A program made the position numbers and the translations under genes. The notes under the pieces were generated by a model. That model was not told where the DNA came from, searched no databases, and saw only the letters and a list, made by a program, of their open reading frames with translations. Below are positions 1 through 64,000 of a stretch of DNA of 64,000 nt, one piece after another. Every line of letters starts with the position of its first letter. Positions within the stretch are counted from its first letter, which is position 1. Location: positions 62,001-126,000 of the forward strand of contig NZ_FNPB01000005.1 in assembly GCF_900107195.1 (NCBI RefSeq), written 5' to 3'. Origin of the DNA: Halobellus clavatus (lineage in GTDB: Archaea; Halobacteriota; Halobacteria; Halobacteriales; Haloferacaceae).

Positions 1-241
1 TGTCGTCGATGACGAGCGAGGCGTTGTGGACTAACTCGATCGCGACCGCGAAGTCGACGGCGACGTCCGGATCACCACCGCACGCTTCGCACGCGAGGAC
101 GGTCACCGCCGGACGGACGCGCTTGCCGCCGGCCAGCGCGACGTGTGCGACCTCTGCGGAGAGTTCCGGCGGATCGACGGCCTCGATGACCTCCTCCAGA
201 CGGTCTTCGACCATCGAGACCCGGCGCTCCAGATACTCCAT
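1..241 (-). CDS. Polyprenyl (isoprenyl) diphosphate synthase, N-terminal part, cut by window edge
   Basis: Reading leftward from an ATG at 241, about 80 codons are present; the remainder lies before base 1. The fragment contains GGKRVRP (residues 38-44), the isopentenyl-diphosphate binding region of short-chain trans-prenyl synthases, and VHNASLVIDD (71-80), which leads into the first Asp-rich DDxxD metal site. In haloarchaea such enzymes make geranylgeranyl or farnesyl diphosphate for ether lipids, carotenoids and quinones. The product chain length cannot be judged because the residues before and in the DDxxD motif are mostly outside the window. Family assignment is firm, exact product is inference. 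Confidence 0.88.
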   Translation of the reverse strand, partial: MEYLERRVSMVEDRLEEVIEAVDPPELSAEVAHVALAGGKRVRPAVTVLACEACGGDPDVAVDFAVAIELVHNASLVIDD

Positions 242-346
242 TACGCGTCGCTGAGGATGGCGCGGCAAAAGAGGTTCCGGAAGCACTCCCGGTTTCGGAC
301 CGGAATCGGGGGTCCGTCGCCCCGGCTGGCGCGGAAGCACCGCGCG

Positions 347-1549
347 TTACTGGCCCGAACCGGGTTGCTCGTCGTCGTCGGGGAGCGAGATCAGGTTTTC
401 GCGGCCCAGGCGGAGTTTGTCGATCCGCCCCTCGTCTGCCATCGTCGACAGGAGCTGTGAGACCTTCGCGTCCGACCAGCCCGTCTCGTCGACGATCGTC
501 GCCTGCTTCATCCGCCCGCCGTTCTGTTCGAGCAGGTGCTCGACGCGCTCCTCGTCGGAGAGCAGCGAGGGATCGATGCGCTCGTCCTCCGCGTCCGCGT
601 CCGCATCGTCTGCTCCACCGGCGGCTTCGCCGGTGCCAGCCGCGGTGGCGGCTTCGGCGCCCCCCGACTCACCTGTCGGTGACGACGCGTCGGCCGCGTC
701 GGACCCGTTCGTCGGTCCGTCCGCCCGCGTGGCCTCCTCTCCGGCCCCGCCGCGGTCGTCTGGCCGCACAGTCCGCTGCCCGCGAAGCGCCCACGCGCCG
801 GCAGCGATCGCGATCGCGACGAGTGCGCCGCCGGCGATCAGGCTCAACGGCAACTGATCCGCCGGGCCGACGGTGGAGTAGACGATCCGGAGGTCGCTGT
901 CGCCCTCGAAGTCCGAGGGCTCGGTGAAGACGATCGCGCTCTCGCGCTGCTGGACGGCGATACTCGTGCTCGTCACGGTGTAGCCATCGGGCGGCCGGAT
1001 CCGAATCGTCTGATCGGCATCGAAGATCGAGAGCCACGTCTGCCGGTCGTCGCTCTCTGCGCCCGGGAGCGAAAACACGTCTTCGAGGACGAGCGTCTCG
1101 TTGTCTCCCTCTTCGAGGAAGTTGGTCCACGTGAACGTGAGCGCGAGCGTCCCGGTCCCGTCTTCGGTGGCGACAGAGCCGCGGTACGTGACGTTCTCGA
1201 TCGCCATCTCCCGTCCGGTCGCCTCACTCGCCTGCTGGCTCAGCGACTCGAACAGCATCACGTCGGGTCCCACGTTCGCCTCCTCGTTCTCGTACCGGGA
1301 CGCGATTCGGCTGAACGCCTGCGTCTCGTTTTCGGTCTCGAGTGGGTATCGCATCTCGACGCGCCAGTACGCGCTCCGATCGGGCCGCAGCGCAATGTCG
1401 ACGCTCGTTCGCGGGAGCGTCGACTCCTCGTCGGTCACCTGCGGCTCGACGGCGGCCCCGTCGGGATCCGCCCCCAGCGCGAGCGCTGGTGCCGGCACGA
1501 TGGCGGCGGCGACGAGGAGGAGGGCCAGCCACGGCGCGGAGGTCCGCAT
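347..1549 (-). CDS. Membrane-anchored winged-helix protein with extracytoplasmic sensor-like domain (copy 1)
   Basis: About 400 residues. Layout seen: N-terminal signal-like hydrophobic stretch (~6-26), a beta-rich extracytoplasmic region (~45-228) with TGREMAIENV and TFTWTNF, one membrane segment (~234-256), a long Gly/Ala/Asp-rich linker (~260-325) and a C-terminal wHTH (~328-390) with GGRMKQ and WSDAKVSQLL, ending in RLGRENLISLPD. The ATG at 1549 is preferred to the in-frame TTG six bases upstream. The predicted topology puts the sensor domain outside and the DNA-binding domain inside, so I infer a one-component transmembrane regulator. A clear paralogue lies at 23651-24913, and the divergent neighbour at 1743 encodes a secreted helical protein, as the paralogue's neighbour does. 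Ligand and targets are unknown. Confidence 0.85.
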   Translation of the reverse strand: MRTSAPWLALLLVAAAIVPAPALALGADPDGAAVEPQVTDEESTLPRTSVDIALRPDRSAYWRVEMRYPLETENETQAFSRIASRYENEEANVGPDVMLFESLSQQASEATGREMAIENVTYRGSVATEDGTGTLALTFTWTNFLEEGDNETLVLEDVFSLPGAESDDRQTWLSIFDADQTIRIRPPDGYTVTSTSIAVQQRESAIVFTEPSDFEGDSDLRIVYSTVGPADQLPLSLIAGGALVAIAIAAGAWALRGQRTVRPDDRGGAGEEATRADGPTNGSDAADASSPTGESGGAEAATAAGTGEAAGGADDADADAEDERIDPSLLSDEERVEHLLEQNGGRMKQATIVDETGWSDAKVSQLLSTMADEGRIDKLRLGRENLISLPDDDEQPGSGQ

Positions 1550-1710
1550 TGGCAAGCAGTCTTCGTGGAACGCTCAAAACCCTTTCCATCACGCCACTGT
1601 CCGCCGATGCTTAGCGCGAAACCCGATCTGAGAGTCGGGCCACAGTCGTTGTGGGACCCCTCTCCTGTCAGGTGATATTGACGATCGCGCGGGATTCCGG
1701 AATGACCTCG

Positions 1711-1719
1711 TTTTTTGTA
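1711..1719 (+). promoter_or_regulatory. TATA-like element of the secreted protein gene at 1743
   Basis: A T-rich stretch followed by GTAA is centred about 28 nt upstream of the ATG at 1743, the spacing expected for a leaderless haloarchaeal transcript. No Shine-Dalgarno is seen. Confidence 0.5.
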
Positions 1720-1742
1720 ACGGCCGGCTGTATCTCCCGGAT

Positions 1743-3125
1743 ATGCGTGCCGTCCCGCTTACGCTCGCCGTCCTCCTCCTCGTCTCGGCGGTCGCTGGAA
1801 GCGGCCCAGCGCTCGCGCCGAACGGTCCGCCACAGCAGGTGGCTCAGGGACCGTCTCCCGACGCCGCTCTGACGCCGGCGGCCCCCGATTCGACGCCGGC
1901 GCTCGGAGCCTCGGGCGCGTCCGGTCCCCCGAATGCACAACTTTCAGGCCCCAGTGGCCCGTCCGAGCGGCTGATCAACGTCCTCGCGGTGCCCGACGGC
2001 GAGGCGACGCGGAGCACGCTCGAGACCGAGTACGTCGAACTGGGGAGCGGCCTCGGGTTCTCCGCCGACGTGACGGACGTCCGCTTGCGGACCGAGTCGG
2101 TCATCGAGCGTGTCGACGCCACAGAGACCCGCGAGGCCCGGCAGCGCTACTTGCTCCAGGCAGTCAGCGGGGTGGAACAGCGTGTGGTCGCCCTCCGCTC
2201 CCGCCAGCGGCAAGCCTTCACCGCGTACGGGCAGGGTGAGCTCCCGCCTCGGCAGTTGCTCTACGAACTCGCCCTGATCGACGCCGAGGCACGCGAACTC
2301 GAAGAGCGACGCAGTCGGCTGCAGACGCTCGCTCGCTCGACCTCGGGGTTCAGCATCTCCGCCTCCCGCTTCGGGAACATCGAACTCGAACTGAACACGC
2401 TGACCGGTCCTGTTCGGGGGTACGCGGCCGCCGTCCTCCGCGGTGAAGCGACCGCCGGTCGCTTCTTCGTCCAGACGGGGTCGAACAGCGTCGCGCTCGC
2501 GGTCATCCGCGACGGGACGTACGTCCGTGAGGTGTACCGAGGCTCGCTCCGCGGTGAGAACAGCAACTCGTTCTCGCTCGCCGAGGCCGTCAACGCCACC
2601 GAACAGGCGTATCCGACCGTGGCCGACCTCCGCCTCCGCGACGACACCCTGGGGAATCCTGATAGTGACAGCGCGCGCGTCACGATCGAGCACCGCCGCG
2701 GTCGACTCGTCGCCTTCGTCGACAGCGGGAGCAAGCGCGTCTTCCAGGAGTACCAGTACCGGCCGATCGATCAGGTGGTCACTAGGTCGCCGGCCTCGGC
2801 GACCAGAGACGCGATGACCCTGACGGCGCACCGGACGTATCCCGGCGGTCCCGTCAGACTCCAGCTCAACAGTACGGAGACCGGTGAGCCGATCGACGCC
2901 CAGATCACGGTCGGACCGGCCGGCGGCCGAAGCACCGTGGTCGGGCAGACCGGGCCGGACGGGTCGCTGTGGACGCTGGCACCGAACGGCAGCTACCAGG
3001 TGACCGCGATCGACGGGAGCGCGGTCGTCATCCTCTCGGTCCAGCCGACCTCCACGCCGGCGGTCTACGGAACGCGCAACGAGAGCAACGGGACCGGCAC
3101 GGCGACTCCCGAGCGTTCGGCGTAA
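1743..3125 (+). CDS. Secreted helical/beta protein of unknown function, partner of wHTH copy 1
   Basis: 460 residues. A Sec-type signal peptide is evident (MRAVPLTLAVLLLVSAVAGS) followed by a Pro/Ala/Gly-rich stretch to ~75. Residues ~120-198 are charged and heptad-like (many Arg/Glu/Leu), suggesting an extracellular coiled coil; residues ~205-350 look beta-rich, and ~375-440 resemble a small Ig/carboxypeptidase-regulatory-like domain (GEPIDAQITVGPAG, GPDGSLWTLAPNGSYQVTA). The C-terminus is Thr/Asn/Gly-rich. No transmembrane anchor is obvious at the C-terminus. It is divergent from the wHTH gene at 347-1549. The helical segment can be aligned without gaps to that of the protein at 25038-26075, which accompanies the wHTH paralogue. 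Function unknown; a surface partner or sensor input is inference. Confidence 0.8.
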   Translation: MRAVPLTLAVLLLVSAVAGSGPALAPNGPPQQVAQGPSPDAALTPAAPDSTPALGASGASGPPNAQLSGPSGPSERLINVLAVPDGEATRSTLETEYVELGSGLGFSADVTDVRLRTESVIERVDATETREARQRYLLQAVSGVEQRVVALRSRQRQAFTAYGQGELPPRQLLYELALIDAEARELEERRSRLQTLARSTSGFSISASRFGNIELELNTLTGPVRGYAAAVLRGEATAGRFFVQTGSNSVALAVIRDGTYVREVYRGSLRGENSNSFSLAEAVNATEQAYPTVADLRLRDDTLGNPDSDSARVTIEHRRGRLVAFVDSGSKRVFQEYQYRPIDQVVTRSPASATRDAMTLTAHRTYPGGPVRLQLNSTETGEPIDAQITVGPAGGRSTVVGQTGPDGSLWTLAPNGSYQVTAIDGSAVVILSVQPTSTPAVYGTRNESNGTGTATPERSA

Positions 3126-3188
3126 CACTCCGGTTCCGCGGTCGCGAGGGTCCGAGCCTTCTTATCAGATGAGGCGACCAGCCCCGCT

Positions 3189-3683
3189 ATGACTTCCCGA
3201 GCCTCGGCCCCGGTGGTCGGCGTCGCGCTGCTCCTGCTCGTCGGTGTCGGCCTCGGCGGCGTCGTCGCCGCGGGAGCGGAGGCCGTGCTGACGGCTACGG
3301 GTGGATCCTCCGGGACCGCCGCCTCGTCCGATGATGGACCGCGGACGATCGGGCTCTCGCTCACGCTCGATACCGACACCGTCTCGCTGACTCACGAGGC
3401 GGGCCCGGCGCTCGAACTGGCGGCGCTCGAACTACGTGTGACTGTGGACGGCGTTCCGCTCCGGCATCAGCCGCCGGTCCCCTTCTTCGCGGCCAGGGGG
3501 TTCCGAGCGGGGCCGACCGGGCCGTTCAACGTCGCCAGCGACGGCGTCTGGTCGGCCGGCGAGACCGGGTCGTTCCGCCTGGCAACGACGAACGCGCCGC
3601 GAGTGGCGCCGGGGCGGACGGTGGCGGTCACGGTGTCCGTCGGGGGGAGACGTGTGAGTCGCGTGCGCGGGGTCGTCGACTGA
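3189..3683 (+). CDS. Pilin/archaellin-like N-terminal domain protein
   Basis: 164 residues. The N-terminus (RASAPVVGVALLLLVGVG) matches the pattern of haloarchaeal type IV pilins: a short basic leader, then a hydrophobic helix cut by a PibD-type prepilin peptidase. The remainder is a beta-rich extracellular domain without Cys. The gene follows the secreted protein gene by 63 bp on the same strand. By family knowledge such proteins assemble into adhesion pili or act as minor pilins; no pilus assembly ATPase or peptidase is nearby, so which role applies is unknown. Confidence 0.65.
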   Translation: MTSRASAPVVGVALLLLVGVGLGGVVAAGAEAVLTATGGSSGTAASSDDGPRTIGLSLTLDTDTVSLTHEAGPALELAALELRVTVDGVPLRHQPPVPFFAARGFRAGPTGPFNVASDGVWSAGETGSFRLATTNAPRVAPGRTVAVTVSVGGRRVSRVRGVVD

Positions 3684-3737
3684 CTCGGCCCCCTGGCTGC
3701 TCGTCGACCGACGTGGTCGCGTCCGCTCCGGGCCGGC

Positions 3738-4361
3738 TCACTCCTCAGGCGCACGGGCGATCGTCGTGATCGCTCGTGGACTTCCCGGGTAGGCCTGCTG
3801 GATGTGGTGCTCGATGTCGACGAACCCGGCCTCCTCGAACATCCGCTGGGCCTCGGTCTCGTCGTAGAACAACATAATCGCGTCCGCGAGTTCCTGGAAG
3901 ACCCGGCTGTTCGGGTAGTCCGGGCCGACCACCAGAACGCGATGGCCGGGCTTGACGACCCGCCGGAACTCCGCTAAGGCGTCGACGGGGTTCGGCCAGT
4001 ACTCGATCGACCCGGACGACCAGACGACGTCGAACGCGTCGTCGGCGAAGGGCAGGCGCTCCGCGTCGCCGCGGTAGAACCGCACCTTCTCCCGGGTGCC
4101 GAACTTCTCGAACGCCTTCTCCATCTGGTGACGGCTCTGATCGAGCCCGTGGATGTTGTCGGTGTAGCGGAGCAGCCCTTCGGTCGCGAAACCGGTGCCG
4201 CAGCCGACGTCGAGGACGCGGTCGCCCTGCTCGATGGCGAGCCATTCCAGCGCCGCGTCGCGCATCTCCTCGTTCCAGATGAAGGGGTTGATCTGGTCGT
4301 ATACCTTCGAGAGGTACTTGTAGAACAGGCGCGCATTGGCCTTGTCTTCGAGGACTCCCAT
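3738..4361 (-). CDS. Class I SAM-dependent methyltransferase, possibly quinone biosynthesis
   Basis: 207 residues. Motif I is LDVGCGTGFAT (~50-60), followed by the acidic end of strand 2 (HGLDQS), DAERLPFADDAFDVVWSSGSIEYW and a post-motif VVKPGHRVLVVGP: a complete methyltransferase_11-type fold. The N-terminus (FYKYLSKVYDQINPFIW) resembles MPBQ/MSBQ methyltransferases of plastoquinone/tocopherol synthesis and UbiE-like enzymes, so menaquinone ring methylation is a reasonable guess but not shown. It is convergent with the pilin-like gene and divergent from the ATP synthase operon. Confidence 0.75.
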   Translation of the reverse strand: MGVLEDKANARLFYKYLSKVYDQINPFIWNEEMRDAALEWLAIEQGDRVLDVGCGTGFATEGLLRYTDNIHGLDQSRHQMEKAFEKFGTREKVRFYRGDAERLPFADDAFDVVWSSGSIEYWPNPVDALAEFRRVVKPGHRVLVVGPDYPNSRVFQELADAIMLFYDETEAQRMFEEAGFVDIEHHIQQAYPGSPRAITTIARAPEE

Positions 4362-4530
4362 CGCGCGGTTGTACGGACGGGGGAAGCATAACGGTGCGGA
4401 TCCGAGTGCACCGAGGTGCCACTTCGAGGCGTTGTCGATCGGACGTCTGCGACGGGGCCCGAGGGACGTCCTCCAACTGGCGTGCTATGCCCTCACACGG
4501 CCGTCGCTGGCCGGGGAGTTCCGCAAACAC

Positions 4531-4538
4531 CTTATACG
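4531..4538 (+). promoter_or_regulatory. TATA box of the ATP synthase operon
   Basis: CTTATACG is centred about 34 nt before the atpH ATG at 4569, in an otherwise GC-rich region. This predicts a transcript with a leader of only a few bases. It is the only good promoter candidate upstream of the atpH-I pair. Confidence 0.6.
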
Positions 4539-4568
4539 CCGCTTGCGCAAGGTTTCGGTGATACGAGT

Positions 4569-4901
4569 ATGCCGAGACCAGAGGTTCTCGAACGGATCAA
4601 AACGGCCGAATCCGAAGCCGACGAGATCGTCGCGGAGGCGGAAGCAGACCGCGACGAGCGAATCGAGGAGGCGCGTCGGGAGGCCGAGGAGATCCGCAGC
4701 GACGCAGAAGCTGAGGCGGACGAGTACGAGGCGGAGCGACTCGCAGAGGCTCGCGAGGAGATCGAAGCCGAGCGCGAGGAACTCGTCGAGGAGGGCAGAG
4801 CCGAACGGAAGGAACTGGTCGCGTCCGCCGAAGAGAACGCCGACGAGGCGGTCGAATACGCGATCAGTCAGTTCGAGGAGGCGGTAAATGCTCAGACCTG
4901 A
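4569..4901 (+). CDS. atpH: A-type ATP synthase subunit H (peripheral stalk)
   Basis: 110 residues, almost entirely a charged coiled coil rich in Glu, Ala and Arg (for example EADEIVAEAEADRDERIEE), the expected form of AhaH, which pairs with subunit E in the peripheral stalk. The ATG at 4569 (MPRPEVLERIK) is chosen because it lies ~30 bp after the TATA box; the open frame extends upstream without function. It is the first gene of the operon and overlaps atpI by 14 bp, so translation is probably coupled. Confidence 0.92.
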   Translation: MPRPEVLERIKTAESEADEIVAEAEADRDERIEEARREAEEIRSDAEAEADEYEAERLAEAREEIEAEREELVEEGRAERKELVASAEENADEAVEYAISQFEEAVNAQT

Positions 4902-7146
4902 GCAGATGAGCAAGGTTTCGGTGACGGGATCAAAGGCCGTGATGAACGAGGTCGTCGAGACCGCGCACGGTCTGAATCTCCTGCACGTCACCGAGTACGA
5001 CGGTTCCTGGGAGGGCTTCGAACCGGGCGATCCCGTCGAGGGCGCCGAGGAGTCTTCCGAACGGCTCGTCACCGTGCGGTCGCTCGAGAGCATCCTCGAC
5101 GTCGACAGCGAAGACGCCGGCCCGACCCGGATTGTCACCGACGACGCGATCGAAGCGGAACTCGAAGAGATTCGGACCCGCGTCAACGACCTCGACGACC
5201 GGCGCGGCGATCTCCGCCAGGAGATCCGCGACATCGAAGACCAGATCGAGTCGATCGATCCGTTCGTCGATCTCGGAATCGACCTCGACCTGCTGTGGGG
5301 GTACGACACGCTGCAGGTGGCCGTCGGTGAGGGCGACCGCGACGCCATCGAACGCGCGATCGTCGACGCCGAGGACCTCCGCTCACACGAGATCTTCGCC
5401 GGCGAGGACGTCCTCGGGATCTTCGCGTCCCCCACGAGCGACGCCGACCCCGACGCACTGACGGACGCGCTGGTCAGTGCGGACTTCTCGTCGTACGAAA
5501 TCCCCCAGGTCGACGGCACCCCGAGCGAGTACAAGAAAGAACTCGAACACGAGAAACAGCAGCTCGAATCGGAGCTCTCGACGGTCGAGAACGAGCTCGA
5601 ATCCGAGAAGGTGGAGGCTGCGGGCTTCCTCCTGGCTGCCGAGGAGAAGCTCTCGATCGACGTCCAGAAGACCGAGGCGCCGCTGTCGTTCGCGACCACC
5701 GAGAACGCGTTCATCGCCGAGGGGTGGATCCCTTCGGAACGCTACACCGAATTCAAGGGCGCGATCAAAGACGAGGTCGGCGAACACGTCGAGATCGAGG
5801 AACTCGAGCGCGCGACGTTCTCGAAGGACGGGACCGACCACGTTCGTGAGGACGTCCCCGCCGGCGGTGCCGGTGGCGTCGAGTCGCCGGCGGCCGCCGA
5901 CGGCGGTGCTGCTGACGCCGACGCGCGTGCGGACGGCGGCAGCACGGTCGTGATGGCCGACGACGAACCGCCGACCGTCCAAGACAATCCCGGTGCGGTC
6001 AGGCCGTTCGAACTCCTCGTGCAGGCGGTGAACCGGCCGAGCTACTACGAGTTCGACCCGACAGTCATTCTCTTTCTCACGTTCCCGGCGTTCTTCGGGT
6101 TTATGATCGGGGACCTCGGATACGGGCTCATCTACACCGGCATCGGCTACTACCTCTACACGAACTTCCAGGACCGCCCGGCGTTCCGGAGTATGGGCGG
6201 CGTGACGATCGCGGCCGGACTGTTCACCGTACTGTTCGGCATCCTCTACGGCGAGGTGTTCGGCCTCCACCTGATCGCGACCTACCTCTGGGAGGGGCTC
6301 ATCGGGCTCTCGCACGCCCCGATCGAGAAGGGGCTCTCGCCCGCCGGCATCGACTGGGCCCGCGGTTGGCTCGTCGTGAGCGTCCTGGTCGGCATCTTCC
6401 ACCTCAACGTGGCGTGGATCTTCGGGTTCTTCGAGGACCTCGAGCTCCACGATCTCCAGCACGCAGTCTACGAGAACGCCTCGTGGATTCTGATGATGAA
6501 CGGACTCTGGGTGTGGGTGTTCAGCGACGCGCTCCGCTCTGTCGCTCCCGAATTCCTCTACACCACGTTCTCCAGTGAGGGCGTTCTCCCGCTCGGGTTC
6601 AACGGCTTCCCGGCGATGGAGCTGTTCACCATCCCGGGCGTCGGTCCGTTCACGCTCCCGCTCTTGATCTTCCTCGTCGGCCTCGTGCTCCTCGCCTACG
6701 GCGAACCGATCGAGGCCGTCGAGTTCCTGAACGTGCTCGTGAACGTGCTGTCGTACACGCGCCTCGCGGCCGTGCTACTCGCGAAGGCGGGGATGGCCTT
6801 TACGGTCAATCTCCTGTTCTTCGGCGTCTTCGCGACCGAATCGGCCGAGGGAGCCGAGTGGCACTTCGGCCTCGGTCATATGCCGCACGTTGGCGACACC
6901 TACCACGGCCACGAGGTCACCGAGATCCTGTTCGGCGGCCTCGTTCACGGCGACGCCGCGACGATCCTGATCGGACTCGTCGTGCTCCTGTTCGGCCACC
7001 TGCTCGTCCTGGCGCTCGGCGTCACGAGTGCCGGTCTGCAGGCGGTCCGTCTCGAGTACGTCGAGTTCTTCAACAAGTTCTTCGAGGGCGGCGGTCGGGA
7101 GTACGAACCCTTCGGCTACGACCGGCGGTTCACCACTGAGGACTGA
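4888..7146 (+). CDS. atpI: A-type ATP synthase subunit I (membrane stator, proton channel)
   Basis: 752 residues. The N-terminal half (1-~370) is a cytoplasmic, coiled-coil-containing stalk anchor with an Ala/Gly/Asp-rich insertion near 329-350; the C-terminal half has about eight membrane segments. The conserved channel arginine is visible in LSYTRLAA (Arg625), which faces the Glu of subunit K during proton transfer. The protein corresponds to subunit a of V/A-ATPases. It overlaps atpH and is separated from atpK by 227 bp. Confidence 0.95.
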   Translation: MLRPEQMSKVSVTGSKAVMNEVVETAHGLNLLHVTEYDGSWEGFEPGDPVEGAEESSERLVTVRSLESILDVDSEDAGPTRIVTDDAIEAELEEIRTRVNDLDDRRGDLRQEIRDIEDQIESIDPFVDLGIDLDLLWGYDTLQVAVGEGDRDAIERAIVDAEDLRSHEIFAGEDVLGIFASPTSDADPDALTDALVSADFSSYEIPQVDGTPSEYKKELEHEKQQLESELSTVENELESEKVEAAGFLLAAEEKLSIDVQKTEAPLSFATTENAFIAEGWIPSERYTEFKGAIKDEVGEHVEIEELERATFSKDGTDHVREDVPAGGAGGVESPAAADGGAADADARADGGSTVVMADDEPPTVQDNPGAVRPFELLVQAVNRPSYYEFDPTVILFLTFPAFFGFMIGDLGYGLIYTGIGYYLYTNFQDRPAFRSMGGVTIAAGLFTVLFGILYGEVFGLHLIATYLWEGLIGLSHAPIEKGLSPAGIDWARGWLVVSVLVGIFHLNVAWIFGFFEDLELHDLQHAVYENASWILMMNGLWVWVFSDALRSVAPEFLYTTFSSEGVLPLGFNGFPAMELFTIPGVGPFTLPLLIFLVGLVLLAYGEPIEAVEFLNVLVNVLSYTRLAAVLLAKAGMAFTVNLLFFGVFATESAEGAEWHFGLGHMPHVGDTYHGHEVTEILFGGLVHGDAATILIGLVVLLFGHLLVLALGVTSAGLQAVRLEYVEFFNKFFEGGGREYEPFGYDRRFTTED

Positions 7147-7306
7147 GCCGGGTCTCCTCGACCTCCCGCCGGCCCGCTCTCCAATCGGCGTCCCGAAATC
7201 GCCGGATATTGCTCAGGCCGCGGGCCCGAACAGCCGACTCTCTGATCGGACGAATACCGGCGAATGCGGCTGTTTCGCACGGATTCTGGCGAGTTAGTTT
7301 GGGAAC

Positions 7307-7313
7307 CTTTAAG
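7307..7313 (+). promoter_or_regulatory. Candidate internal promoter before atpK
   Basis: CTTTAAG lies in the 227-bp gap between atpI and atpK, about 65 bp before the atpK ATG, and would give a leader of roughly 35-40 nt. Proteolipid is needed in many copies per complex, so an extra promoter here would make sense; this is inference from position and AT content only. Confidence 0.35.
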
Positions 7314-7373
7314 AGTCGTCTCTGTCCAATAACGCACGTTCGGAGACGACTGATCAAGTCGAAATTCAAGACA

Positions 7374-7613
7374 ATGTTCGAAGTACTCCTACAGCAGACC
7401 CAGGCAGCCGCACCAGCTATCGAACCGTCCGCCGCCGCCGCACTCGCGCTCGGCCTCGCCGCCTTCGGCGCAGGCTATGCGGAGCGCGGAATCGGCGCCG
7501 CCGCGATGGGCGCCATCGCCGAGGACGACAGCCTCTTCGTCAACGGTCTGATTCTGACAGTCCTTCCGGAGACGCTCGTCATCCTCGCGCTCGTCGGGTT
7601 CTTCCTGATCTAA
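7374..7613 (+). CDS. atpK: A-type ATP synthase subunit K (proteolipid c ring)
   Basis: 79 residues forming one helical hairpin: a Gly/Ala-rich first helix (LALGLAAFGAGYAERGIGAA) and a second helix with the ion-carrying Glu66 in LPETLVILAL. This is the single-hairpin size class, so the ring carries one Glu per hairpin. The ATG at 7374 gives the usual short N-terminus; upstream codons in frame are not conserved-looking. The Gln-rich Na+-binding pattern of Na+-type rings is not seen, consistent with a proton-driven enzyme. Confidence 0.95.
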   Translation: MFEVLLQQTQAAAPAIEPSAAAALALGLAAFGAGYAERGIGAAAMGAIAEDDSLFVNGLILTVLPETLVILALVGFFLI

Positions 7614-7635
7614 GCGCTCTCCGCTCTTTCCATCA

Positions 7636-8217
7636 ATGAGTTTGGACAACGTCGTTGAAGATATCCGAGACGAAGCCCGCGCGCGTGCAGAAGAGATACG
7701 TGAGCAGGGTGAACACCGCGCCGAGGAGATCATCGAGACGGCCGAGACCGACGCCGACGAGCTCCTCGAGGCCCGGAAGGAAGACGTCGAGCGCCAGATC
7801 GAGCAGGAACGCGAACGGGCGCTCTCGAGCGCGAAACTCGAGGCGAAACAAGAGCGCCTCGAAGCTCGCCGCGACGTCCTCGAAGACGTTCGATCGCGGG
7901 TCGAAGACGAGCTCGTCGACCTCCCCCGAGAACGCCGCGAGGCGCTGACGCGCTCGCTGCTCGAAGACGCCGCGCCGGAGTTCGAAGGCGAGGAGTCGGT
8001 GGCGGTCTACGGTCGCGCCTCGGACGAAGAACTACTCGAGGACCTCCTCGAGGACTACGACGACTTCGAGTACGCCGGTGAGTACGAGTGTCTCGGCGGC
8101 GTCGTCGTCGAGGGCACCGACTCCCGCGTGCGGGTGAACAACACCTTCGACTCGGTGCTATCGAGCGTCTGGGAGGACAACCTCAAGAACGTGAGCGAAC
8201 TACTGTTCGACCAATGA
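7636..8217 (+). CDS. atpE: A-type ATP synthase subunit E (peripheral stalk)
   Basis: 193 residues. The first ~100 form a long charged helix (DEARARAEEIREQGEHRAEE) that pairs with subunit H; the rest is the globular domain that binds the top of the A3B3 head, ending SVWEDNLKNVSELLFDQ. Its stop codon overlaps the atpC start in an ATGA, indicating coupled translation. Confidence 0.94.
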   Translation: MSLDNVVEDIRDEARARAEEIREQGEHRAEEIIETAETDADELLEARKEDVERQIEQERERALSSAKLEAKQERLEARRDVLEDVRSRVEDELVDLPRERREALTRSLLEDAAPEFEGEESVAVYGRASDEELLEDLLEDYDDFEYAGEYECLGGVVVEGTDSRVRVNNTFDSVLSSVWEDNLKNVSELLFDQ

Positions 8218-9260
8218 GTACTGCCGGCGGTTCCAATCCGGAGTACGTGACAGCCCGCGTCAAGGCGCGCAAAAGCGCCCTGTACGGGGACGAGGAGTAC
8301 CGCAAACTGATTCGGATGGGGCCGGCCGAGATCGCCCGATTTATGGAGGAGTCCGATTACGAGGACGAGATCAACGCCCTCGGCTCTCGACACTCCGGCG
8401 TCGACCTCATCGAGTACGCGCTGAACCGGAACCTCGCCAAGCAGTTCGACGACCTGCTCCGGTGGGCCGACGGTCGGCTCTACGACCTGATCGCGCGTTA
8501 CCTGCGAAAGTTCGACGCCTGGAACGTCAAGACCGTCATCCGCGGCCTCTACTCCGGGGCCGATCGCGACGCGGTCTCCGACGACCTCATCCGCGCCGGT
8601 GAGTTCGACGACGAGTTCCTCGACCGACTGCTCGACGCACCGAGCATCGAGGAGGTCGTCGAGCGGCTCTCCGGGACGATCTTCGGCCCCGGTCTCGACG
8701 ACGCATACGCCGACTACGAGGACACCGACGTCCTCGTGCCGCTCGAGAACGCGATCGATCGAACGTACTACAGTCACCTACTCGAGGGGCTCGTCGTCGA
8801 CGAGGCGACCCAGCAGTACCGGGAACTGCTCGAAGCGGAGATCGACTTCCGAAACGCCCGGAACGCACTCCGACTCGCGCAGACCGGTGCCGACATCGAC
8901 CCCGCCGAGTACTTCATCAAGGGCGGGTCGCTGTTCTCGGCGAGTGAGCTCGCGACGCTGGCGAAGAACCGCGACGAGCTCGTCTCGAAGATCCGCGAGT
9001 CGAAATACGGTGACGACCTCTCGGACGCGCTCGACGAACTCGAGAGCGCAGAGAGTCTCATCAGGTTCGAGCGCGCACTCGACGTGGCGCTCCTGAAGTA
9101 CACGGACCAGCTCGGGCACGTGTTTCCGCTGTCGATCACTCCGATCGCCTCGTACATCCTGGCGAAGGAGCGCGAGGTCGACAACATCCGCGCCATCGCG
9201 CGCGGACGGGAGGCCGGCCTCCCGGAAGAGCAGATCGAACAGGAGCTGGTGATCCTATGA
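8214..9260 (+). CDS. atpC: A-type ATP synthase subunit C (d subunit, rotor cap)
   Basis: 348 residues from the ATG at 8214, which overlaps the atpE stop by 4 bp. An upstream in-frame extension exists but is antisense-like noise inside atpE. The sequence has the repeated helical motifs of the funnel-shaped subunit C (V-type d), for example SDYEDEINALG, DAWNVKTVIRGLY and HVFPLSITPIASYILAKERE, the last being its conserved C-terminal helix. It joins the central stalk to the K ring. Confidence 0.94.
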   Translation: MSTAGGSNPEYVTARVKARKSALYGDEEYRKLIRMGPAEIARFMEESDYEDEINALGSRHSGVDLIEYALNRNLAKQFDDLLRWADGRLYDLIARYLRKFDAWNVKTVIRGLYSGADRDAVSDDLIRAGEFDDEFLDRLLDAPSIEEVVERLSGTIFGPGLDDAYADYEDTDVLVPLENAIDRTYYSHLLEGLVVDEATQQYRELLEAEIDFRNARNALRLAQTGADIDPAEYFIKGGSLFSASELATLAKNRDELVSKIRESKYGDDLSDALDELESAESLIRFERALDVALLKYTDQLGHVFPLSITPIASYILAKEREVDNIRAIARGREAGLPEEQIEQELVIL

Positions 9261-9580
9261 GCCAGGAGATCGCCGTCGTCGGAAGTCCGGACTTCACCAC
9301 GGGGTTCCGCCTCGCTGGCGTCCGAAAGTTCGAGACCGTGGCCGACGACGAGAAGGACGAACAGCTCGACGAGGCCGTCTCGACGGTGCTCGAGGACGAC
9401 GACGTCGGCATCGTGGTGATGCACGACGACGACCTCGATCACCTCTCACGATCGGTCCGCAACGCCGTCGAGACCAGCATCGAACCGACGCTGGTCACGC
9501 TGGGCGGCGGTGCGGGCGCGGGTGGCCTCCGAGACCAGATCAAACGAGCCATCGGTATCGACCTGATGGAGGAAGACTAA
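9257..9580 (+). CDS. atpF: A-type ATP synthase subunit F (central stalk)
   Basis: 107 residues, starting with the typical IAVVGSPDFTTGFRLAGV and ending in a basic/acidic helix (RDQIKRAIGIDLMEED). Subunit F binds subunit D in the rotor and can regulate ATPase activity. It overlaps the atpC stop by 4 bp and is followed after 3 bp by atpA. Confidence 0.95.
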   Translation: MSQEIAVVGSPDFTTGFRLAGVRKFETVADDEKDEQLDEAVSTVLEDDDVGIVVMHDDDLDHLSRSVRNAVETSIEPTLVTLGGGAGAGGLRDQIKRAIGIDLMEED

Positions 9581-9583
9581 TTT

Positions 9584-11353
9584 ATGAGCCAGACAGAAGC
9601 AGCCGTCCGTGATGACGGCATCATCGCGAGCGTGAGTGGTCCCGTCGTGGTCGCCCGCGATCTCGATGCCCGGATGAACGACGTCGTCTACGTGGGCGAC
9701 GAGGGTCTGATGGGCGAAGTCATCGAGATCGAGGACGACACGACGACGATTCAAGTGTACGAAGAGACCTCCGGGATCAGCCCGGGCGAACCCGTCGAGA
9801 ACACGGGCGAACCCCTGACGGTCGACCTCGGTCCGGGCCTTCTCGACACCATCTACGACGGCGTCCAGCGTCCGCTGGACGTCCTCGAAGACAAGATGGG
9901 AAGTCCGTACCTCGACCGCGGCGTCGACGCGCCGGGGATCGAACTCGACGAGGAGTGGGAGTTCGAGCCCGAGGTCGCGGAAGGCGACGAAGTCGGTCGC
10001 GGCGACGTCGTCGGCACCGTCGAGGAGACGGTCACCATCGACCACAAGGTGATGGTGCCGCCGGACATTCTCGAGGAGGACGAGACCGCAGAAGTCGTCG
10101 CCATCGAGTCGGGATCGATGACCGTCGAGGAGACGGTAGTCGAACTCGACAACGGCGCCGAGGTCTCGATGCGACAGGAGTGGCCCGTTCGTGAGGCCCG
10201 ACCGACGGTCGAGAAGAAGACGCCCCGGACGCCGCTCGTCTCGGGGCAGCGCATCCTCGACGGTCTGTTCCCGATCGCGAAGGGCGGGACGGCCGCCATT
10301 CCGGGCCCGTTCGGCTCCGGGAAGACCGTCACCCAGCACCAGCTCGCGAAGTACGCCGACGCCGACATCATCATCTACGTCGGGTGCGGCGAGCGCGGGA
10401 ACGAGATGACCGAGGTCATCGACGACTTCCCCGAGCTCGAGGACCCCTCGACCGGGAACCCGCTGATGGCCCGGACGTCGCTCATCGCCAACACCTCGAA
10501 TATGCCCGTCGCGGCCCGAGAGTCCTGCGTCTACACCGGGATCACCATCGCGGAGTTCTACCGCGATATGGGCTACGACGTCGCGCTGATGGCCGACTCC
10601 ACCTCGCGGTGGGCGGAGGCGATGCGCGAGATCTCCTCCCGGCTCGAAGAGATGCCGGGCGAGGAGGGGTACCCCGCGTACCTGGCCGCGCGGCTCTCGC
10701 AGTTCTACGAGCGCGCCGGCTACTTCGAGAACATCAACGGGACCGAGGGATCGGTCTCGGCGATCGGGGCCGTCTCGCCGCCCGGCGGCGACTTCTCCGA
10801 GCCGGTCACCCAGAACACGCTGCGTATCGTGAAGACGTTCTGGGCGCTCGACGCCGACCTCGCCGAGCGTCGGCACTTCCCGTCGATCAACTGGAACGAG
10901 TCGTACTCGCTGTACAAGGATCAGCTGGATCCGTGGTTCCAGGACGCCGTCGCCGACGACTGGCCCGAGAAGCGCCAGTGGGCGGTCGACGTCCTCGACG
11001 AGGAGACAGAACTGCAGGAGATCGTTCAGCTCGTCGGCAAGGACGCGCTCCCCGAGGACCAGCAGCTGACCCTCGAGGTCGCGCGCTACCTCCGTGAGGC
11101 GTACCTCCAGCAGAACGCGTTCCACCCGGTCGACACCTACTGTCCGCCGGAGAAGACGTATCTGATGCTGACGACGATCAAGACGCTCAACGACGAGGCG
11201 TTCGACGCGCTCGAAGCCGGCGTCCCGGTCGACGAGATCATCGATATCGACGCCGCGCCGAAGATCAACCGGATCGGCGTCCAGGAAGACTACGAGGAGT
11301 ACGTCGACGACCTCAAATCGGAGATCACCGAAGAACTCCGGAGTCTCTACTAA
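9584..11353 (+). CDS. atpA: A-type ATP synthase catalytic subunit A
   Basis: 589 residues. The catalytic P-loop is GPFGSGKT (241-248), preceded by the A-type-specific non-homologous insert (~120-200). [17 protein letters not shown] and the SPPGGDF signature are present. The length is that of an uninterrupted A subunit, so there is no intein, although inteins occur in some archaeal A subunits. Together with B it forms the hexameric head. Confidence 0.97.
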
Positions 11354-11354
11354 T

Positions 11355-12776
11355 ATGAAAGAGTACCAAACCATCACCGAGATCAGCGGTCCGCTGGTGT
11401 ACGCCGAGGTCGACGAGGCCATCGGATACGACGAGATCGTCGAGATCGAGACGGCGCAGGGTGAGACCCTGCGCGGTCAGGTCCTCGAATCCTCGGACGG
11501 CGTCGTCGCCATCCAGGTGTTCGAGGGGACCAGCGGTATCGACCAGGAGGCATCGGTTCGCTTCCTCGGCGAGACGATGAAGATGCCCGTCACCGAGGAC
11601 CTGCTCGGACGCGTCCTTGACGGCTCGGGCCGGCCGATCGACGGCGGCCCCGACATCGTCCCCGAGGAGCGACAGGACATCGTCGGCGCGGCGATCAACC
11701 CCTACTCCCGGGAGTACCCCGAGGAGTTCATCGAGACGGGAGTCTCGGCCATCGACGGGATGAACACGCTTGTTCGCGGCCAGAAGCTCCCGATCTTCTC
11801 CAGTTCGGGTCAGCCCCACAGCGAACTGGCGATGCAGATCGCCCGCCAGGCCAGCGTGCCCGAAGAAGAGGAGGGCGACGGCGAGGCGTCGGAGTTCGCC
11901 GTCATCTTCGGCGCGATGGGGATCACCGCCGAGGAGGCAAACGAGTTCATGGAGGACTTCGAGCGCACCGGTGCCTTGGAGCGCTCGGTCGTCTTTATGA
12001 ACCTCGCAGACGACCCCGCAGTCGAGCGGACGGTCACCCCGCGGATGGTGCTGACGACCGCGGAGTACCTCGCCTTCGAGAAGGACTACCACGTCCTCGT
12101 CATCCTGACGGATATGACCAACTACTGCGAGGCGCTCCGTGAGATCGGGGCCGCCCGCGAGGAGGTCCCGGGCCGTCGTGGCTACCCCGGATATATGTAC
12201 ACCGACCTGGCGCAGCTCTACGAGCGCGCCGGCCGCATCGAGGGGCGCGACGGGTCTGTCACGCAGATCCCGATCCTCACGATGCCGGGCGACGACGACA
12301 CCCACCCGATTCCGGATCTGACCGGCTACATCACCGAGGGGCAGATCTACGTCGACCCCGACCTCAACAGCCAGGGCCTCCAGCCCCCCGTGAACGTCCT
12401 GCCTAGCCTCTCGCGGCTGATGGACGACGGGATCGGCGAGGGCCTCACCCGCGCGGACCACGGCGACGTCTCCGATCAGATGTACGCCGCCTACGCGGAG
12501 GGTGAAGACCTGCGCGACCTCGTGAACATCGTCGGTCGCGAGGCGCTCTCCGAGCGTGACAACAAGTATCTCGACTTTGCGGACCGCTTCGAGAAGGAGT
12601 TCATCGACCAGGGCTTCGATACCAACCGCGGCCTCGAGGAGACCCTCGAGATCGGCTGGGACCTGCTGTCGATGCTGCCGAAAGAGGAGCTCAACCGCGT
12701 CGACCAGGACTTCATCGAGGAGTACTACCGCGAGGACGCTGGCGGCGAGACCGAAACCGAAGCGACGGCCGACTGA
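11355..12776 (+). CDS. atpB: A-type ATP synthase non-catalytic subunit B
   Basis: 473 residues, starting one base after the atpA stop codon. The P-loop position is degenerate ([13 protein letters not shown]), which is normal for the regulatory B subunit. [14 protein letters not shown] and [20 protein letters not shown] identify the family. In many haloarchaea subunit D follows closely; here four light-energy genes come first and atpD begins 4.8 kb further on. Confidence 0.97.
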
Positions 12777-12908
12777 GCACCGGAACGGCGTTCGCAGATC
12801 GCACTCGCTTTGCTTTCTACCGGCCACCGTCCAACACCGTCGCGTCGGCGCTGTGGCTGATTCGGGGAGAGCCCCACCTGTTTTGTCGCTACGATCCCTC
12901 GGGTCGGT

Positions 12909-14663
12909 ATGGAACGGAGGGCTGACGTCGACGATGGGTCCGATCGCGCTCTCGGACAGGGCTTCGAGACTGAGCAGCGAGCGGCGACCTCCGCGAGCAC
13001 CGACGCCGTCGACGAAGCGTTGAAAACGCGGGCGATGGACGAGGCGCCGGTGGGCATCACTATCGCGGACGCCCGTTCTCCGGATATGCCGCTCGTGTAC
13101 GCCAACGCAGCCTTCGAGCGGATCACCGGCTATTCGCCGGAGTACGCCGTCGGGCGCAACTGTCGGTTCCTGCAGGGAGAAGAAACGAGTGAGGAACCGG
13201 TCGCGAAGATGCGCGCGGCCATCGAAGCCGGTCGCGCGACGACGGTCGAAATCCGCAACTACCGCCGCGACGGAGAACTGTTCTGGAACGAGGTCACGAT
13301 CGCACCGCTCCGCGACGACGACGGCGAGGTCGCGTACTACGTGGGATTCCAGCAGGACGTCACCCGCCGCAAGCGCGCCGAGCGGGCGGCCGACCGGCGT
13401 GCGGGACGGATCGAGCGGGAGCGAACGGCGCAGAACCGCCTCCTCGAACGGCTCGACGGCGTGGTCACCGACATCTCGGAGGCGGTAACACGGGCCGACT
13501 CACGTTCGGAACTCGAGCGGGCGGTCGCCGGAACGATCGACGAGACGTACGCCGGCGCGTGGATCGGGACCTACGACCCCAGCGACGAGTCGATCCGCGT
13601 CCGGAACGCCCTCGGGTCGACCGGCGGCGTCGACAGCGACAGTCGGATCCCGCTCGAGGGATCGCCGGCCGAGAGCGGCGGTTCGCTCTCCGACTCGCCC
13701 GTCGTGTCCGCGGCCACGGCCGACGCCGTCTCCGGCGCAGTCGCGGACCAGTACGTGCACATCGAACCCATCGACGGCTCGGGCGCGGACGCCGTATCAG
13801 CCGTGGCCGCCGTCTCCCTGCACTACGGCGACGCCACGTACGGGGCCATCGGTGTGTACGCTCGCGAGGATCCCTTCCACAGCTACGAACGGGCTGTCTT
13901 GACTGCCCTAGGCCGGACAGTCGCCATCGGAATCAACGCCCTCGAGAGTCAGCGAACCCTCCAAAACGAATCCGTCATCGAGGTCCGCCTCTCGATCGGC
14001 GAACATCCCCTCGTCAGCTTCGCCAGTGCCCTCTGCTGTCGGCTGTCGTACGCCGGCTCCGTCGGCGACCGCGACCGTTCCTCGATGCTGTTCGAGGTGG
14101 CGGCCACGGAGGACGACCTCGACACGGAAGCGGTTCAGGACGCGGCCTCGGCGGTCGGACCGATCCAGGTCCACAGCGTGCTCGCGGAATCCGCCGATCA
14201 TCCGGTGATCGAGCTCTCACTCACCGGCTCCCGGTTCAATGGCCTGCTCGCCGAGTACGGCGCGGAACTTCGAGAGTTGACCGTCGGGAGCGGCGAGGCC
14301 AAACTCACCGCCGAAGTCGGCCGGGAGTCGCTGGCACAATCGCTCGCTGACGCGGCGACTCACCGGTTCACAGACGCGGAACTGACCGGTTACCGCCGAC
14401 ACCAACAGCGCAACGAGACGTCCCGGGAGTTCGTGGCCGACCTCAAAGCCGAGTTGACGGGGCGACAGCAGGCCGCACTGACGCGGGCGTACACGGCGGG
14501 GTACTTCGAGTGGCCCCACGAGGCGACGGGCGAGGAGATTGCCGAATCGATGAACATCGGTCGATCCACCTTCCACCAGCACCTGCGGGCGGCCCAGCGC
14601 AAACTCGCCGGAGCCATCATCGATCGGGAGACGTTCCGGCCACAGGGCGAGACCGACCGATAG
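12909..14663 (+). CDS. bat: Bat-like bacterio-opsin activator with LOV-type PAS domain
   Basis: 584 residues. Order: PAS/LOV domain (~45-155), helical linker, GAF-like domain (~185-345), a middle region, and a C-terminal HTH_10 domain (~516-572: [20 protein letters not shown], then [18 protein letters not shown]). The PAS domain carries the full flavin-LOV signature: GRNCRFLQ with Cys85, RNYRRDG and FWNE (Asn117, Asn127), and [10 protein letters not shown] (Gln148/149). In LOV proteins the Cys forms a blue-light adduct with FMN. By family knowledge Bat activates bop and carotenoid genes under low oxygen and light; it stands directly upstream of bop here. Light sensing is inferred from the residues. 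Stop TAG ends at 14663. Confidence 0.88.
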
Positions 14664-14677
14664 CCCAACTGGTTGTG
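14663..14677 (+). promoter_or_regulatory. Candidate Bat-binding upstream activating site of bop
   Basis: GCCCAACTGGTTGTG lies directly after the bat stop codon, centred about 50 nt before the bop start. It resembles the published Halobacterium bop activating sequence as I recall it (ACC-N5/6-TAGTT-NGG type) at most defined positions and at the expected distance. The recall of the consensus should be checked before relying on this. Confidence 0.45.
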
Positions 14678-14686
14678 TATGCCGCT

Positions 14687-14712
14687 TACACCCTTTACCC
14701 TCCTATAATTAT
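14687..14712 (+). promoter_or_regulatory. Core promoter region of bop
   Basis: TTACACCCTTTACCC (14687-14701) is placed 20-33 nt before the ATG, where the Halobacterium bop gene has a TTACAC-containing TATA region. It is followed by an unusually AT-rich run (TATAATTATAT). Either part could serve as the TATA box; the spacing favours the first for a near-leaderless mRNA. Confidence 0.45.
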
Positions 14713-14719
14713 ATGTACT

Positions 14720-15463
14720 ATGCCACAACCTGGTAGCGAAGGAATCTGGCTATGGATCGGCACGCTCGGAATGTTCCTGGGGATGCTGTACTTCATCGCC
14801 AGGGGCTGGGGCGAAACGGACCGGCGGCGGCAGGAGTTCTACATCGTCACGATATTCATCACCGCCATCGCGTTTGTAAACTATCTCTCGATGGCGTTGG
14901 GCTTCGGGCTCACGACCGTCACGGTCGGTGGCGAAGAACTCCCAATCTACTGGGCGCGGTACACTGATTGGTTCTTCACCACGCCGCTCCTGCTCATCGA
15001 CCTCGGCCTCCTCGCCGGGGCGAACCGGAACGAACTCGCCTCGCTCGTCGGCCTCGATATGCTGATGATCGGGACGGGTGCGCTCGCGACGCTTTCGGGC
15101 GGCGCCGGTGTCCTCTCCGGTGGCGCGCGTCGGATCATCTGGTGGGGCGTCTCGACGGGCTTCCTGCTCGTCCTGCTCTACATGCTGTACGGCTCCCTCG
15201 GTGACAAAGCGAGCCGGCTCTCCGGCGACGCCGCGTCGACGTTCAGCACCCTCCGGACGCTGATCGTCGTCGTCTGGCTGGTCTACCCGGTGTGGTGGAT
15301 CGTCGGGACCGAGGGCCTCGGTATCATCTCGCTGAACATCGAGACGGCTGGATTCATGGTCTTAGACCTGGTCGCCAAGGTCGGCTTCGGGATCATCCTG
15401 CTGTCGAGCCGCGAGGTGCTCGACGCCGCAGGCAGCGCTTCCGGCGCTGAAGCGGCCGACTGA
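14720..15463 (+). CDS. bop: Bacteriorhodopsin-type light-driven proton pump
   Basis: 247 residues, seven membrane helices. All proton-pump residues are present (bacteriorhodopsin numbering in brackets): Arg80 (82), Asp83 (85, acceptor), Thr87 (89), Asp94 (96, donor), Glu198 and Glu208 (194/204, release group), Asp216 (212) and the retinal Lys220 (216). [16 protein letters not shown] and [20 protein letters not shown] are diagnostic; Asp rather than Thr at position 83 excludes a chloride pump. Leu at the position 93 equivalent fits green absorption. Start at 14720 ([10 protein letters not shown]) gives the usual N-terminus. Close to cruxrhodopsin/archaerhodopsin types; the pumped protons would drive the ATP synthase encoded around it. 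Confidence 0.96.
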
Positions 15464-15620
15464 TCGGTCCAGCCGCCGTCCTTCCGTAATCGCATCGCGA
15501 GACTGATTGTTGCGACTGGGCGCCGACGGACCGCCGCGTTCGAGGCGTCGCGTCCGGCGGCGTCCGTAACCGTTTCCCGTCGGCTACGCCAACCCTGACT
15601 CCAACCCGACGGACTGAATA

Positions 15621-16448
15621 ATGACGACGACACTCACGTACCTCCAGTTCCACTTGGCGTTCCTGCTGCCGGCGGTGATGCTCCTTGCAGCCACGGGAGT
15701 CGTGAGCCGCGGGCGGATCCGGGAGTCAGGAACGAGCTGGAGCAGCGTCGGCCTCCGTCGGTACTGGGTCGGCGTGGCGATCATCACCGTCGTCGCGATC
15801 GCGTACACGACGCCGTGGGACAACCTCCTCATCGCCCGTGGCGTCTGGTGGTACGGCGACGGCACCACGATCGCGACCGTGGGGCACGCGCCGATCGAAG
15901 AGTACCTCTTCATCCTCGTCCAGCCGTGGCTGACCGCGCTGTGGCTCTCACACCTCTCGGTTCCCACCGAGTGGCCGGCGGCCGACCGTCCTGTCGGGAG
16001 CCGAGCGCTCGCGCTGTTGCTCGCCGCGGGCATCGGAGTCGCGGGCTGGCGGCTGCTGTCGCTGGACGCGACGTTTTACCTCGGCGCGACGCTCGCGTGG
16101 GCCGCCCCGGTCATCGCGCTCCAGTGGGCCGTCGGTGCACCGCAACTGTGGGCCCGTCGCCGACTCGTCACTGTCGGGACGCTCGTTCCCACCCTGTATC
16201 TCTGCACCGTCGACCGAGTCGCCATCGAACTCGGGATCTGGGTCCTCTCAGAGCAGTACACCACGGGGCTGTACCTCCTCGGACTGCCGGTTGAGGAGGC
16301 GACGTTCTTCCTCGTGACGAACCTGTTCGTGGTGCAGGGGCTCGTCCTGTACCGACCGGTGGTGAACGAGCTGTTGTCCGCGGAATCGACGCCGGGGGCA
16401 GCCTGGCGGAGACGACTGCGGACGCTCGGCATCGACATCGACCGGTGA
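15621..16448 (+). CDS. crtY: Lycopene beta-cyclase (CrtYc-CrtYd fusion type)
   Basis: 275 residues with about seven membrane segments. It has two tandem halves, each with the cyclase signature: PWDN (65-68) and APIEEYLF (~90-97) in the first, LPVEEATFFLVTN in the second. By family knowledge this membrane cyclase converts lycopene to beta-carotene, the precursor of retinal. It lies 157 bp after bop and overlaps brp by 4 bp (GTGA), so the two retinal-pathway genes are translationally coupled. Confidence 0.92.
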   Translation: MTTTLTYLQFHLAFLLPAVMLLAATGVVSRGRIRESGTSWSSVGLRRYWVGVAIITVVAIAYTTPWDNLLIARGVWWYGDGTTIATVGHAPIEEYLFILVQPWLTALWLSHLSVPTEWPAADRPVGSRALALLLAAGIGVAGWRLLSLDATFYLGATLAWAAPVIALQWAVGAPQLWARRRLVTVGTLVPTLYLCTVDRVAIELGIWVLSEQYTTGLYLLGLPVEEATFFLVTNLFVVQGLVLYRPVVNELLSAESTPGAAWRRRLRTLGIDIDR

Positions 16449-17569
16449 CGATGGCCGGACCGACACCCACAGAGGCACCCGAACGGACGCGTGTGGGTCC
16501 GGCTGAGCGTTCCACCGACGGCCACACGCCGGACTCGGTCGCCCGCGCTCCGATGCTCGCGATCGGCGGCTGGCCGGCGTGGCTCGCAATCGGCGGCGTG
16601 ACCCTTCTCGCTGTGCTCGGCGCGCTCGTCGCCCCGTCGCTGTCGGTCCCGCGGTGGGCGCGGTACGCCCCGCTGGCAGTGAGTCTCGTCGTGTTCGGGC
16701 TGCCTCACGGTGCCGTCGATCACCTGGCACCCGCCCGTGTGGTCGGCGACCGGCCGACGGGCCGGTGGCTCGCCGCCGTCGGCCTGCTCTATCTGGTCCT
16801 CGGCGTCGCCTACGCCGCGCTCTGGTACGTCGCACCGGCGGTGTCCGCCGCCTTCTTCATCGCCCTGACGTGGTTTCACTGGGGGCAGGGCGACGTCTAC
16901 GCGCTCGACGCGCTCGGTGCGACCCATCTCGCGGAGCGGGTGACCCGCCTCGGGACGCTCGTCGTCCGCGGTGGCCTGCCGATGCTCGTCCCGCTGCTGC
17001 GGTTTCCGGACCGCTACCGCGACGTCGTCGACGCGTGGGTCGCCCTGTTCGGCGGCGGGCTGGACGCCTCGTGGTTCTTCGCCCCCGAGACGCGGGCCGT
17101 CGTCGGAGGCGCGTTCGCGATAGTCACGCTCGCGACGCTCACGCTCGGTCGACGCCACGGCGGTAGTCCCGCGTGGCGTCGGGACGCTGCGGAGACGCTC
17201 CTGCTGTGGGCGTACTTCCTGCTCGTCCCGCCGATCGTCGCCGTGGGGATCTACTTCTGCGTGTGGCACTCGCTCCGGCACATCGCGCGACTCGTCGCTA
17301 TCGATCCCGCGGCCCGGACGGCCTTCGCCGAGCGCGGGGCCGTGGCCGGGCTCCGCCGGACGGGCCGGGATGCACTGCCGCTGACCGCGCTTTCGATCGC
17401 GCTGCTCGTCGGCGTCGCGGTCGGCGTCGGCGTCCAGACTGACGTGCGAACCCTCGCCGCGCTGTATCTCGTGTTCATCGCCGTCCTCACGCTGCCACAC
17501 GTCGCAATCGTGACGTGGATGGACCGGGCCGAACGCGCGGGTCTGGCCCGGCTCGCCGCCGAACAGTAA
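16445..17569 (+). CDS. brp: Brp/Blh-type beta-carotene 15,15'-dioxygenase
   Basis: 374 residues from the GTG at 16445 (or 372 from an ATG at 16451), with about eight to ten membrane segments. The iron-binding histidines are visible in [11 protein letters not shown] (His88, His93), [11 protein letters not shown] (His145), [14 protein letters not shown] and [13 protein letters not shown]. The family cleaves beta-carotene into two retinal molecules. With the adjacent cyclase and opsin genes it completes a lycopene-to-rhodopsin pathway in one block. The first ~40 residues are polar and not conserved-looking. Confidence 0.92.
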
Positions 17570-17579
17570 AAGGTTAACA
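17570..17579 (+). promoter_or_regulatory. Candidate atpD promoter
   Basis: AAGGTTAACA overlaps the end of brp and is centred about 29 nt before the atpD ATG. It would let atpD be transcribed apart from the upstream light-energy block. Evidence is spacing and local AT content only. Confidence 0.4.
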
Positions 17580-17603
17580 GGCTCGGCTTACAACGAGGAT
17601 TCA

Positions 17604-18332
17604 ATGGCCGAAGACGTCAAACCCACTCGAAAGAACCTGATGGCGATCGAGGATCGGATCCAGCTCTCCGAACGGGGTCACGACACGCTCGAACAGAAGC
17701 GTGACGGCCTCATTATGGAGTTTATGGACATTCTCGATCAGGCCCAGGACGTCCGTTCCGAACTGAACGGGAACTACGAGACGGCGCAGACAAAACTCAA
17801 TATGGCGCGGGCGATGGAGGGCGACGTCGCTGTCCGTGGCGCGGCCGCTGCGCTCAAAGAACACCCGGAGATCACGACCCAATCGAAGAACATTATGGGC
17901 GTCGTCGTCCCACAGATCGAGTCCTCGAAGGTCCGGAAGTCGCTCGACGAACGCGGGTACGGCCTGCTGGGCTCTTCGGCGCGTATCGACGAGGCGGCCG
18001 ACGCGTACGAGGAACTGCTGGAGACCATCATCCTCGCGGCCGAGGTCGAGACCGCGATGAAGAAGATGCTCAAAGAGATCGAGACCACGAAGCGCCGCGT
18101 CAACGCGCTCGAGTTCAAACTCCTGCCCGAACTCTACGAGAACCAGGAGTACATCGAACAGAAACTCGAAGAGCAGGAGCGCGAGGAGATCTTCCGGCTC
18201 AAGAAGATCAAGAACAAGAAGGAAGAAGAGGAAGCCGAAGAGGAAAAAGAGGCCGAGGAGGAAGCGGAGGCCGAAGAGGCGGAGGCCGACGCAGAATCGG
18301 AAACGGAAGAGACGGTTTCTGCAGACGACTGA
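17604..18332 (+). CDS. atpD: A-type ATP synthase subunit D (central stalk)
   Basis: 242 residues. The conserved core (~1-205) is two long helices: [20 protein letters not shown] at the start and [20 protein letters not shown] near the end, both typical of subunit D. After ~205 comes a strongly acidic Glu/Ala tail of about 35-40 residues, longer than in non-halophiles. The protein is essential for the rotor, yet its gene is separated from atpB by bat, bop, crtY and brp. Confidence 0.95.
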
Positions 18333-18470
18333 GATCGCTCCCGGCGACTGGTATCGCGTCTTCGGCCCGGTCACTCGTTTTCTGTCGTTTCGATGCCCAC
18401 GAGGGGACTCGCCAGCCACGGTCCCACGATCCTGCGGGGACCGCTCCCACGCCGTCGGCAGATGATAAGT

Positions 18471-18479
18471 CTTAATTAG
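18471..18479 (+). promoter_or_regulatory. TATA box of the tRNA-Asp pair
   Basis: CTTAATTAG is centred about 33 nt before the first tRNA-Asp, in a GC-rich setting. The second tRNA starts only 20 bp after the first, so one transcript for both is likely. Confidence 0.5.
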
Positions 18480-18507
18480 ACTACCGGGCTACGAATGAGT
18501 GGAGCAA

Positions 18508-18580
18508 GCCCGGGTGGTGTAGTGGCCCATCATACGACCCTGTCACGGTCGTGACGCGGGTTCAAATCCCGCCTCGGGCG
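18508..18580 (+). tRNA. tRNA-Asp (GTC), copy 1
   Basis: 73 nt. The acceptor stem GCCCGGG pairs with CTCGGGC (one G-U). The anticodon loop is CTGTCAC with anticodon GTC. The T-arm is GCGGG-TTCAAAT-CCCGC and the discriminator base is G. No CCA is encoded and no intron is present. Confidence 0.95.
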
Positions 18581-18600
18581 TTTGCTTTGCTCCGATGTGT

Positions 18601-18673
18601 GCCCGGGTGGTGTAGTGGCCCATCATACGACCCTGTCACGGTCGTGACGCGGGTTCAAATCCCGCCTCGGGCG
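18601..18673 (+). tRNA. tRNA-Asp (GTC), copy 2
   Basis: Identical over all 73 nt to copy 1, starting 20 bp after it ends. A T-rich run (GTTTTC) follows and may terminate transcription. The complete identity suggests recent tandem duplication or gene conversion. Confidence 0.95.
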
Positions 18674-18896
18674 TTTTCTGACGTGAACCGCCGAAGAGTG
18701 TGCCGATTCGGTGAATATCGAACCGTCGCCAGCGGGATGTGAGTCACACGAACCCGAGCGGCAGCGAGATTCGAATACCAGCAGTCACACGGCCGCACGG
18801 CGACTGCAGAGAGCGCGCTCTCGCCCATTGCCCACCTACGTCAAACTCTCTTCTCTGCTCACTTCTGTCGACGTCAGCAGCCCCGTGTACCCTAGA
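18674..18896. other. Non-coding gap after the tRNA-Asp pair
   Basis: No convincing gene. It holds GAGATTCGAAT (18767-18777) and the inverted repeat GCAGTC/GACTGC (18781-18786 and 18802-18807), which faintly recalls the 48-nt tRNA-arm element described at 31686 and 44477. Confidence 0.3.
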
Positions 18897-19253
18897 TCAG
18901 CTATCGATTGTGACCCACTCGGGACTCTCCCACCCGCAGTTCGGACACGCCAGGCGGCGGCGACCGCTGGAGAGCCATCCGTCGCCCCCTTTGAGTCCGA
19001 CGACGCCGAGGTCACAACCGGGACACCGGCCGCGGCGGATCCGTTCTTCGACGTACGTCGCGTCGAGGTCTGATTCCTGGTCGGCCTTCGCCTCCGCCGG
19101 GTTCGTCTCGATACGGATGTTCCAGGGACTGTCGACCCGCTTCGTTGGGACCGTCCCGTGAGCGCCGTGTCCGTCGCCCTCCATCCGGCGGACGTGAGAA
19201 GTCAGACTCGTGACGTCGACTTCGACATCACAGTAGGGACACTCGATGCGCAT
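18897..19253 (-). CDS. Small double zinc-ribbon protein
   Basis: About 118 residues from the ATG at 19253 (MRIECPYCDVEV); an ATG three codons upstream is also possible. The N-terminal part is a C2H2-like finger (CPYC, then SHVRRMEGDGH) and the C-terminal part a C4 ribbon (CPGCDLGVVG and CPNCGW). Between them is a charged linker. Small zinc-finger proteins of this kind are common in haloarchaea and mostly uncharacterised; a nucleic-acid or protein-binding role is inferred from the fingers alone. Confidence 0.72.
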   Translation of the reverse strand: MRIECPYCDVEVDVTSLTSHVRRMEGDGHGAHGTVPTKRVDSPWNIRIETNPAEAKADQESDLDATYVEERIRRGRCPGCDLGVVGLKGGDGWLSSGRRRLACPNCGWESPEWVTIDS

Positions 19254-19340
19254 ACGGCTCATTACACAGCAACAGAAAAGGAGGTTGTGGCTGCTCACGA
19301 CTCGATCACGTGCTACGCAGATCCGTGGGGGAGTGAGCGA

Positions 19341-19703
19341 TCACAATCCAGCTAGGCCCGCACCGATCCCAACCCCGACGAGCGCCGTCACGAGCGTCCC
19401 AGCAGCGTCGATGGCCGCCAGCCGATACCGTCCGTTCGCGGCCGCCTCCGAGACGTTGACGGCGAACGACGAGAACGTCGTGAACGCCCCGCAGAAGCCC
19501 GCCCCGGCGACGGTCAGGATTTGCTCCGGTGCCGCCGACGTGACGAGCGCGCCGAGCGCGATGCTCCCGACGACGTTGACCGCGAACGTGCTCGACCGCC
19601 CCCCGTCGAGCGCGACGTCGACGCCGTACCGCGCGAGCGCGCCGAGCGAGCCGCCGACCCCGACGAGTAGTGCGTCCGGAAGCGCCGCGAGCCAGGCGGT
19701 CAC
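19341..19703 (-). CDS. crcB: Fluoride ion channel CrcB/FluC, second subunit
   Basis: 120 residues from a GTG at 19703 that overlaps the stop of the upstream crcB gene (GTGA). Four membrane helices with the family marks GVGGSLGALARYG, TFAVNVVGSIALG and GAFTTFSSFAVN. FluC channels are dual-topology dimers that let fluoride leave the cell. Two adjacent and different subunits suggest a heterodimer with fixed opposite orientations, as in some Bacillus pairs. Confidence 0.9.
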   Translation of the reverse strand: MTAWLAALPDALLVGVGGSLGALARYGVDVALDGGRSSTFAVNVVGSIALGALVTSAAPEQILTVAGAGFCGAFTTFSSFAVNVSEAAANGRYRLAAIDAAGTLVTALVGVGIGAGLAGL

Positions 19704-20047
19704 GCGAATCGCCTCCCGAGGCGCAGTCCGGCGAGTGCGGCCGCAAAACCGAGCGCGTAGTTGGCACCGATATTGGCGAGCCCCCACGCGGACCCGAGCG
19801 AGGCGGTCTGCACCGCGAAGGTGCTGTAGGTAGTGAACGACGACAGCATCCCGGTCGCGAGGAAGTAGCGGAACCGCCGCGATCGAACGACGCTGACCGA
19901 CGCCGCCAGCGCGAAACTCCCGAGGACGTTCACCGCGAGCGTGCCCGCGGCGTCCGGCCCCGGCACGGCCACACCGACGGCGTATCGGCACGCCGCGCCG
20001 ACGAACCCGCCCACCGCGACGAGCAGGGGGACCAGTCTGTCGGTCAT
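19700..20047 (-). CDS. crcB: Fluoride ion channel CrcB/FluC, first subunit
   Basis: 115 residues, four membrane helices. VGGFVGAACRYAVG, GTLAVNVLGSFAL and GMLSSFTTYSTF are the FluC signatures (Asn of the TxxxNxxG motif and the Phe-box). Translation runs directly into the second subunit through a 4-bp overlap. No fluoride riboswitch is apparent upstream; the spacing to the upstream ATPase gene on the same strand is only 29 bp, so co-transcription is likely. Confidence 0.9.
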   Translation of the reverse strand: MTDRLVPLLVAVGGFVGAACRYAVGVAVPGPDAAGTLAVNVLGSFALAASVSVVRSRRFRYFLATGMLSSFTTYSTFAVQTASLGSAWGLANIGANYALGFAAALAGLRLGRRFA

Positions 20048-20076
20048 CGACCGCGTGTCGCGCGCCGGCGCACTCG

Positions 20077-21219
20077 TCAGTTTCGGTCGCCTCCCGCCGT
20101 CGCCGCGGCCCGCGGGCTCGCGCCGCCGTGAGGCGTGTCTCGCTCCCGGATCGCGACCGTGCGAATCGCCTCGGCGGTGTCGTCGATCACGAGTGCCTCG
20201 CCGGGCGCGGTCGGCATCGCGTCCGTCACGTCGCCGTCGAGGTAGGCCGGGTCGGCCGCCGTGAGCGCGCGGACGTCCGGGCCGGCAGTCAGTCGGTGGA
20301 CGATCCGTAGGTCCGACTGGGAGACGGCTACCTCCGGGAGCGCGCTCGGCCGCTGGGTAGCTGCGACGAGCGAGACGCCCGGCGTTCGCCCGCGCGTGAG
20401 AATCCGTCGGAGGGCAGCACCGGCGACCCCCTCGAAGAACACGTGCGCTTCATCGACGAGGAGCCACGGGAGGCGAGACGTTCGCGGCTCCGATGGCGGC
20501 GCTCCGTTACGTCGACGGCTCACTCGCACCCGCCGATCGTAGAGCGCGGCCGCGATGGCCGCCGCGACCGCGTTTGCCGGCGCATCGTCGAGCCCGGAAC
20601 AGTCCAGGACGGTGGCTTCGCCACCCAGCAGTGCGGTCGCGTCCAAGCCATCGGCGGCGAACACGTTCCAGGACGCAGCGCGTCGGAGGCGGTTCGTCGC
20701 GGCCCGGCGGACGCCGTCGGTCGCGTCCGCACTCGCGACGACGCCGCGCATCGCATCGAGGGTCGCAGCCTCGGCGGCCGCGTGCCACACGAGCGCACCC
20801 ACTGGACTGTCGGGATCGCTGCCGACCAGCGCCGGCCAGCTGGCCGGCGGGAGTGCGTCGGCCCGGACCGTCGGTTCCTCGACGATCCGCGCCGGTACCG
20901 ACCCCTCGGCGGCCGCGTCCGCCAGTCCGCCGAAGACGCCCATCGGATCGACGACGACTGGGGCGATGCCCGGCGCGCGCGCCACCGCCTCGGCGAGCAC
21001 GCCCAGTGTGTAGGACTTTCCGTATCCCCGTTTTCCGACCACCAGCGCGGCGTGCGGTCGATCGAGATCGATCCCCACTGCGGTACCGCGACTGCCGTCC
21101 CGCGCGCGGTGCGCACCGAATCGACCCACTGGCCCCCCTTCGTCGCCCTCGGAACGGCCGAGCACTTCTGCGTGCATCGGCGAACCTGGCCGCCCGATCC
21201 CACTTGAACGTTCGTCCAT
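20077..21219 (-). CDS. HerA/VirB4-like P-loop ATPase
   Basis: About 380 residues from the ATG at 21219; an internal ATG at 21177 is an alternative. The Walker A motif is VVGKRGYGKSYT and the Walker B is LPWLLVDEAHVFF, followed by TRGRTPGVSLVAATQRPSALP, the sensor-type segment of the HerA/FtsK-like DUF87 family. There is no nuclease (NurA) or Mre11/Rad50 gene beside it, so a DNA-repair HerA role is unproven; many haloarchaeal relatives are just called ATP-binding proteins. It is divergent from the gene at 21253 with a 33-bp gap. Confidence 0.8.
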   Translation of the reverse strand: MDERSSGIGRPGSPMHAEVLGRSEGDEGGPVGRFGAHRARDGSRGTAVGIDLDRPHAALVVGKRGYGKSYTLGVLAEAVARAPGIAPVVVDPMGVFGGLADAAAEGSVPARIVEEPTVRADALPPASWPALVGSDPDSPVGALVWHAAAEAATLDAMRGVVASADATDGVRRAATNRLRRAASWNVFAADGLDATALLGGEATVLDCSGLDDAPANAVAAAIAAALYDRRVRVSRRRNGAPPSEPRTSRLPWLLVDEAHVFFEGVAGAALRRILTRGRTPGVSLVAATQRPSALPEVAVSQSDLRIVHRLTAGPDVRALTAADPAYLDGDVTDAMPTAPGEALVIDDTAEAIRTVAIRERDTPHGGASPRAAATAGGDRN

Positions 21220-21222
21220 CAG

Positions 21223-21230
21223 TTTATCTA
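21223..21230 (+). promoter_or_regulatory. TATA-like element for the gene at 21253
   Basis: TTTATCTA is centred about 26 nt before the ATG at 21253, as expected for a leaderless mRNA. Confidence 0.5.
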
Positions 21231-21252
21231 CAAACACGGGACCAGAGCGGCT

Positions 21253-21705
21253 ATGTTCCACGAACTGCGACGGTTCGCGGCGGACGACCGGGCGATCGAA
21301 GGGCTCCCGATCAGACTCGTCATCGCGCTCGTCGTCGGTGTCGCAACGATGAGTGTGATGCTGAATATGCTCTCCGGCGTGCAGGGCCTCGCGGTCTCCG
21401 AACTCGACGTTCGCCCGTCGCCGGACGTGATCGAGCCGGGAGACCAGCAACTGCGACTCACCGTCGTCGACGACGACGGCGCCCCGGTCGAGGGCGCGAC
21501 CGTGATCCTCCGGTCGGGGAGCGCCTCCCTCGACGGCGTCGTCACGGGGACCTCGGACGCGGACGGGCGCGTGACGATGTCAGTCGCTCCCGATGTACGG
21601 GCGAATCAAGAGACCGGAACGCTCGTGATCGACGTCAAGCCACCCTCGGGCAGTCAGTTCGTCGACCGCCGGGCGAATACGGAGATCCTGGTGGTCGAAC
21701 ACTGA
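21253..21705 (+). CDS. Membrane-anchored protein with Ig/carboxypeptidase-regulatory-like domain
   Basis: 150 residues. A short basic N-terminus and one hydrophobic segment (IRLVIALVVGVATMSVMLNM) are followed by a beta-sandwich-like region with the repeat-type signature DDDGAPVEGATVILRSGS and TSDADGRVTMSVAP, typical of Ig-like or carboxypeptidase regulatory domains. The N-terminal helix resembles pilin-like or TadE-like membrane anchors. Probably displayed on the cell surface. Function unknown. Confidence 0.7.
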   Translation: MFHELRRFAADDRAIEGLPIRLVIALVVGVATMSVMLNMLSGVQGLAVSELDVRPSPDVIEPGDQQLRLTVVDDDGAPVEGATVILRSGSASLDGVVTGTSDADGRVTMSVAPDVRANQETGTLVIDVKPPSGSQFVDRRANTEILVVEH

Positions 21706-21717
21706 CCCGGCCGCCCC

Positions 21718-22992
21718 TCACCGCGCTGGATGTGTCGGGGCGTCGAACCCGCCGCGCACCAGCGGCTTCGCGATGTGACGGCGGGCACACGGCGGCACCT
21801 CGTACCACCCCGGTTCGAGGTCTCGATCGAGTTCGACGGTCGCCGGCCCTGGGGCCGACGTTCCGCAGTCACGGCAGCGATAGCCCTGATCCCGGCCGGC
21901 GCTCTCCATCGATCGGTCACACACCTCACACGTCGGCGTCGTTTCCGCGGTTCGCCGGAGCGAGCGGACGGCGAACTTCTCCAGTTTGATCGTCCCGCCG
22001 CTCACCTCTCCGCAGGCCGTGATCTCGTCACCGGCCGAGAGCGCGCGTACCCGGTCGCGAAACCGCTTCGTCGGCTCGAAGGCGACGCACTCCGCGGTCG
22101 CTCCGGACGGGGGATCGGCGATCGGGACGAAGACGTGGCCACCCTGACGCGTCTCTGGCTCTCCCGTCACCGTCCCGTCGACGCGGTACGCGCGGCCGTC
22201 GCGGAGATCGCCGATCGACCCGTCGCGGAGGTGGCCATCGGTGCCCTGATTCGTCAGGAAGGTCGCCGATCGCTCGACGGGTTCGCTCTCGATCTCGTTC
22301 GCGAGAGCCCGCACCGGCGCTGAATCGTCGCCCCGAATGCCGTAGAGGATCGGCCCGGGCGCGTTCGGGACGCAGACCGCCTGGGACTCGACCTGGTCGA
22401 CGGTGTCCCACGCCTCGGGATAATACGCGCTCGCGGCCTCGAAGACCGACGTCTCGTCGACATCGCGCGGCGTGCCACACCGCTCGAACGCCCGATAGGC
22501 GATGTGTTCGTAGGTCCACTCCCCGAAGGCGGCCCATGCACCGACGGCGGCGAGCGCGCCGATCCGGCCGCGGCCACCGGCCCACCCTCGATGTCGGTAG
22601 CCGAGGTCCTCGAGCAGTCCGAGCGCGTCGTCGAGGTCGAGTAGATCGCGGACCGCCCGCTGGGCGAACGCCGCAACCGAATCGGGAACCGCTTCGGCGT
22701 CGTCCCCAGTGACGACGACGCCCGGACTCGTCCGCGGATCCCCCATCTCGGCGAGCGGTTCCAGTTCCGCGGCCGCGAGTTCCAGGGCCCGATCCGGTTC
22801 GAGATCTGTGTGGAGTGCCAGCGCTGCGTTTCCCCGCGTCTTGTGTTCGACGGCGGGGTTCAGCCGGATCAGCAGCCGCCGCTCGATTCGTCCACCGGCC
22901 CGGTCGATGGCCGTCGCTAGGCGAGTCGCAAGATACGTCGTGCACATCCCGCGCTCCCGGGAGTCGGTATCGTCGAGGCCGATGACGGTCAT
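21718..22992 (-). CDS. tiaS: tRNA(Ile2) 2-agmatinylcytidine synthetase
   Basis: About 424 residues from the ATG at 22992 (MTVIGLDDTDSRERGMCTTY). The GLDDTDS opening, the NPAVEHKTRGNAAL segment, an OB-fold-like domain (~300-360) and a C-terminal zinc ribbon (CEVCDRS and CRDCG) match TiaS. The enzyme attaches agmatine to C34 of tRNA-Ile2 so that it reads AUA; it is archaeal and essential where studied. It is divergent from the archease gene at 23117, another tRNA-maturation factor. Confidence 0.93.
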   Translation of the reverse strand: MTVIGLDDTDSRERGMCTTYLATRLATAIDRAGGRIERRLLIRLNPAVEHKTRGNAALALHTDLEPDRALELAAAELEPLAEMGDPRTSPGVVVTGDDAEAVPDSVAAFAQRAVRDLLDLDDALGLLEDLGYRHRGWAGGRGRIGALAAVGAWAAFGEWTYEHIAYRAFERCGTPRDVDETSVFEAASAYYPEAWDTVDQVESQAVCVPNAPGPILYGIRGDDSAPVRALANEIESEPVERSATFLTNQGTDGHLRDGSIGDLRDGRAYRVDGTVTGEPETRQGGHVFVPIADPPSGATAECVAFEPTKRFRDRVRALSAGDEITACGEVSGGTIKLEKFAVRSLRRTAETTPTCEVCDRSMESAGRDQGYRCRDCGTSAPGPATVELDRDLEPGWYEVPPCARRHIAKPLVRGGFDAPTHPAR

Positions 22993-23116
22993 CGGAGTCT
23001 GATAGTCCGCGCGGCGTCTAACAGCTTTCGGGGTCGCTGCGTCGGATCTCGGTCGACACCGGCGCGCGCCGCCGGAGTCCGGCACACGTATATCCGACCG
23101 CGGTCGGGTGTGGTGT

Positions 23117-23575
23117 ATGCCGTTCGACCTGCGCGACCACACCGCCGACGTCGCTGTCGAGGCGACCGGATCGACGCTCGCAGATCTGTTCGCAGCCGTC
23201 GCGGACGGGCTCGCGGCCGCTTCGTGCGAAGCGATCCCGGCCGACGGGGGTCATACGGACTTCGCGGTCGCGGTCGATGCCGAAGGGCTGGAAGCGCTCC
23301 TGTTCGATTACCTCGATCAACTCATCTACGAGCGGGACGTCCGAGACGTGCTCCCGGTCGATCACCGTGTTCGGCTCTCTCCGCCGGACCAGACGGTCGA
23401 ATCGGAGTCCGACACCGCCGCCGACACCGAGGAGGACTGGCACCTATCGGGCACGTATCGTGGCGTCCCGCTGGCGTCGATCGATGCCCGAGAGGTGAAG
23501 GCCGTCACCTACTCCGAGATGCGAGTCGAAGAGACGGCGACAGGCTGGTCGGCGTACGTCGTCTTCGACGTTTGA
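23117..23575 (+). CDS. Archease, RtcB tRNA ligase activator
   Basis: 152 residues. The opening PFDLRDHTADVAVEATG and the closing REVKAVTYSEMRVEETATGW are the archease marks, including the acidic/His metal-binding residues. Archease speeds guanylylation and turnover of RtcB, the ligase that joins tRNA exons. It is somewhat extended by an acidic loop (~95-108). RtcB itself is not in the window. Confidence 0.93.
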   Translation: MPFDLRDHTADVAVEATGSTLADLFAAVADGLAAASCEAIPADGGHTDFAVAVDAEGLEALLFDYLDQLIYERDVRDVLPVDHRVRLSPPDQTVESESDTAADTEEDWHLSGTYRGVPLASIDAREVKAVTYSEMRVEETATGWSAYVVFDV

Positions 23576-23650
23576 CCCGGTCTGTGACCGACCGCTCCGG
23601 ACCTCACTCTCGGAAGTGGTTTGTGTGTGCCGGTTTGAGAGGTGGACGAA

Positions 23651-24913
23651 ATGACTGAGCGCGCAGCGCGGCTCGCGTGTGTCGCTCTCGTCGCTGTCGC
23701 GATGGTGGGCGGTATCGGTGCGACAGCGCCGGGCGCGTCGGCTCAGCCAACGGACACGATCGCACAGACGGGAATCAACCCCGACGACGTCTCGATGCGG
23801 ATCACGCTTCGACCGAACGGTGACGCGGTGTGGGCGATCGACTATCGGGTCCAACTCGATTCGAACGAGACGACGGACGCGTTCATCTCGCTGCGCGACG
23901 ACATCCGGACGAACGAGTCGCAGTACACCGGCGAATTCCGGAGCCGGATGGTGTCCACCGCGGCTACCGCAGCGAACACCACCGGCCGCGAGATGACCAT
24001 CCGGAACGTCTCGGTCACAGCGACCCGGCAACAGCTCCCCCAGGACTACGGCGTCATCACCTACACGTTCGTCTGGACGAACTTCTCGGCCGTCGACGAC
24101 GGAACGCTGCGCGCGGGCGACGCGCTCGCCGGGCTCTTCCTCGACGGCGAGACGTCCCTGCAGTTCGCCTGGCCCGAAGGGTACGCGCTCGATTCGGCTC
24201 AACCCGAGCCGACGGACACGCGGCGCGAATCTCGGATCGTCGTCTGGAGCGGGCCGCTCGACTTCGGGGTCAACGAGCCGTCGCTGACCGTCAGCGAGGA
24301 GCCCGCTCCAGCGACGGAGCCCTCGACAAGCACGACCACGGCCTCCCCGGACTCCGGGCTGTTAGGATCGAGCCCGGCCCTCGTCGGCGCGATCGGTCTC
24401 GCGCTCCTCGTCGCTGTCGTCGGGGGGTACCTCTACTGGCGACGAGACCGCTCGCGGGCTCCCGAGACAGTCGCTGGCGGTCCCGATCCGGACACCGCGC
24501 ACGCCGCGTCCACGGCGGAGCGCGCGGAGCCCCCGGCCGATTCGGAGAGCAAGACGGCAGCGACGGCCGACGATTCCGGTTCCGGTGAGACCCCGGCTGG
24601 ATCGACGGCCGACACCGACTCAGCGGCGGCCGACGCCGGCGCGGACGGCTCGGCGGCAGCGTCTGACTCGGAGACGCCCCCGTGGGAAGACGAACTCCTG
24701 AGCAACGAGGAGCGCGTACTGGCGCTCGTCGAACACGAAGGGGGACGGATGAAACAGCAGGAGGTCGCCCAGACCCTCGATTGGACGGACGCGAAGACGA
24801 GCCAGGTCGTCCGGAAGATGCGCGACGCGGACGCGCTCGATGCGTTCCGTCTCGGACGCGAGAACGTGCTCGTGCTGCCGGACGAAGAACTCGAACCGGG
24901 GGAAGACGAGTGA
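23651..24913 (+). CDS. Membrane-anchored winged-helix protein with extracytoplasmic sensor-like domain (copy 2)
   Basis: 420 residues from the ATG at 23651 (a GTG lies 9 bases upstream). Same architecture as 347-1549: signal-like segment (~8-30), extracytoplasmic domain (~45-215) with TGREMTIRNV and YTFVWTNF, Thr/Ser/Pro stalk (~218-235), one membrane segment (~241-263), acidic linker (~265-345) and a wHTH (~348-410) with LLSNEERV, GGRMKQQEV, WTDAKTSQVV and RLGRENVLVLPD. The two copies share these motifs in the same order. It is followed by a secreted protein gene with its own promoter. An uncharacterised transmembrane regulator by inference. Confidence 0.85.
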   Translation: MTERAARLACVALVAVAMVGGIGATAPGASAQPTDTIAQTGINPDDVSMRITLRPNGDAVWAIDYRVQLDSNETTDAFISLRDDIRTNESQYTGEFRSRMVSTAATAANTTGREMTIRNVSVTATRQQLPQDYGVITYTFVWTNFSAVDDGTLRAGDALAGLFLDGETSLQFAWPEGYALDSAQPEPTDTRRESRIVVWSGPLDFGVNEPSLTVSEEPAPATEPSTSTTTASPDSGLLGSSPALVGAIGLALLVAVVGGYLYWRRDRSRAPETVAGGPDPDTAHAASTAERAEPPADSESKTAATADDSGSGETPAGSTADTDSAAADAGADGSAAASDSETPPWEDELLSNEERVLALVEHEGGRMKQQEVAQTLDWTDAKTSQVVRKMRDADALDAFRLGRENVLVLPDEELEPGEDE

Positions 24914-25004
24914 TCCGTACTCCGCACCGAAACCGGCTTCAGAGCGCTCAAATACGGCGTATAATCCGACTTAATCCGGACAAAATTGGCGTAACGATGA
25001 TGGA

Positions 25005-25013
25005 TGTATATGC
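25005..25013 (+). promoter_or_regulatory. TATA box of the secreted protein gene at 25038
   Basis: TGTATATGC is centred about 28 nt before the ATG at 25038, inside an AT-rich 124-bp gap. The gene is therefore probably transcribed separately from the upstream regulator and could be its target. Confidence 0.5.
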
Positions 25014-25037
25014 CGATACGGCTGCAATGGTGAATCG

Positions 25038-26075
25038 ATGAGAACAGTATCCGCACTCTTCGTTGCCGTGGTCGTCGTGGCAGCCGCGCCGATCGGAGTC
25101 GCTGCGACGGCTGGAGCGGCGCCCGGAGCGCCGGCGTTCGGGCAGATCCAGGACGGCGGAGCCGTCTCACAGACGACGGCGACGAACGCGACGGGTACAG
25201 AGACGGAGACCCCGACCGCGACTCCGGAAAACGACACCGCAAACGGGTCTGACAACGAGACGGGGACTAATCCGGGTGCCCAGCTGGCCGGCGTGGTCGG
25301 TGTCCAGCGGGCGGAGATCGACTCCGAAGTCGAATCCCGGAGCTTCGGTCAGCAGATCGCCGCTGCGGCCAGCAACGAATCCAAGGCGGCCGTCGTCGCC
25401 GGATCGCTGAACGATAGCCGTGACCGCATTAGCGAGCTCCGTGAGCGGCTTTCAGCACTCGAAGCCGCCCGCGAGAACGGTACCATCTCGCAGGGCCGAT
25501 ACCGAGCGCAGACTGCGCAGCTGACCGCCGAGATCAACTCCCTGGAGCGGCGTGTCGAACAGGCCAACGAGACCGCGGCGTCGCTCCCCGAGCCGGTCCG
25601 GGAGCGACACGGGATCAACGACTCGAACATCCAACGACTCCGAGAGGACGCGCAGAACCTCTCCGGCCCCGAGACGGCCGAAATCGCCCGCGGTATCGCC
25701 GGTGACAACCCCGGGCGTGGTCTGGGCGAGAGGCCAGCCGAAGCGGACGACGCGCCCGGGCGTAGCGACGAGTCGAACCGCGGAGAGGATGCCCCGGGAA
25801 ACAGTGAGGACGCCCCGGGTCGTGACGACGGTGTGGGCAACGAGACGAAGGATCGTCGCGGGAACGGACAGGGCTCACCTGCGGACGATACCACCACCGC
25901 TGAAAGCGAATCATCTGACAACGACGACAGTGATACGGGATCCACCGGAGAGCGCGATTCGGGAAACGGTAACAGCGGACAGGGGGCTGCAAACGGTGGC
26001 TCGGACAACGCTGGCGACGCGCCAGGCCGTAACGATAAGGGCAACAGTAACAGCGAGCGTGACGACGAGACCTGA
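25038..26075 (+). CDS. Secreted Asp/Gly/Asn-rich protein with helical core and DAPG repeats, partner of wHTH copy 2
   Basis: 345 residues. Signal peptide (~1-26), Thr-rich stalk (~44-78), a helical, coiled-coil-like section (~97-182, e.g. ISELRERLSALEAARENG) and a low-complexity tail (~225-345) with four DAPG units: DDAPGR, EDAPGN, EDAPGR and GDAPGR. There is no C-terminal membrane anchor. It follows the wHTH gene by 124 bp. The helical section lines up gaplessly with residues ~142-197 of the protein at 1743-3125. The acidic, repetitive tail could bind divalent cations or cell-surface glycans; nothing proves this. No recognised family. Confidence 0.78.
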   Translation: MRTVSALFVAVVVVAAAPIGVAATAGAAPGAPAFGQIQDGGAVSQTTATNATGTETETPTATPENDTANGSDNETGTNPGAQLAGVVGVQRAEIDSEVESRSFGQQIAAAASNESKAAVVAGSLNDSRDRISELRERLSALEAARENGTISQGRYRAQTAQLTAEINSLERRVEQANETAASLPEPVRERHGINDSNIQRLREDAQNLSGPETAEIARGIAGDNPGRGLGERPAEADDAPGRSDESNRGEDAPGNSEDAPGRDDGVGNETKDRRGNGQGSPADDTTTAESESSDNDDSDTGSTGERDSGNGNSGQGAANGGSDNAGDAPGRNDKGNSNSERDDET

Positions 26076-26150
26076 TCACTGACCTGCGCTTCGGTCGGCG
26101 CTCTACCTCGGGAGGACACCAATATTCGAATTTGATATCCGGGGGATAGG

Positions 26151-26158
26151 ATTATATT
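26151..26158 (+). promoter_or_regulatory. TATA box of the gene at 26182
   Basis: ATTATATT is centred about 28 nt before the ATG at 26182, supporting that start over the GTG at 26164. Confidence 0.55.
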
Positions 26159-26181
26159 CGTCGGTGCGCATCCCTCACGTA

Positions 26182-26592
26182 ATGGAGTACGCGTACCCGA
26201 TCGTCGGGTTCTTCGTTGGGATGGGGCTCATCGCCACCAGTGTCCTGACCGCGTTTCTCTACACGCCGACCACCTCGTCGAGAATCGACACCGCGGTCAC
26301 GGCGTTTACGGGAATTACACTCCACCTGGGCGATCTGCTTGCGGTCACGTCGGCCGTGGCTGTGGTCTTCGATTTGCTCACCAACGTGGGAGTCTCCTAT
26401 CCGCTCGAGGTGCCGTTCATCATCGGCTACGTGCTGACCCACGTCATCGTCTACTACTCGTCGCTCCACATCACCGACGTACAGACGCAACCGATGGATC
26501 CCGAATTCGACATCCGGGACAATCCTCTGCAATTGCTGACGCTCTCGATTCCGGGCGCGTTGATTCTTCTCCCGGCGAATCGGAGCCAGTGA
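26182..26592 (+). CDS. Small four-helix membrane protein, unknown
   Basis: 136 residues with about three to four hydrophobic segments (YPIVGFFVGMGLIATSVLTA, LGDLLAVTSAVAVVFDLLTN, FIIGYVLTHVIVYYSSLHI, and a short C-terminal one). No motif I recognise. The start at 26182 (MEYAYPIVG) is set by the TATA box. Not obviously linked to its neighbours. Confidence 0.65.
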   Translation: MEYAYPIVGFFVGMGLIATSVLTAFLYTPTTSSRIDTAVTAFTGITLHLGDLLAVTSAVAVVFDLLTNVGVSYPLEVPFIIGYVLTHVIVYYSSLHITDVQTQPMDPEFDIRDNPLQLLTLSIPGALILLPANRSQ

Positions 26593-26833
26593 GCCGATAA
26601 GTCAAACGGCTCTTTGAGACTAAGTCGCTTTTAGGTGCCTTTCCCTCGTAGCAGTGAGTGCCCCGGTTGGGCCGCCCCCGAATCGGTTCCCCGCCGACGC
26701 ACACCTCCGGTCCGTTCACCCGCACCTTCCCCTCCCCACACCCCCACGGTGGCCCTCACCGGGCATCCCGCTGACGCACGTTCCCTCCGGTTCGCCCCCG
26801 CTGCTTCGGATCTCGAAGCTGCGGTCGATCTGC

Positions 26834-27328
26834 TCAGAATACGTCGTCGAGCTGTGTCTGCATCGAGTCGAGGTCGCCGGAGTTATCGATCGTGATATGT
26901 TCCCTCTCGATCGGTTCGTACCGCTCGCGGAAGCGGCGGTGGATCTCGAAGTCCGCGTCGCTCTCGTCGTCCTCCCGCTTCTGGATCCGTTCTCTGACGA
27001 CGGCCTCCGTACACTCGACGGCGACGACGTCGAGGGGGACGTCCTCCGCGTCGGCTACAGCGGCCGCGCGCTCCCGATCCGTCCGCTTCCGAAACGTTCC
27101 GTCGAGGACCGCGACGTCGCCCTGGGCGACAATCTCGCGGCCACGGTCGAACAACTCCTCGTAGACTGTGGCACGCTCCGCAGCGGTGTACTGCGGGTCG
27201 GAAAAACAGTCCCGGCGAACCACGTCGGTCCGGACGAGTCGGCCGTCGAGGCGCTCGGCGATCTCCCGGGAGACGGTGGTCTTGCCGACGCCGGGCAGGC
27301 CGGCGACGACGACCAGTCGTCCCGTCAT
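26834..27328 (-). CDS. P-loop nucleotide kinase-like protein (AAA_33/zeta-like)
   Basis: 164 residues. Walker A is AGLPGVGKTT (~8-17); RTDVVRRD and VAVLDGTFRKRTDRERA follow, and an Arg-rich lid is present (RIQKREDDESD and RRFRERYEP). These are the marks of small kinases related to polynucleotide 5'-kinases, gluconate/shikimate-type kinases and zeta-toxin folds. Substrate unknown; no antitoxin-like gene adjoins. The ATG at 27328 is chosen because upstream codons run into the tRNA-Thr gene. Confidence 0.72.
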   Translation of the reverse strand: MTGRLVVVAGLPGVGKTTVSREIAERLDGRLVRTDVVRRDCFSDPQYTAAERATVYEELFDRGREIVAQGDVAVLDGTFRKRTDRERAAAVADAEDVPLDVVAVECTEAVVRERIQKREDDESDADFEIHRRFRERYEPIEREHITIDNSGDLDSMQTQLDDVF

Positions 27329-27417
27329 CGGTGTGACTCGCTGACCGCCTGGCTGTTTGGTCTGAGTGTTCGGCGCCGTGCTACAGTGCTGCGGTCCGAC
27401 ATCGGATCCGGTGAGAG

Positions 27418-27491
27418 AGCCAGGGGTGGGATTTGAACCCACGAAGTCTCGATTACAAGTCGAGTGCATGAACCGCCCATGCTCCCCTGGC
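27418..27491 (-). tRNA. tRNA-Thr (TGT)
   Basis: 74 nt on the minus strand. Acceptor GCCAGGG pairs with CCCTGGC; D-arm GCAT/ATGC; anticodon stem CTCGA/TCGAG with loop CTTGTAA, anticodon TGT; T-arm GTGGG-TTCAAAT-CCCAC; discriminator T. No intron and no encoded CCA. Confidence 0.93.
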
Positions 27492-27573
27492 GCGAATCGA
27501 CGTATTCAGTCCTCCTTTGAGTGTGTGTCGTTTTCGCCGAGCGTCGTCTCCCGATCGGTGCCGCCACAGGCAC

Positions 27574-28296
27574 TCACTTGTGGTCGTCCGCGCCGTCTTC
27601 GCCGGCGGTTGCGAGCCCGTCCTCGACCGGTTTGGTGTCCGCACTGCTGGTGTTGCCGTCGCCGGTCGTCTTGTCGCTGTCGTCAGTCGCCGTGCCGTTG
27701 TTGCCGGTCGTGTTGCCACCGCCGTTAGTCGACTTGTCGCCGTCGTCGGTCGACTTGCCACCGTCGTCGGCCTTGCTGTCGGCTTCATCGGACGATTCGC
27801 CGTCCACGACCGATTTCTCGAACTCCACTCGGTGGGGTTCGTATCCCCGCTCCCGATAAAATGCTCGGGCCCGGGCGTTCTCCGCCATCGTCTCCAGCGC
27901 GACGACGGCCACGCCGGAGTCGCTGAGCGCGGCCTCCGCAGCGTCGAGCAACCGGCCTCCGATCCCCAGACCCCTGTACGCCGGGCGAACGTAGAGGTTC
28001 CGGACCACGCCGCGCGTCGCATTCTGATCGTATCCGCCGCGTTCAGGGCCGAACGTGACGAATCCGACGATCGATCCATCGACCCGCGCGATCTTGACAC
28101 CGCCAGTCACGGCGTGTCGTGCCAGCGTGTCCCGAACGTGGGCTCGGTTGGCCTCGGCCTCGACGTGTGAGCCGAACGCCCGCTGGCCGGCCGCGAGCGC
28201 GACCCACAGCTCCACCAGGGTCTCGACCTCGTCGACGTCGGGGCGTTCGATGGCGACCGCCGCACTCGCGTCCGACGGATCGTCCGAGTCGCCCAT
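27574..28296 (-). CDS. GNAT-family N-acetyltransferase with long hydrophilic tail
   Basis: 240 residues. The GNAT fold occupies ~12-165, with the acetyl-CoA binding motif VRNLYVRPAYRGLGIGGRLL and the C-terminal ARAFYRERGYEPHR. From ~168 to the end the protein is a Ser/Thr/Asp/Gly/Lys/Asn-rich low-complexity tail of about 70 residues, unusual for GNAT enzymes. Substrate unknown. It is divergent from the glycosylase gene at 28374. Confidence 0.85.
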   Translation of the reverse strand: MGDSDDPSDASAAVAIERPDVDEVETLVELWVALAAGQRAFGSHVEAEANRAHVRDTLARHAVTGGVKIARVDGSIVGFVTFGPERGGYDQNATRGVVRNLYVRPAYRGLGIGGRLLDAAEAALSDSGVAVVALETMAENARARAFYRERGYEPHRVEFEKSVVDGESSDEADSKADDGGKSTDDGDKSTNGGGNTTGNNGTATDDSDKTTGDGNTSSADTKPVEDGLATAGEDGADDHK

Positions 28297-28373
28297 ACGG
28301 TCCGTTCGCTCGGAGGACTGATATACGGTCGGGTGCGGGGGTTCTTTGCATCCTGCGCTCTCACCTCCGTGCG

Positions 28374-28937
28374 ATGGACCCGGTACGCACCGATCCGAAG
28401 CTCGGGCCGCTGGTCGAGGAGCACGGTGAGCTTCCCATCGGCGCGGCCGACGACGAGTTCGCGCGCTTCGTCGTCGCGATCGTTAATCAACAGCTCTCGA
28501 CGGAATCAGCCGCGGCGATCCGCGAACGGCTCTTCGACCGCGTCGACGTGACGCCGGAGGAGATCCTCGCGACCGAGGAGTCGACGCTCCGCGACGTCGG
28601 GCTCTCACGGCAGAAGATCGACTACGTCCGCAACGTCGCGGAAGCATTCCGTGAACGGGACCTCTCCCGGGAGGGCCTCGCCGGAGTGGCCGACGAGGAG
28701 GTCATCGCGACGCTGACTGAGATCCGCGGCGTCGGGACTTGGACCGCGAAGATGTACCTCATTTTTGTCCTCGGCCGTCCCGACGTCTTCCCGGTCGAGG
28801 ACCTGGGGATCCGGGCCGGGATGGCGACGCTCTACGGGTTCGAGAACGACGATCGCGAAGGGATGATCGGGCACGCCGAGCGATGGCGACCGTATCGGAG
28901 TTACGCGAGTCGGTACCTCTGGCACGCTGTCGACTGA
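28374..28937 (+). CDS. DNA-3-methyladenine glycosylase, AlkA/HhH-GPD family
   Basis: 187 residues. The helix-hairpin-helix is LTEIRGVGTWTAKMYLIF and the catalytic Asp follows in FPVEDLGIRAGM; VAIVNQQLSTESAAAI is the usual N-terminal helix of AlkA-type glycosylases. The length is that of the minimal two-domain HhH-GPD core. It removes alkylated purines from DNA in base-excision repair. The ATG at 28374 is used; a longer open frame upstream lies antisense to the GNAT gene. Confidence 0.88.
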   Translation: MDPVRTDPKLGPLVEEHGELPIGAADDEFARFVVAIVNQQLSTESAAAIRERLFDRVDVTPEEILATEESTLRDVGLSRQKIDYVRNVAEAFRERDLSREGLAGVADEEVIATLTEIRGVGTWTAKMYLIFVLGRPDVFPVEDLGIRAGMATLYGFENDDREGMIGHAERWRPYRSYASRYLWHAVD

Positions 28938-29019
28938 CGCGCGTGGACGAATAAACGCCTCTCTAGTTTCTTATTCGAGTCAAAGAAACGTTGAAACGCC
29001 GCGCCGCCCACGACGACGT

Positions 29020-30999
29020 ATGGATATCGACGACGTCAACACGATCACGGTTCTCGGCGCGGGAAGTATGGGTCACGGGATCGCCGAGGTGGCTGCCCTC
29101 GCGGGATTCGATGTCCGGCTCCGAGATATCGAGAGAGCGTTCGTCGAAGACGGCTACGAACAGATCGAGTGGTCACTCGACAAACTCGTCGAGCAAGGGC
29201 AACTCGAACCCGACGACGCGTCGACGACGCTCGACCGGGTCTCGACCCACGTCGACCTTGAGGATGCCGTCGACGACGCCGAAGTCGTGATCGAAGCCGT
29301 CCCCGAGAAGATGGCGATCAAGAAGGACGTCTATCAGGATCTCGAGGCCGTCGCACCCGAAGACGCGGTGTTCGCGACGAACACGTCGAGCCTCTCGATC
29401 ACGGAATTGAGCAGCGTCACCGACCGCCCCGAGCGGTTCTGTGGGATGCACTTCTTCAATCCGCCCGTCCGGATGGATCTGGTGGAAGTCATCTCCGGCG
29501 CGGAGACGACCGAGGCGACTGCGGCGCTGATTTCGGATCTCGCCGTCGCGATGGACAAGACCCCCGTTCGAGTCCGCAAAGACAGCCCCGGATTCATCGT
29601 CAACCGCGTCTTGGTCCCGCTGATGAACGAGGCGGCGTGGCTCGTTCACACCGACGAGGCGACGATTGCGGAAGTCGATTCGACCGCGAAGTACGGGCTC
29701 GGGCTCCCGATGGGCGCGTTCGAACTCGCAGATCAGGTCGGCATCGACGTCGGGTACCACGTTCTCGACTATATGCACGAGGCACTGGGCGATCGGTACC
29801 GTCCCTGTCCGTTGCTCGAATCGAAAGTGGAGGCCGACGCGCTCGGACAGAAGACCGGCGAGGGCTTCTACGACTACGAGGACGGCGAGGGCGCACAGGT
29901 ACCCTCCGACCGGATCCGCGACGACGTCGCCGACCGACTGCTGGCGGTCCTCGCGAACGAAGTGGCCGGACTCGTCGGCGAGGACGTCGCCGATCCCGAC
30001 GCCATCGACACCGCGGTCAAACTCGGGGGCCGGTGGTCGGACGGTCCCGCGAAGATGATCGACGAGGCCGATGTCGCACACCTCCTCGACGTACTGGAAA
30101 CACGACACGAAGCGACCGGCGCAGCGCGCTACGAGCCGGTCCCGTTCCTCCGTGAACTCGCTGCTTCAGACGGACGGTTCCACGAGGGTGACGGCGATGA
30201 CGTCGCCGACGCGTCCGAGTACGAGACTCTCACGGTCGAGATCCGCGACTCGGTCGGGCACATCAAACTTGACCGTCCGCACCGGATGAACACGATCACG
30301 ACGGAACTGCTCGACGAACTCGACGACGCCGTCTCGCGGCTCGAAGCCGACGATGCGATACGAGCGATCCTCGTCACGGGGGCGGGCGACAGGGCCTTCT
30401 CGGCCGGGGCGGACATCCAGTCGATGGCCGGCGGCGTCGGCGACGCCAACGCCGCGGCCGACATCTCCCGGCGCGGCCAGGAGGTAGTGGCAGGACTCGA
30501 GCGCGTCGACCTGCCGGTCGTCGCCGGGATCGACGGCTACTGTCTCGGCGGCGGGATGGAACTCGCGATGGGTGCAGACCTGCGGATCGCCTCCGAGCGC
30601 TCAGAGTTCGGACAGCCGGAACACGACCTCGGCCTGCTGCCCGGTTGGGGCGGAACGGTCCGGCTGCCACGGATCGTTGGGATGGGCCGCGCCAAGGAGA
30701 TCATCTTCACCGCCGACCGGTTTCTCCCCGAGACGATGCGGGAGTACGGGTTCCTTACCGACGTCGTGCCGAACGCCGAGTTCGAGGACCGCGCATTCGA
30801 GTTGGCGCGCGACCTCGCGTCGGGACCGCCGATCGCACAGCGATACACCAAGCGCGCGATGCACCGTGGATGGGACGACGTGGACGCCGGGCTCGACGTC
30901 GAGGCGCAGTCCTTCGGGCTACTCTTCGACACCGAGGATCTGATGACGGGAATGACGGCGTTTATGGGCGATCACGAGCCGGAGTTCGAGGGCAAGTAG
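29020..30999 (+). CDS. Fused 3-hydroxyacyl-CoA dehydrogenase / enoyl-CoA hydratase
   Basis: 659 residues. N-terminal NAD-binding dehydrogenase (~1-290): ITVLGAGSMGHGIAEVAALA, NTSSLSITEL, GMHFFNPPVRMDLVEVI and DSPGFIVNRVL. A second 3HCDH-C-like helical part runs to ~380. The C-terminal crotonase domain (~400-659) has SAGADIQSMAG for the oxyanion hole, and both catalytic glutamates in CLGGGMELAM and FGQPEHDLGL. The dehydrogenase-first order is the common archaeal one, the reverse of bacterial FadB. It would carry out two successive steps of fatty-acid beta-oxidation. Both active sites look intact. Confidence 0.93.
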   Translation: MDIDDVNTITVLGAGSMGHGIAEVAALAGFDVRLRDIERAFVEDGYEQIEWSLDKLVEQGQLEPDDASTTLDRVSTHVDLEDAVDDAEVVIEAVPEKMAIKKDVYQDLEAVAPEDAVFATNTSSLSITELSSVTDRPERFCGMHFFNPPVRMDLVEVISGAETTEATAALISDLAVAMDKTPVRVRKDSPGFIVNRVLVPLMNEAAWLVHTDEATIAEVDSTAKYGLGLPMGAFELADQVGIDVGYHVLDYMHEALGDRYRPCPLLESKVEADALGQKTGEGFYDYEDGEGAQVPSDRIRDDVADRLLAVLANEVAGLVGEDVADPDAIDTAVKLGGRWSDGPAKMIDEADVAHLLDVLETRHEATGAARYEPVPFLRELAASDGRFHEGDGDDVADASEYETLTVEIRDSVGHIKLDRPHRMNTITTELLDELDDAVSRLEADDAIRAILVTGAGDRAFSAGADIQSMAGGVGDANAAADISRRGQEVVAGLERVDLPVVAGIDGYCLGGGMELAMGADLRIASERSEFGQPEHDLGLLPGWGGTVRLPRIVGMGRAKEIIFTADRFLPETMREYGFLTDVVPNAEFEDRAFELARDLASGPPIAQRYTKRAMHRGWDDVDAGLDVEAQSFGLLFDTEDLMTGMTAFMGDHEPEFEGK

Positions 31000-31028
31000 C
31001 TTAGTGGGTGCCGCCCGAGCAGTGGGAT

Positions 31029-31448
31029 ATGGTGTCACGCCTCTTGGTTCCGATGGACGACTCAGAGATGGCCGAGAACGCGCTGGAATACGCACTCGAC
31101 GTGCACGGCGACGCGGACGTCACGGTCCTGACCGTGGTCGGCGAGCCGTCGCAACTGATGGGGGAGGCGACGGCGGTGGCGATGGCCGACGATCCGCGGG
31201 CGAAAGCAGCAGAGCTCGCTGCTCCGGTCCTCGAGCGCGCTCAGGAAATCGCTGATGCGCGTGGTCGATCGATCGATACCGTCGTCGGACTCGGACATCC
31301 CGCCCGTGAAATCATCAACCGAGCCGACGAGTACGATACCGTCGTCCTCGGGAGCCACGGCGGGACGATCGCTGAGCGACTCGTGGTTGGCAACGTCGCG
31401 AAGACGGTGTTCAACCGCTCGCCGGTGCCGGTGACCGTGGTCCGGTGA
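31029..31448 (+). CDS. Universal stress protein, UspA family
   Basis: 139 residues from the ATG at 31029 (MVSRLLVPMDDSEMAENALE). The nucleotide-binding tail GSHGGTIAERLVVGNVAKTV and SPVPVTVVR match the ATP-binding type of Usp (G-2x-G-9x-G-S/N). Role in stress survival is general family knowledge. Confidence 0.9.
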   Translation: MVSRLLVPMDDSEMAENALEYALDVHGDADVTVLTVVGEPSQLMGEATAVAMADDPRAKAAELAAPVLERAQEIADARGRSIDTVVGLGHPAREIINRADEYDTVVLGSHGGTIAERLVVGNVAKTVFNRSPVPVTVVR

Positions 31449-31533
31449 CGGCGCGATCTGGTCGACGACGGGTCGATGTCGGAGCCGGGCGGTGGCGTAC
31501 GCGACGCGGTGGCGTACCGCCTCTGTAACGGAA

Positions 31534-31543
31534 TGTTTAAACG
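31534..31543 (+). promoter_or_regulatory. TATA box of tRNA-Glu
   Basis: TGTTTAAACG is centred about 32 nt before the tRNA-Glu 5' end. Confidence 0.5.
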
Positions 31544-31569
31544 ATTCTGCCCGCCAGTTACTGATGCAG

Positions 31570-31644
<75 letters not shown>

Positions 31645-31685
31645 CTCTTCTGAGGAGGTCACGACGAAGAAGAGCGCGCAGTGAA

Positions 31686-31733
31686 GGGATTTGAATCAGG
31701 GAGCAGTCTCGCTGCGACCGTGGTTCAAATCCC
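31686..31733 (+). repeat. 48-nt tRNA-arm palindromic element, Glu copy
   Basis: Bounded by the perfect 10-bp inverted repeat GGGATTTGAA / TTCAAATCCC, with an inner GCAG/CTGC pair, so it can fold into a long imperfect hairpin. Its right end is a T-arm that continues into a copy of the tRNA-Glu 3' end. The reverse complement of 44477-44524 is the same sequence with 3 differences in 48. Confidence 0.88.
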
Positions 31734-31746
31734 TGACCGAGCACTC
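31722..31746 (+). repeat. 25-bp direct repeat, downstream copy of tRNA-Glu 3' end
   Basis: Identical to 31623-31647. Its first part is shared with the palindromic element; the rest is specific to tRNA-Glu. The arrangement recalls attachment-site duplications made by integration into tRNA 3' ends. Confidence 0.9.
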
Positions 31747-31814
31747 CTTTCAGTATAACTCACCGAGCGACAGCGCGGTCCTCCACAACCCCTCCGTCTC
31801 TGACACCCAGGACT

Positions 31815-32051
31815 ATGCTTCTCAAGACAGAGGTAGACGCAATGGTCCAAGAGCTTCCCGCCCCGTTCATCGCCGCCCTGCTGGTCCAGTACCCGATGGG
31901 CGCGCTCGTGTATCTCGACGCCAGACGCCTCGGGGTCGAAAACCCCGCCACGTACGGCCTCGGTATCATCGTCCCCGCGGCCGGGTTCATCGTCGGTCTC
32001 TATTATGTGTCTGAGCGCCGGACCCTCCCGACGCAGGGTGGCGAGGACTGA
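31815..32051 (+). CDS. Small two-helix membrane protein, unknown
   Basis: 78 residues (70 from an internal ATG at 31842). Two hydrophobic segments (PFIAALLVQYPMGALVYL and YGLGIIVPAAGFIVGLYYV) with a short charged tail. Composition and third-base GC fit a real gene. No family recognised. Confidence 0.6.
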   Translation: MLLKTEVDAMVQELPAPFIAALLVQYPMGALVYLDARRLGVENPATYGLGIIVPAAGFIVGLYYVSERRTLPTQGGED

Positions 32052-32069
32052 CCGCTGTCGCCGGCCGTA

Positions 32070-32077
32070 GCTTAAGT
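32070..32077 (+). promoter_or_regulatory. TATA box of the DNA methyltransferase gene
   Basis: GCTTAAGT is centred about 27 nt before the GTG start at 32101, which supports that start. Confidence 0.5.
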
Positions 32078-32100
32078 GGCAACGCGTCTATAGAACACCC

Positions 32101-33198
32101 GTGGAGACTCGGCATCGGACCTACGCGGGCGATGCGAGCGCGATGACGGCCATCGAGGACGACGCCGTCGACCTCGTCGTCACCTCGCCGCCGTATCCGA
32201 TGATCGAGCTGTGGGACGAACAGTTCGCCGCGCAGTCCGAGGCCAGCGCGGCCGCCCTCGAATCCGGTGACGGCGACGCGGCGTTCGAGGCGATGCACGG
32301 GGTACTCGACTCGGTCTGGCGGGAGGTGTCGCGGGTGCTTTGCTCGGGTGGCATCGCCGCCGTCGTCGTCGGGGACGCCACACGAACCATCGACGACCGG
32401 TTCCGCGTGTATCCGAACCACGCCCGCGTCACCGAGGCGTTCGTGTCGCTCGGGTTCGATCCACTGCCGGACGTCCTCTGGCGGAAGCCGGCGAATGGCG
32501 CGGCGAAGTTTATGGGGAGTGGAATGGTGCCCCCGAACGCGTACGTGACCCTCGAACACGAGTACGTGCTCCTCTTTCGCAACGGCGAGGACTCCCGGTC
32601 CTTCGAACCGGGCGCGTCCCGCCGCTACGAGTCGGCGTACTTCTGGGAAGAGCGCAACTGCTGGTTCTCGGACATCTGGACGGGCGTTCGGGGGACGCGA
32701 CAGGACCGTCTCCACGGGGATCGTGACGGCTCCGGATCCGACGCACGCGCCGCCTCGCCGGACGGGGAGGGGGATTCACTGAACCGCGACCAGTCGGCGG
32801 CGTATCCGTTCGAGATCCCCTACCGCTTGATCTGTATGTACTCGCTGTACGGCGATACCGTCCTCGATCCGTTCCTCGGGATCGGAACGACGACGCTCGC
32901 GGCGATGGTCGCCGGCCGCAACTCCGTCGGCTACGAACTCGATCCGGCGATCCTCGCAGACCTGGACGGCCGCGTCGACGACGTCCCAGCGCGTACCGAA
33001 CGGGTCGTCACCGACCGTCTCGATGCCCACCGGGCGTTCGTCGAACAGCGTCAGGCGGCCGGTGACGAGTTCGCGTACGAGGCCGCGAACTACGACTTTC
33101 CCGTCCGGACCCGTCAGGAGCGGGCGATCCAGTTCCGGGTCGTCGACGAATTCACGCGCACCGACGGGGACTATCGAGTCACGTACGAACCCAAGTGA
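32101..33198 (+). CDS. Orphan DNA methyltransferase, N4-cytosine type, probably CTAG-specific (Zim-like)
   Basis: 365 residues from a GTG start. The catalytic motif TSPPYPMIELWDEQF (~27-41) precedes the SAM-binding motif DPFLGIGTTTLAAMVAGRNS (~259 on), the beta-class order typical of N4-cytosine enzymes. The wording around SPPY strongly resembles the haloarchaeal Zim enzyme that methylates CTAG, as I recall it. No restriction enzyme gene adjoins, so it is an orphan. CTAG looks rare across this window by eye. Specificity is inference. Confidence 0.8.
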   Translation: METRHRTYAGDASAMTAIEDDAVDLVVTSPPYPMIELWDEQFAAQSEASAAALESGDGDAAFEAMHGVLDSVWREVSRVLCSGGIAAVVVGDATRTIDDRFRVYPNHARVTEAFVSLGFDPLPDVLWRKPANGAAKFMGSGMVPPNAYVTLEHEYVLLFRNGEDSRSFEPGASRRYESAYFWEERNCWFSDIWTGVRGTRQDRLHGDRDGSGSDARAASPDGEGDSLNRDQSAAYPFEIPYRLICMYSLYGDTVLDPFLGIGTTTLAAMVAGRNSVGYELDPAILADLDGRVDDVPARTERVVTDRLDAHRAFVEQRQAAGDEFAYEAANYDFPVRTRQERAIQFRVVDEFTRTDGDYRVTYEPK

Positions 33199-33261
33199 GG
33201 TACCGGTTCAGTTGGGTACGTTGACGGTTTCAGTCGGGTACGTTGACGCTTCGAGTCGCCC

Positions 33262-34566
33262 TCACTCGTGGAGTTCGGCAGCGACCTCCCGTGCCCGGCG
33301 ACGGATCCGGTCCCCGTCGCCGGTCTGGAGGCCGCCGAAAGCCTCGTCGTAGACGACCGTCCCGTCGACCATCGTGAACGTCACGTCGTCGCCGTGGGCC
33401 GAAAAGACCAGATGCGAGAGCGGGTCGGGAAGCGGCGTCGCCCGGGTGAGATCGGTGTCGAGTGCGATGACGTCCGCCCGCCAGCCCTCGCGGAGTGCGC
33501 CGACCTCCTCGAAGCCGGCGGCCCGGGCGCCACCGAGTGTCGCCATCTCGAAGACGGCCCGCGCAGGCGTCACCTCCGGATCGAGGCGCTCGACCTTCTG
33601 GAGGAGGCTCGCCTGTCGCATCTCGGTGAACTGATCCAACGTGTTGTTGCAGGGCGGCCCGTCGTTGCCGAGCGCGACGGTGATGCCGCGATCGAGGTAG
33701 TCGACGATTGGCGCGATCCCGGAGGCGAGCTTCATATTCGACGACGGACAGTACGTGACGTGGGTCCCGGTCGTCGCGAGGATCTCGCGCTCGCGCTCGG
33801 TCGTGTGGACGCAGTGAGCCAACACGACGTCCTCGCCGGTCAGCCCAACCTCGTCGAGCCACGCGATGTTCCGCATCCCAGTGTCCTCTCGGACGGTCTC
33901 GATCTCGTCGGTGTTCTCGCTGGCGTGGGTGTGGATCCGGACGCCCTCGTATCGGTCCGCGATGTCCCGCGCGCCTCGCAGACACGCCTCGGTACAACTC
34001 ACTGCGAAGCGCGGCGTCACGGCGTACCGAATCCGCTCGTCGGCTGCGCCGTGGTACGTCTGGAGGAGGCGCTCGGTCTCCTCCAGTGCCGCGTCGGTGT
34101 CCTCTTCGAGTCCCTCGGGTGCGCGCTTGTCCATCAGGACCTTGCCCATCCGGCCGCGAATTCCGAGGTCGATCGCCGCCTCGAACGCGGCGTCCGCGTG
34201 ATCGACCGAGAGGTGATCGATCGCGGTCGTCGTCCCGCTCTCCAGTAACTCCAGGTAGCCGAGTTCGGCCGCGATCCGCATCTCGCGTTCGTCGAGCGAG
34301 GCTTCCATCGGCAACACGTGGTCGAAGAGCCACTCGAGCAGGGCGGTGTCGTCGGCGATTCCGCGGCCGAGACTCTGCACGGAGTGGACGTGTCCGCCGA
34401 CCAGTCCGGGCGCGAGGAGGTCGAACTCCCGAACCGGGTGGTCGGGGTAGGTGTCCGCCACCTCGGAGCGCTCTCCGACGGCCGCGATACGATCGTCTGC
34501 GACGACGACGGCCCCATCCTCGTACACGGTGGTCGGATCGGCGACGACGGTTCCGGCTAGCAGCAT
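33262..34566 (-). CDS. Amidohydrolase: 5'-deoxyadenosine/SAH/MTA deaminase family
   Basis: 434 residues. Metal ligands are visible as GGHVHSVQ (His59, His61), HTHASEN, LAHCVH and GNDGPPCNN, the order of the TrzN/MtaD/SSNH group of Zn-dependent deaminases. RYAVTPRFAVSCTEACL is the usual substrate-side segment. Archaeal members deaminate 5'-deoxyadenosine, methylthioadenosine or S-adenosylhomocysteine in SAM salvage. It converges on the methyltransferase gene 63 bp away, itself a SAM user, though a functional link is speculation. Confidence 0.85.
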   Translation of the reverse strand: MLLAGTVVADPTTVYEDGAVVVADDRIAAVGERSEVADTYPDHPVREFDLLAPGLVGGHVHSVQSLGRGIADDTALLEWLFDHVLPMEASLDEREMRIAAELGYLELLESGTTTAIDHLSVDHADAAFEAAIDLGIRGRMGKVLMDKRAPEGLEEDTDAALEETERLLQTYHGAADERIRYAVTPRFAVSCTEACLRGARDIADRYEGVRIHTHASENTDEIETVREDTGMRNIAWLDEVGLTGEDVVLAHCVHTTEREREILATTGTHVTYCPSSNMKLASGIAPIVDYLDRGITVALGNDGPPCNNTLDQFTEMRQASLLQKVERLDPEVTPARAVFEMATLGGARAAGFEEVGALREGWRADVIALDTDLTRATPLPDPLSHLVFSAHGDDVTFTMVDGTVVYDEAFGGLQTGDGDRIRRRAREVAAELHE

Positions 34567-34650
34567 CCCCTCGCTGGGAGTGCGTCAGCGGGCAAGTGCT
34601 TTGCGCACGAGAGCGTCTCCACGTTCGTCCCGAGAACGGGAGCATCCCAT

Positions 34651-34770
34651 CGCTTAGCCGGGGAACGCAGGCGTCCCGTCGCTCAGCCGAGAGATGCGGG
34701 TGTCCCGTCGCTCAGCCGAGGAACGCCGGTGTCGTCGTCGCTCAGCCGAGGAACGCCGGTGTCGTCGTCG
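34651..34770. repeat. Four tandem ~29-30-bp repeats at the 3' end of the membrane protein gene
   Basis: Units start near 34651, 34680, 34709 and 34739; each holds CGCT(C/T)AGCCG(A/G)G followed by (A/G)A(C/T)GC(A/C/G)GG(C/T)GTC. The last two are nearly identical, the first two diverged. The unit at 34739 contains the stop and last codons of the gene on the minus strand, so the others are downstream duplicates of that gene's 3' end. Confidence 0.85.
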
Positions 34771-36259
34771 GGAGCGAGATGAGCCACAGACTTACCGCGG
34801 TGTACCCGACCATCACGAACACGAAGGGGTACTGACTCCGGATCGCCTGGAGCCGACTCGGGAAGAGCCGATACGCCGTGGAGTGAGCGACCCAGATCGC
34901 GACGAGGTGCCCGACGAGGACGAAGGCGATGTTCAGCGCCGACACCCACCCGGGGAGGGTCAAAACGACCGGATTCGTCGGGGCTGACAGCGGCGACGCG
35001 AGAACGTCGGCCAGGGAGGGCGCGAGCGAGAGGAAGAACGCGAAATAATGCGCGAGGTGATAGCCGGCGGCGATCGCGACCAGCGACGGGGCGAAGGCGA
35101 CGGTCAGTTCCCGCGGCGGGCGCGCCGTCAGGATCCGGGAGACGGCGACCCGTGCAGCGAGTCGGAACGCTCCGTAGAAGACCCCGAACCCACCGAGGAA
35201 CAGCAGGCCGTAGACGAGCAGCGGCGGGAGGCCGATACCGGCGACCGTCCGGATCGCGGCCGCACCCTGTTCGGTCGTGACGAAGCCGCTGAAGGTGAGT
35301 TCCCAGACCAGCGCGACGGCGAACGCCACGTCGTCGAGGCCGGTGACGAGTCGACCGTCGGTGTCTCCATCGCCGGCGGCGTGGCTCTCGCCGGCATCCG
35401 CTCGCTGGTCGGCCAACTCCGCGGGGCCGCTGACGAGTCGCATCGCCGGGATCGACGCGCGAAGCCGTCCATCGGTCCACCGGAACGGGGCGACGCGCCC
35501 GTAGAACCGCAGGAACACCGACACGGGGTCCCCGTTGCGGAACCAGGCGTCCCGCCCGACGAGGAGCGCGCCCGCGACGGTCACGACCCCGTAGCCCGCG
35601 ACGGCGACGCCGAGGAGTCGCGGATCGGTCGTGACGGGCGTGGTCGTTTCGAGCCAGATGAGCAGCAAGAGGCCGGCGACGGCCGGCCACCGGCCGAGCC
35701 GGTCGGGGTACTCGACCAGGCCCGTCGGGAGCGGGCCGGTCAGCGTTCGGAAGGGGTTCAGCGCCGGCCACGCGTTCCCGACCGCGTACGTAGCCATCGT
35801 GAGGCCCGCGCGGCCGCCGGCGAAGACCACGACTACCGCGAAGTTGATGGTCGCGAGCTGCGGGCCGACGATCCCCCGATACAGTACCAGTGCGAGCGCG
35901 ACGAGACCCACGACTCCCAGCGCGATCCGTCCGCCTCGTCCGAGTGGTTCGCTCGAGAGGACGTCGTCGCGCCAGTCGTGAATCCGCCGCACGAAGCCGC
36001 GATCGGTAACGAACCCCGCCAGCAGAGCCGACGCGCCGACCGCAGCCCCACCGGTGGCGACGTAGAGCCAGCGCGGAATCGCGAGCGCGTCGCGGGAGGC
36101 TTCCGAGAGACCGACAGCGGCGTTGCTGGCGGCGACGCCGCGAGCCAGGAGCGCGATCCCGAGCACCGCCGCAGCGGCCGCGGCGACCAGCGTTCGACGT
36201 TTCCGGCCGCGTCCCGAAGACGACTTCTCGTCGGACCGCTCGGTCGCTTCACGACGCAT
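34742..36259 (-). CDS. Polytopic membrane protein (~12 TM), unknown
   Basis: 505 residues with about 11-13 hydrophobic segments and a basic N-terminus. The central part has NAWPALNPFRTL, LGRWPAVAGLLLLIWLETT and GYHLAHYFAFFLSL, a pattern I associate with a poorly characterised membrane family also found in actinobacteria (sometimes labelled fenitrothion hydrolase); this is recollection. A charged loop (~290-320) carries Asp/Gly/His. The start overlaps the preceding small zinc-finger gene by 11 bp, so the two are probably coupled. The His residues in membrane helices could bind metal. Confidence 0.75.
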   Translation of the reverse strand: MRREATERSDEKSSSGRGRKRRTLVAAAAAAVLGIALLARGVAASNAAVGLSEASRDALAIPRWLYVATGGAAVGASALLAGFVTDRGFVRRIHDWRDDVLSSEPLGRGGRIALGVVGLVALALVLYRGIVGPQLATINFAVVVVFAGGRAGLTMATYAVGNAWPALNPFRTLTGPLPTGLVEYPDRLGRWPAVAGLLLLIWLETTTPVTTDPRLLGVAVAGYGVVTVAGALLVGRDAWFRNGDPVSVFLRFYGRVAPFRWTDGRLRASIPAMRLVSGPAELADQRADAGESHAAGDGDTDGRLVTGLDDVAFAVALVWELTFSGFVTTEQGAAAIRTVAGIGLPPLLVYGLLFLGGFGVFYGAFRLAARVAVSRILTARPPRELTVAFAPSLVAIAAGYHLAHYFAFFLSLAPSLADVLASPLSAPTNPVVLTLPGWVSALNIAFVLVGHLVAIWVAHSTAYRLFPSRLQAIRSQYPFVFVMVGYTAVSLWLISLPTTTPAFLG

Positions 36260-36533
36260 AGATCACGTAGAGGAAGAGGAAGCCGAAGTACAGCAGCACC
36301 AGGATGCCGACCGCGCGGAGTCGGAACGAGCGGATGGCGCGCTCTTCGGCCGCGTAGGCCTCGCGGTAGGCCTCCTGTTCGCTCGCGTCGATGTCGCCTG
36401 GGTGTCTGACGCCCCGGTGTAACACGAGGAGGTCCTCGGTGTGGAAGCGCCGGCCACAGACGTCGCAATCGAACGTGGGTTGGCCACCGTCTGTGCGCCG
36501 GATCGAACGGTCGCTGGTGTCGTGTTCAGTCAT
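36249..36533 (-). CDS. Membrane-anchored C2H2 zinc-finger protein
   Basis: 94 residues. A classic C2H2 finger, FDCDVCGRRFHTEDLLVLH followed by RGVRHP (~20-45), then a charged helix and one C-terminal membrane segment (AVGILVLLYFGFLFLYVIYA). So the finger would face the cytoplasm at the membrane surface. It overlaps the start of the polytopic membrane protein by 11 bp, suggesting the two act together. Role unknown. Confidence 0.75.
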   Translation of the reverse strand: MTEHDTSDRSIRRTDGGQPTFDCDVCGRRFHTEDLLVLHRGVRHPGDIDASEQEAYREAYAAEERAIRSFRLRAVGILVLLYFGFLFLYVIYAS

Positions 36534-36599
36534 TGTGCGGAAGGCGTCCGGTGGCGGTCGTCACTCGGTTCTGCGGCCCTGTCGGGAGTCGAACGGCCC

Positions 36600-37850
36600 C
36601 TACGTCCACGGGACTGACCGCTGCTGGAGTTCGCCAGCGAGGGACCGTACCATTGCACTCTCGGGATCGTCGTGGTTCGCCAGCGCCCACATCAGTTTCA
36701 CCTTCGCCGTCCCGGGGAGGGTGTCGCCGGCTTCGACGACGCCGGCGTCGAGGAGGTCCCGACCCGTGTCGTAGACGCGGTCGCACACCCGCCCTTCGAG
36801 GCACTGGCTCGTCATCGCAACGACGACGCCGTCCTCGACGAGCGATTCGAGGACTGGGATCAGGTCCGTGTGGACGTGACCGAGGCCCGTCCCCTCGACG
36901 ACGAGGCCGTCGAGGGCCGCATCCTCGAGCATCGCCGCGTATCGATCGACGTCCATTCCCGGTGTGAACTTCAGGAGGTCGACGTCCCCGTCGAGCGCCG
37001 TCTGAACCGTCAGGTCGACCGCGCCGCGTTCGGTGTACTCCCGCCGGAACTCCACGACCTCGGCGTCGTAGTCGACCCGGCCCAGCGGTGCCGCCCCGAC
37101 GGTTTCGAAGGCATCGCGGCGGGAGGTGTGGTTCTTGCGGACGCGCGTCCCGCGGTGGAGCGCGCACTCGTCGTCGGACGTCGAGGCGTGCATACAGACC
37201 AGTACCTCCGCGGCGTCGGATTTCGCGGCCTCGACGGCGCAGACGGCGTTCATCACGTTGTCCGAGGAGGGGCGATCCGCGGAACGCTGGCTGCCCGTGA
37301 AGACGATCGGGACCGGCGTGTCGAGCATGTACGACAGGGCAGAGGCGGAGAACTGCATCGTGTCGGTGCCGTGCATTACGACGACGCCGTCGGCACCGGC
37401 GCGGATCTCCTCGGCGACAGCCTCGGCCAGTTCCTGCCAGACGTCGGGCGTCATATTCTCCGAGAGGATGTTGGTGACGACGCGCCCGCGGTAGTTCGCC
37501 CGCCCGGCGAGATCCGGGACCGCGCGGAGGACGTCCTCGGCGTCGAACTGGGCCGTGACGGCGCCGGTTCGGTAGTCGACCGTCGACGCGATCGTGCCAC
37601 CGGTTGAGATCAGCGAGATCGTGGGGAGATCGTCGTCGAAGGAGATCTCCGACTGGGACTCGGTGTCCGCCGATCCGACGTCGTAGACGTCGGATTCGAG
37701 GACTTCTACGGCAGCGTCCGTGCGGTCGATCCCGACGTTGTAGCCGCCATCGAGTTTCACGACGAGGTGGTCCGGGGTCGAGGAGGGCATCAGGATGCCC
37801 TCGTTCGTGACATCCGCGCGTTCGACGCGGACGCGGTCTCCGGGGTTCAT
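36600..37850 (-). CDS. gatD: Glu-tRNA(Gln) amidotransferase subunit D
   Basis: 416 residues from the ATG at 37850 (MNPGDRVRVE). An N-terminal beta domain (~1-70) precedes an asparaginase-type domain with the two Thr-containing active-site motifs ISTGGTIAS and VVMHGTDTMQFSASAL, plus the helper KNHTSRRDAF. The AnsA-like fold with the extra N-terminal domain is GatD. It releases ammonia from glutamine for GatE, which converts Glu-tRNA(Gln) into Gln-tRNA(Gln) in archaea. gatE is not in the window. Confidence 0.93.
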   Translation of the reverse strand: MNPGDRVRVERADVTNEGILMPSSTPDHLVVKLDGGYNVGIDRTDAAVEVLESDVYDVGSADTESQSEISFDDDLPTISLISTGGTIASTVDYRTGAVTAQFDAEDVLRAVPDLAGRANYRGRVVTNILSENMTPDVWQELAEAVAEEIRAGADGVVVMHGTDTMQFSASALSYMLDTPVPIVFTGSQRSADRPSSDNVMNAVCAVEAAKSDAAEVLVCMHASTSDDECALHRGTRVRKNHTSRRDAFETVGAAPLGRVDYDAEVVEFRREYTERGAVDLTVQTALDGDVDLLKFTPGMDVDRYAAMLEDAALDGLVVEGTGLGHVHTDLIPVLESLVEDGVVVAMTSQCLEGRVCDRVYDTGRDLLDAGVVEAGDTLPGTAKVKLMWALANHDDPESAMVRSLAGELQQRSVPWT

Positions 37851-37966
37851 ACGCTCTGCTATCGGGGGCGCGGACTTCAATCCATTCGTTCGTGCGCACG
37901 GCCGGATCGCTGCCGGCGCGACCGCCGCGGGGCAAGAGTCAGGGCGGAGCAGTCCCTTCCCCCCGT

Positions 37967-38515
37967 ATGCAGCGCTCTGACGAACGCGAACCGGAATCCG
38001 ACCTCGACGTCGATACCGACGTCGACGTGGCCTCGCTGCTCGACGAGGAGGGGGAGGCGAGCGGCACGCGCGCAGATCCCGCGACCGACGCGACGGCAGG
38101 CACCGCCGACAGCGGTGGTCGGCTGCGCGGGCGACTTCCCGATGGACCGACGGTTTCCGTGCGCTCGTTCCTCCTCGTGTTGGCCCTCTCGATCGGCGGC
38201 GTCGTCGTCGGCGGGTCGATCCCGATCGTGGGATCGATCGGCCGGTTCCTGGGCCTCTTCGCCGTCGCCTTCGCGATCGGGCTCGTCGGCTCGCGCCGAC
38301 GGTACCTCGAAGTCGGTCTCGCGGGCGCGGTGGCCGCCGGCGTCGCGTTCGTCCTCGGCACGCTCACGAGCGTTTTCGCGCCTGTCGCAGTGTCTGTGCT
38401 CTCGGACTTCGGCCTCGCCATCGCCGGCGTCGGGGTCGGTGGCGGGCTGGTCGCGTCGCTGCTGGGACACTACTTCGGTCGCGACCTTCGCAGCGGGCTG
38501 ACGCGCGACGTGTAG
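37967..38515 (+). CDS. Membrane protein with acidic N-terminus and glycine-zipper helices
   Basis: 182 residues from the ATG at 37967. An acidic, disordered N-terminal region (~1-62) is followed by four hydrophobic, Gly-rich segments (VSVRSFLLVLALSIGGVVVG, FLGLFAVAFAIGLVGS, LAGAVAAGVAFVLG, DFGLAIAGVGVGGGLVASLL). No motif I recognise. It converges on the regulator gene at 38517-39407 with 1 bp between stops. Confidence 0.72.
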   Translation: MQRSDEREPESDLDVDTDVDVASLLDEEGEASGTRADPATDATAGTADSGGRLRGRLPDGPTVSVRSFLLVLALSIGGVVVGGSIPIVGSIGRFLGLFAVAFAIGLVGSRRRYLEVGLAGAVAAGVAFVLGTLTSVFAPVAVSVLSDFGLAIAGVGVGGGLVASLLGHYFGRDLRSGLTRDV

Positions 38516-38516
38516 G

Positions 38517-39407
38517 TTACACGATCCGCCACTCGGTGCCGTCGTGCGTGACTAGCCCGCGGTCGTCGAGCAGTTCGAGCGCGCGCTTGACCCGCTCGTG
38601 CTCGGTGTTGAGGCTCCGGGCGATGTCGGTGACGGTTCGCGCGTCCCGAGCCAACGCCGCCAGCACCTCGGCGTGGAACCGGCTGTCGACCTCGGACCCG
38701 AGTCGCTCGCTGAGTTCGTCGAGTACGTCGGTCACGCGGCCGTGTACCCACCGCTGTGCCAGGGAGAGTTCGCTCTCGACGTCGTCGAGGTAGGCGTACT
38801 GGCGGGCCAGAGAGGCGACGTCGTCCGATCGGTCGCCGGCCGAACGCTGTGCACGATCGCCGTCGGGTCTCGGTGCGGAATCTTCGGATTCGTTGGGTGC
38901 CGGATTCTCCGCATCGGCCGGTGCCGCCCCTTCCGCATCGGCCGGTGCTGGCCCCTCTACATCGTCCGCGCGCGACCCCGGTTCGCGGGTGCTCTCGGCC
39001 CCAGCATCGCCGCGCTGGCTCGTGTCGGCGTCACTCTCTGCAACATCTCGCGCCGTTTCCTCGGCCGATTCGCTCGGCCAGTCGACGGAGATGTGCTGGC
39101 ACCGCCCGCGCATATCGAGGCTCCGACTCGCTGGGTAGGCGCTCTTCGCGCCGAACCGGTACGGCGAGACGCTCACTTCGAGTCGGAGGTTCCGGGCGAT
39201 GTGGAAGTACTTGCGGCGCTTTTCGTCCGTCCGGCTCTCGACGAGCCCGGCCTCCTCCAGTCGGCGCAGATGGTCGATGACGGCCTTCGGGCTCACTCCG
39301 AGGTACTCGCTGATCTCGGTGACGTAACACGGTTTGTGCGAGAGCAGCCGGAGGATGCGCCGGCGGTTCTCGTTGCCGAGGAGATCGAGGAGTACCGCAG
39401 AGTCCAT
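38517..39407 (-). CDS. Double winged-helix (ArsR-like) transcription regulator
   Basis: 296 residues. The N-terminal wHTH (~1-75: LLGNENRRRILRLLSHKPCY, then VTEISEYLGVSPKAVIDHL and SRTDEKRRKYFHIAR) is ArsR-like. A repetitive acidic linker (~130-200, APADAEGAAPADAENPAP) leads to a second wHTH (~235-296: EVLAALARDARTVTDIARSL, then LVTHDGTEWRIV). Such two-headed regulators occur in haloarchaea without known ligand. The ATG at 39407 has an AT-rich CTTACG about 27 nt upstream. No metal-binding Cys pair is visible in the first domain. Confidence 0.85.
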   Translation of the reverse strand: MDSAVLLDLLGNENRRRILRLLSHKPCYVTEISEYLGVSPKAVIDHLRRLEEAGLVESRTDEKRRKYFHIARNLRLEVSVSPYRFGAKSAYPASRSLDMRGRCQHISVDWPSESAEETARDVAESDADTSQRGDAGAESTREPGSRADDVEGPAPADAEGAAPADAENPAPNESEDSAPRPDGDRAQRSAGDRSDDVASLARQYAYLDDVESELSLAQRWVHGRVTDVLDELSERLGSEVDSRFHAEVLAALARDARTVTDIARSLNTEHERVKRALELLDDRGLVTHDGTEWRIV

Positions 39408-39704
39408 AACGAGAGGTAAATCACCGACCCGTAAGACGTTGACGCATTTGCCGGCGAACCCGACGCCTTGGATTGCGAACAGTCGGCACGAGTGCCGGGA
39501 CCGATCACCCGACGGCGTCGATCCGCGACGGCTATCCCCCACGCCGGCGTGCCGAACAACCGCGAGGCGACGTGGGCCGTCAGTAGCGCACGGAGAGCTT
39601 GGCCGCGGCTTCGTATATAAAACCTCGCCGTCGGTTCGCGTCGATGATCGAAGTTCCTGCGAACTCACCGCCGACCAGAGCCGCTGTGCGGGCCTCCCGT
39701 TGAA
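39408..39704. other. 297-bp gap between regulator and DUF1405 gene
   Basis: No convincing gene on either strand. It holds the probable promoter of the regulator (near 39430 on the minus strand) and otherwise nothing I can identify. Confidence 0.5.
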
Positions 39705-40397
39705 TCAATTCCGATCGACGTCGTTGCCCCGTTCGGCCCGATCGAAGACCCACGCGGCGTAGGCGACGACCGCGAACGAGAGTCCGACCGTGATCGCGGC
39801 CAACACCGGGCCGGCCTCGTATCTCAGTGGTGGGTAGAGACCGAAGCCGTAGTCGAAGACGTCGTTGAGCAGGAGCGCAGCGAGCGCCGCCAGAAGCGCG
39901 CTGCGGGACGTCTTCGCGTAGTAGGGAATCAGCACCGCCTGCAACAGGAAGAACAGGTGGGTGAGGAGGATACCCCAGTACTCCCACAGCAGCGCGGGCG
40001 TGAAACCGACGTACAGGTCGGGACGGAGGTTCAGCGCGATCCCGGTCCAGAGCCCGTACTTCACGAGCCAGACGAACGCGAACGTGTGGAGTAGTTCGAG
40101 CAGGCGATTCGAGGGCGCGTCAGTCACGCGCTCGCCGAGCCGCGGCAGAAGCGTCGCGACCGACAGCGCCGCCAGCGCGAGGGCAGTCGGGGAGTCGCCG
40201 AAGAGAGGATACAGCAGCGAACTCAGGTCTGCAAGCGACGGATCGGAGTGGACGTAGAAACTCACACCGACGAGGAACGCTGCGCCGTCGACGACGAGTA
40301 GCCAGCCCAGGCTCGCCGGGTTCCCGAGGTAGTACTGCACCCACCGCTCGGGGATCGGTCGCCGCAGTCGGCTGTCGCGCTCGGCCGCCTCGCTCAT
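39705..40397 (-). CDS. DUF1405-type six/seven-helix membrane protein
   Basis: 230 residues, six to seven hydrophobic segments. The N-terminal NPASLGWLLVVDGAAFLVGV, the central KYGLWTGIALNLRP and LTHLFFLLQAVLIPYYAKTS, and the C-terminal LLNDVFDYGFGLYPPL agree with the DUF1405 family shared by Bacillus and haloarchaea. Conserved His/Asp/Tyr residues suggest a binding pocket in the membrane. Function unknown. Confidence 0.8.
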   Translation of the reverse strand: MSEAAERDSRLRRPIPERWVQYYLGNPASLGWLLVVDGAAFLVGVSFYVHSDPSLADLSSLLYPLFGDSPTALALAALSVATLLPRLGERVTDAPSNRLLELLHTFAFVWLVKYGLWTGIALNLRPDLYVGFTPALLWEYWGILLTHLFFLLQAVLIPYYAKTSRSALLAALAALLLNDVFDYGFGLYPPLRYEAGPVLAAITVGLSFAVVAYAAWVFDRAERGNDVDRN

Positions 40398-40509
40398 CGG
40401 CTCGACCGACGGTGGGCAACCGAAAGAAGGTGTCGCGTTCGGCGTCGACGTGGTTGGAGGAAGGGCCAGAAACGAAGCCTATTCCACCCTGCCTCGCGTC
40501 CCGTTCGGT

Positions 40510-42024
40510 ATGCAGGCAGCGCTAGTCATCCTCGACGGCTGGGGGCTCGGGGACCACTCCCGACGCGACGCGGTGAAAGCGGCGTCGACGCCGAACTTCG
40601 ATCGGTTCGCCGACGCCGGTGCCTACGGCACGCTCGACGTCTCCGGGCGTCGGGTCGGACTCCCGGAGGGACAGATGGGCAACAGCGAGGTCGGTCACCT
40701 CAACATCGGCGCGGGCCGCGTCGTCAAGCAGGCGTACACCCGGATCGAGGACTCGATCGCCGAGGGAACCTTCGCGACCAACGACGCAATCGCGTCGGCG
40801 TTCGACCACGTCGAGGAGACCGGCGGGCGCGTCCACTGTCTGGGACTCCTGAGCGACGGCGGCGTTCACTCCGAACAGGGCCACCTCCACGCGCTGATCG
40901 AAATCGCCGCCGAGCGCGGCGTCGAGGCCGTCACTCACGCGTTCACCGACGGCCGCGACACCGACCCCTACGGGGGTGAGGACTACCTCGCGACGCTGGA
41001 AGCCGTCGTCGACGACCACGGCACCGGCGACGTCGCCACCGTCTCCGGCCGGTACTACGCGATGGATCGCGATCAGAACTGGGAGCGAACGAAGCGCGCC
41101 TACGACGCCATCGTGAAGCGCGAGGCCGACCACGAAGCCACGACCGGCGTCGACGCGGTGCGGCAGTCCTACGACCGCGGCGACACCGACGAGTTCGTCG
41201 AGCCGACGGCCGTGACCGGCGGCCCCGCCCTCGAAGACGGCGACGCAGTGATCTTCTTCAACTTCCGGCCGGACCGCGCGCGCCAACTCGTTCGGCTGCT
41301 CGCGGACATCGAGCCAGCGTGGCCGTTCGAGACCGACCCGCCCGACGTTCGGCTGGTCACGATGACGGCGTACGACGAGACGTTCGACCTCCCCGTCGCG
41401 TTCCCCCCGGAGGAGCCGAAAGAGACGCTCGGGGCGACGCTCGCGGCGGCCGACAAGACGCAACTCCGACTCGCGGAGTCCGAGAAGTACGCCCACGTGA
41501 CCTACTTCCTCAACGGCGGTCGAGAGGTGGCGTTCGACGGCGAGATCCGTCGGATCATCGAGAGTCCGGACGTGCCGACCTACGACGAACAGCCCGAGAT
41601 GAGCGCCGCCGGGGTCACAGACACCGCGATCGACCTGATCGAGCGCGAGGACCCCGACGCGATGGTGCTCAACTACGCCAATCCCGATATGGTCGGGCAC
41701 ACCGGTGACTTCGACGCCGCGATCGCGGCCGTCGAGACGGTAGACGCGCAACTCGGCCGACTCGTCGACGCGCTCGAAGCCGCCGGCGCCCACGTCCTGA
41801 TCACGGCCGACCACGGCAACGCCGACGATATGGGCACCCCCGAGGAGCCGCACACGGCCCACACCACTAATCCCGTGCCGGTCATCTATCTCACGCCCGA
41901 GGGCGACGACGGTGCCAGGCAGATGCAGCGCGGCGGGTCGCTCTGCGACATCGCCCCGACGATCCTCGAACTGATGGACGTCGAACGGCCGGAGACGATG
42001 ACCGGCGAACCGCTCGTGGAGTAG
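40510..42024 (+). CDS. gpmI: Cofactor-independent phosphoglycerate mutase
   Basis: 504 residues from the ATG at 40510 (MQAALVILDGWGL). Alkaline-phosphatase-like metal ligands include Asp9 in LDGWG, the catalytic Ser in GQMGNSEVGHLNIGAGR, FTDGRDTDP, GRYYAMDRDQNW, ADHGNADDM and HTAHTTNPVP. It interconverts 3- and 2-phosphoglycerate with manganese. Full length for the family, with no break. An upstream in-frame extension of 20 codons is not conserved-looking. Confidence 0.96.
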   Translation: MQAALVILDGWGLGDHSRRDAVKAASTPNFDRFADAGAYGTLDVSGRRVGLPEGQMGNSEVGHLNIGAGRVVKQAYTRIEDSIAEGTFATNDAIASAFDHVEETGGRVHCLGLLSDGGVHSEQGHLHALIEIAAERGVEAVTHAFTDGRDTDPYGGEDYLATLEAVVDDHGTGDVATVSGRYYAMDRDQNWERTKRAYDAIVKREADHEATTGVDAVRQSYDRGDTDEFVEPTAVTGGPALEDGDAVIFFNFRPDRARQLVRLLADIEPAWPFETDPPDVRLVTMTAYDETFDLPVAFPPEEPKETLGATLAAADKTQLRLAESEKYAHVTYFLNGGREVAFDGEIRRIIESPDVPTYDEQPEMSAAGVTDTAIDLIEREDPDAMVLNYANPDMVGHTGDFDAAIAAVETVDAQLGRLVDALEAAGAHVLITADHGNADDMGTPEEPHTAHTTNPVPVIYLTPEGDDGARQMQRGGSLCDIAPTILELMDVERPETMTGEPLVE

Positions 42025-42094
42025 CCGCCACCCTCCGTCGGTGCCGCCGTCCCGACAGTAACCTATTCGTCCCGCAGCGTGTATCGCCTGGTAC

Positions 42095-43471
42095 GTGTTT
42101 CCCAGCGATCGTCTCCGTTCGGTCTGGGCGCAGACCGTCTCACTGGGATGGCCCGTCGCCGTCCAGCAGACGCTCAACACGCTGATGCGAACGGTGGACA
42201 TCCTCGTGACCGGGTTCTTCTCTCCGGCCGCCGTGGCCGCCATCGGGCTCGCAGATCTCTACTCGCGACTGCCGCTTCGGATCGGGATGGGACTCGGGAG
42301 CGGCGCGATCGCTCTCTCCAGTCAGGAGACCGGACGCGGTGCCGAGGACACCCGCGACCGCGCTATCACCCAGGCGCTACTGCTCGGATTTCTCGCCGGG
42401 CTGCCGCTCGTCGCCGTCGGACTCGCGTTCGGCGAGGACCTCGTCGCACTCCTCGGCGCTTCGTCCGAGGTTGCCCGGCTCGGTGGACAGTATCTGGCGA
42501 TCATCCTCGTCGCTGCACCGATGCGGATCGCGGGCTTCGTCGGCGCCCGCGCGCTCCAGGGCACCGGCGACACCCGGACGCCGATGCTCATCAACGGGAG
42601 CGCGACCCTCCTCAACATCCTCCTGTCTCTCGCGCTCGGCCTCGGCCTCGCCGGTCTCCCCCGTCTGGGAATCGTCGGTGTCGGCGTCGCCACGGCGGTC
42701 GGACGGACGGTCGAAACCGGACTCGTCACCGCTACGATCGCCAGTGATCGCGTCTCGCTGTCGTTCGCTCGCCCGCGCGGTCTCCTCCTGACGCGTCAGT
42801 TGCTCGAAGTGGCCGTTCCGGACGTCGCCGGCGGGCTGAGCACCGAAATCGCCCGGTTTCCGTTCAACTCGCTGCTACTCCTGTTCGGGACCGAGGCCAC
42901 GGCCGCGTACCACATCGCCAACCGGCTCTACCAGCAACTGGCTGCGCCGCTGTTCAGGGCGTTTCGAACGGTTTCGAGCATTCTGGTCGGGCAAGCGCTG
43001 GGATCGGATCGGCCGGACGATGCGCGCTACACGGCGTTCGCGATCTGCGGACTCAGCCTCGCGGTGCTCGGTGCGCTCGGTGCACTCCTGTTCGCGGGGG
43101 CCGGCCCGCTGTCGACGATTTTCACCGACGACCCCGCGACGATTCGATTCGCGACCGGGTTCAACCGGACCTTCGCCGTCGCGATGGCGTTCATCGGCAT
43201 CTACTTCCCCTTTTCGGGCGCACTGAAGGGGAGCGGTGACACGCGGACGCCGTTCTGGGCCGGCGTCGTCGGATCGTACGTGTTCCTGCTCGGCGTCTCG
43301 TTCCTGCTCGCGGTGACGCTCGACTACGGCCTCTCGGGGGTCTACGTCGGGATCGTCCTCTCGTACGTCTCACGGGCGGTCATCGTCGGCGCGAGGATGT
43401 TCGGCGACGACTGGGCGGAACTGGCCGCGCGGATGATCGACGAGCGGGAGGCGGCCGGCGACCAGGGCTGA
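42095..43471 (+). CDS. MATE-family multidrug/cation antiporter
   Basis: 458 residues from a GTG at 42095, twelve membrane segments in two similar halves. The paired family marks are RALQGTGDTRTPM in the first half and GALKGSGDTRTPFWAG in the second, together with VDILVTGFFSPAAVAAIGLA near the start. MATE proteins export organic cations in exchange for Na+ or H+. Substrate unknown; no regulator adjoins. Confidence 0.92.
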   Translation: MFPSDRLRSVWAQTVSLGWPVAVQQTLNTLMRTVDILVTGFFSPAAVAAIGLADLYSRLPLRIGMGLGSGAIALSSQETGRGAEDTRDRAITQALLLGFLAGLPLVAVGLAFGEDLVALLGASSEVARLGGQYLAIILVAAPMRIAGFVGARALQGTGDTRTPMLINGSATLLNILLSLALGLGLAGLPRLGIVGVGVATAVGRTVETGLVTATIASDRVSLSFARPRGLLLTRQLLEVAVPDVAGGLSTEIARFPFNSLLLLFGTEATAAYHIANRLYQQLAAPLFRAFRTVSSILVGQALGSDRPDDARYTAFAICGLSLAVLGALGALLFAGAGPLSTIFTDDPATIRFATGFNRTFAVAMAFIGIYFPFSGALKGSGDTRTPFWAGVVGSYVFLLGVSFLLAVTLDYGLSGVYVGIVLSYVSRAVIVGARMFGDDWAELAARMIDEREAAGDQG

Positions 43472-43481
43472 CGGCCCGCGA

Positions 43482-44084
43482 TCACGGCAGCCGGCCGAAG
43501 ACGAACTCCGTGCTGCTTCCCAGCGGGTCGGTCGCGGTCTCCGTTCGGAGATCGGTGAATCCGGCCTCGCGTAGCTGCGATAGCGTCTGTTCGCGCCCGG
43601 GAGCGGCGAAGAACATCTCGCCGCCCATCCACCCCCGCCGGACCGTCTGGAAGCGGCCACCCGGCAGCGTCATCAGGAGTCGGCCGCCGGGCCGAAGGAC
43701 ACGCGCGAACTCGCGGTAGACGGCCGGCTGTTCGTCTCTGGGGAGGTGAAACACGGCGTGGTAGGCCGTGACGGCATCGACGCTCTCCTCGGCGATGGGG
43801 AGCGTCGACATATCCCCCTGCAGCAACTCGGCGGCGGGAACCGTCTCTCTCGCGAGGTCCAATGCCGTCCGGGAGATGTCCAGACCGAGCGTCCCCTCCG
43901 GGAGGTTCGCGAGCGTTCGCGCCCCGTCGCAGGGGCCGATATCGAGGATCCGCGGTTCCTCGGGGAGGTCGTCGAGGAGGTCGTCGAGCAGCGCCCCATC
44001 CGAGCCGTCGGGGTCGCGTCGGCGTGCGTACATCTCGGCGACGTCGTCCCAGGCCCGACGCAGTTCAGTACGATCCACGGGCAT
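43482..44084 (-). CDS. Class I SAM-dependent methyltransferase
   Basis: 200 residues. Motif I reads ILDIGPCDGARTL, with Pro-Cys in place of the usual Gly-Cys-Gly-x-Gly run, followed by LGLDISRTALDLA, QGDMSTLPIAEESVDAVTAY and RVLRPGGRLLMTLPGG. The C-terminal beta hairpin (GFTDLRTETATDP) is standard. The altered glycine loop is worth noting but still compatible with SAM binding. Substrate unknown. It converges on the MATE gene 10 bp away. Confidence 0.82.
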   Translation of the reverse strand: MPVDRTELRRAWDDVAEMYARRRDPDGSDGALLDDLLDDLPEEPRILDIGPCDGARTLANLPEGTLGLDISRTALDLARETVPAAELLQGDMSTLPIAEESVDAVTAYHAVFHLPRDEQPAVYREFARVLRPGGRLLMTLPGGRFQTVRRGWMGGEMFFAAPGREQTLSQLREAGFTDLRTETATDPLGSSTEFVFGRLP

Positions 44085-44443
44085 AGAACGGGCCGTCCGG
44101 GCATGAAGCTTCGGGCCACCGCCACTCGCTCCAGAGCCATCCTGACTGCGATGCCACGGTTCAATTCCCGAGGGCTCACAGCGTGACCGCTGGCGCCCTT
44201 GGCCACTTTCAGAAAGCAGTGATCTCGGGATGCGAGCCCGGTACTATGCCGATCACCTGGCAGTGGATCGGCGGCGTCCCTGTCGGGACACGTGGGCATT
44301 CCGTGTGTGTGATATATGCTTTCTTGTTTTGCTTCGATTGCGAGTACCCGTTGGTGTCTCCCCGCCTGCCAGCGTGACGATGGTGTAGCGGTCGCTGTCG
44401 ATCACTGGTGCTCGCAGAACAGATTTCGGGTGCCGTACAGCCT
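44085..44443. other. 359-bp non-coding gap with AT-richer patch next to tRNA-Leu repeats
   Basis: No gene with haloarchaeal codon use is seen. About 44300-44345 is clearly lower in GC than its surroundings (GATATATGCTTTCTTG and nearby), which could be a remnant of inserted DNA. Open frames across it lack a recognisable domain. Confidence 0.5.
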
Positions 44444-44488
44444 CTCACTGTCGTTCGGACACGAGATGCGAGGGGAGGGATTTGAACC
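44444..44488 (-). repeat. 45-bp direct repeat, displaced copy of tRNA-Leu 3' end plus flank
   Basis: Identical over 45 bp to 44542-44586, 98 bp away. It carries the T-loop half, acceptor 3' strand and ~22 bp of the downstream flank of tRNA-Leu. Its tRNA part runs into the 48-nt palindromic element. Confidence 0.92.
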
Positions 44489-44524
44489 ACGGTCACAGCG
44501 GAACTGCTCCCTGATTCAAATCCC
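44477..44524 (-). repeat. 48-nt tRNA-arm palindromic element, Leu copy
   Basis: On the minus strand it matches the element at 31686-31733 at 45 of 48 positions and has the same terminal inverted repeat GGGATTTGAA / TTCAAATCCC. It lies downstream of tRNA-Leu in the same orientation relative to the tRNA as the Glu copy. Confidence 0.88.
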
Positions 44525-44541
44525 CCGTGCCATACACGGTC

Positions 44542-44586
44542 CTCACTGTCGTTCGGACACGAGATGCGAGGGGAGGGATTTGAACC
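44542..44586 (-). repeat. 45-bp direct repeat, copy in the intact tRNA-Leu
   Basis: Partner of 44444-44488; includes the last ~22 nt of the functional tRNA-Leu and its downstream flank. Confidence 0.92.
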
Positions 44587-44648
44587 CACGGACTCCTACG
44601 AGAGCGGATCTTGAGTCCGCCGCCTTTTCCAGACTCGGCCACCCTCGC
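44565..44648 (-). tRNA. tRNA-Leu (CAA)
   Basis: 84 nt, class II, minus strand. Acceptor GCGAGGG pairs with CCCTCGC; anticodon stem GCGGA/TCCGC with loop CTCAAGA, anticodon CAA; a long variable arm (about 14 nt) as expected for leucine; T-arm GTGGG-TTCAAAT-CCCTC; discriminator A. It reads UUG codons. Confidence 0.93.
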
Positions 44649-44677
44649 ACTGCACTCGGGGTGATGCCCTCGGAGCC

Positions 44678-44684
44678 GTTTAAC
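44678..44684 (-). promoter_or_regulatory. TATA-like element of tRNA-Leu
   Basis: GTTAAAC on the minus strand is centred about 33 nt upstream of the tRNA-Leu 5' end. Confidence 0.45.
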
Positions 44685-44791
44685 TCTCCGGTTTCCGCTC
44701 GGTGGTGTGGTTCATCTCGGGGTCCTCGCTACAGACAGACTGCGGCACCACGCGCCGATGTGGCTCCGATCTGCGCCTGCTCGACTCCGTG

Positions 44792-45667
44792 TCAGTATCG
44801 GTGCTGCGCTGCCGCAAGCGCGTCGACCTCGCTGACTGTGTCGGCGACGAGCGGCGGTCGTACGTCGTTCGCGGAGAGCACCTCTCGCTCGACGAGGAGC
44901 GCCTTCGTCGCGGGGGCGAACCCCTCGTGGAGGGCGTACTCGAACAGCGGATCGATCACGTCCCGGTGGATTCGCTCCGCGCGCGCGCCGGCGGGATCGT
45001 CCACCAGAGTCGAATACGCGCCCGGTACCACGTTCGAGAGGGCGTTGATGCCGCCGTCGAATCCCATCCGAAGCGACGGCAACAGCAGCGAATCGTACCC
45101 CTGCAGGAGGCGGAAGTCCTCCGGCGTGCGATGCATCGCCCGGACGCCGTACGTGAAGTCCCCGCTGGAGTCCTTCAGTCCGCAGACCGCGTCGTGGTCT
45201 GCGACGGCGACGACCGTCTCGATCGGGATCCGCTCGCCCACGCACCCGGGGATATTGTAGAGGAACAACGGCAGGGGACTGGCGTCGGCGACCGCCTCGA
45301 AGAATCGTCGGACTCCGGCCTCGCCGTTCGAGTTGTGGTAGTACGGGGCCGTCACGACGCCGGCGTCGACGCCCAGATCGTCGAGCGTCTCCAGCCAATT
45401 AATCGCCTCGCCGACGCTGGTCCCGGTGCCGCCGGCGATCACCGACACGTCGTCGCCGACCACGTCGACGGTGTGTTCGACGAGCTTCCGGCGTTCGTCA
45501 CGGGTGAGGCTCGCGAACTCTCCGGTGGTCCCACAGGGGAACACCCCGCTCACGCCGCCGTCGACGACGTGGGTCAACAGTTCGTCGAACGACTCCCAGT
45601 CGATCTCACCGTCGGCGAACGGCGTCACGAGCGGCGGCAGCAGAGTTCCGACCTCGGGTGACTTCAT
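44792..45667 (-). CDS. DapA/N-acetylneuraminate-lyase family aldolase
   Basis: 291 residues, a TIM barrel. The 2-oxo acid binding loop is FPCGTTGEFASLT, the Tyr relay is in PLFLYNIPG, and the Schiff-base Lys is in VCGLKDSSGDF. All family catalytic residues are present. Members include dihydrodipicolinate synthase and 2-keto-3-deoxy-(phospho)gluconate aldolase; no other lysine or sugar-acid gene is next to it, so the substrate is open. Start ATG at 45667. Confidence 0.85.
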   Translation of the reverse strand: MKSPEVGTLLPPLVTPFADGEIDWESFDELLTHVVDGGVSGVFPCGTTGEFASLTRDERRKLVEHTVDVVGDDVSVIAGGTGTSVGEAINWLETLDDLGVDAGVVTAPYYHNSNGEAGVRRFFEAVADASPLPLFLYNIPGCVGERIPIETVVAVADHDAVCGLKDSSGDFTYGVRAMHRTPEDFRLLQGYDSLLLPSLRMGFDGGINALSNVVPGAYSTLVDDPAGARAERIHRDVIDPLFEYALHEGFAPATKALLVEREVLSANDVRPPLVADTVSEVDALAAAQHRY

Positions 45668-45757
45668 CGTCGTACACCCCTGTGGGGCGGCCGCCCTCTT
45701 AATTTCCGGGCGATCCGAGTGGCGATTCCGCGCTACGGCACGGACGGTTCCGCCGCC

Positions 45758-46000
45758 TCAGTCGAGGGCCGCACGAATCCGATCCGGAAGTTCGAGCGCC
45801 ACGGCGACCACGATCGCCGGCCCCACGACAGCGAGCAACAGGAGCGCGATTCCTCCACCGACGATCGCCAGCACGAGTCCGACGACGAGCAGGATCGGCA
45901 CTGCGAGCACGACCAGCCCCCGTCCGGCCGCGTCAGCGACGCCGGCCGCGTAGTCCGCGATTGCCCCCGGGACCGCTTCGAGTCCTGGCTCACTCGACAT
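45758..46000 (-). CDS. Small two-helix membrane protein, unknown
   Basis: 80 residues from the ATG at 46000 (MSSEPGLEAVPG). A long hydrophobic stretch (RGLVVLAVPILLVVGLVLAI followed by VGGGIALLLLAVVGPAIVVA) forms two closely spaced helices. No family recognised. Confidence 0.6.
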   Translation of the reverse strand: MSSEPGLEAVPGAIADYAAGVADAAGRGLVVLAVPILLVVGLVLAIVGGGIALLLLAVVGPAIVVAVALELPDRIRAALD

Positions 46001-46067
46001 ACACGGGCGGACGGTGGCCGGGTTCAAAGAGTTGTCCACCCTGCTGCTGTGGCGCTCGACGACGGCG

Positions 46068-46793
46068 TCACCACTCGATCGGCTCCTGATCGCGCCAGAA
46101 CCGTCCCGCCGGCGACCCCGGCTGGAACCGACAGAGCCACGTGGGCGTCTCCGCCCCTTGTTCGATCGACCGATCGGCTCCCTCGCCGCCCATCTCGGTG
46201 CGGACCCAGCCCGGACACACCGAGTTCGCCAGTAATCCCTTCTCGCCGTACTCCCCGTGGAGGTAGGCTGTGAGCCCGTTGATTCCGGTCTTCGAGACTC
46301 GGTAGGCCGGGGAGCCGCCTGACTGTCCCTCCCCGAGTGCGCCCATCCCCGAGGAGAGGTTGACGACGCGGCCCCCGTCGGTCTGCAGCAAGAGCGGCAC
46401 GGTATGCTTGCAGACGAGCATCGGCCCACGGAGGTTCGTCGCGAGCGTCCGGTCGATCGTGTCGACCGACTCGGAGACGATGTCCGAGTCGAACTCGCCG
46501 ACCCCGGCGTTGTTGACGACGATGTCGAGGCGGCCGGCGGCCTGGAAGATCTCGTCGGCCGCGTCGGAGATTTCGCCCTCCTGGGTGACGTCGACGAGGA
46601 GGTGCTCCCACGCGTCGGGGACCTCGTGGCGTATCGACCGCGTCGCCGCGAAGACGGTCGCGCCGAGATCCGAGAGGTTCTCGGCGATCTGCCGGCCGAT
46701 GCCGCGGTTCGCCCCCGTCACCAGCGCGACCTGCCCGTCGAGCGAGTCGTAGAGTTCCGGCTCCGGCGTGGAGTCGGCTGCGTTGTCGGTCAT
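46068..46793 (-). CDS. Short-chain dehydrogenase/reductase
   Basis: 241 residues from the ATG at 46793. Classical SDR marks: VALVTGANRGIGRQIA (NAD(P) binding), VNNAGVG, the catalytic Ser in VVNLSSGMGALG, YRVSK (Tyr-x-x-x-Lys) and CPGWVRTEMGG. An Arg after the TGANRG loop hints at NADP use. Carbonyl substrate unknown. Confidence 0.88.
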   Translation of the reverse strand: MTDNAADSTPEPELYDSLDGQVALVTGANRGIGRQIAENLSDLGATVFAATRSIRHEVPDAWEHLLVDVTQEGEISDAADEIFQAAGRLDIVVNNAGVGEFDSDIVSESVDTIDRTLATNLRGPMLVCKHTVPLLLQTDGGRVVNLSSGMGALGEGQSGGSPAYRVSKTGINGLTAYLHGEYGEKGLLANSVCPGWVRTEMGGEGADRSIEQGAETPTWLCRFQPGSPAGRFWRDQEPIEW

Positions 46794-46839
46794 CGACCGA
46801 TCCAACGCGACGCGCGTAAAAGGGGATTCCGTCTGCGCG

Positions 46840-47448
46840 CTACTCGTCTTCGAAGTCGCGCCGCATCGCGATCTCGAACCAGGGACACAGGCGGAGTTGT
46901 CGGTACCACTTCGGGTGCTCGTGAAGGTGCTCGTAATCGACCCACAGCAGTCCGGCGATCTCGTCCTCGTCGGGGTCGAGGCTGACGTCGTCGAGCGTGA
47001 CCTTCAGTACGGCACAGACCTCCCACTCCAGCCCGGCGTTCTCGTAGTAGCGCTTGTACTCGAACTTGTCCGTCACGCGCAGGTCGCTGTACTGCTCGGG
47101 CGTGATGCCCAGTTCCTCCTCGAGCCGTTGTTTCGTCGCGTCGATCTGGGACTGTCCTTCGACGGGATGCGAGGCGACCGTGCCGTCCCAGTGGGTGTCC
47201 CACAGGCGCTTGCCCGGCGCTCGCTGGCCCAGGAGGAGTCGCCCCTCGCCGTCGAAGACCAGGCAGGTGAACGCCCGGTGACGGATTCCATCGCCCGTGT
47301 GGGCGTCGAGTCGGTTGACCAGTCCGGTCCGGTTGTCGTCGCTGTCGACCGCGATCACGTCCTGGAGCGCGTTCTCGTGGGCTTCCCCCTCGCCGCTGTC
47401 GCCAGCGTCCTCGGCCGGTGCGGCCTCGTCGCGCTGATCTGCACTCAT
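46840..47448 (-). CDS. IDI-1-like Nudix protein (isopentenyl-diphosphate isomerase family) lacking the usual catalytic Cys
   Basis: 202 residues with an acidic N-terminal extension (~1-28). HRAFTCLVFDGEGRLLLGQR, WDTHWDGTVASHPVEGQ and ENAGLEWEVCAVLKV follow type I isopentenyl-diphosphate isomerase closely. In IDI-1 the segment before the second His-Pro reads Cys-(Gly/Ser)-His-Pro; here it is Ala-Ser-His-Pro, so the catalytic Cys appears to be Ala. The second catalytic residue, Glu in EWEVC, and the metal-binding His/Glu pattern remain. It may be a variant isomerase or a repurposed Nudix hydrolase. Confidence 0.8.
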   Translation of the reverse strand: MSADQRDEAAPAEDAGDSGEGEAHENALQDVIAVDSDDNRTGLVNRLDAHTGDGIRHRAFTCLVFDGEGRLLLGQRAPGKRLWDTHWDGTVASHPVEGQSQIDATKQRLEEELGITPEQYSDLRVTDKFEYKRYYENAGLEWEVCAVLKVTLDDVSLDPDEDEIAGLLWVDYEHLHEHPKWYRQLRLCPWFEIAMRRDFEDE

Positions 47449-47512
47449 ACTCGCCTACTCGAAGAGCGAGACCAAGGACTCTTCGATGCGTGGTCGGGTG
47501 ACGACGCCGGCC

Positions 47513-48307
47513 TCACCTCGACGGCTCGGCGAACCACGCGTCGACGGCGCGGCCGACGCGGCGCCGAACCCGCGGATCGGTGCTCGGCCGCCCGAGACTC
47601 ACCGCGTCGGCACCGAGGTCGAGATACTCGCGGACGCTCTCGCGGTCCCGGACCTCGTTGTTGGCGATCACGAACAGGTCCGGCGCTGCCTCCGCGACGT
47701 CGCCGACGACGGCCTCGCTGTCCATCGCGTCGATGTGGATCGCGTCCGCGCCCGCGTCGGCGGCGCGGCGCGCCGTCTGGGCGAGGTCGACGCCCGGGAC
47801 TTCAGTCCGGACCTTCACGCTCACAGGTGCCCCCGTGTCGGCGGCGACGGCGACGTACTCACAGAGCCGATCCGTCTCGCGAAGGAGCGTTTCGCCGCCG
47901 CCGACGGCGCAGATCTCGGCCTGCCGACAGTGCGCGTTGATCTCGAGGATCGCGCCGCGGTCCGCACAGATCTGTGCGACCTCCCGAACCGGATCGGGCG
48001 TCGTGCTCCGGACGTTCACGCCGGGTCGGATCGGAACGTCCGCGAGCGCGTCGAGTTCGTCGGCGACGAACCCGATCGGGTCCGCGGGCAGGAACTCCTC
48101 GCGGTCGCGCTCGACGAGCGCGCGGGCTCCCTCGCGGGTCGCTTCGTCGATCGCGACCCCGCCGAGGAAGGCCGCGCCCGCGTGGTCGCTTCCCGCCCGG
48201 GCCCACGCCGCGTCGGCCTCCCCGCTGAGACTCGCGAGCGCCACCCGCGGCGTGAACAGGGGCGACCGATCTCTGGGTTCGGACTCCCGCGCCGTCATTC
48301 GACTCAC
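47513..48307 (-). CDS. TIM-barrel flavoprotein of the dihydrouridine-synthase-like group
   Basis: 264 residues from a GTG at 48307 that overlaps the cofD stop; an ATG at 48298 is an alternative. Segments [41 protein letters not shown] and [12 protein letters not shown] follow the FMN TIM-barrel layout of the Dus/DHOD-like family, with Cys-Arg-Gln in the position where Dus has its catalytic Cys loop. The Dus C-terminal tRNA-binding domain is missing, so tRNA modification is uncertain. Coupled to cofD, which makes a deazaflavin cofactor; a flavin link is possible but unproven. Confidence 0.72.
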
Positions 48308-49308
48308 CAGTCTGTCGCTCCCGCGGCCGCCAGTGCGGTCTCGACCGCGCCGGCGACGCGTGCAGCGTCCGCCGGGCCGTCGATCCGGGTGTCCGTCCGG
48401 ACCGTCGGCCGGTCCAGTTCCGTCCCGTCCGCCTCGTCGAGGACGAACGCGTCCGCGAAGGGGTACGCGGCGGCGACGCCGGCGGTCGAGGGATCACGGC
48501 CGACACCCGCCATCAGTTCCGCGGCCGGGCCGGAGAACACCTCGCGTTCGACGAACGGCGAGACGGCGACGACCGGCGTCGCCGCGAGCGCGTCGGCGAA
48601 CGCGTCCATCGCGAGCATCGGCCCGAGGCTTGTCACCGGATTCGACGGGCCGATCACGACCGGCTCCGAGAGCGCGTCCAGCACCGCCGGCGTCGGCGAC
48701 GCTGCATCTGCCCCGCGGAACTCCACGTCCCGGACCTCCGGGTCGGCGCGCCGATGGACCCAGTACTCCTGGAAGTGCATCTCGCCCTCGTCGGTGTGGA
48801 TCATCGTCGCGACGGGGTCGTCGCTCATCGGCAGCAGGTCGATCTCGAGGTCGAACGCGTCCGCGAGCGTCCGGGTGATCGCCGTCAACGAGTGCCCCTC
48901 GTCCAGCAGCGACGTGCGGGTGACGTGCACCGCACGGTCCCGGTCGCCGATCTGCATGAACTCCGCGACGCCCGAGAAGCGCCGCCAGGCGGCGATGTCG
49001 CGGCCTGCGGTCTGCGCTTCTTCGGAGAGGTACCGCGGCCCATCAGCCAGTCCGGCGGCCGCGGCGAGTCGGGAGAGTTCCTCGTGGGTCGCCGTCGTGT
49101 CGTCCTCGATCCCCCACCAGGTGTCGGTGTCGAGGATGCCACCGCCGTGAAACAGCACGGTGTCGACGTCGGGGCAGACGAAATGCCCTCCGAGTTCGAC
49201 GTCGTCGCCGGTGTTCGCGACCACCGTCGTCTCCTCGAGGTCGAACACCTCATCCGCGCCGTCGAGGAGTTTCGGCGTTCCGGTCCCCCCTGCGAGGAAC
49301 GTGACCAT
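48304..49308 (-). CDS. cofD: 2-phospho-L-lactate transferase (coenzyme F420 synthesis)
   Basis: 334 residues from the ATG at 49308 ([17 protein letters not shown]). [19 protein letters not shown], the [11 protein letters not shown] loop and [16 protein letters not shown] are the CofD signatures for binding the deazaflavin and the phospholactyl donor. It forms F420-0 from Fo. Haloarchaea carry F420 for deazaflavin enzymes and for photolyases in some lineages. It overlaps the downstream TIM-barrel gene by 4 bp. Confidence 0.95.
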
Positions 49309-49425
49309 ACCACCAGTTACGCGGGGGACCGTTTGAACGTTCCCTCCTCGGCCAGGGAGGCTCCCGGCGGGCGGCACGCCCCGTCGGATCCGGAGCTATT
49401 TCCACTCGGCTCACCGACTCCGGAT

Positions 49426-50610
49426 ATGCACGCGATCAAGGACAGCGTTCACGACTACATCACGCTCGGGCCGGTCGCGCGGGACCTGCTTGACACCGCC
49501 GTGGTTCAGCGGCTCCGACACGTCAAGCAGCTCTCGACCGTCCGTCTCGTCTATCCCTCTGCGAACCACACCCGCTTCGAGCACTCGCTCGGCGTCTATC
49601 ACCTGGCCTCACGCGCGCTCGATCACCTCGGGATCGGCGGGGACCGGGCCCGCCACGTCCGCGCGGCCGCCCTCCTCCACGACGTCGGGCACGGCCCCTA
49701 CGGTCACCAGACTGAGGAGGTCATCCGCCGCCGAACGGGCGACCACCACGACGAGATCGGCTGGCTCCTCGACGACACCGAGGCCGCGGCGGTCCTGCGC
49801 GGTCACAATCTCGATCCCGACCGGGTGGCGGCCCTCGTTCGCGGCGAGGACGAACTCGGACAGCTGATCTCGGGCGAACTCGACGTGGATCGGATGGACT
49901 ACCTCGTGCGCGACGCCCACCACACCGGCGTCCCTTATGGAACGATCGACGTCGGACGGCTCATCAGGGAACTCCGCTACCGCGACGGGCGGCTCGTCCT
50001 CGCGGCCGGGAACGTTCAGACCGCCGAGTCGCTGCTGCTCGCACGAGCGCTGATGAACGGGACGGTCTACCGCCACCACGTCTCCCGAATCGCCGGCGCG
50101 ATGCTCGAACGCGCGTCCGAGCGACTGCTGGACGCCGGATCGGACGGTCGGAACGAGGGCTCCAACGCGTCGGTCGACGTCGCCGAGTTCCGTCGGATGG
50201 CCGATCACGATCTGCTCGTCGCGCTCCGAGCGACGACGCCCGATCTGGCCCGTCGGATCGAGTACCGCGACCTCTACAAACGCGCCGTCTGGGCTTCCCT
50301 CGGCGACGTCCCCGCCGACGTCGTGGAGATGGACCGCGCCGAGACCCGGGCGGCCGCCGCCGACATCGCTGAGCGCGCGGCCGTCGCCCGCGACGACGTG
50401 ATACTGGACGTTCCCGCGCGCCCCCGGTTCAAAGAGTCGCGCTCGCGGGTCGTCGTCGACGGGAGCGTTCAGCAACTCTCGGACGCCTCGGAACTGGTCG
50501 GCGCGCTGCGCGCCGCCGAGCGCGCACAGTGGCGGCTCGGCGTCTACGCGCCAGCCGACGCGGTCCCCGAGGTCGGCGCTGCGGCCGAGTCAGTGCTGGG
50601 ACTCGCCTGA
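49426..50610 (+). CDS. HD-domain phosphohydrolase (SAMHD1/dGTPase-like)
   Basis: 394 residues from the ATG at 49426. HTRFEHSLGVYHLA and AALLHDVGHGPYGH give the His, His-Asp metal site; the distal Asp is in DVDRMDYLVRDAHHTGVPYG. The whole layout fits the archaeal branch of dNTP triphosphohydrolases related to SAMHD1, which lower dNTP pools, but some relatives have other phosphate substrates. The longer open frame upstream is antisense to cofD and is not used. Confidence 0.9.
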   Translation: MHAIKDSVHDYITLGPVARDLLDTAVVQRLRHVKQLSTVRLVYPSANHTRFEHSLGVYHLASRALDHLGIGGDRARHVRAAALLHDVGHGPYGHQTEEVIRRRTGDHHDEIGWLLDDTEAAAVLRGHNLDPDRVAALVRGEDELGQLISGELDVDRMDYLVRDAHHTGVPYGTIDVGRLIRELRYRDGRLVLAAGNVQTAESLLLARALMNGTVYRHHVSRIAGAMLERASERLLDAGSDGRNEGSNASVDVAEFRRMADHDLLVALRATTPDLARRIEYRDLYKRAVWASLGDVPADVVEMDRAETRAAAADIAERAAVARDDVILDVPARPRFKESRSRVVVDGSVQQLSDASELVGALRAAERAQWRLGVYAPADAVPEVGAAAESVLGLA

Positions 50611-50670
50611 CTCCCCACTCGTCGCCGCCCCGACACAAACGCCTTGAGCTTCCGGAGACGACTCCCGGCG

Positions 50671-51594
50671 ATGCGACGCCGACGACTGCTCGCCGCCCTG
50701 ACCCTCCTCCCTGCATCGCTCGCCGGCTGTAACGGCCGGAGCGCGCCAGTGACGCCCCGACCCACGTCGGAGCCGACGATTCCGGGTCCGACGGCGACGC
50801 CGATCAGCGGGACGGCGCCGCTCCCCGAGCCGCCCGACTCGCCGTCAAAGGCCGAGGCCCTCGCGTTCGTCCGCGAGTACGAGCGCGTCGCCGCCCGCAA
50901 CGAGATCGCCGAGTACGCCGGCGACGCGCCGGCGCGGAACCCCGAGATCGGCGAGCCGAGCGCCGCGCTCGCCGTCGCGACCGAGGCGGGCTTCTACCTG
51001 TTCGGCGCGTGTCGCGCCTCGGGCGAGTACGACGATCGCGGCGGCTACGGGATCAACCGCCACGAGGTCCCGCACTTCGTCGGTCGCGACGGCACTCATA
51101 AGGTGGCTCCCTGGAGCGCCGTCGTCTGTGAGTCCGCCGACCGCCCCTTCGCGGCCGACGATCCGGCGGCGAACGTCGTCGACCCAGACGAGTACTACGG
51201 CGCCGAACTCCACCTGTTCCGCTTCGACGGGGCGACCCACGACGTGCGCGTCCTCGTCGACTACCTCGACGACGGGCCGCCGCAACCGATCTTCTCGACG
51301 ACGGTCGCGGCGAGCGACGACGCGCCGGACCCGGCCTACGAGTACGTCCTCGCTGGCCTCGCTGTCCGCCGGGGGACCTACCGCGTCACCGTCGACGTCG
51401 CGGACGCGGCGGCCGACGACCCCGACGCGACGGCGACCTGGACGCTCTCGGATCCCGACGCGCCCGCGTGGACGGGGCTCTCGATCTTCGTCGGCGACGA
51501 CGGCCGCCCGGCGATCGGGCTCCCGGACGCCGAAGACGACTCGCTCGTGCCGGGGCCGTCGCTGTGCGCGACGCAGTTGCGGGACGAAGGGTAG
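50671..51594 (+). CDS. Secreted lipoprotein, unknown
   Basis: 307 residues from the ATG at 50671. The N-terminus MRRRRLLAALTLLPASLAGC is an Arg-rich (Tat-like) signal with a lipobox (LAGC), so the mature Cys20 is probably lipid-anchored. A Pro/Thr linker follows, then a mostly beta, acidic domain with several Cys (GACRASGEYDD, VVCESADRP, SLCATQLRDEG). No family recognised. Confidence 0.78.
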   Translation: MRRRRLLAALTLLPASLAGCNGRSAPVTPRPTSEPTIPGPTATPISGTAPLPEPPDSPSKAEALAFVREYERVAARNEIAEYAGDAPARNPEIGEPSAALAVATEAGFYLFGACRASGEYDDRGGYGINRHEVPHFVGRDGTHKVAPWSAVVCESADRPFAADDPAANVVDPDEYYGAELHLFRFDGATHDVRVLVDYLDDGPPQPIFSTTVAASDDAPDPAYEYVLAGLAVRRGTYRVTVDVADAAADDPDATATWTLSDPDAPAWTGLSIFVGDDGRPAIGLPDAEDDSLVPGPSLCATQLRDEG

Positions 51595-51606
51595 TGAGGA
51601 CCGACC

Positions 51607-51951
51607 TCAGGCCTCGGTGTCGACGCGGCCGTCGACCAGCTCTTCGGCCACGACGTCGGCCGCGAGCAGTGCGGGGTCGATCGCGAGGTCGGCCTGCCCG
51701 CGCGCGAACTCCGGCAGCGAGTCGCGGCTGTAGGCGACGATCCGGATCTCGGTGTTGGCCTCCTTGGCCACCGGGATCGCGGAGGCGTCGTCCATCTCGG
51801 TCAGGACGAGGGTGTGGGCCGCCTCGAGCCCCGCGGCGTCGAGCGACTCGCGGGTGGCGATCCCCTCGACGCGGGTGACCTCCGCGCCCAGCGCCTCCAG
51901 TGCCGCTCCGAGGCCCTCGTCGTCCGCGCCGGTGAGTAACACCTGCATCAT
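51607..51951 (-). CDS. Small Rossmann-like protein coupled to guaAb
   Basis: 114 residues. [20 protein letters not shown] opens a NAD-binding-like beta-alpha-beta unit, with [20 protein letters not shown] and [10 protein letters not shown]-type segments resembling the TrkA-N/response-receiver group; no catalytic residue is identifiable. The start overlaps the guaAb stop by 4 bp (ATGA), making it the third gene of the pyrG-guaAb operon. Such proteins are conserved next to guaAb in haloarchaea as far as I recall; function unknown. Confidence 0.78.
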
Positions 51952-52865
51952 TCGTACTCGATGGTCGCCGGCGGCTTGTGTGTCACGTCGTAGACGACGC
52001 GAGCGACGTTCTCGTTCTCGCCGGTGATCCGCGATTGAATCCGCTGGAGCGTCTCCCACGGCAGTTCCTGGGCCCGGGCGGTCATCCCGTCGCGGGACTC
52101 CACCGAACGGACAGAGACGATCCAGCCGTGGACGCGGTTGTCGCCTTTCACGCCGGTCCCCTTGCCGACGACTGCGGCGAACGCCTGCCAGGGGTCGTGT
52201 TCCTCGACCTCCTCCTCGACGATGTGGCACGCCTCGCGGGCGATTTCGACCTTCTCTCTGGTGACTTCGCCGACGACCCGGATGGCCAGCCCCGGACCGG
52301 GGAACGGCATCCGTTCGGAGATGATCTCCTCGAGGTCCAGTTCGCGGGCGACCTCCCGGACTTCGTCTTTGTACAGTTCACGGACAGGTTCGACGATTCC
52401 CTCGAAGTCGACGACTTCCGGGAGACCACCGACGTTGTGGTGCGATTTGATGTTTCCCTCAGACTCGATCCGATCGGGGTAGATCGTCCCCTGCACGAGG
52501 TACTCGGCCTCGGCGGAGGTCGCCTCACGCTCGAACTCGCGGATGAATTGCTCGCCGATCGCGTGGCGCTTCTCTTCGGGATCGGTGATCCCCGACAGCG
52601 CGTCGAGGAACCGGTCCTGCGCCTCGACGATGCGCAGCGAGTCCATATACGAGAACGTCTCTCTGATCTGGTCGGTCTCGCCTTTGCGCATCAGGCCAGT
52701 GTCGACGTAGACCGGGGTGAGCCGGTCGCCGATCGCCCGGTACGCGAGGGCGGCCGCGACAGAGGAGTCGACGCCACCGGACAGCGCGATGACGGCGTTC
52801 TCCTCGCCCACTTGTTCGTCGATCTCTTCGACCGCGTCTTCGATGAATTCGATCGTGTTAACCAT
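51948..52865 (-). CDS. guaAb: GMP synthase, ATP pyrophosphatase subunit B
   Basis: 305 residues. The PP-loop is [41 protein letters not shown] and [12 protein letters not shown] are the GuaA marks, and the C-terminal dimerisation domain ends KPPATIEYE. The glutaminase part is absent, as in most archaea where GuaAa is a separate protein. It makes GMP from XMP with ATP and ammonia. It overlaps pyrG by 3 bp upstream and the small Rossmann-like gene by 4 bp downstream. Confidence 0.95.
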
Positions 52866-54523
52866 CAGGCTTGCACCTCTTGATCTGCGAGTTCGCGCGC
52901 GTCTAACTCTCCGGCGACCGCCTCGAGGAAGCCGACGAACGGCGGGCTCGCGCGGTCGGGTCGCGAGCGGAATTCCGGGTGGAACTGCGTCCCGAAGAAG
53001 AACGGATGATCGGTTCGCTCGAGGATCTCCATCCGGTTGTCGGCCCGCCCGGAGAAGTCGAGTGCGCCCTTCGCCAACTCGTCGATGTACTCGGGGTTGA
53101 CTTCGTAGCGGTGCCGGTGTCGCTCCGTGCAGACGGTGTCTCCGTAGACGTGTTCGGCGAGCGATCCTGGATCGATATCCGTGTCGTGGGCCCCGAGCCG
53201 CATCGTCCCGCCCATCTCCTCTACCTCGTACTGCTCGGGCAGGATGTCGATGACGGGGGAGTCGGTGTCGGGATCGAGTTCTGCAGAGTTGGCGTCCTCG
53301 TGACCGAGGATGTTCCGGGCGTGTTCGACGACCGCCATCTGGAAGCCCAGACAGAGTCCGAGGAACGGCACGTCGTTCTCTCTGCAGTATTCGATGGCCT
53401 TCAATTTCCCCTCGATGCCGCGGGAGCCGAAGCCACCGGGGACGACGACGCCGTCGGCCTCCTTGAGTCGGTTCTCGTGTCGGTCGAGCATCTCGTCGGA
53501 GTCGACCCACTGGACGTTCACTTCGGTCTGGCGTTCGATCCCGGCGTGCTTCAGGGCCTCGTGGACGGACATGTACGCGTCCTCGAGGTCGTACTTCCCG
53601 ACGAGGGCGATGTCGACTTCTTCGGTCCGCTCGCGGGTGACCAGTTCGCGCCAGCGGTTGTCGCGCTCTGCGGGCGGGAGCGCCGCTTCGTCGAGTCCGA
53701 GGCGCTCCATCACGTACTGGTCGAGGCCCTCCTCTTCGACCATCAGCGGGACGTGGTAGACGTCCTCGACGTCCGGGTTGGAGAAGACCGCGTCGATCGG
53801 GACGTCACAGAACAGCGCGATCTTCTCTTTCGTCTCGATGTCGAGTTTGTCCTCACAGCGTCCGACGAGGATGTCCGGCTGGAGCCCGATCGACCGCAGT
53901 TCCTTCACCGAGTGCTGTGTCGGCTTGGTCTTCTGTTCGCCGTTCTTCGAGTACGGGACGAGCGTAACGTGCGTGAACAGGATGTCCTCGTCGTCTTCCT
54001 CGTGGGCGAACTGTCGCAGCGCCTCGAGGTAGGGCATCCCCTCGATGTCGCCGACGGTGCCGCCGACTTCGACGATGCAGACGTCGGTCCCCTCAGCCGC
54101 TTCCCGGATGCGGCGCTTGATGTCGTCGGTGATGTGCGGGATGATCTGGACCGTCTTGCCGAGGTAGTCGCCCGCGCGTTCTCTCTCGATGACGTGCTGG
54201 TAGGTCTTGCCCGTGGTGACGTTGTGATCGGAGGTCATGTCGACCCCGAGGAACCGCTCGTAGTTTCCTAAGTCGAGGTCGACCTCGCCGCCGTCTTTGA
54301 GGACGTACACCTCCCCGTGCTGGTAGGGGTTCATCGTGCCGGCGTCGACGTTGAGATACGGATCGATCTTGACCGCCGTCACGTCGAAGCCCGCGTTCGA
54401 CAGCAGCCGGCCGGTGCTGGCCGCGGTGATCCCCTTGCCCAGCCCGGACATCACCCCACCTGTTACGAAAATGAACTTCCGACCCAACGAGGGGTCGTAC
54501 CCGGTTTCGGGTTCCTTCGGCAT
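52865..54523 (-). CDS. pyrG: CTP synthase
   Basis: 552 residues from the ATG at 54523. The N-terminal synthetase domain has [19 protein letters not shown] and [14 protein letters not shown]; the C-terminal class I glutaminase has [12 protein letters not shown], the nucleophile Cys in [18 protein letters not shown] and the His/Glu in [11 protein letters not shown]. It aminates UTP to CTP. Leads a pyrG-guaAb operon in which both products are amidated nucleotides. Confidence 0.97.
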
Positions 54524-54705
54524 ACCGAGTGTGTGCGAGGCCGCATCAAAACCGTTTCGGAGCGGCGGACGCTCTGGGAGGGATGCACACGGGCTATCGT
54601 TCGCCGAACGCATCGATTCGTGCTCGAACCGAAGAAATACCGCGAAAAATCCGACGCGCGGTCAGCCCTTGCCGATCCCGGGACCACGGCGCGCTCCGGC
54701 CGCCG

Positions 54706-55815
54706 TCACTCGGCCGGCACCGTCGCGTCCGGTGCCGACGCGCGCTCGACGACCTCGCCCGCATCGAGGTCAACCCGCTCGACGCCGTCGAGTTCGAGCA
54801 CCAGGTCCGGGCCGAACGCCGACGCGGGCGTCTGATAGCCCTCGGGCGCGTCGCCGTCGAGGACCTTCTCCGCCGCCAGCAACGCAGATTCGACGGTGAA
54901 CTGGTAGGTCTCGGGCGTCCGAAGCCGGGAGACGACCCGGGTGTCGCCGGTTCGCGCTTCGCCCCAGACGCGCGCGGTACCGGACCTCCGCGTCTCCGTG
55001 TCGGGGCCGTCGACGTAGCGGTCGATCAGCCACGAGAGGCCGCGCTGGACCGCCCCGTTGTCGAGGCCGTCGCCGAGGTACGAGGTCAGTTTCATCCCGG
55101 CCCGCGCGCCGGCGGGGGCCGAGAGATACACCTCGATGTTCGGGATCCCCGTTGTGTGGTACGCCGTCGAGACGTCGCCCCACGGGATCGAGACGGCCCG
55201 CTGGAGTCCGTCGCCGAAGTCGACCACGCGGATCCGCGCGGCGACCCGTTCGTGGCGGAGGACGCCATCGCGGCGGACCGCCCCACCGTCGCCGAGTCCG
55301 CCGAGGACGGTCTTCAGCGTTCCCGGCGAGACGCCCCCGTCGGCTTCGAGCGCCAGCGAGAGGTGGTCCGCGTCGGGGAGGCGGTCGTGGAGGTGCGCCG
55401 CCAGGCAGTCGGTGGGGACGACGTCGAAGCCGACGCCCGGGAGGAGTGTCACGCCCGCGCGCTGCGCGTCGTCGTCGCGGCGACGGAGCCGCTCGAAGAC
55501 CGGCAGTTCGCCCGTGATGTCGAGGTAGTCGGTCCCGGTCGCGAGGCAGGCCTCCACCATCGCGTCGGCGGTCTCGGTGAACGGCCCGGCGCAGTTGAGC
55601 ACGGCGTCGACGCCGCCGAGGTGCGATTCGGCCGCGCGCACGTCGAACGAGCGTGCGGGGACGTCGTGAGCGGTGGCGACCCCGCGCGTCTTCGCCGGGT
55701 CGCGCCCCGCAACGATCGGATCGAGTCCGCGCTCGGCGGCCGCCTCGACGATCAATCGGCCGGTGTAGCCGTACGCGCCGTAGACGAGCAGTCGGTTGGT
55801 GCCGTCGTCGGTCAT
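54706..55815 (-). CDS. Saccharopine-dehydrogenase-like NAD(P)-binding oxidoreductase
   Basis: 369 residues from the ATG at 55815. VYGAYGYTGRLIVEAAAERG is the Rossmann loop, followed by VDAVLNCAGPFTETADAMVE, CLATGTDYLDITGELPVFE and GVTLLPGVGFDVVPTDCLA, the pattern of the trans-acting enoyl reductase / saccharopine-dehydrogenase-like group. Members reduce lipid or polyketide intermediates or amino-acid adducts; substrate unknown. Divergent from the aldo/keto reductase at 55918. Confidence 0.85.
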   Translation of the reverse strand: MTDDGTNRLLVYGAYGYTGRLIVEAAAERGLDPIVAGRDPAKTRGVATAHDVPARSFDVRAAESHLGGVDAVLNCAGPFTETADAMVEACLATGTDYLDITGELPVFERLRRRDDDAQRAGVTLLPGVGFDVVPTDCLAAHLHDRLPDADHLSLALEADGGVSPGTLKTVLGGLGDGGAVRRDGVLRHERVAARIRVVDFGDGLQRAVSIPWGDVSTAYHTTGIPNIEVYLSAPAGARAGMKLTSYLGDGLDNGAVQRGLSWLIDRYVDGPDTETRRSGTARVWGEARTGDTRVVSRLRTPETYQFTVESALLAAEKVLDGDAPEGYQTPASAFGPDLVLELDGVERVDLDAGEVVERASAPDATVPAE

Positions 55816-55917
55816 AGCCGACGGTTGGACCGGTGACGACAAAGGGGCACCGACACGGGCGGCGGCGATTCCCCCCGACACCGAAAGGATGGAGACGGCG
55901 CCGCCCGACAACTCGGT

Positions 55918-56715
55918 ATGGACTTCCCACCGATCGGACTCGGAACGTACGATCTGACCGACCCCGAGACGTGCGAGCGGGCGGTCGCTGCGGCCGTCGA
56001 CGACGGCTACGAGCACGTCGATACCGCACAGGGCTACAACAACGAGGCGATCGTGGCCCGCGGTCTCGAACGCGCCGACCGCGACGCCGACGAGGTGCTC
56101 CTCGCGACGAAACTCGAGACCGGCAATCTCGGCTTCGACGACGTCGTCGCGACGGCCCGCGAGAGCGCCGAGCGACTCGGCGTCGACACCATCGATCTGC
56201 TGTACGTCCACTGGCCGATCAACACCTACGACCCCGCGGAGACGCTTCCCGCGCTGGATCAACTCGTCGCGGACGGACTCGTCGAGCGCGTCGGCCTCAG
56301 CAACTTCCGCCCCGATCAACTCGAGACCGCGATCGACCGACTCGACGCACCCGTGGCGGCCCACCAGGTCGAGATGCATCCGCTCTTGCCCCAACCGGAC
56401 CTCCACCGGCTGGCTCTCGACGAGGGTCACCAGCTCGTGGCGTACTGTCCGATCGCCAGAAACGAGGTCGCCGACGTTCCGCAGATCGCCGACATCGCGG
56501 CGGCACACGACGCCACCCCGGCGCAGGTGTCGCTCGCGTGGCTGGACGCGAAAGACCAGGTCACGCCGATCCCGCGGTCGTCGGCTCCCGAACACATCCG
56601 CGAGAACCACGCGGCGCTGGATCTCGATCTCACCCCCGAGGAGATCGCGACGATCGACGGGATCGACCGCCAACACCGCATCGTCGACTTCGACGCCGCG
56701 CCCTGGAATCAGTAG
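55918..56715 (+). CDS. Aldo/keto reductase
   Basis: 265 residues. Catalytic tetrad visible: Asp and Tyr in HVDTAQGYNNE, Lys in LLATKLETGN and His in LLYVHWPIN; the cofactor-side GLSNF and the C-terminal ITPIPRSSAPEHIREN are also present. NADPH-dependent carbonyl reduction by family knowledge. Substrate unknown. Confidence 0.93.
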   Translation: MDFPPIGLGTYDLTDPETCERAVAAAVDDGYEHVDTAQGYNNEAIVARGLERADRDADEVLLATKLETGNLGFDDVVATARESAERLGVDTIDLLYVHWPINTYDPAETLPALDQLVADGLVERVGLSNFRPDQLETAIDRLDAPVAAHQVEMHPLLPQPDLHRLALDEGHQLVAYCPIARNEVADVPQIADIAAAHDATPAQVSLAWLDAKDQVTPIPRSSAPEHIRENHAALDLDLTPEEIATIDGIDRQHRIVDFDAAPWNQ

Positions 56716-56765
56716 TCGACGCTCGATGTTCCGCGGAGCGACGCGCCCGCACGGCGACGCCTCGC

Positions 56766-59459
56766 TCACCCGGTGTTTTTCATCCCAGCGGCGATGCCCT
56801 TGACGGTCAGCCGCAGGGTCTGCTCCTCCTCGTCGGTCCGGTGGGTCTTGGTCAGCAGATGCGTCTGCAGTACGTTCAGCGGGTCGACGTAGGGGTTCCG
56901 CCGACGGAGGCTCTCGTCGAGCCACTCCCGCCGGAGGAGCGAGTCCTGACCGGTCACCTCGAGAACGACGTCCCGGGCGCGCTCGTATTCCTCCTGCAGG
57001 TGCGGGAAGAACTCCTCGCGGAGTTCGTCGTCCGCGAGGGCCGCGTAGTACTCGGCGATCTCGAAGTCAGTGCGCGCCAGCGCGAGCGAGGCGTTGTCCA
57101 GCGTCGTCCGGAAGAACGGCCACTCCTGATACATCTCTCGGAGCGTCTCGATATCGCCGCCCGAATCGAGGTACTGCTGGATGCCGGTCCCGAGCGCGTA
57201 CCAGCCCGTGATGATGCAGCGCGACTGGGTCCAAGAGAACACCCAGGGGATCGCCCGCAGGTCCTCGACAGTTCGCTCGCCGGAGCGCGACGCCGGCCGC
57301 GACCCGAGATTGAGGTCCTCGATGACGCCGATCGGCGTCGCCTGGCCGAAGTACGTGACGAACCCGTCGGATTCGAGCAGATCGCGGTACCGCGTGCGGG
57401 CCGTTGGGGCCATCTCGTCCATCGCTTCGACCCACTCGTCGCGGACGTCCTCTTCGGGTTCGCGGATGGCCTGATGCCGGGCGCGGACCTGCGCGTTCAG
57501 CATCTGTTCGAGGTTGCGCTCGGCGATCTGTGGATTGGCGTACTTCTCGGCGATCGCCTCGCCCTGCTCGGTGAACTTGATCTGCCCGGAGACGGTCTCG
57601 TTGGGCAGCGCCAACATCGCCTCGTTCATCGGACCGCCGCCCCGCGAGATCGACCCGCCGCGGCCGTGGAACAGCCGCATCTTCACGTCGAAGTCGTCAC
57701 AGATCGTCGCGAGTCGACGCTGGTTCTTGTAGAGGTCCCAGTTCGCGGCCAGGAACCCGTTCTCCTTGTTGGAGTCGGAGTACCCGAGCATGATCTCCTG
57801 GGTGTCGTTTCGGGCCGCGAGCGCCTTCCCGTAGGCCTCGTTCTCGAAGAGCGTGCCCATAATCCGGCGCGCGCCGTTGAGTGCGGACTCGGTCTCCAGG
57901 AGGGGAACGATGTCGAGCCCGCAGTGGTCCGGGAGCGAGACGACGCCGGCCTGATCCGCGAGGAAGAGGACCTCGAGCACGTGGCTGGGTTCCTCTGTCA
58001 TCGAGATGCAGTAGGTGTCGATGGCACCGACGCCGAACTCCCGCTGCCACTCCCCGAGTTTCTCGAAGCGACGCAGCACGCGATCGGCCGTCTCGGAGAC
58101 GTCGCCGGGGGCTTCGAGGTCGATCACCGGCTCGGACTGGAGGATCCCTTCGGTCAGGACCTCGACCCGGCCCGCCTCGTCGCGGTCACGGTAGTCGATC
58201 CCCTCGTTTGCGAGCACTTCGTGGACGGCCTCGGTGTGGTTCTCCTGATGATCTCGCAGATCGAGGTTTGCCAGCGTGAAACCGAACGTGTCGACCTGCC
58301 GCATCAGCGGCTCGACGTACTCGTCGGCGACGACGTCTGCACCGACCGACCTGAGGCTCCGATCGATGGCCTCCAGGTCCCCGAGGAACTCTGCCTTGTC
58401 GCTGTATCCGTCCGGGCGGACGTCCTCGATGCGCCGGAGCCGCTCGCGCATCAGTTTCAGTTTCTGTCTGTAGGGCTCTCCGGGGTATCGCTCCTCGGCT
58501 TCGTCGGCGACGCCCGGGAGTCGCGCGCGGTCGGCTTTCAGGGATCGCTCCAACTCCGCGCCGACGTCGACTCGTCGACCATCCTGGCTCAGGACGCCGG
58601 AGAGGCGCTTGAGCGCATCGCTGTACTTCTCGAGGACGACACCGCGCTGGCGTTCGAGGGTGTCGGTGGTCACCTTGGGCGTGACGAACGGGTTCCCGTC
58701 GCGGTCGGACCCGGCCCACGACCGGAACTCGAACAGCTTCGGGACGTCGACGCTGGGATACTCCTCGGCCAGCAGGTCTTCGAACTCGGCGTACACTTCG
58801 CCGACGACGTCGAACAGGATCGACTCGATGTACCACTGGACGTTCCGGGCCTCGTCCTGCGGTTCGGGACGGCGCTCGCGGACCTGTGACGTCTGCCAGA
58901 GGCTCGTGACCTCGGCGTCGACCTTCCGCCACAGCTGGTCGTGCTCTCGGTCGGTGACCCGCCGCTCGTCGAGTTCCTCGAGCCGGTTCGCGATCGACCG
59001 CAACTTCGCCTTCACCGTCTTACGGCGCGCTTCGGTCGGGTGCGCCGTGAACGTCGGTTCGATCAGGACCTCGTCGAGGACGCGCTGGACGGTCTCGGGG
59101 TCGGCGTCGGCGTCGATCAGCGACTCCACGGTCGCGACGAGTCCGTCCTCGAGATCACCGGACTGTGACCCCTCACGTACGGCGCGGGCGCGCTCGCGCT
59201 CTTCGGCGAGGTTGATGAGTTCGAAGTACGTCGTGAACGCCCGAGCGACGACGCTTTCGCCCTCGGGAGAGAGTGCATCGAGAATTCGGTCCAGCTCCTG
59301 GCGCGACTCCTGTTCGCCCTTCCGGTAGTCGATCGCTGTCGTTCGAATGTCTTCGACCGTTTCGAATGCGCCTTCGGAGGTCTGTTCCGCTAATACGTCG
59401 CCGAGGAGCGCACCGAGTTCCCGGACGTCCTGCTTGACGTCCCTGCTGTGCAAATCCAT
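56766..59459 (-). CDS. ppc: Phosphoenolpyruvate carboxylase
   Basis: 897 residues from the ATG at 59459 (MDLHSRDVKQDVRE). The bacterial-type signatures are all present: FTAHPTEARRKT with the catalytic His, WAGSDRDGNPFVTPKV, LGYSDSNKENGFLAANW, FHGRGGSISRGGGP and the C-terminal KNTG. It fixes bicarbonate onto PEP to make oxaloacetate. Haloarchaea use this long bacterial type rather than the short archaeal one. Confidence 0.97.
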   Translation of the reverse strand: MDLHSRDVKQDVRELGALLGDVLAEQTSEGAFETVEDIRTTAIDYRKGEQESRQELDRILDALSPEGESVVARAFTTYFELINLAEERERARAVREGSQSGDLEDGLVATVESLIDADADPETVQRVLDEVLIEPTFTAHPTEARRKTVKAKLRSIANRLEELDERRVTDREHDQLWRKVDAEVTSLWQTSQVRERRPEPQDEARNVQWYIESILFDVVGEVYAEFEDLLAEEYPSVDVPKLFEFRSWAGSDRDGNPFVTPKVTTDTLERQRGVVLEKYSDALKRLSGVLSQDGRRVDVGAELERSLKADRARLPGVADEAEERYPGEPYRQKLKLMRERLRRIEDVRPDGYSDKAEFLGDLEAIDRSLRSVGADVVADEYVEPLMRQVDTFGFTLANLDLRDHQENHTEAVHEVLANEGIDYRDRDEAGRVEVLTEGILQSEPVIDLEAPGDVSETADRVLRRFEKLGEWQREFGVGAIDTYCISMTEEPSHVLEVLFLADQAGVVSLPDHCGLDIVPLLETESALNGARRIMGTLFENEAYGKALAARNDTQEIMLGYSDSNKENGFLAANWDLYKNQRRLATICDDFDVKMRLFHGRGGSISRGGGPMNEAMLALPNETVSGQIKFTEQGEAIAEKYANPQIAERNLEQMLNAQVRARHQAIREPEEDVRDEWVEAMDEMAPTARTRYRDLLESDGFVTYFGQATPIGVIEDLNLGSRPASRSGERTVEDLRAIPWVFSWTQSRCIITGWYALGTGIQQYLDSGGDIETLREMYQEWPFFRTTLDNASLALARTDFEIAEYYAALADDELREEFFPHLQEEYERARDVVLEVTGQDSLLRREWLDESLRRRNPYVDPLNVLQTHLLTKTHRTDEEEQTLRLTVKGIAAGMKNTG

Positions 59460-59556
59460 ACCGAGCGATATACCCCACACTGAGTAAAAACCTGTGTGTA
59501 CGAAACCGGGTCGTCGCCGCCCCGCGACGTTGCCGGTCGACCGGGGGTTTCGTCAT

Positions 59557-59566
59557 CCTTTTTACC
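59557..59566 (+). promoter_or_regulatory. TATA box of the Rieske gene
   Basis: CCTTTTTACC is centred about 26 nt before the ATG at 59587, setting that start. Confidence 0.5.
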
Positions 59567-59586
59567 GGCGGGCCGAAGGTTCTGAT

Positions 59587-60432
59587 ATGAGCGAGCGCGA
59601 CAAGTATCCGGCGCAGTCGGGTCGCCGCCGGTTCGTCAAGGGCGTCGTCGGCGGTGCGGCACTGGCCGGCGTCGGCGCAACGGGCGCGGCCACGATCAAC
59701 TCCGCGACGCAAGCCTCCGGTGCGGGTGGCGGGTCGACGCAGGCCTACGCTATCGAGAACACCGCGGGTCCCGCCCCCCGCGGGATGCCGCAGATCCCCG
59801 TCGAGATCGACGACGAGGGGTACCTCAAGGGCGTCTGGCCCGAGGTGAAAACCGAAGAACAGGGCGGTGTCTCCGTCCAGATCGCCGAGACTGAGGACTT
59901 CAAGGGATCGGGCGAGACCTACACCACTGAGTGGTTCCAGTTCTGCGGCGTCGAGTCCTACGCCGGGATCGAACCGGACTACGACTCTGAGAACTACTTC
60001 CGGTCGGGATCGAACCCCGGCTACGAGTGGCAGAGTGAAGCGTACTCCGAGGGCGATCGGCTTCACGTCGACGACTTCTCAGATTACCAAGAATGGGGCA
60101 ACGGGGTCGGCGATCCGGGACTGGGAAAGCCCGCGACCGGCCGCTGGCGCTCTGAAGACGCCGAGGACACCATCCCGATCCAGGTCATCAAGTCCGAACA
60201 GGTGATGGAGATGGCCGAGGAGGACCCGTGGCTCGAAGCGTCGACCGAAGACGGGTTCATCGCCTGGCTCAACAAGTGTACGCACTTCTGTTGCGTCCCG
60301 CAGTACAAGAGCGAGGGCTCGGCGAAGTTCAACGCCGAGAACGACGTGTACTGCCAGTGCCACCAGTCGGTGTACGATCCTTACAGCATCGTCCAGACGC
60401 TGTTCGTCGCCCGTCCCCGTCCGAGCGACTGA
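59587..60432 (+). CDS. Tat-exported Rieske iron-sulfur protein
   Basis: 281 residues. The twin-arginine signal is SGRRRFVKGVVGGAALAGVG. The [2Fe-2S] ligands are in CTHFCCVP and CQCHQSVYDP near the C-terminus (Cys-x-His and Cys-x-x-His), so a high-potential Rieske cluster is expected. About 150 residues between the signal and the cluster form an unusually large acidic N-terminal part (AYAIENTAGPAPRGMPQIP and following). It resembles the Rieske subunit of haloarchaeal cytochrome bc-type complexes, but no cytochrome b gene follows; the next gene is an unrelated regulator. Confidence 0.9.
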   Translation: MSERDKYPAQSGRRRFVKGVVGGAALAGVGATGAATINSATQASGAGGGSTQAYAIENTAGPAPRGMPQIPVEIDDEGYLKGVWPEVKTEEQGGVSVQIAETEDFKGSGETYTTEWFQFCGVESYAGIEPDYDSENYFRSGSNPGYEWQSEAYSEGDRLHVDDFSDYQEWGNGVGDPGLGKPATGRWRSEDAEDTIPIQVIKSEQVMEMAEEDPWLEASTEDGFIAWLNKCTHFCCVPQYKSEGSAKFNAENDVYCQCHQSVYDPYSIVQTLFVARPRPSD

Positions 60433-60520
60433 CTCTCTTCGGACCGATCCGTTTCTCCCGCCGTCCCGAGATCCCGATTCGGACACATTCATGTAGGACG
60501 CCCTCGCATAGTAGAGTAGT

Positions 60521-61072
60521 ATGACTGAGGGGGATGTCGTGTCGGACGCGGAGAGCGATGGCTTGGACGCGTCAGAGATCCACGACGTTCTCCGAAACGA
60601 TCGGCGGCGCCTCGTTCTCGAACGGCTCCGCTCGGCCGACGGGACGGAAACGGTCTCGGATCTCTCAGAGCACATCGGCGGCATCGAGGCCGACGAGTCG
60701 CCGCCGCCGCGCAACGTGCGACAGAGCGTCTACGTCTCGCTCCACCAGACGCATCTCCCGAAGCTCGACGAACTGGGCATCGTCGAGTATGACCCCGACG
60801 GCAAGACGGTCTCGCTCGACGACAACGCCGACGACGTCGCGGTCTACATGGAGGTCGTCCCCCGCTATGGGCTCTCGTGGGCGGAGTACTACCTCGGACT
60901 CGGCATCCTCGGTACCCTCTCGCTGACGGCGTCGCTGCTCGGCGTCCCGGTACTGCGGCTGGCCGCTCCGAGTACGATCGGCCTCTTCATCTCGGCACTG
61001 CTCGTCGCCTCCGCGACCTACCAGCTCCTCAAACAGCGGAGTTCGCTGGTGCATCGGCTCCGCGACGGCTGA
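60521..61072 (+). CDS. Winged-helix protein with two C-terminal membrane helices
   Basis: 183 residues. The wHTH (~15-105) opens with IHDVLRNDRRRLVLERLRSA, followed by TVSDLSEHIGG and VYVSLHQTHLPKLDELGIVE. Two hydrophobic segments end the protein (YYLGLGILGTLSLTASLLGV and STIGLFISALLVASATYQLL). This is the common haloarchaeal architecture of a membrane-tethered DNA-binding protein with an N-terminal wHTH. Function unknown; possibly regulates the neighbouring Rieske gene, which lies 88 bp upstream. Confidence 0.82.
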   Translation: MTEGDVVSDAESDGLDASEIHDVLRNDRRRLVLERLRSADGTETVSDLSEHIGGIEADESPPPRNVRQSVYVSLHQTHLPKLDELGIVEYDPDGKTVSLDDNADDVAVYMEVVPRYGLSWAEYYLGLGILGTLSLTASLLGVPVLRLAAPSTIGLFISALLVASATYQLLKQRSSLVHRLRDG

Positions 61073-61328
61073 CTGCCGTCCGTCGGCGCGCCTGCCTCCG
61101 TCGGCCACGCTCGGCCGGACGCATCGATCGATTGGCGAACAGCCGGTCCTGCGTCGCTCCCGCGCCGTTGTCCCGGACAACCGCTCTTCGGCGCGGGGTC
61201 GCTGTCAACTCACAGGGCGTCTGGCCGCGGTATCGCATATAACTATTCGCCGGCCGGACGCGCATCGCCCGCTCCTGTGGTTCCGCGCCGGCCGACACGC
61301 TCAGGTGCGTGGCCGCCGCTGCTCACGT
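61073..61328. other. 256-bp gap before the photolyase gene
   Basis: Nothing gene-like. A CGCATATAACTATT tract near 61234-61247 is AT-rich and could be part of a promoter for the photolyase gene, though it is ~85 bp before the start. Confidence 0.3.
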
Positions 61329-62846
61329 ATGCCCGAGACCGCCATCGTGTGGTTCCGCCGCGACCTGCGGACGCACGACAACGAGGCGCTCGCGGCCGCT
61401 GCCGAGGCGGACCGCCTCCTCCCGGTGTACTGCGTCGCTCCGCGTCGCACCGGCGACCGATCGTACGGGGGACCCGAGTCGTTCCGGTACCGGAAAGTGG
61501 GTCCGCACCGGGCACGCTTCCGGCGCGAGTCGCTCGCCGCCCTCCGCAGTCGACTCCGGGACGCTGGCTCCGACCTCCTGATCCGCCGGGGCCGGCCGGC
61601 GGCGGTGCTCCCGGAACTCGCGGCCGCCGCCGGTGCCGAGACGGTCGCGTTTCACGCCCTGCCCGGACCCGAAGAGCGGGCGATCAGCGCCGAAACGGTC
61701 GCCGCGCTTCGCGATGCCGGCCGCTCGACGCGGCGGTTCTGGGGACGGACGCTCCATCACGTCGCCGACCTCCCGACCCCCTACACCCAGATCGACGACA
61801 CGTTCACGCCGTTCAAAGATCGCGTCGAGGCGGACGTACCGATCCGAGCCACGCTGTCGCGTCCGTCGGTGCCGCCGCTCCCGGCGGCAGACGATCCGGA
61901 CGTCGATCCCGCCGCGCTCGACCCGGGCGACCTCCCGTCGGTCGCGTCGATCGGCGGCGGCGATACGGCCGGTTCGCGCGATCTGGACGATCCCGCTGCG
62001 GACGCGGCGGGCCCGGACGATCGCGGCGTCCACCCGTTCCCGGGCGGAGAAGCGGCCGCGCTCGACCGGCTCTCGGCGTATCTCTGGGAAGGCGATCACC
62101 TCCGAGAGTACCGCGAGACCCGAAACGGGCTCCTCGGCGCGAACTACTCCTCGAAGTTCTCCCCGTGGCTCAACGAGGGCTGCCTGTCGCCCCGCCGCGT
62201 CCACGAGGAGGTCGAGGCCTACGAGCGCGACCGCGTCGCCAACGACTCGACGTACTGGCTCCGCTTCGAACTCCGGTGGCGCGACTTCTTCCAGTTCCAG
62301 GTGTTGAAACACGGCCGGCAGTTCTTCGCCCCCGGCGGTCTCAGACGCCGCGAGGACGTCGACTGGCGCTGGGACCCGACGGCGTTCGAACGGTGGGCCG
62401 CCGGTGAGACCGGGATCCCGTTCGTCGACGCGAATATGCGCGAACTCGACGCGACGGGGTACCTGTCGAATCGTGGCCGGCAGAACGTCGCTTCGTTCCT
62501 GACTAACGACCTCGGAATCGACTGGCGACGCGGGGCCGCACACTTCGAGACGCAACTCGTCGATTACGACGCCGCGTCCAACTATGGGAACTGGGCGTAC
62601 ATCGCGGGCGTCGGCAACGACTCACGCGAGCGGGCGTTCGACGTGCTCGCGCAGGCCCGAACGTACGATCCCGACGCAGCGTACGTCACGCACTGGCTCC
62701 CGGAACTCGAGGGCTTGTCGCCGGAACAGGCACACGCACCGTGGACGCTGTCGGCGGACGAGCAAGCCGCCCACGGGATCGAACTCGGCACTGACTACCC
62801 ACGGCCGATGATCGACCCGACGACGTCCGGGGACGACCCAGTGTAA
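61329..62846 (+). CDS. DASH-type cryptochrome/photolyase
   Basis: 505 residues from the ATG at 61329. WFRRDLRTHDNEALAAAA and YRKVGPHRARFRRESLA mark the N-terminal domain; the FAD-binding half has GANYSSKFSPWLNEGCLSPR, FQFQVLKHGRQFF, GETGIPFVDANMRELDATGY, LSNRGRQNVASFLTNDLGID and DYDAASNYGNWAYIAG. These fit the cryptochrome-DASH subgroup. Repair of cyclobutane dimers, mainly in single-stranded DNA, and/or light signalling are the known roles. An acidic insertion (~215-245) is typical of haloarchaea. Confidence 0.92.
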   Translation: MPETAIVWFRRDLRTHDNEALAAAAEADRLLPVYCVAPRRTGDRSYGGPESFRYRKVGPHRARFRRESLAALRSRLRDAGSDLLIRRGRPAAVLPELAAAAGAETVAFHALPGPEERAISAETVAALRDAGRSTRRFWGRTLHHVADLPTPYTQIDDTFTPFKDRVEADVPIRATLSRPSVPPLPAADDPDVDPAALDPGDLPSVASIGGGDTAGSRDLDDPAADAAGPDDRGVHPFPGGEAAALDRLSAYLWEGDHLREYRETRNGLLGANYSSKFSPWLNEGCLSPRRVHEEVEAYERDRVANDSTYWLRFELRWRDFFQFQVLKHGRQFFAPGGLRRREDVDWRWDPTAFERWAAGETGIPFVDANMRELDATGYLSNRGRQNVASFLTNDLGIDWRRGAAHFETQLVDYDAASNYGNWAYIAGVGNDSRERAFDVLAQARTYDPDAAYVTHWLPELEGLSPEQAHAPWTLSADEQAAHGIELGTDYPRPMIDPTTSGDDPV

Positions 62847-62893
62847 CCCGGCGGGCGGTCGGGCCGCGCCTGCGGACCGCGGTGGACACTCGC

Positions 62894-63328
62894 TCAGGAT
62901 CCGGCCGTGCGGAAGCCGGACGCATCGACCCACGCGCCCGCCGTCAGCACACTCACGAGAACGAACGCGATCAGCGAGAGCCGCGGGATCGTCAGGAGCC
63001 CATCGAGCATTGGATACAGGATCGACGAACAGCCGCCGCCGACCGAGCAGGTGCCGCCGCTGCTCGGGAGCACTTGGATCGCGACGTGATACGCCGCCAC
63101 GACGACCCCCACTCCCGAGAGCGGGAGCGCCGTCCGCGCGACGCCCGGGCGATCTTCCAGCGCCGCCACGCCGAGTACGACGACCAGCGGGTACATCAGG
63201 ATCCGCTGGTACCAGCAGAGGTCACAGGGCACCAGGCCCAATCCGAGGCTGAAGTAGAGGCTTCCCACGGTCGCGACGCTCGCGACGGCGGTCGCCGCTC
63301 CGAGGACGACACGCGTGTTCGACGCCAC
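62894..63328 (-). CDS. DsbB/BdbC-type disulfide oxidoreductase
   Basis: 144 residues from a GTG at 63328, four membrane segments. CDLCWYQRILMYPL holds the first CxxC redox pair after helix 1, and GTCSVGGGCSSILYP holds the second Cys pair in the later loop. DsbB-family enzymes pass electrons from secreted thioredoxin-fold proteins to quinone. The thiol partner is not in the window. Confidence 0.88.
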   Translation of the reverse strand: MASNTRVVLGAATAVASVATVGSLYFSLGLGLVPCDLCWYQRILMYPLVVVLGVAALEDRPGVARTALPLSGVGVVVAAYHVAIQVLPSSGGTCSVGGGCSSILYPMLDGLLTIPRLSLIAFVLVSVLTAGAWVDASGFRTAGS

Positions 63329-63463
63329 GACTGGGTGTGACGGAAGCCGGGTGCTTGAACGGACCGGTCTCCCGCAGCGGCGGCCGGGTCGACTGCGGGT
63401 CCTCACCCCATCTGACAGAATCCGTTTATCACGGTTTTCTCCCATCGTAATCGCGGGAAGAAA

Positions 63464-63472
63464 GACTTATCA
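63464..63472 (+). promoter_or_regulatory. TATA-like element of the LivH-type permease gene
   Basis: GACTTATCA lies about 43 nt before the ATG at 63511 in an AT-richer patch; a GTGAGGAT sequence ~10 nt before the start could act as a weak ribosome-binding site. Confidence 0.4.
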
Positions 63473-63510
63473 TCGTTTCGTGACGGCAAATATCGTGAGG
63501 ATAGTTATCA

Positions 63511-64000
63511 ATGGGGATCAGCGAAACATACACACGCGGACGCGAGCTCGCGGTCACACGACCCGGGTCCGTTCTTCTGGGACTCGTCGGCGTCGTGCTG
63601 CTGTTCGACCTGCTCGTAAGCCTCGTGACCGGGACCCAGTCGCTAAGTGGTGTCGGATCACTCGTCTGGGACGGGCTGATGCGCGGCCTGGTCATCGGTC
63701 TCGCGGGTATCGGGCTCTCTATGACGTACAGTATTCTGAACTTCGCGAACTTCGCGCACGGGGACTACATCACGGCGGGCGCGTTCTCCGGGTGGGCGAC
63801 GACGTATCTGATCGCGGGACTGGGCCGCGCTGACGTCGGCGCGCTGCTGCTCGTCGGTGCCAGCGGATCGGTCTTCGGCGGGACGCTCGGCATCGGCGTC
63901 ACCGGGACGCCGGTGGCTGTCGTCGCCGGAATCGTCGTCGCCGGCATCTCGACCGTGTTGCTGGCGCTGCTCATCGACCGGACGGTGTTCAAACCGATCC
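63511..64000 (+). CDS. LivH-type branched-chain amino acid ABC permease, start only (cut by window edge)
   Basis: The first 163 codons are present, in a frame not closed before the window ends. After an N-terminal hydrophobic helix the sequence GLAGIGLSMTYSILNFANFA and HGDYITAGAF is the hallmark of LivH/LivM permeases (branched-chain amino acid or urea transport). The start is MGISETYTRG. Cognate LivM, ATPases and binding protein are expected further on. Confidence 0.88.
   Translation, partial: MGISETYTRGRELAVTRPGSVLLGLVGVVLLFDLLVSLVTGTQSLSGVGSLVWDGLMRGLVIGLAGIGLSMTYSILNFANFAHGDYITAGAFSGWATTYLIAGLGRADVGALLLVGASGSVFGGTLGIGVTGTPVAVVAGIVVAGISTVLLALLIDRTVFKPI

Follow-up and report, generated by a model that had tools for sequence, protein, structure and literature searches.

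The Bat-like regulator encoded directly upstream of the bacteriorhodopsin gene (bop) of Halobellus clavatus probably functions as a one-component, blue-light-responsive activator of bacteriorhodopsin. Its BAT and HTH_10 domains and the linked bacteriorhodopsin gene are features of the Bat family. The gene lies in a window of 64,000 nt, which is the whole stretch of DNA analysed (assembly GCF_900107195.1, contig NZ_FNPB01000005.1, positions 62,001-126,000), and its features and those of its neighbours are collected in Table 1.

Table 1. Features of the bat-bop locus of H. clavatus, in coordinates of the window.
Feature	Coordinates	Strand	Description	Basis
atpB	11355-12776	+	A-type ATP synthase subunit B; borders the cassette upstream	
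bat-like gene	12909-14663	+	584 aa; LOV, GAF-like, BAT and HTH_10 domains, without receiver domain	
LOV/PAS domain (PAS_9)	13050-13364	+	Residues 48-152	Pfam, matches to solved LOV domains, Foldseek
GRNCRFLQ motif	13152-13175	+	Residues 82-89; adduct Cys85 is TGT at 13161-13163	Sequence, conservation
Asn117 codon	13257-13259	+		Sequence, conservation
Asn127 codon	13287-13289	+		Sequence, conservation
Gln148 codon	13350-13352	+	LOV signalling Gln	Sequence, conservation
Long helix	13362-13493	+	Residues 152-195; connects LOV and the GAF-like block	AlphaFold2 model
BAT domain (PF15915)	13971-14435	+	Residues 355-509	Pfam
HTH_10 DNA-binding domain	14454-14609	+	Residues 516-567	Pfam
Conserved palindromic element	14664-14688	+	CCCAACTGGTTGTGTA plus CTTA; UAS-like; adjoins the bat stop and precedes bop	Promoter comparison, genome scan
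bop	14720-15463	+	Bacteriorhodopsin with Asp/Thr/Asp helix-C motif; nearest solved structures 4pxk ('Bacteriorhodopsin') and cruxrhodopsin-3	
Lycopene cyclase-domain protein	15621-16448	+		
brp	16445-17569	+	Brp/Blh beta-carotene 15,15'-dioxygenase (retinal synthesis)	
atpD	17604-18332	+	A-type ATP synthase subunit D; borders the cassette downstream	

PAS_9 (83.3 bits), PF15915 (BAT, 74.6 bits) and PF04967 (HTH_10, 67.5 bits) all score above their Pfam cut-offs in H. clavatus Bat. The GAF_2 match at residues 201-342 and the GAF score fall below the cut-off, and the AlphaFold2 model places an alpha/beta block that is GAF-like at residues 199-350. This model, calculated from an alignment of 44 sequences (mean pLDDT 84.9, pTM 0.60), runs from a PAS core ending at residue 150 through a 44-residue helix, the GAF-like block, a helix at residues 325-352 and the BAT block to the C-terminal HTH. 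Moreover, residues 40-170 match the NCBIfam model of YtvA-family photoreceptors with 150.9 bits, below the full-length cut-off of 250, as expected because only the LOV part is matched.

Conservation of the LOV domain was followed in the nearest Bat orthologues (57-70% identity to H. clavatus Bat), hereafter group 1, whose loci were fetched from 30 of 34 genomes (L001-L030, L001 being H. clavatus itself). An earlier note on this DNA had read a LOV signature in the bat ORF, and the ORF, Cys85 (G82-RNCRFLQ), Asn117 (R-N-Y) and Asn127 (FW-N-E) all stand where it placed them. It had left the signalling Gln at 148 or 149; Gln148 is the LOV Gln, invariant in all 30 group-1 loci, whereas Gln149 was discarded, as that position varies among group-1 rows, 3 of 29 having Arg there. 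The H. clavatus locus and the 29 others keep all four LOV residues, and codon 85 is TGT in 16 cases and TGC in 15, a synonymous variation that leaves the Cys untouched. The pocket positions, which were picked from what is known of LOV domains, are invariant in 11 cases out of 11, against 60 of 120 positions across the domain (hypergeometric p about 3e-4).

The best solved matches in phmmer are LOV proteins, namely 6hmj (E = 7.7e-36), 9vf7, CrPhot LOV1 (8qi8, 5e-30) and YtvA (2pr5), at E-values beyond chance resemblance, and Cys85, Asn117, Asn127 and Gln148 align gap-free with the corresponding residues of CrPhot LOV1, the motif region being ungapped. In Foldseek searches with the Bat model, LOV structures rank first and the first 50 PDB rows are all LOV proteins or LOV constructs; isolated LOV domains superpose well, as with 9vf8 (TM 0.91) and 8qi8 (TM 0.90, 47% identity), with TM scores normalized by target length. 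The modelled PAS fold is thus in agreement with solved LOV structures. A generic PAS redox domain was rejected in view of the conserved full LOV pocket. Sequence, model and conservation all lend good support to the canonical LOV photosensor domain that the earlier note had proposed, and its presence in Bat is considered very likely; photochemistry like that of other LOV domains is likewise predicted for H. clavatus Bat and seems likely.

The residue at the adduct position was then compared across the Bat family, in a set of 80 named loci together with loci from other genomes, sampled by likeness to H. clavatus Bat and not by opsin. The Bats of 30 of the 80 named loci gave no LOV match, which counts against the light-sensor reading, and were left out of the counts; the structure alignment used 43 of the 49 listed named LOV-Bats. 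Exclusion of L115, whose LOV part is cut off, of the short-flank duplicates L161-L190, of near-copies and of L001/L231 left 126 distinct LOV-Bats, H. clavatus included, which carry Cys in 100 cases, Pro in 13, His in 11, and Leu and Ala in one each. Opsins within 3.3 kb were classed, the nearest one in each case, by their best match to four reference opsins from these loci. Beside bacteriorhodopsins of the window type (cruxrhodopsin-like), Bat has Cys in all 65 rows, while beside the Halobacterium type it has Cys in none of 11 (9 His, 2 Pro). Among the 13 halorhodopsin-linked rows, Cys and Pro are equally frequent (6 each, with 1 Ala), and Pro is therefore not the rule for this opsin; the 37 rows with no opsin seen within 3.3 kb comprise 29 Cys, 5 Pro, 2 His and 1 Leu. 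An outlier, L098, whose opsin is only 43% identical to H. clavatus bop, falls in the window-type class because classes were assigned by best match to the four references. Four genomes (G017, G071, G077 and G048) each have a Cys Bat by a window-type bacteriorhodopsin and a His Bat by a Halobacterium-type one, and in G018 both Bats are present with no opsin seen beside the His Bat. Other LOV proteins and opsins also occur in the H. clavatus genome, including five further Cys-type LOV proteins (L031, L033, L034, L035 and L037), Pro-type LOV copies (L031, L036 and L038) and two more opsins (L233 and L234), with helix-C motifs that are sensory-rhodopsin-like and halorhodopsin-like.

These counts bear on the strongest of the alternatives, according to which the domain would be a flavin-based redox or oxygen sensor, as proposed for Cys-less BAT-LOV*, with flavin reduced at low oxygen driving bop and the Cys adduct being incidental. 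An incidental Cys should drift, yet none of the 30 group-1 loci departs from it and 100 of 126 LOV-Bats carry it, with both codons in use, and redox sensing of this kind appears unlikely, despite the persistence of His and Pro clades in the same family. Its appeal comes from Halorubrum hochstenium BAT-LOV*, which has Pro in place of Cys and was shown to bind flavin and to alter its shape when chemically reduced (Yee et al. 2015, PMC4682037, in the portion consulted), and from H. salinarum, where Bat is described as an oxygen-inducibility factor (passages of PMC2253796 and PMC3184054).

On a quick Bat tree with long branches and a midpoint root, built without the adduct column, the states of the adduct residue require at least 5 changes, against 25.1 for shuffled labels; the link between Cys and opsin is thus a clade pattern and not many independent events. 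The His rows form one clade, which includes the Leu row and has Cys Bats as its sister, and most Pro rows fall in one halorhodopsin-linked clade, so that Cys looks ancestral, unless the root lies inside the His or the Pro clade. Three Pro rows (L075, L076 and L078) form a paralogous Bat clade in which Asn127 and Gln148 are also lost, and these Bats are therefore probably without LOV-type flavin signalling. A broader reading, for and against which we see even odds, is that a LOV-Bat competent for photochemistry would be the older bacteriorhodopsin switch and the textbook Bat a derived form that lost its Cys, with the flavin chemistry matched to the opsin and the Cys form travelling as a sensor-pump-retinal cassette in the ATP synthase operon. 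The matching it supposes, which shares that even balance, is Cys with cruxrhodopsin-like bacteriorhodopsin, His with the Halobacterium type and Pro in one halorhodopsin-linked clade.

Three observations support bop as the target of Bat, as the earlier note had assumed: the two genes are adjacent, they co-occur, and the bop promoter holds a conserved element. A bop match adjoins bat in all 30 group-1 loci, which belong to a clade with named members in Halobellus, Halorubrum, Haloplanus and Halobaculum. Among 170 genomes of the taxonomic family of H. clavatus, group-1 bat was found in 34 and bop, defined as a match of at least 85% to H. clavatus bop, in 33; comparing both lists by hand gave 33 genomes with both genes, one with bat only (G140) and none with bop only. 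At the same thresholds, the 17 genomes of the genus of H. clavatus are all concordant, both genes being present in 9 and absent in 8. Separately, Halorubrum sp. CSM-61 (L094) has retained a group-1 Cys-LOV Bat ahead of atpD, and no bop adjoins it.

The element, CCCAACTGGTTGTGTATGCCGCTTA, follows the bat stop immediately, with the palindrome itself at 14664-14679 and the bop ATG about 53 nt on. Across all 27 loci caught by the ATG-anchored start pattern, the position of the palindrome AACTAGTT, or of a near form, shifts by no more than about 2 nt. In a scan of 29 group-1 loci, AACTAGTT was found with 0, 1 and 2 mismatches in 17, 10 and 2 loci, respectively, at -52 to -54 in 27 of them and at -38 in L013 and L029, maybe owing to the choice of ATG; the scan took in L012, L013 and L018, missed by the start pattern, and L010, outside the scan list, is covered by the ATG-anchored comparison. 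The extended pattern occurs once in the 64-kb window, with none expected from shuffles, the composite of palindrome and CTTA occurs once in the whole genome, and near-exact palindromes were found only before bop in H. clavatus. Many Cys-type loci outside group 1 carry ACCnAACTAGTTnGGTA at about -53, and most loci with Halobacterium-type bacteriorhodopsin a diverged form such as ACCGTACTGTTTGGG at -54. The palindrome agrees with the UAS of H. salinarum, which we take to be ACCcnactagTTnG. A UAS has been reported 5' to bop and near brp and crtB1 (PMC1447603, part consulted). From its position and co-variation, the palindrome is a putative Bat target, and regulation of bop by Bat is predicted as likely. 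A wider regulon through the same element was rejected, as only 4 looser matches exist besides the bop site, against 3 + 1 for the reversed-pattern control.

The bat-bop-lycopene cyclase-brp cassette sits between atpB and atpD (11355-18332), with a like placement in several genera, and a linkage of bacteriorhodopsin with H+-ATPase genes has been published for Haloarcula (PMC1885257, part consulted). Of 99 Cys rows other than H. clavatus, 37 are flanked by atpB upstream, by atpD downstream or by both (32 beside window-type bacteriorhodopsin and 5 with no opsin seen), compared with 0 of 26 non-Cys rows; the other 62 Cys rows show neither, partly because of short flanks, although at least L083 has neither despite flanks of 5-6 kb. 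The Haloferax loci L110 and L149, assigned by name, and L044, L045 and L046, assigned by kinship, have a Cys-LOV Bat in the atpB-atpD interval, with neither an adjacent bop nor a UAS-like element ahead of atpD. Control of atpD through the palindrome was rejected, since in 8 bop-less loci (6 distinct) with Bat directly before atpD every site in the gap differs from the 17-nt pattern at 7 or more positions.

The Haloferax arrangement means that such Bats can have other targets, and a photoactive LOV domain might serve these, or act in repression, while bop responds mainly to other inputs; at least five other Cys-type LOV proteins in the H. clavatus genome would fit with this. Such a division seems improbable in view of the strict bat-bop adjacency and co-occurrence and of a near-exact palindrome restricted to bop. 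It is hardly credible that the domain is a PAS domain that resembles LOV through decay or chance and holds no flavin: some PAS domains of the same genome do lack the LOV signature, but here the whole pocket is conserved, solved LOV domains match with low E-values and the model resembles them.

Direct blue-light control of bop by Bat would thus be the favoured mechanism. FMN in the LOV domain would absorb blue light and form an adduct with Cys85, Gln148 would pass the change on to the central sheet, and the helix at residues 152-195 would transmit the signal via GAF and BAT to the HTH_10 of a dimer, altering binding at the palindrome at 14664-14679 and, in turn, bop transcription. A low-oxygen input is probably added by GAF or by the flavin redox state. 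By analogy with H. salinarum, activation is the more likely effect of light on bop. On balance, blue-light control of bop via Cys85, which the earlier note had put forward, is rated as more probable than not.

Light induction of bop as such is already known from H. salinarum, where Bat, Brz and Brb are all required for light to enhance the bop promoter (PMC3184054, part consulted), and where Bat is without the reactive Cys according to the consulted part of PMC4844311. Since H. salinarum induces bop by light with a Cys-less Bat, the Cys is not strictly needed for light control and need not be the light input. H. salinarum Bat resembles H. clavatus Bat in its PAS/LOV-like, BAT and HTH_10 domains, with a GAF domain matched by a GAF-like block in H. 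clavatus, and in its location in the bop neighbourhood, and a Halobacterium relative (L153) has a diverged element at -54 before bop; however, L153 and L191, both from Halobacterium, carry His where H. clavatus Bat has Cys, and L153 also differs in a weak receiver-domain match before LOV and in a bop located 1.5 kb off on the opposite strand. The distinguishing feature of H. clavatus Bat with respect to H. salinarum Bat is therefore likely its photochemistry. EL222 is a bacterial LOV-HTH protein that is not known to carry GAF or BAT domains. By description, it follows the blue-light, one-component DNA-binding logic that is proposed here for Bat (PMC4844311, part consulted).

BAT-LOV* belongs to the same family by domain make-up, and its flavin binding, shown in a Cys-less relative, also favours the light-sensor reading of H. 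clavatus Bat; like the latter it has such a LOV domain, predicted to bind flavin in H. clavatus, within an HTH regulator, but it differs in the Pro that replaces Cys and in its receiver domain, and Pro-type loci here are mostly halorhodopsin-linked; its quenching Trp172 corresponds to Phe69 in H. clavatus Bat, counting 16 residues before the Pro/Cys column from the numbering seen in PMC4682037. LOV-HTH proteins resembling Bat are already in print: in the consulted section of Losi et al. (2014, PMC4844311), HTH domains are reported for 30% of the LOV proteins of halobacteria, LOV is fused to GAF and HTH in archaeal proteins, and one arrangement is closely Bat-like, whereas section 2.3 of that survey names no link to bop, a promoter element, an opsin class or the ATP synthase operon. 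Among the papers listed by the literature search, with subscription journals mostly outside its scope, none was recognised as connecting a Cys-LOV Bat with bop, with the bop promoter or with that operon, and PMC9601134 and PMC5812497 had no bearing on the matter. According to PMC4682037, as far as consulted, the idea that Bat itself responds to light has been raised but not firmly demonstrated.

How light, as distinct from low oxygen, enters bacteriorhodopsin control is a long-standing question, and the textbook Bat lacks the adduct Cys that H. clavatus Bat has, so that light could be sensed directly by the activator of the pump. As this Cys is intact in a Bat beside bop, the old question of the light input becomes open to a one-residue test, for which the Cys, His and Pro clades provide natural controls. 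Moreover, the combination of a sensor, a pump, retinal synthesis and ATP synthase at a single locus would amount to a compact light-energy module.
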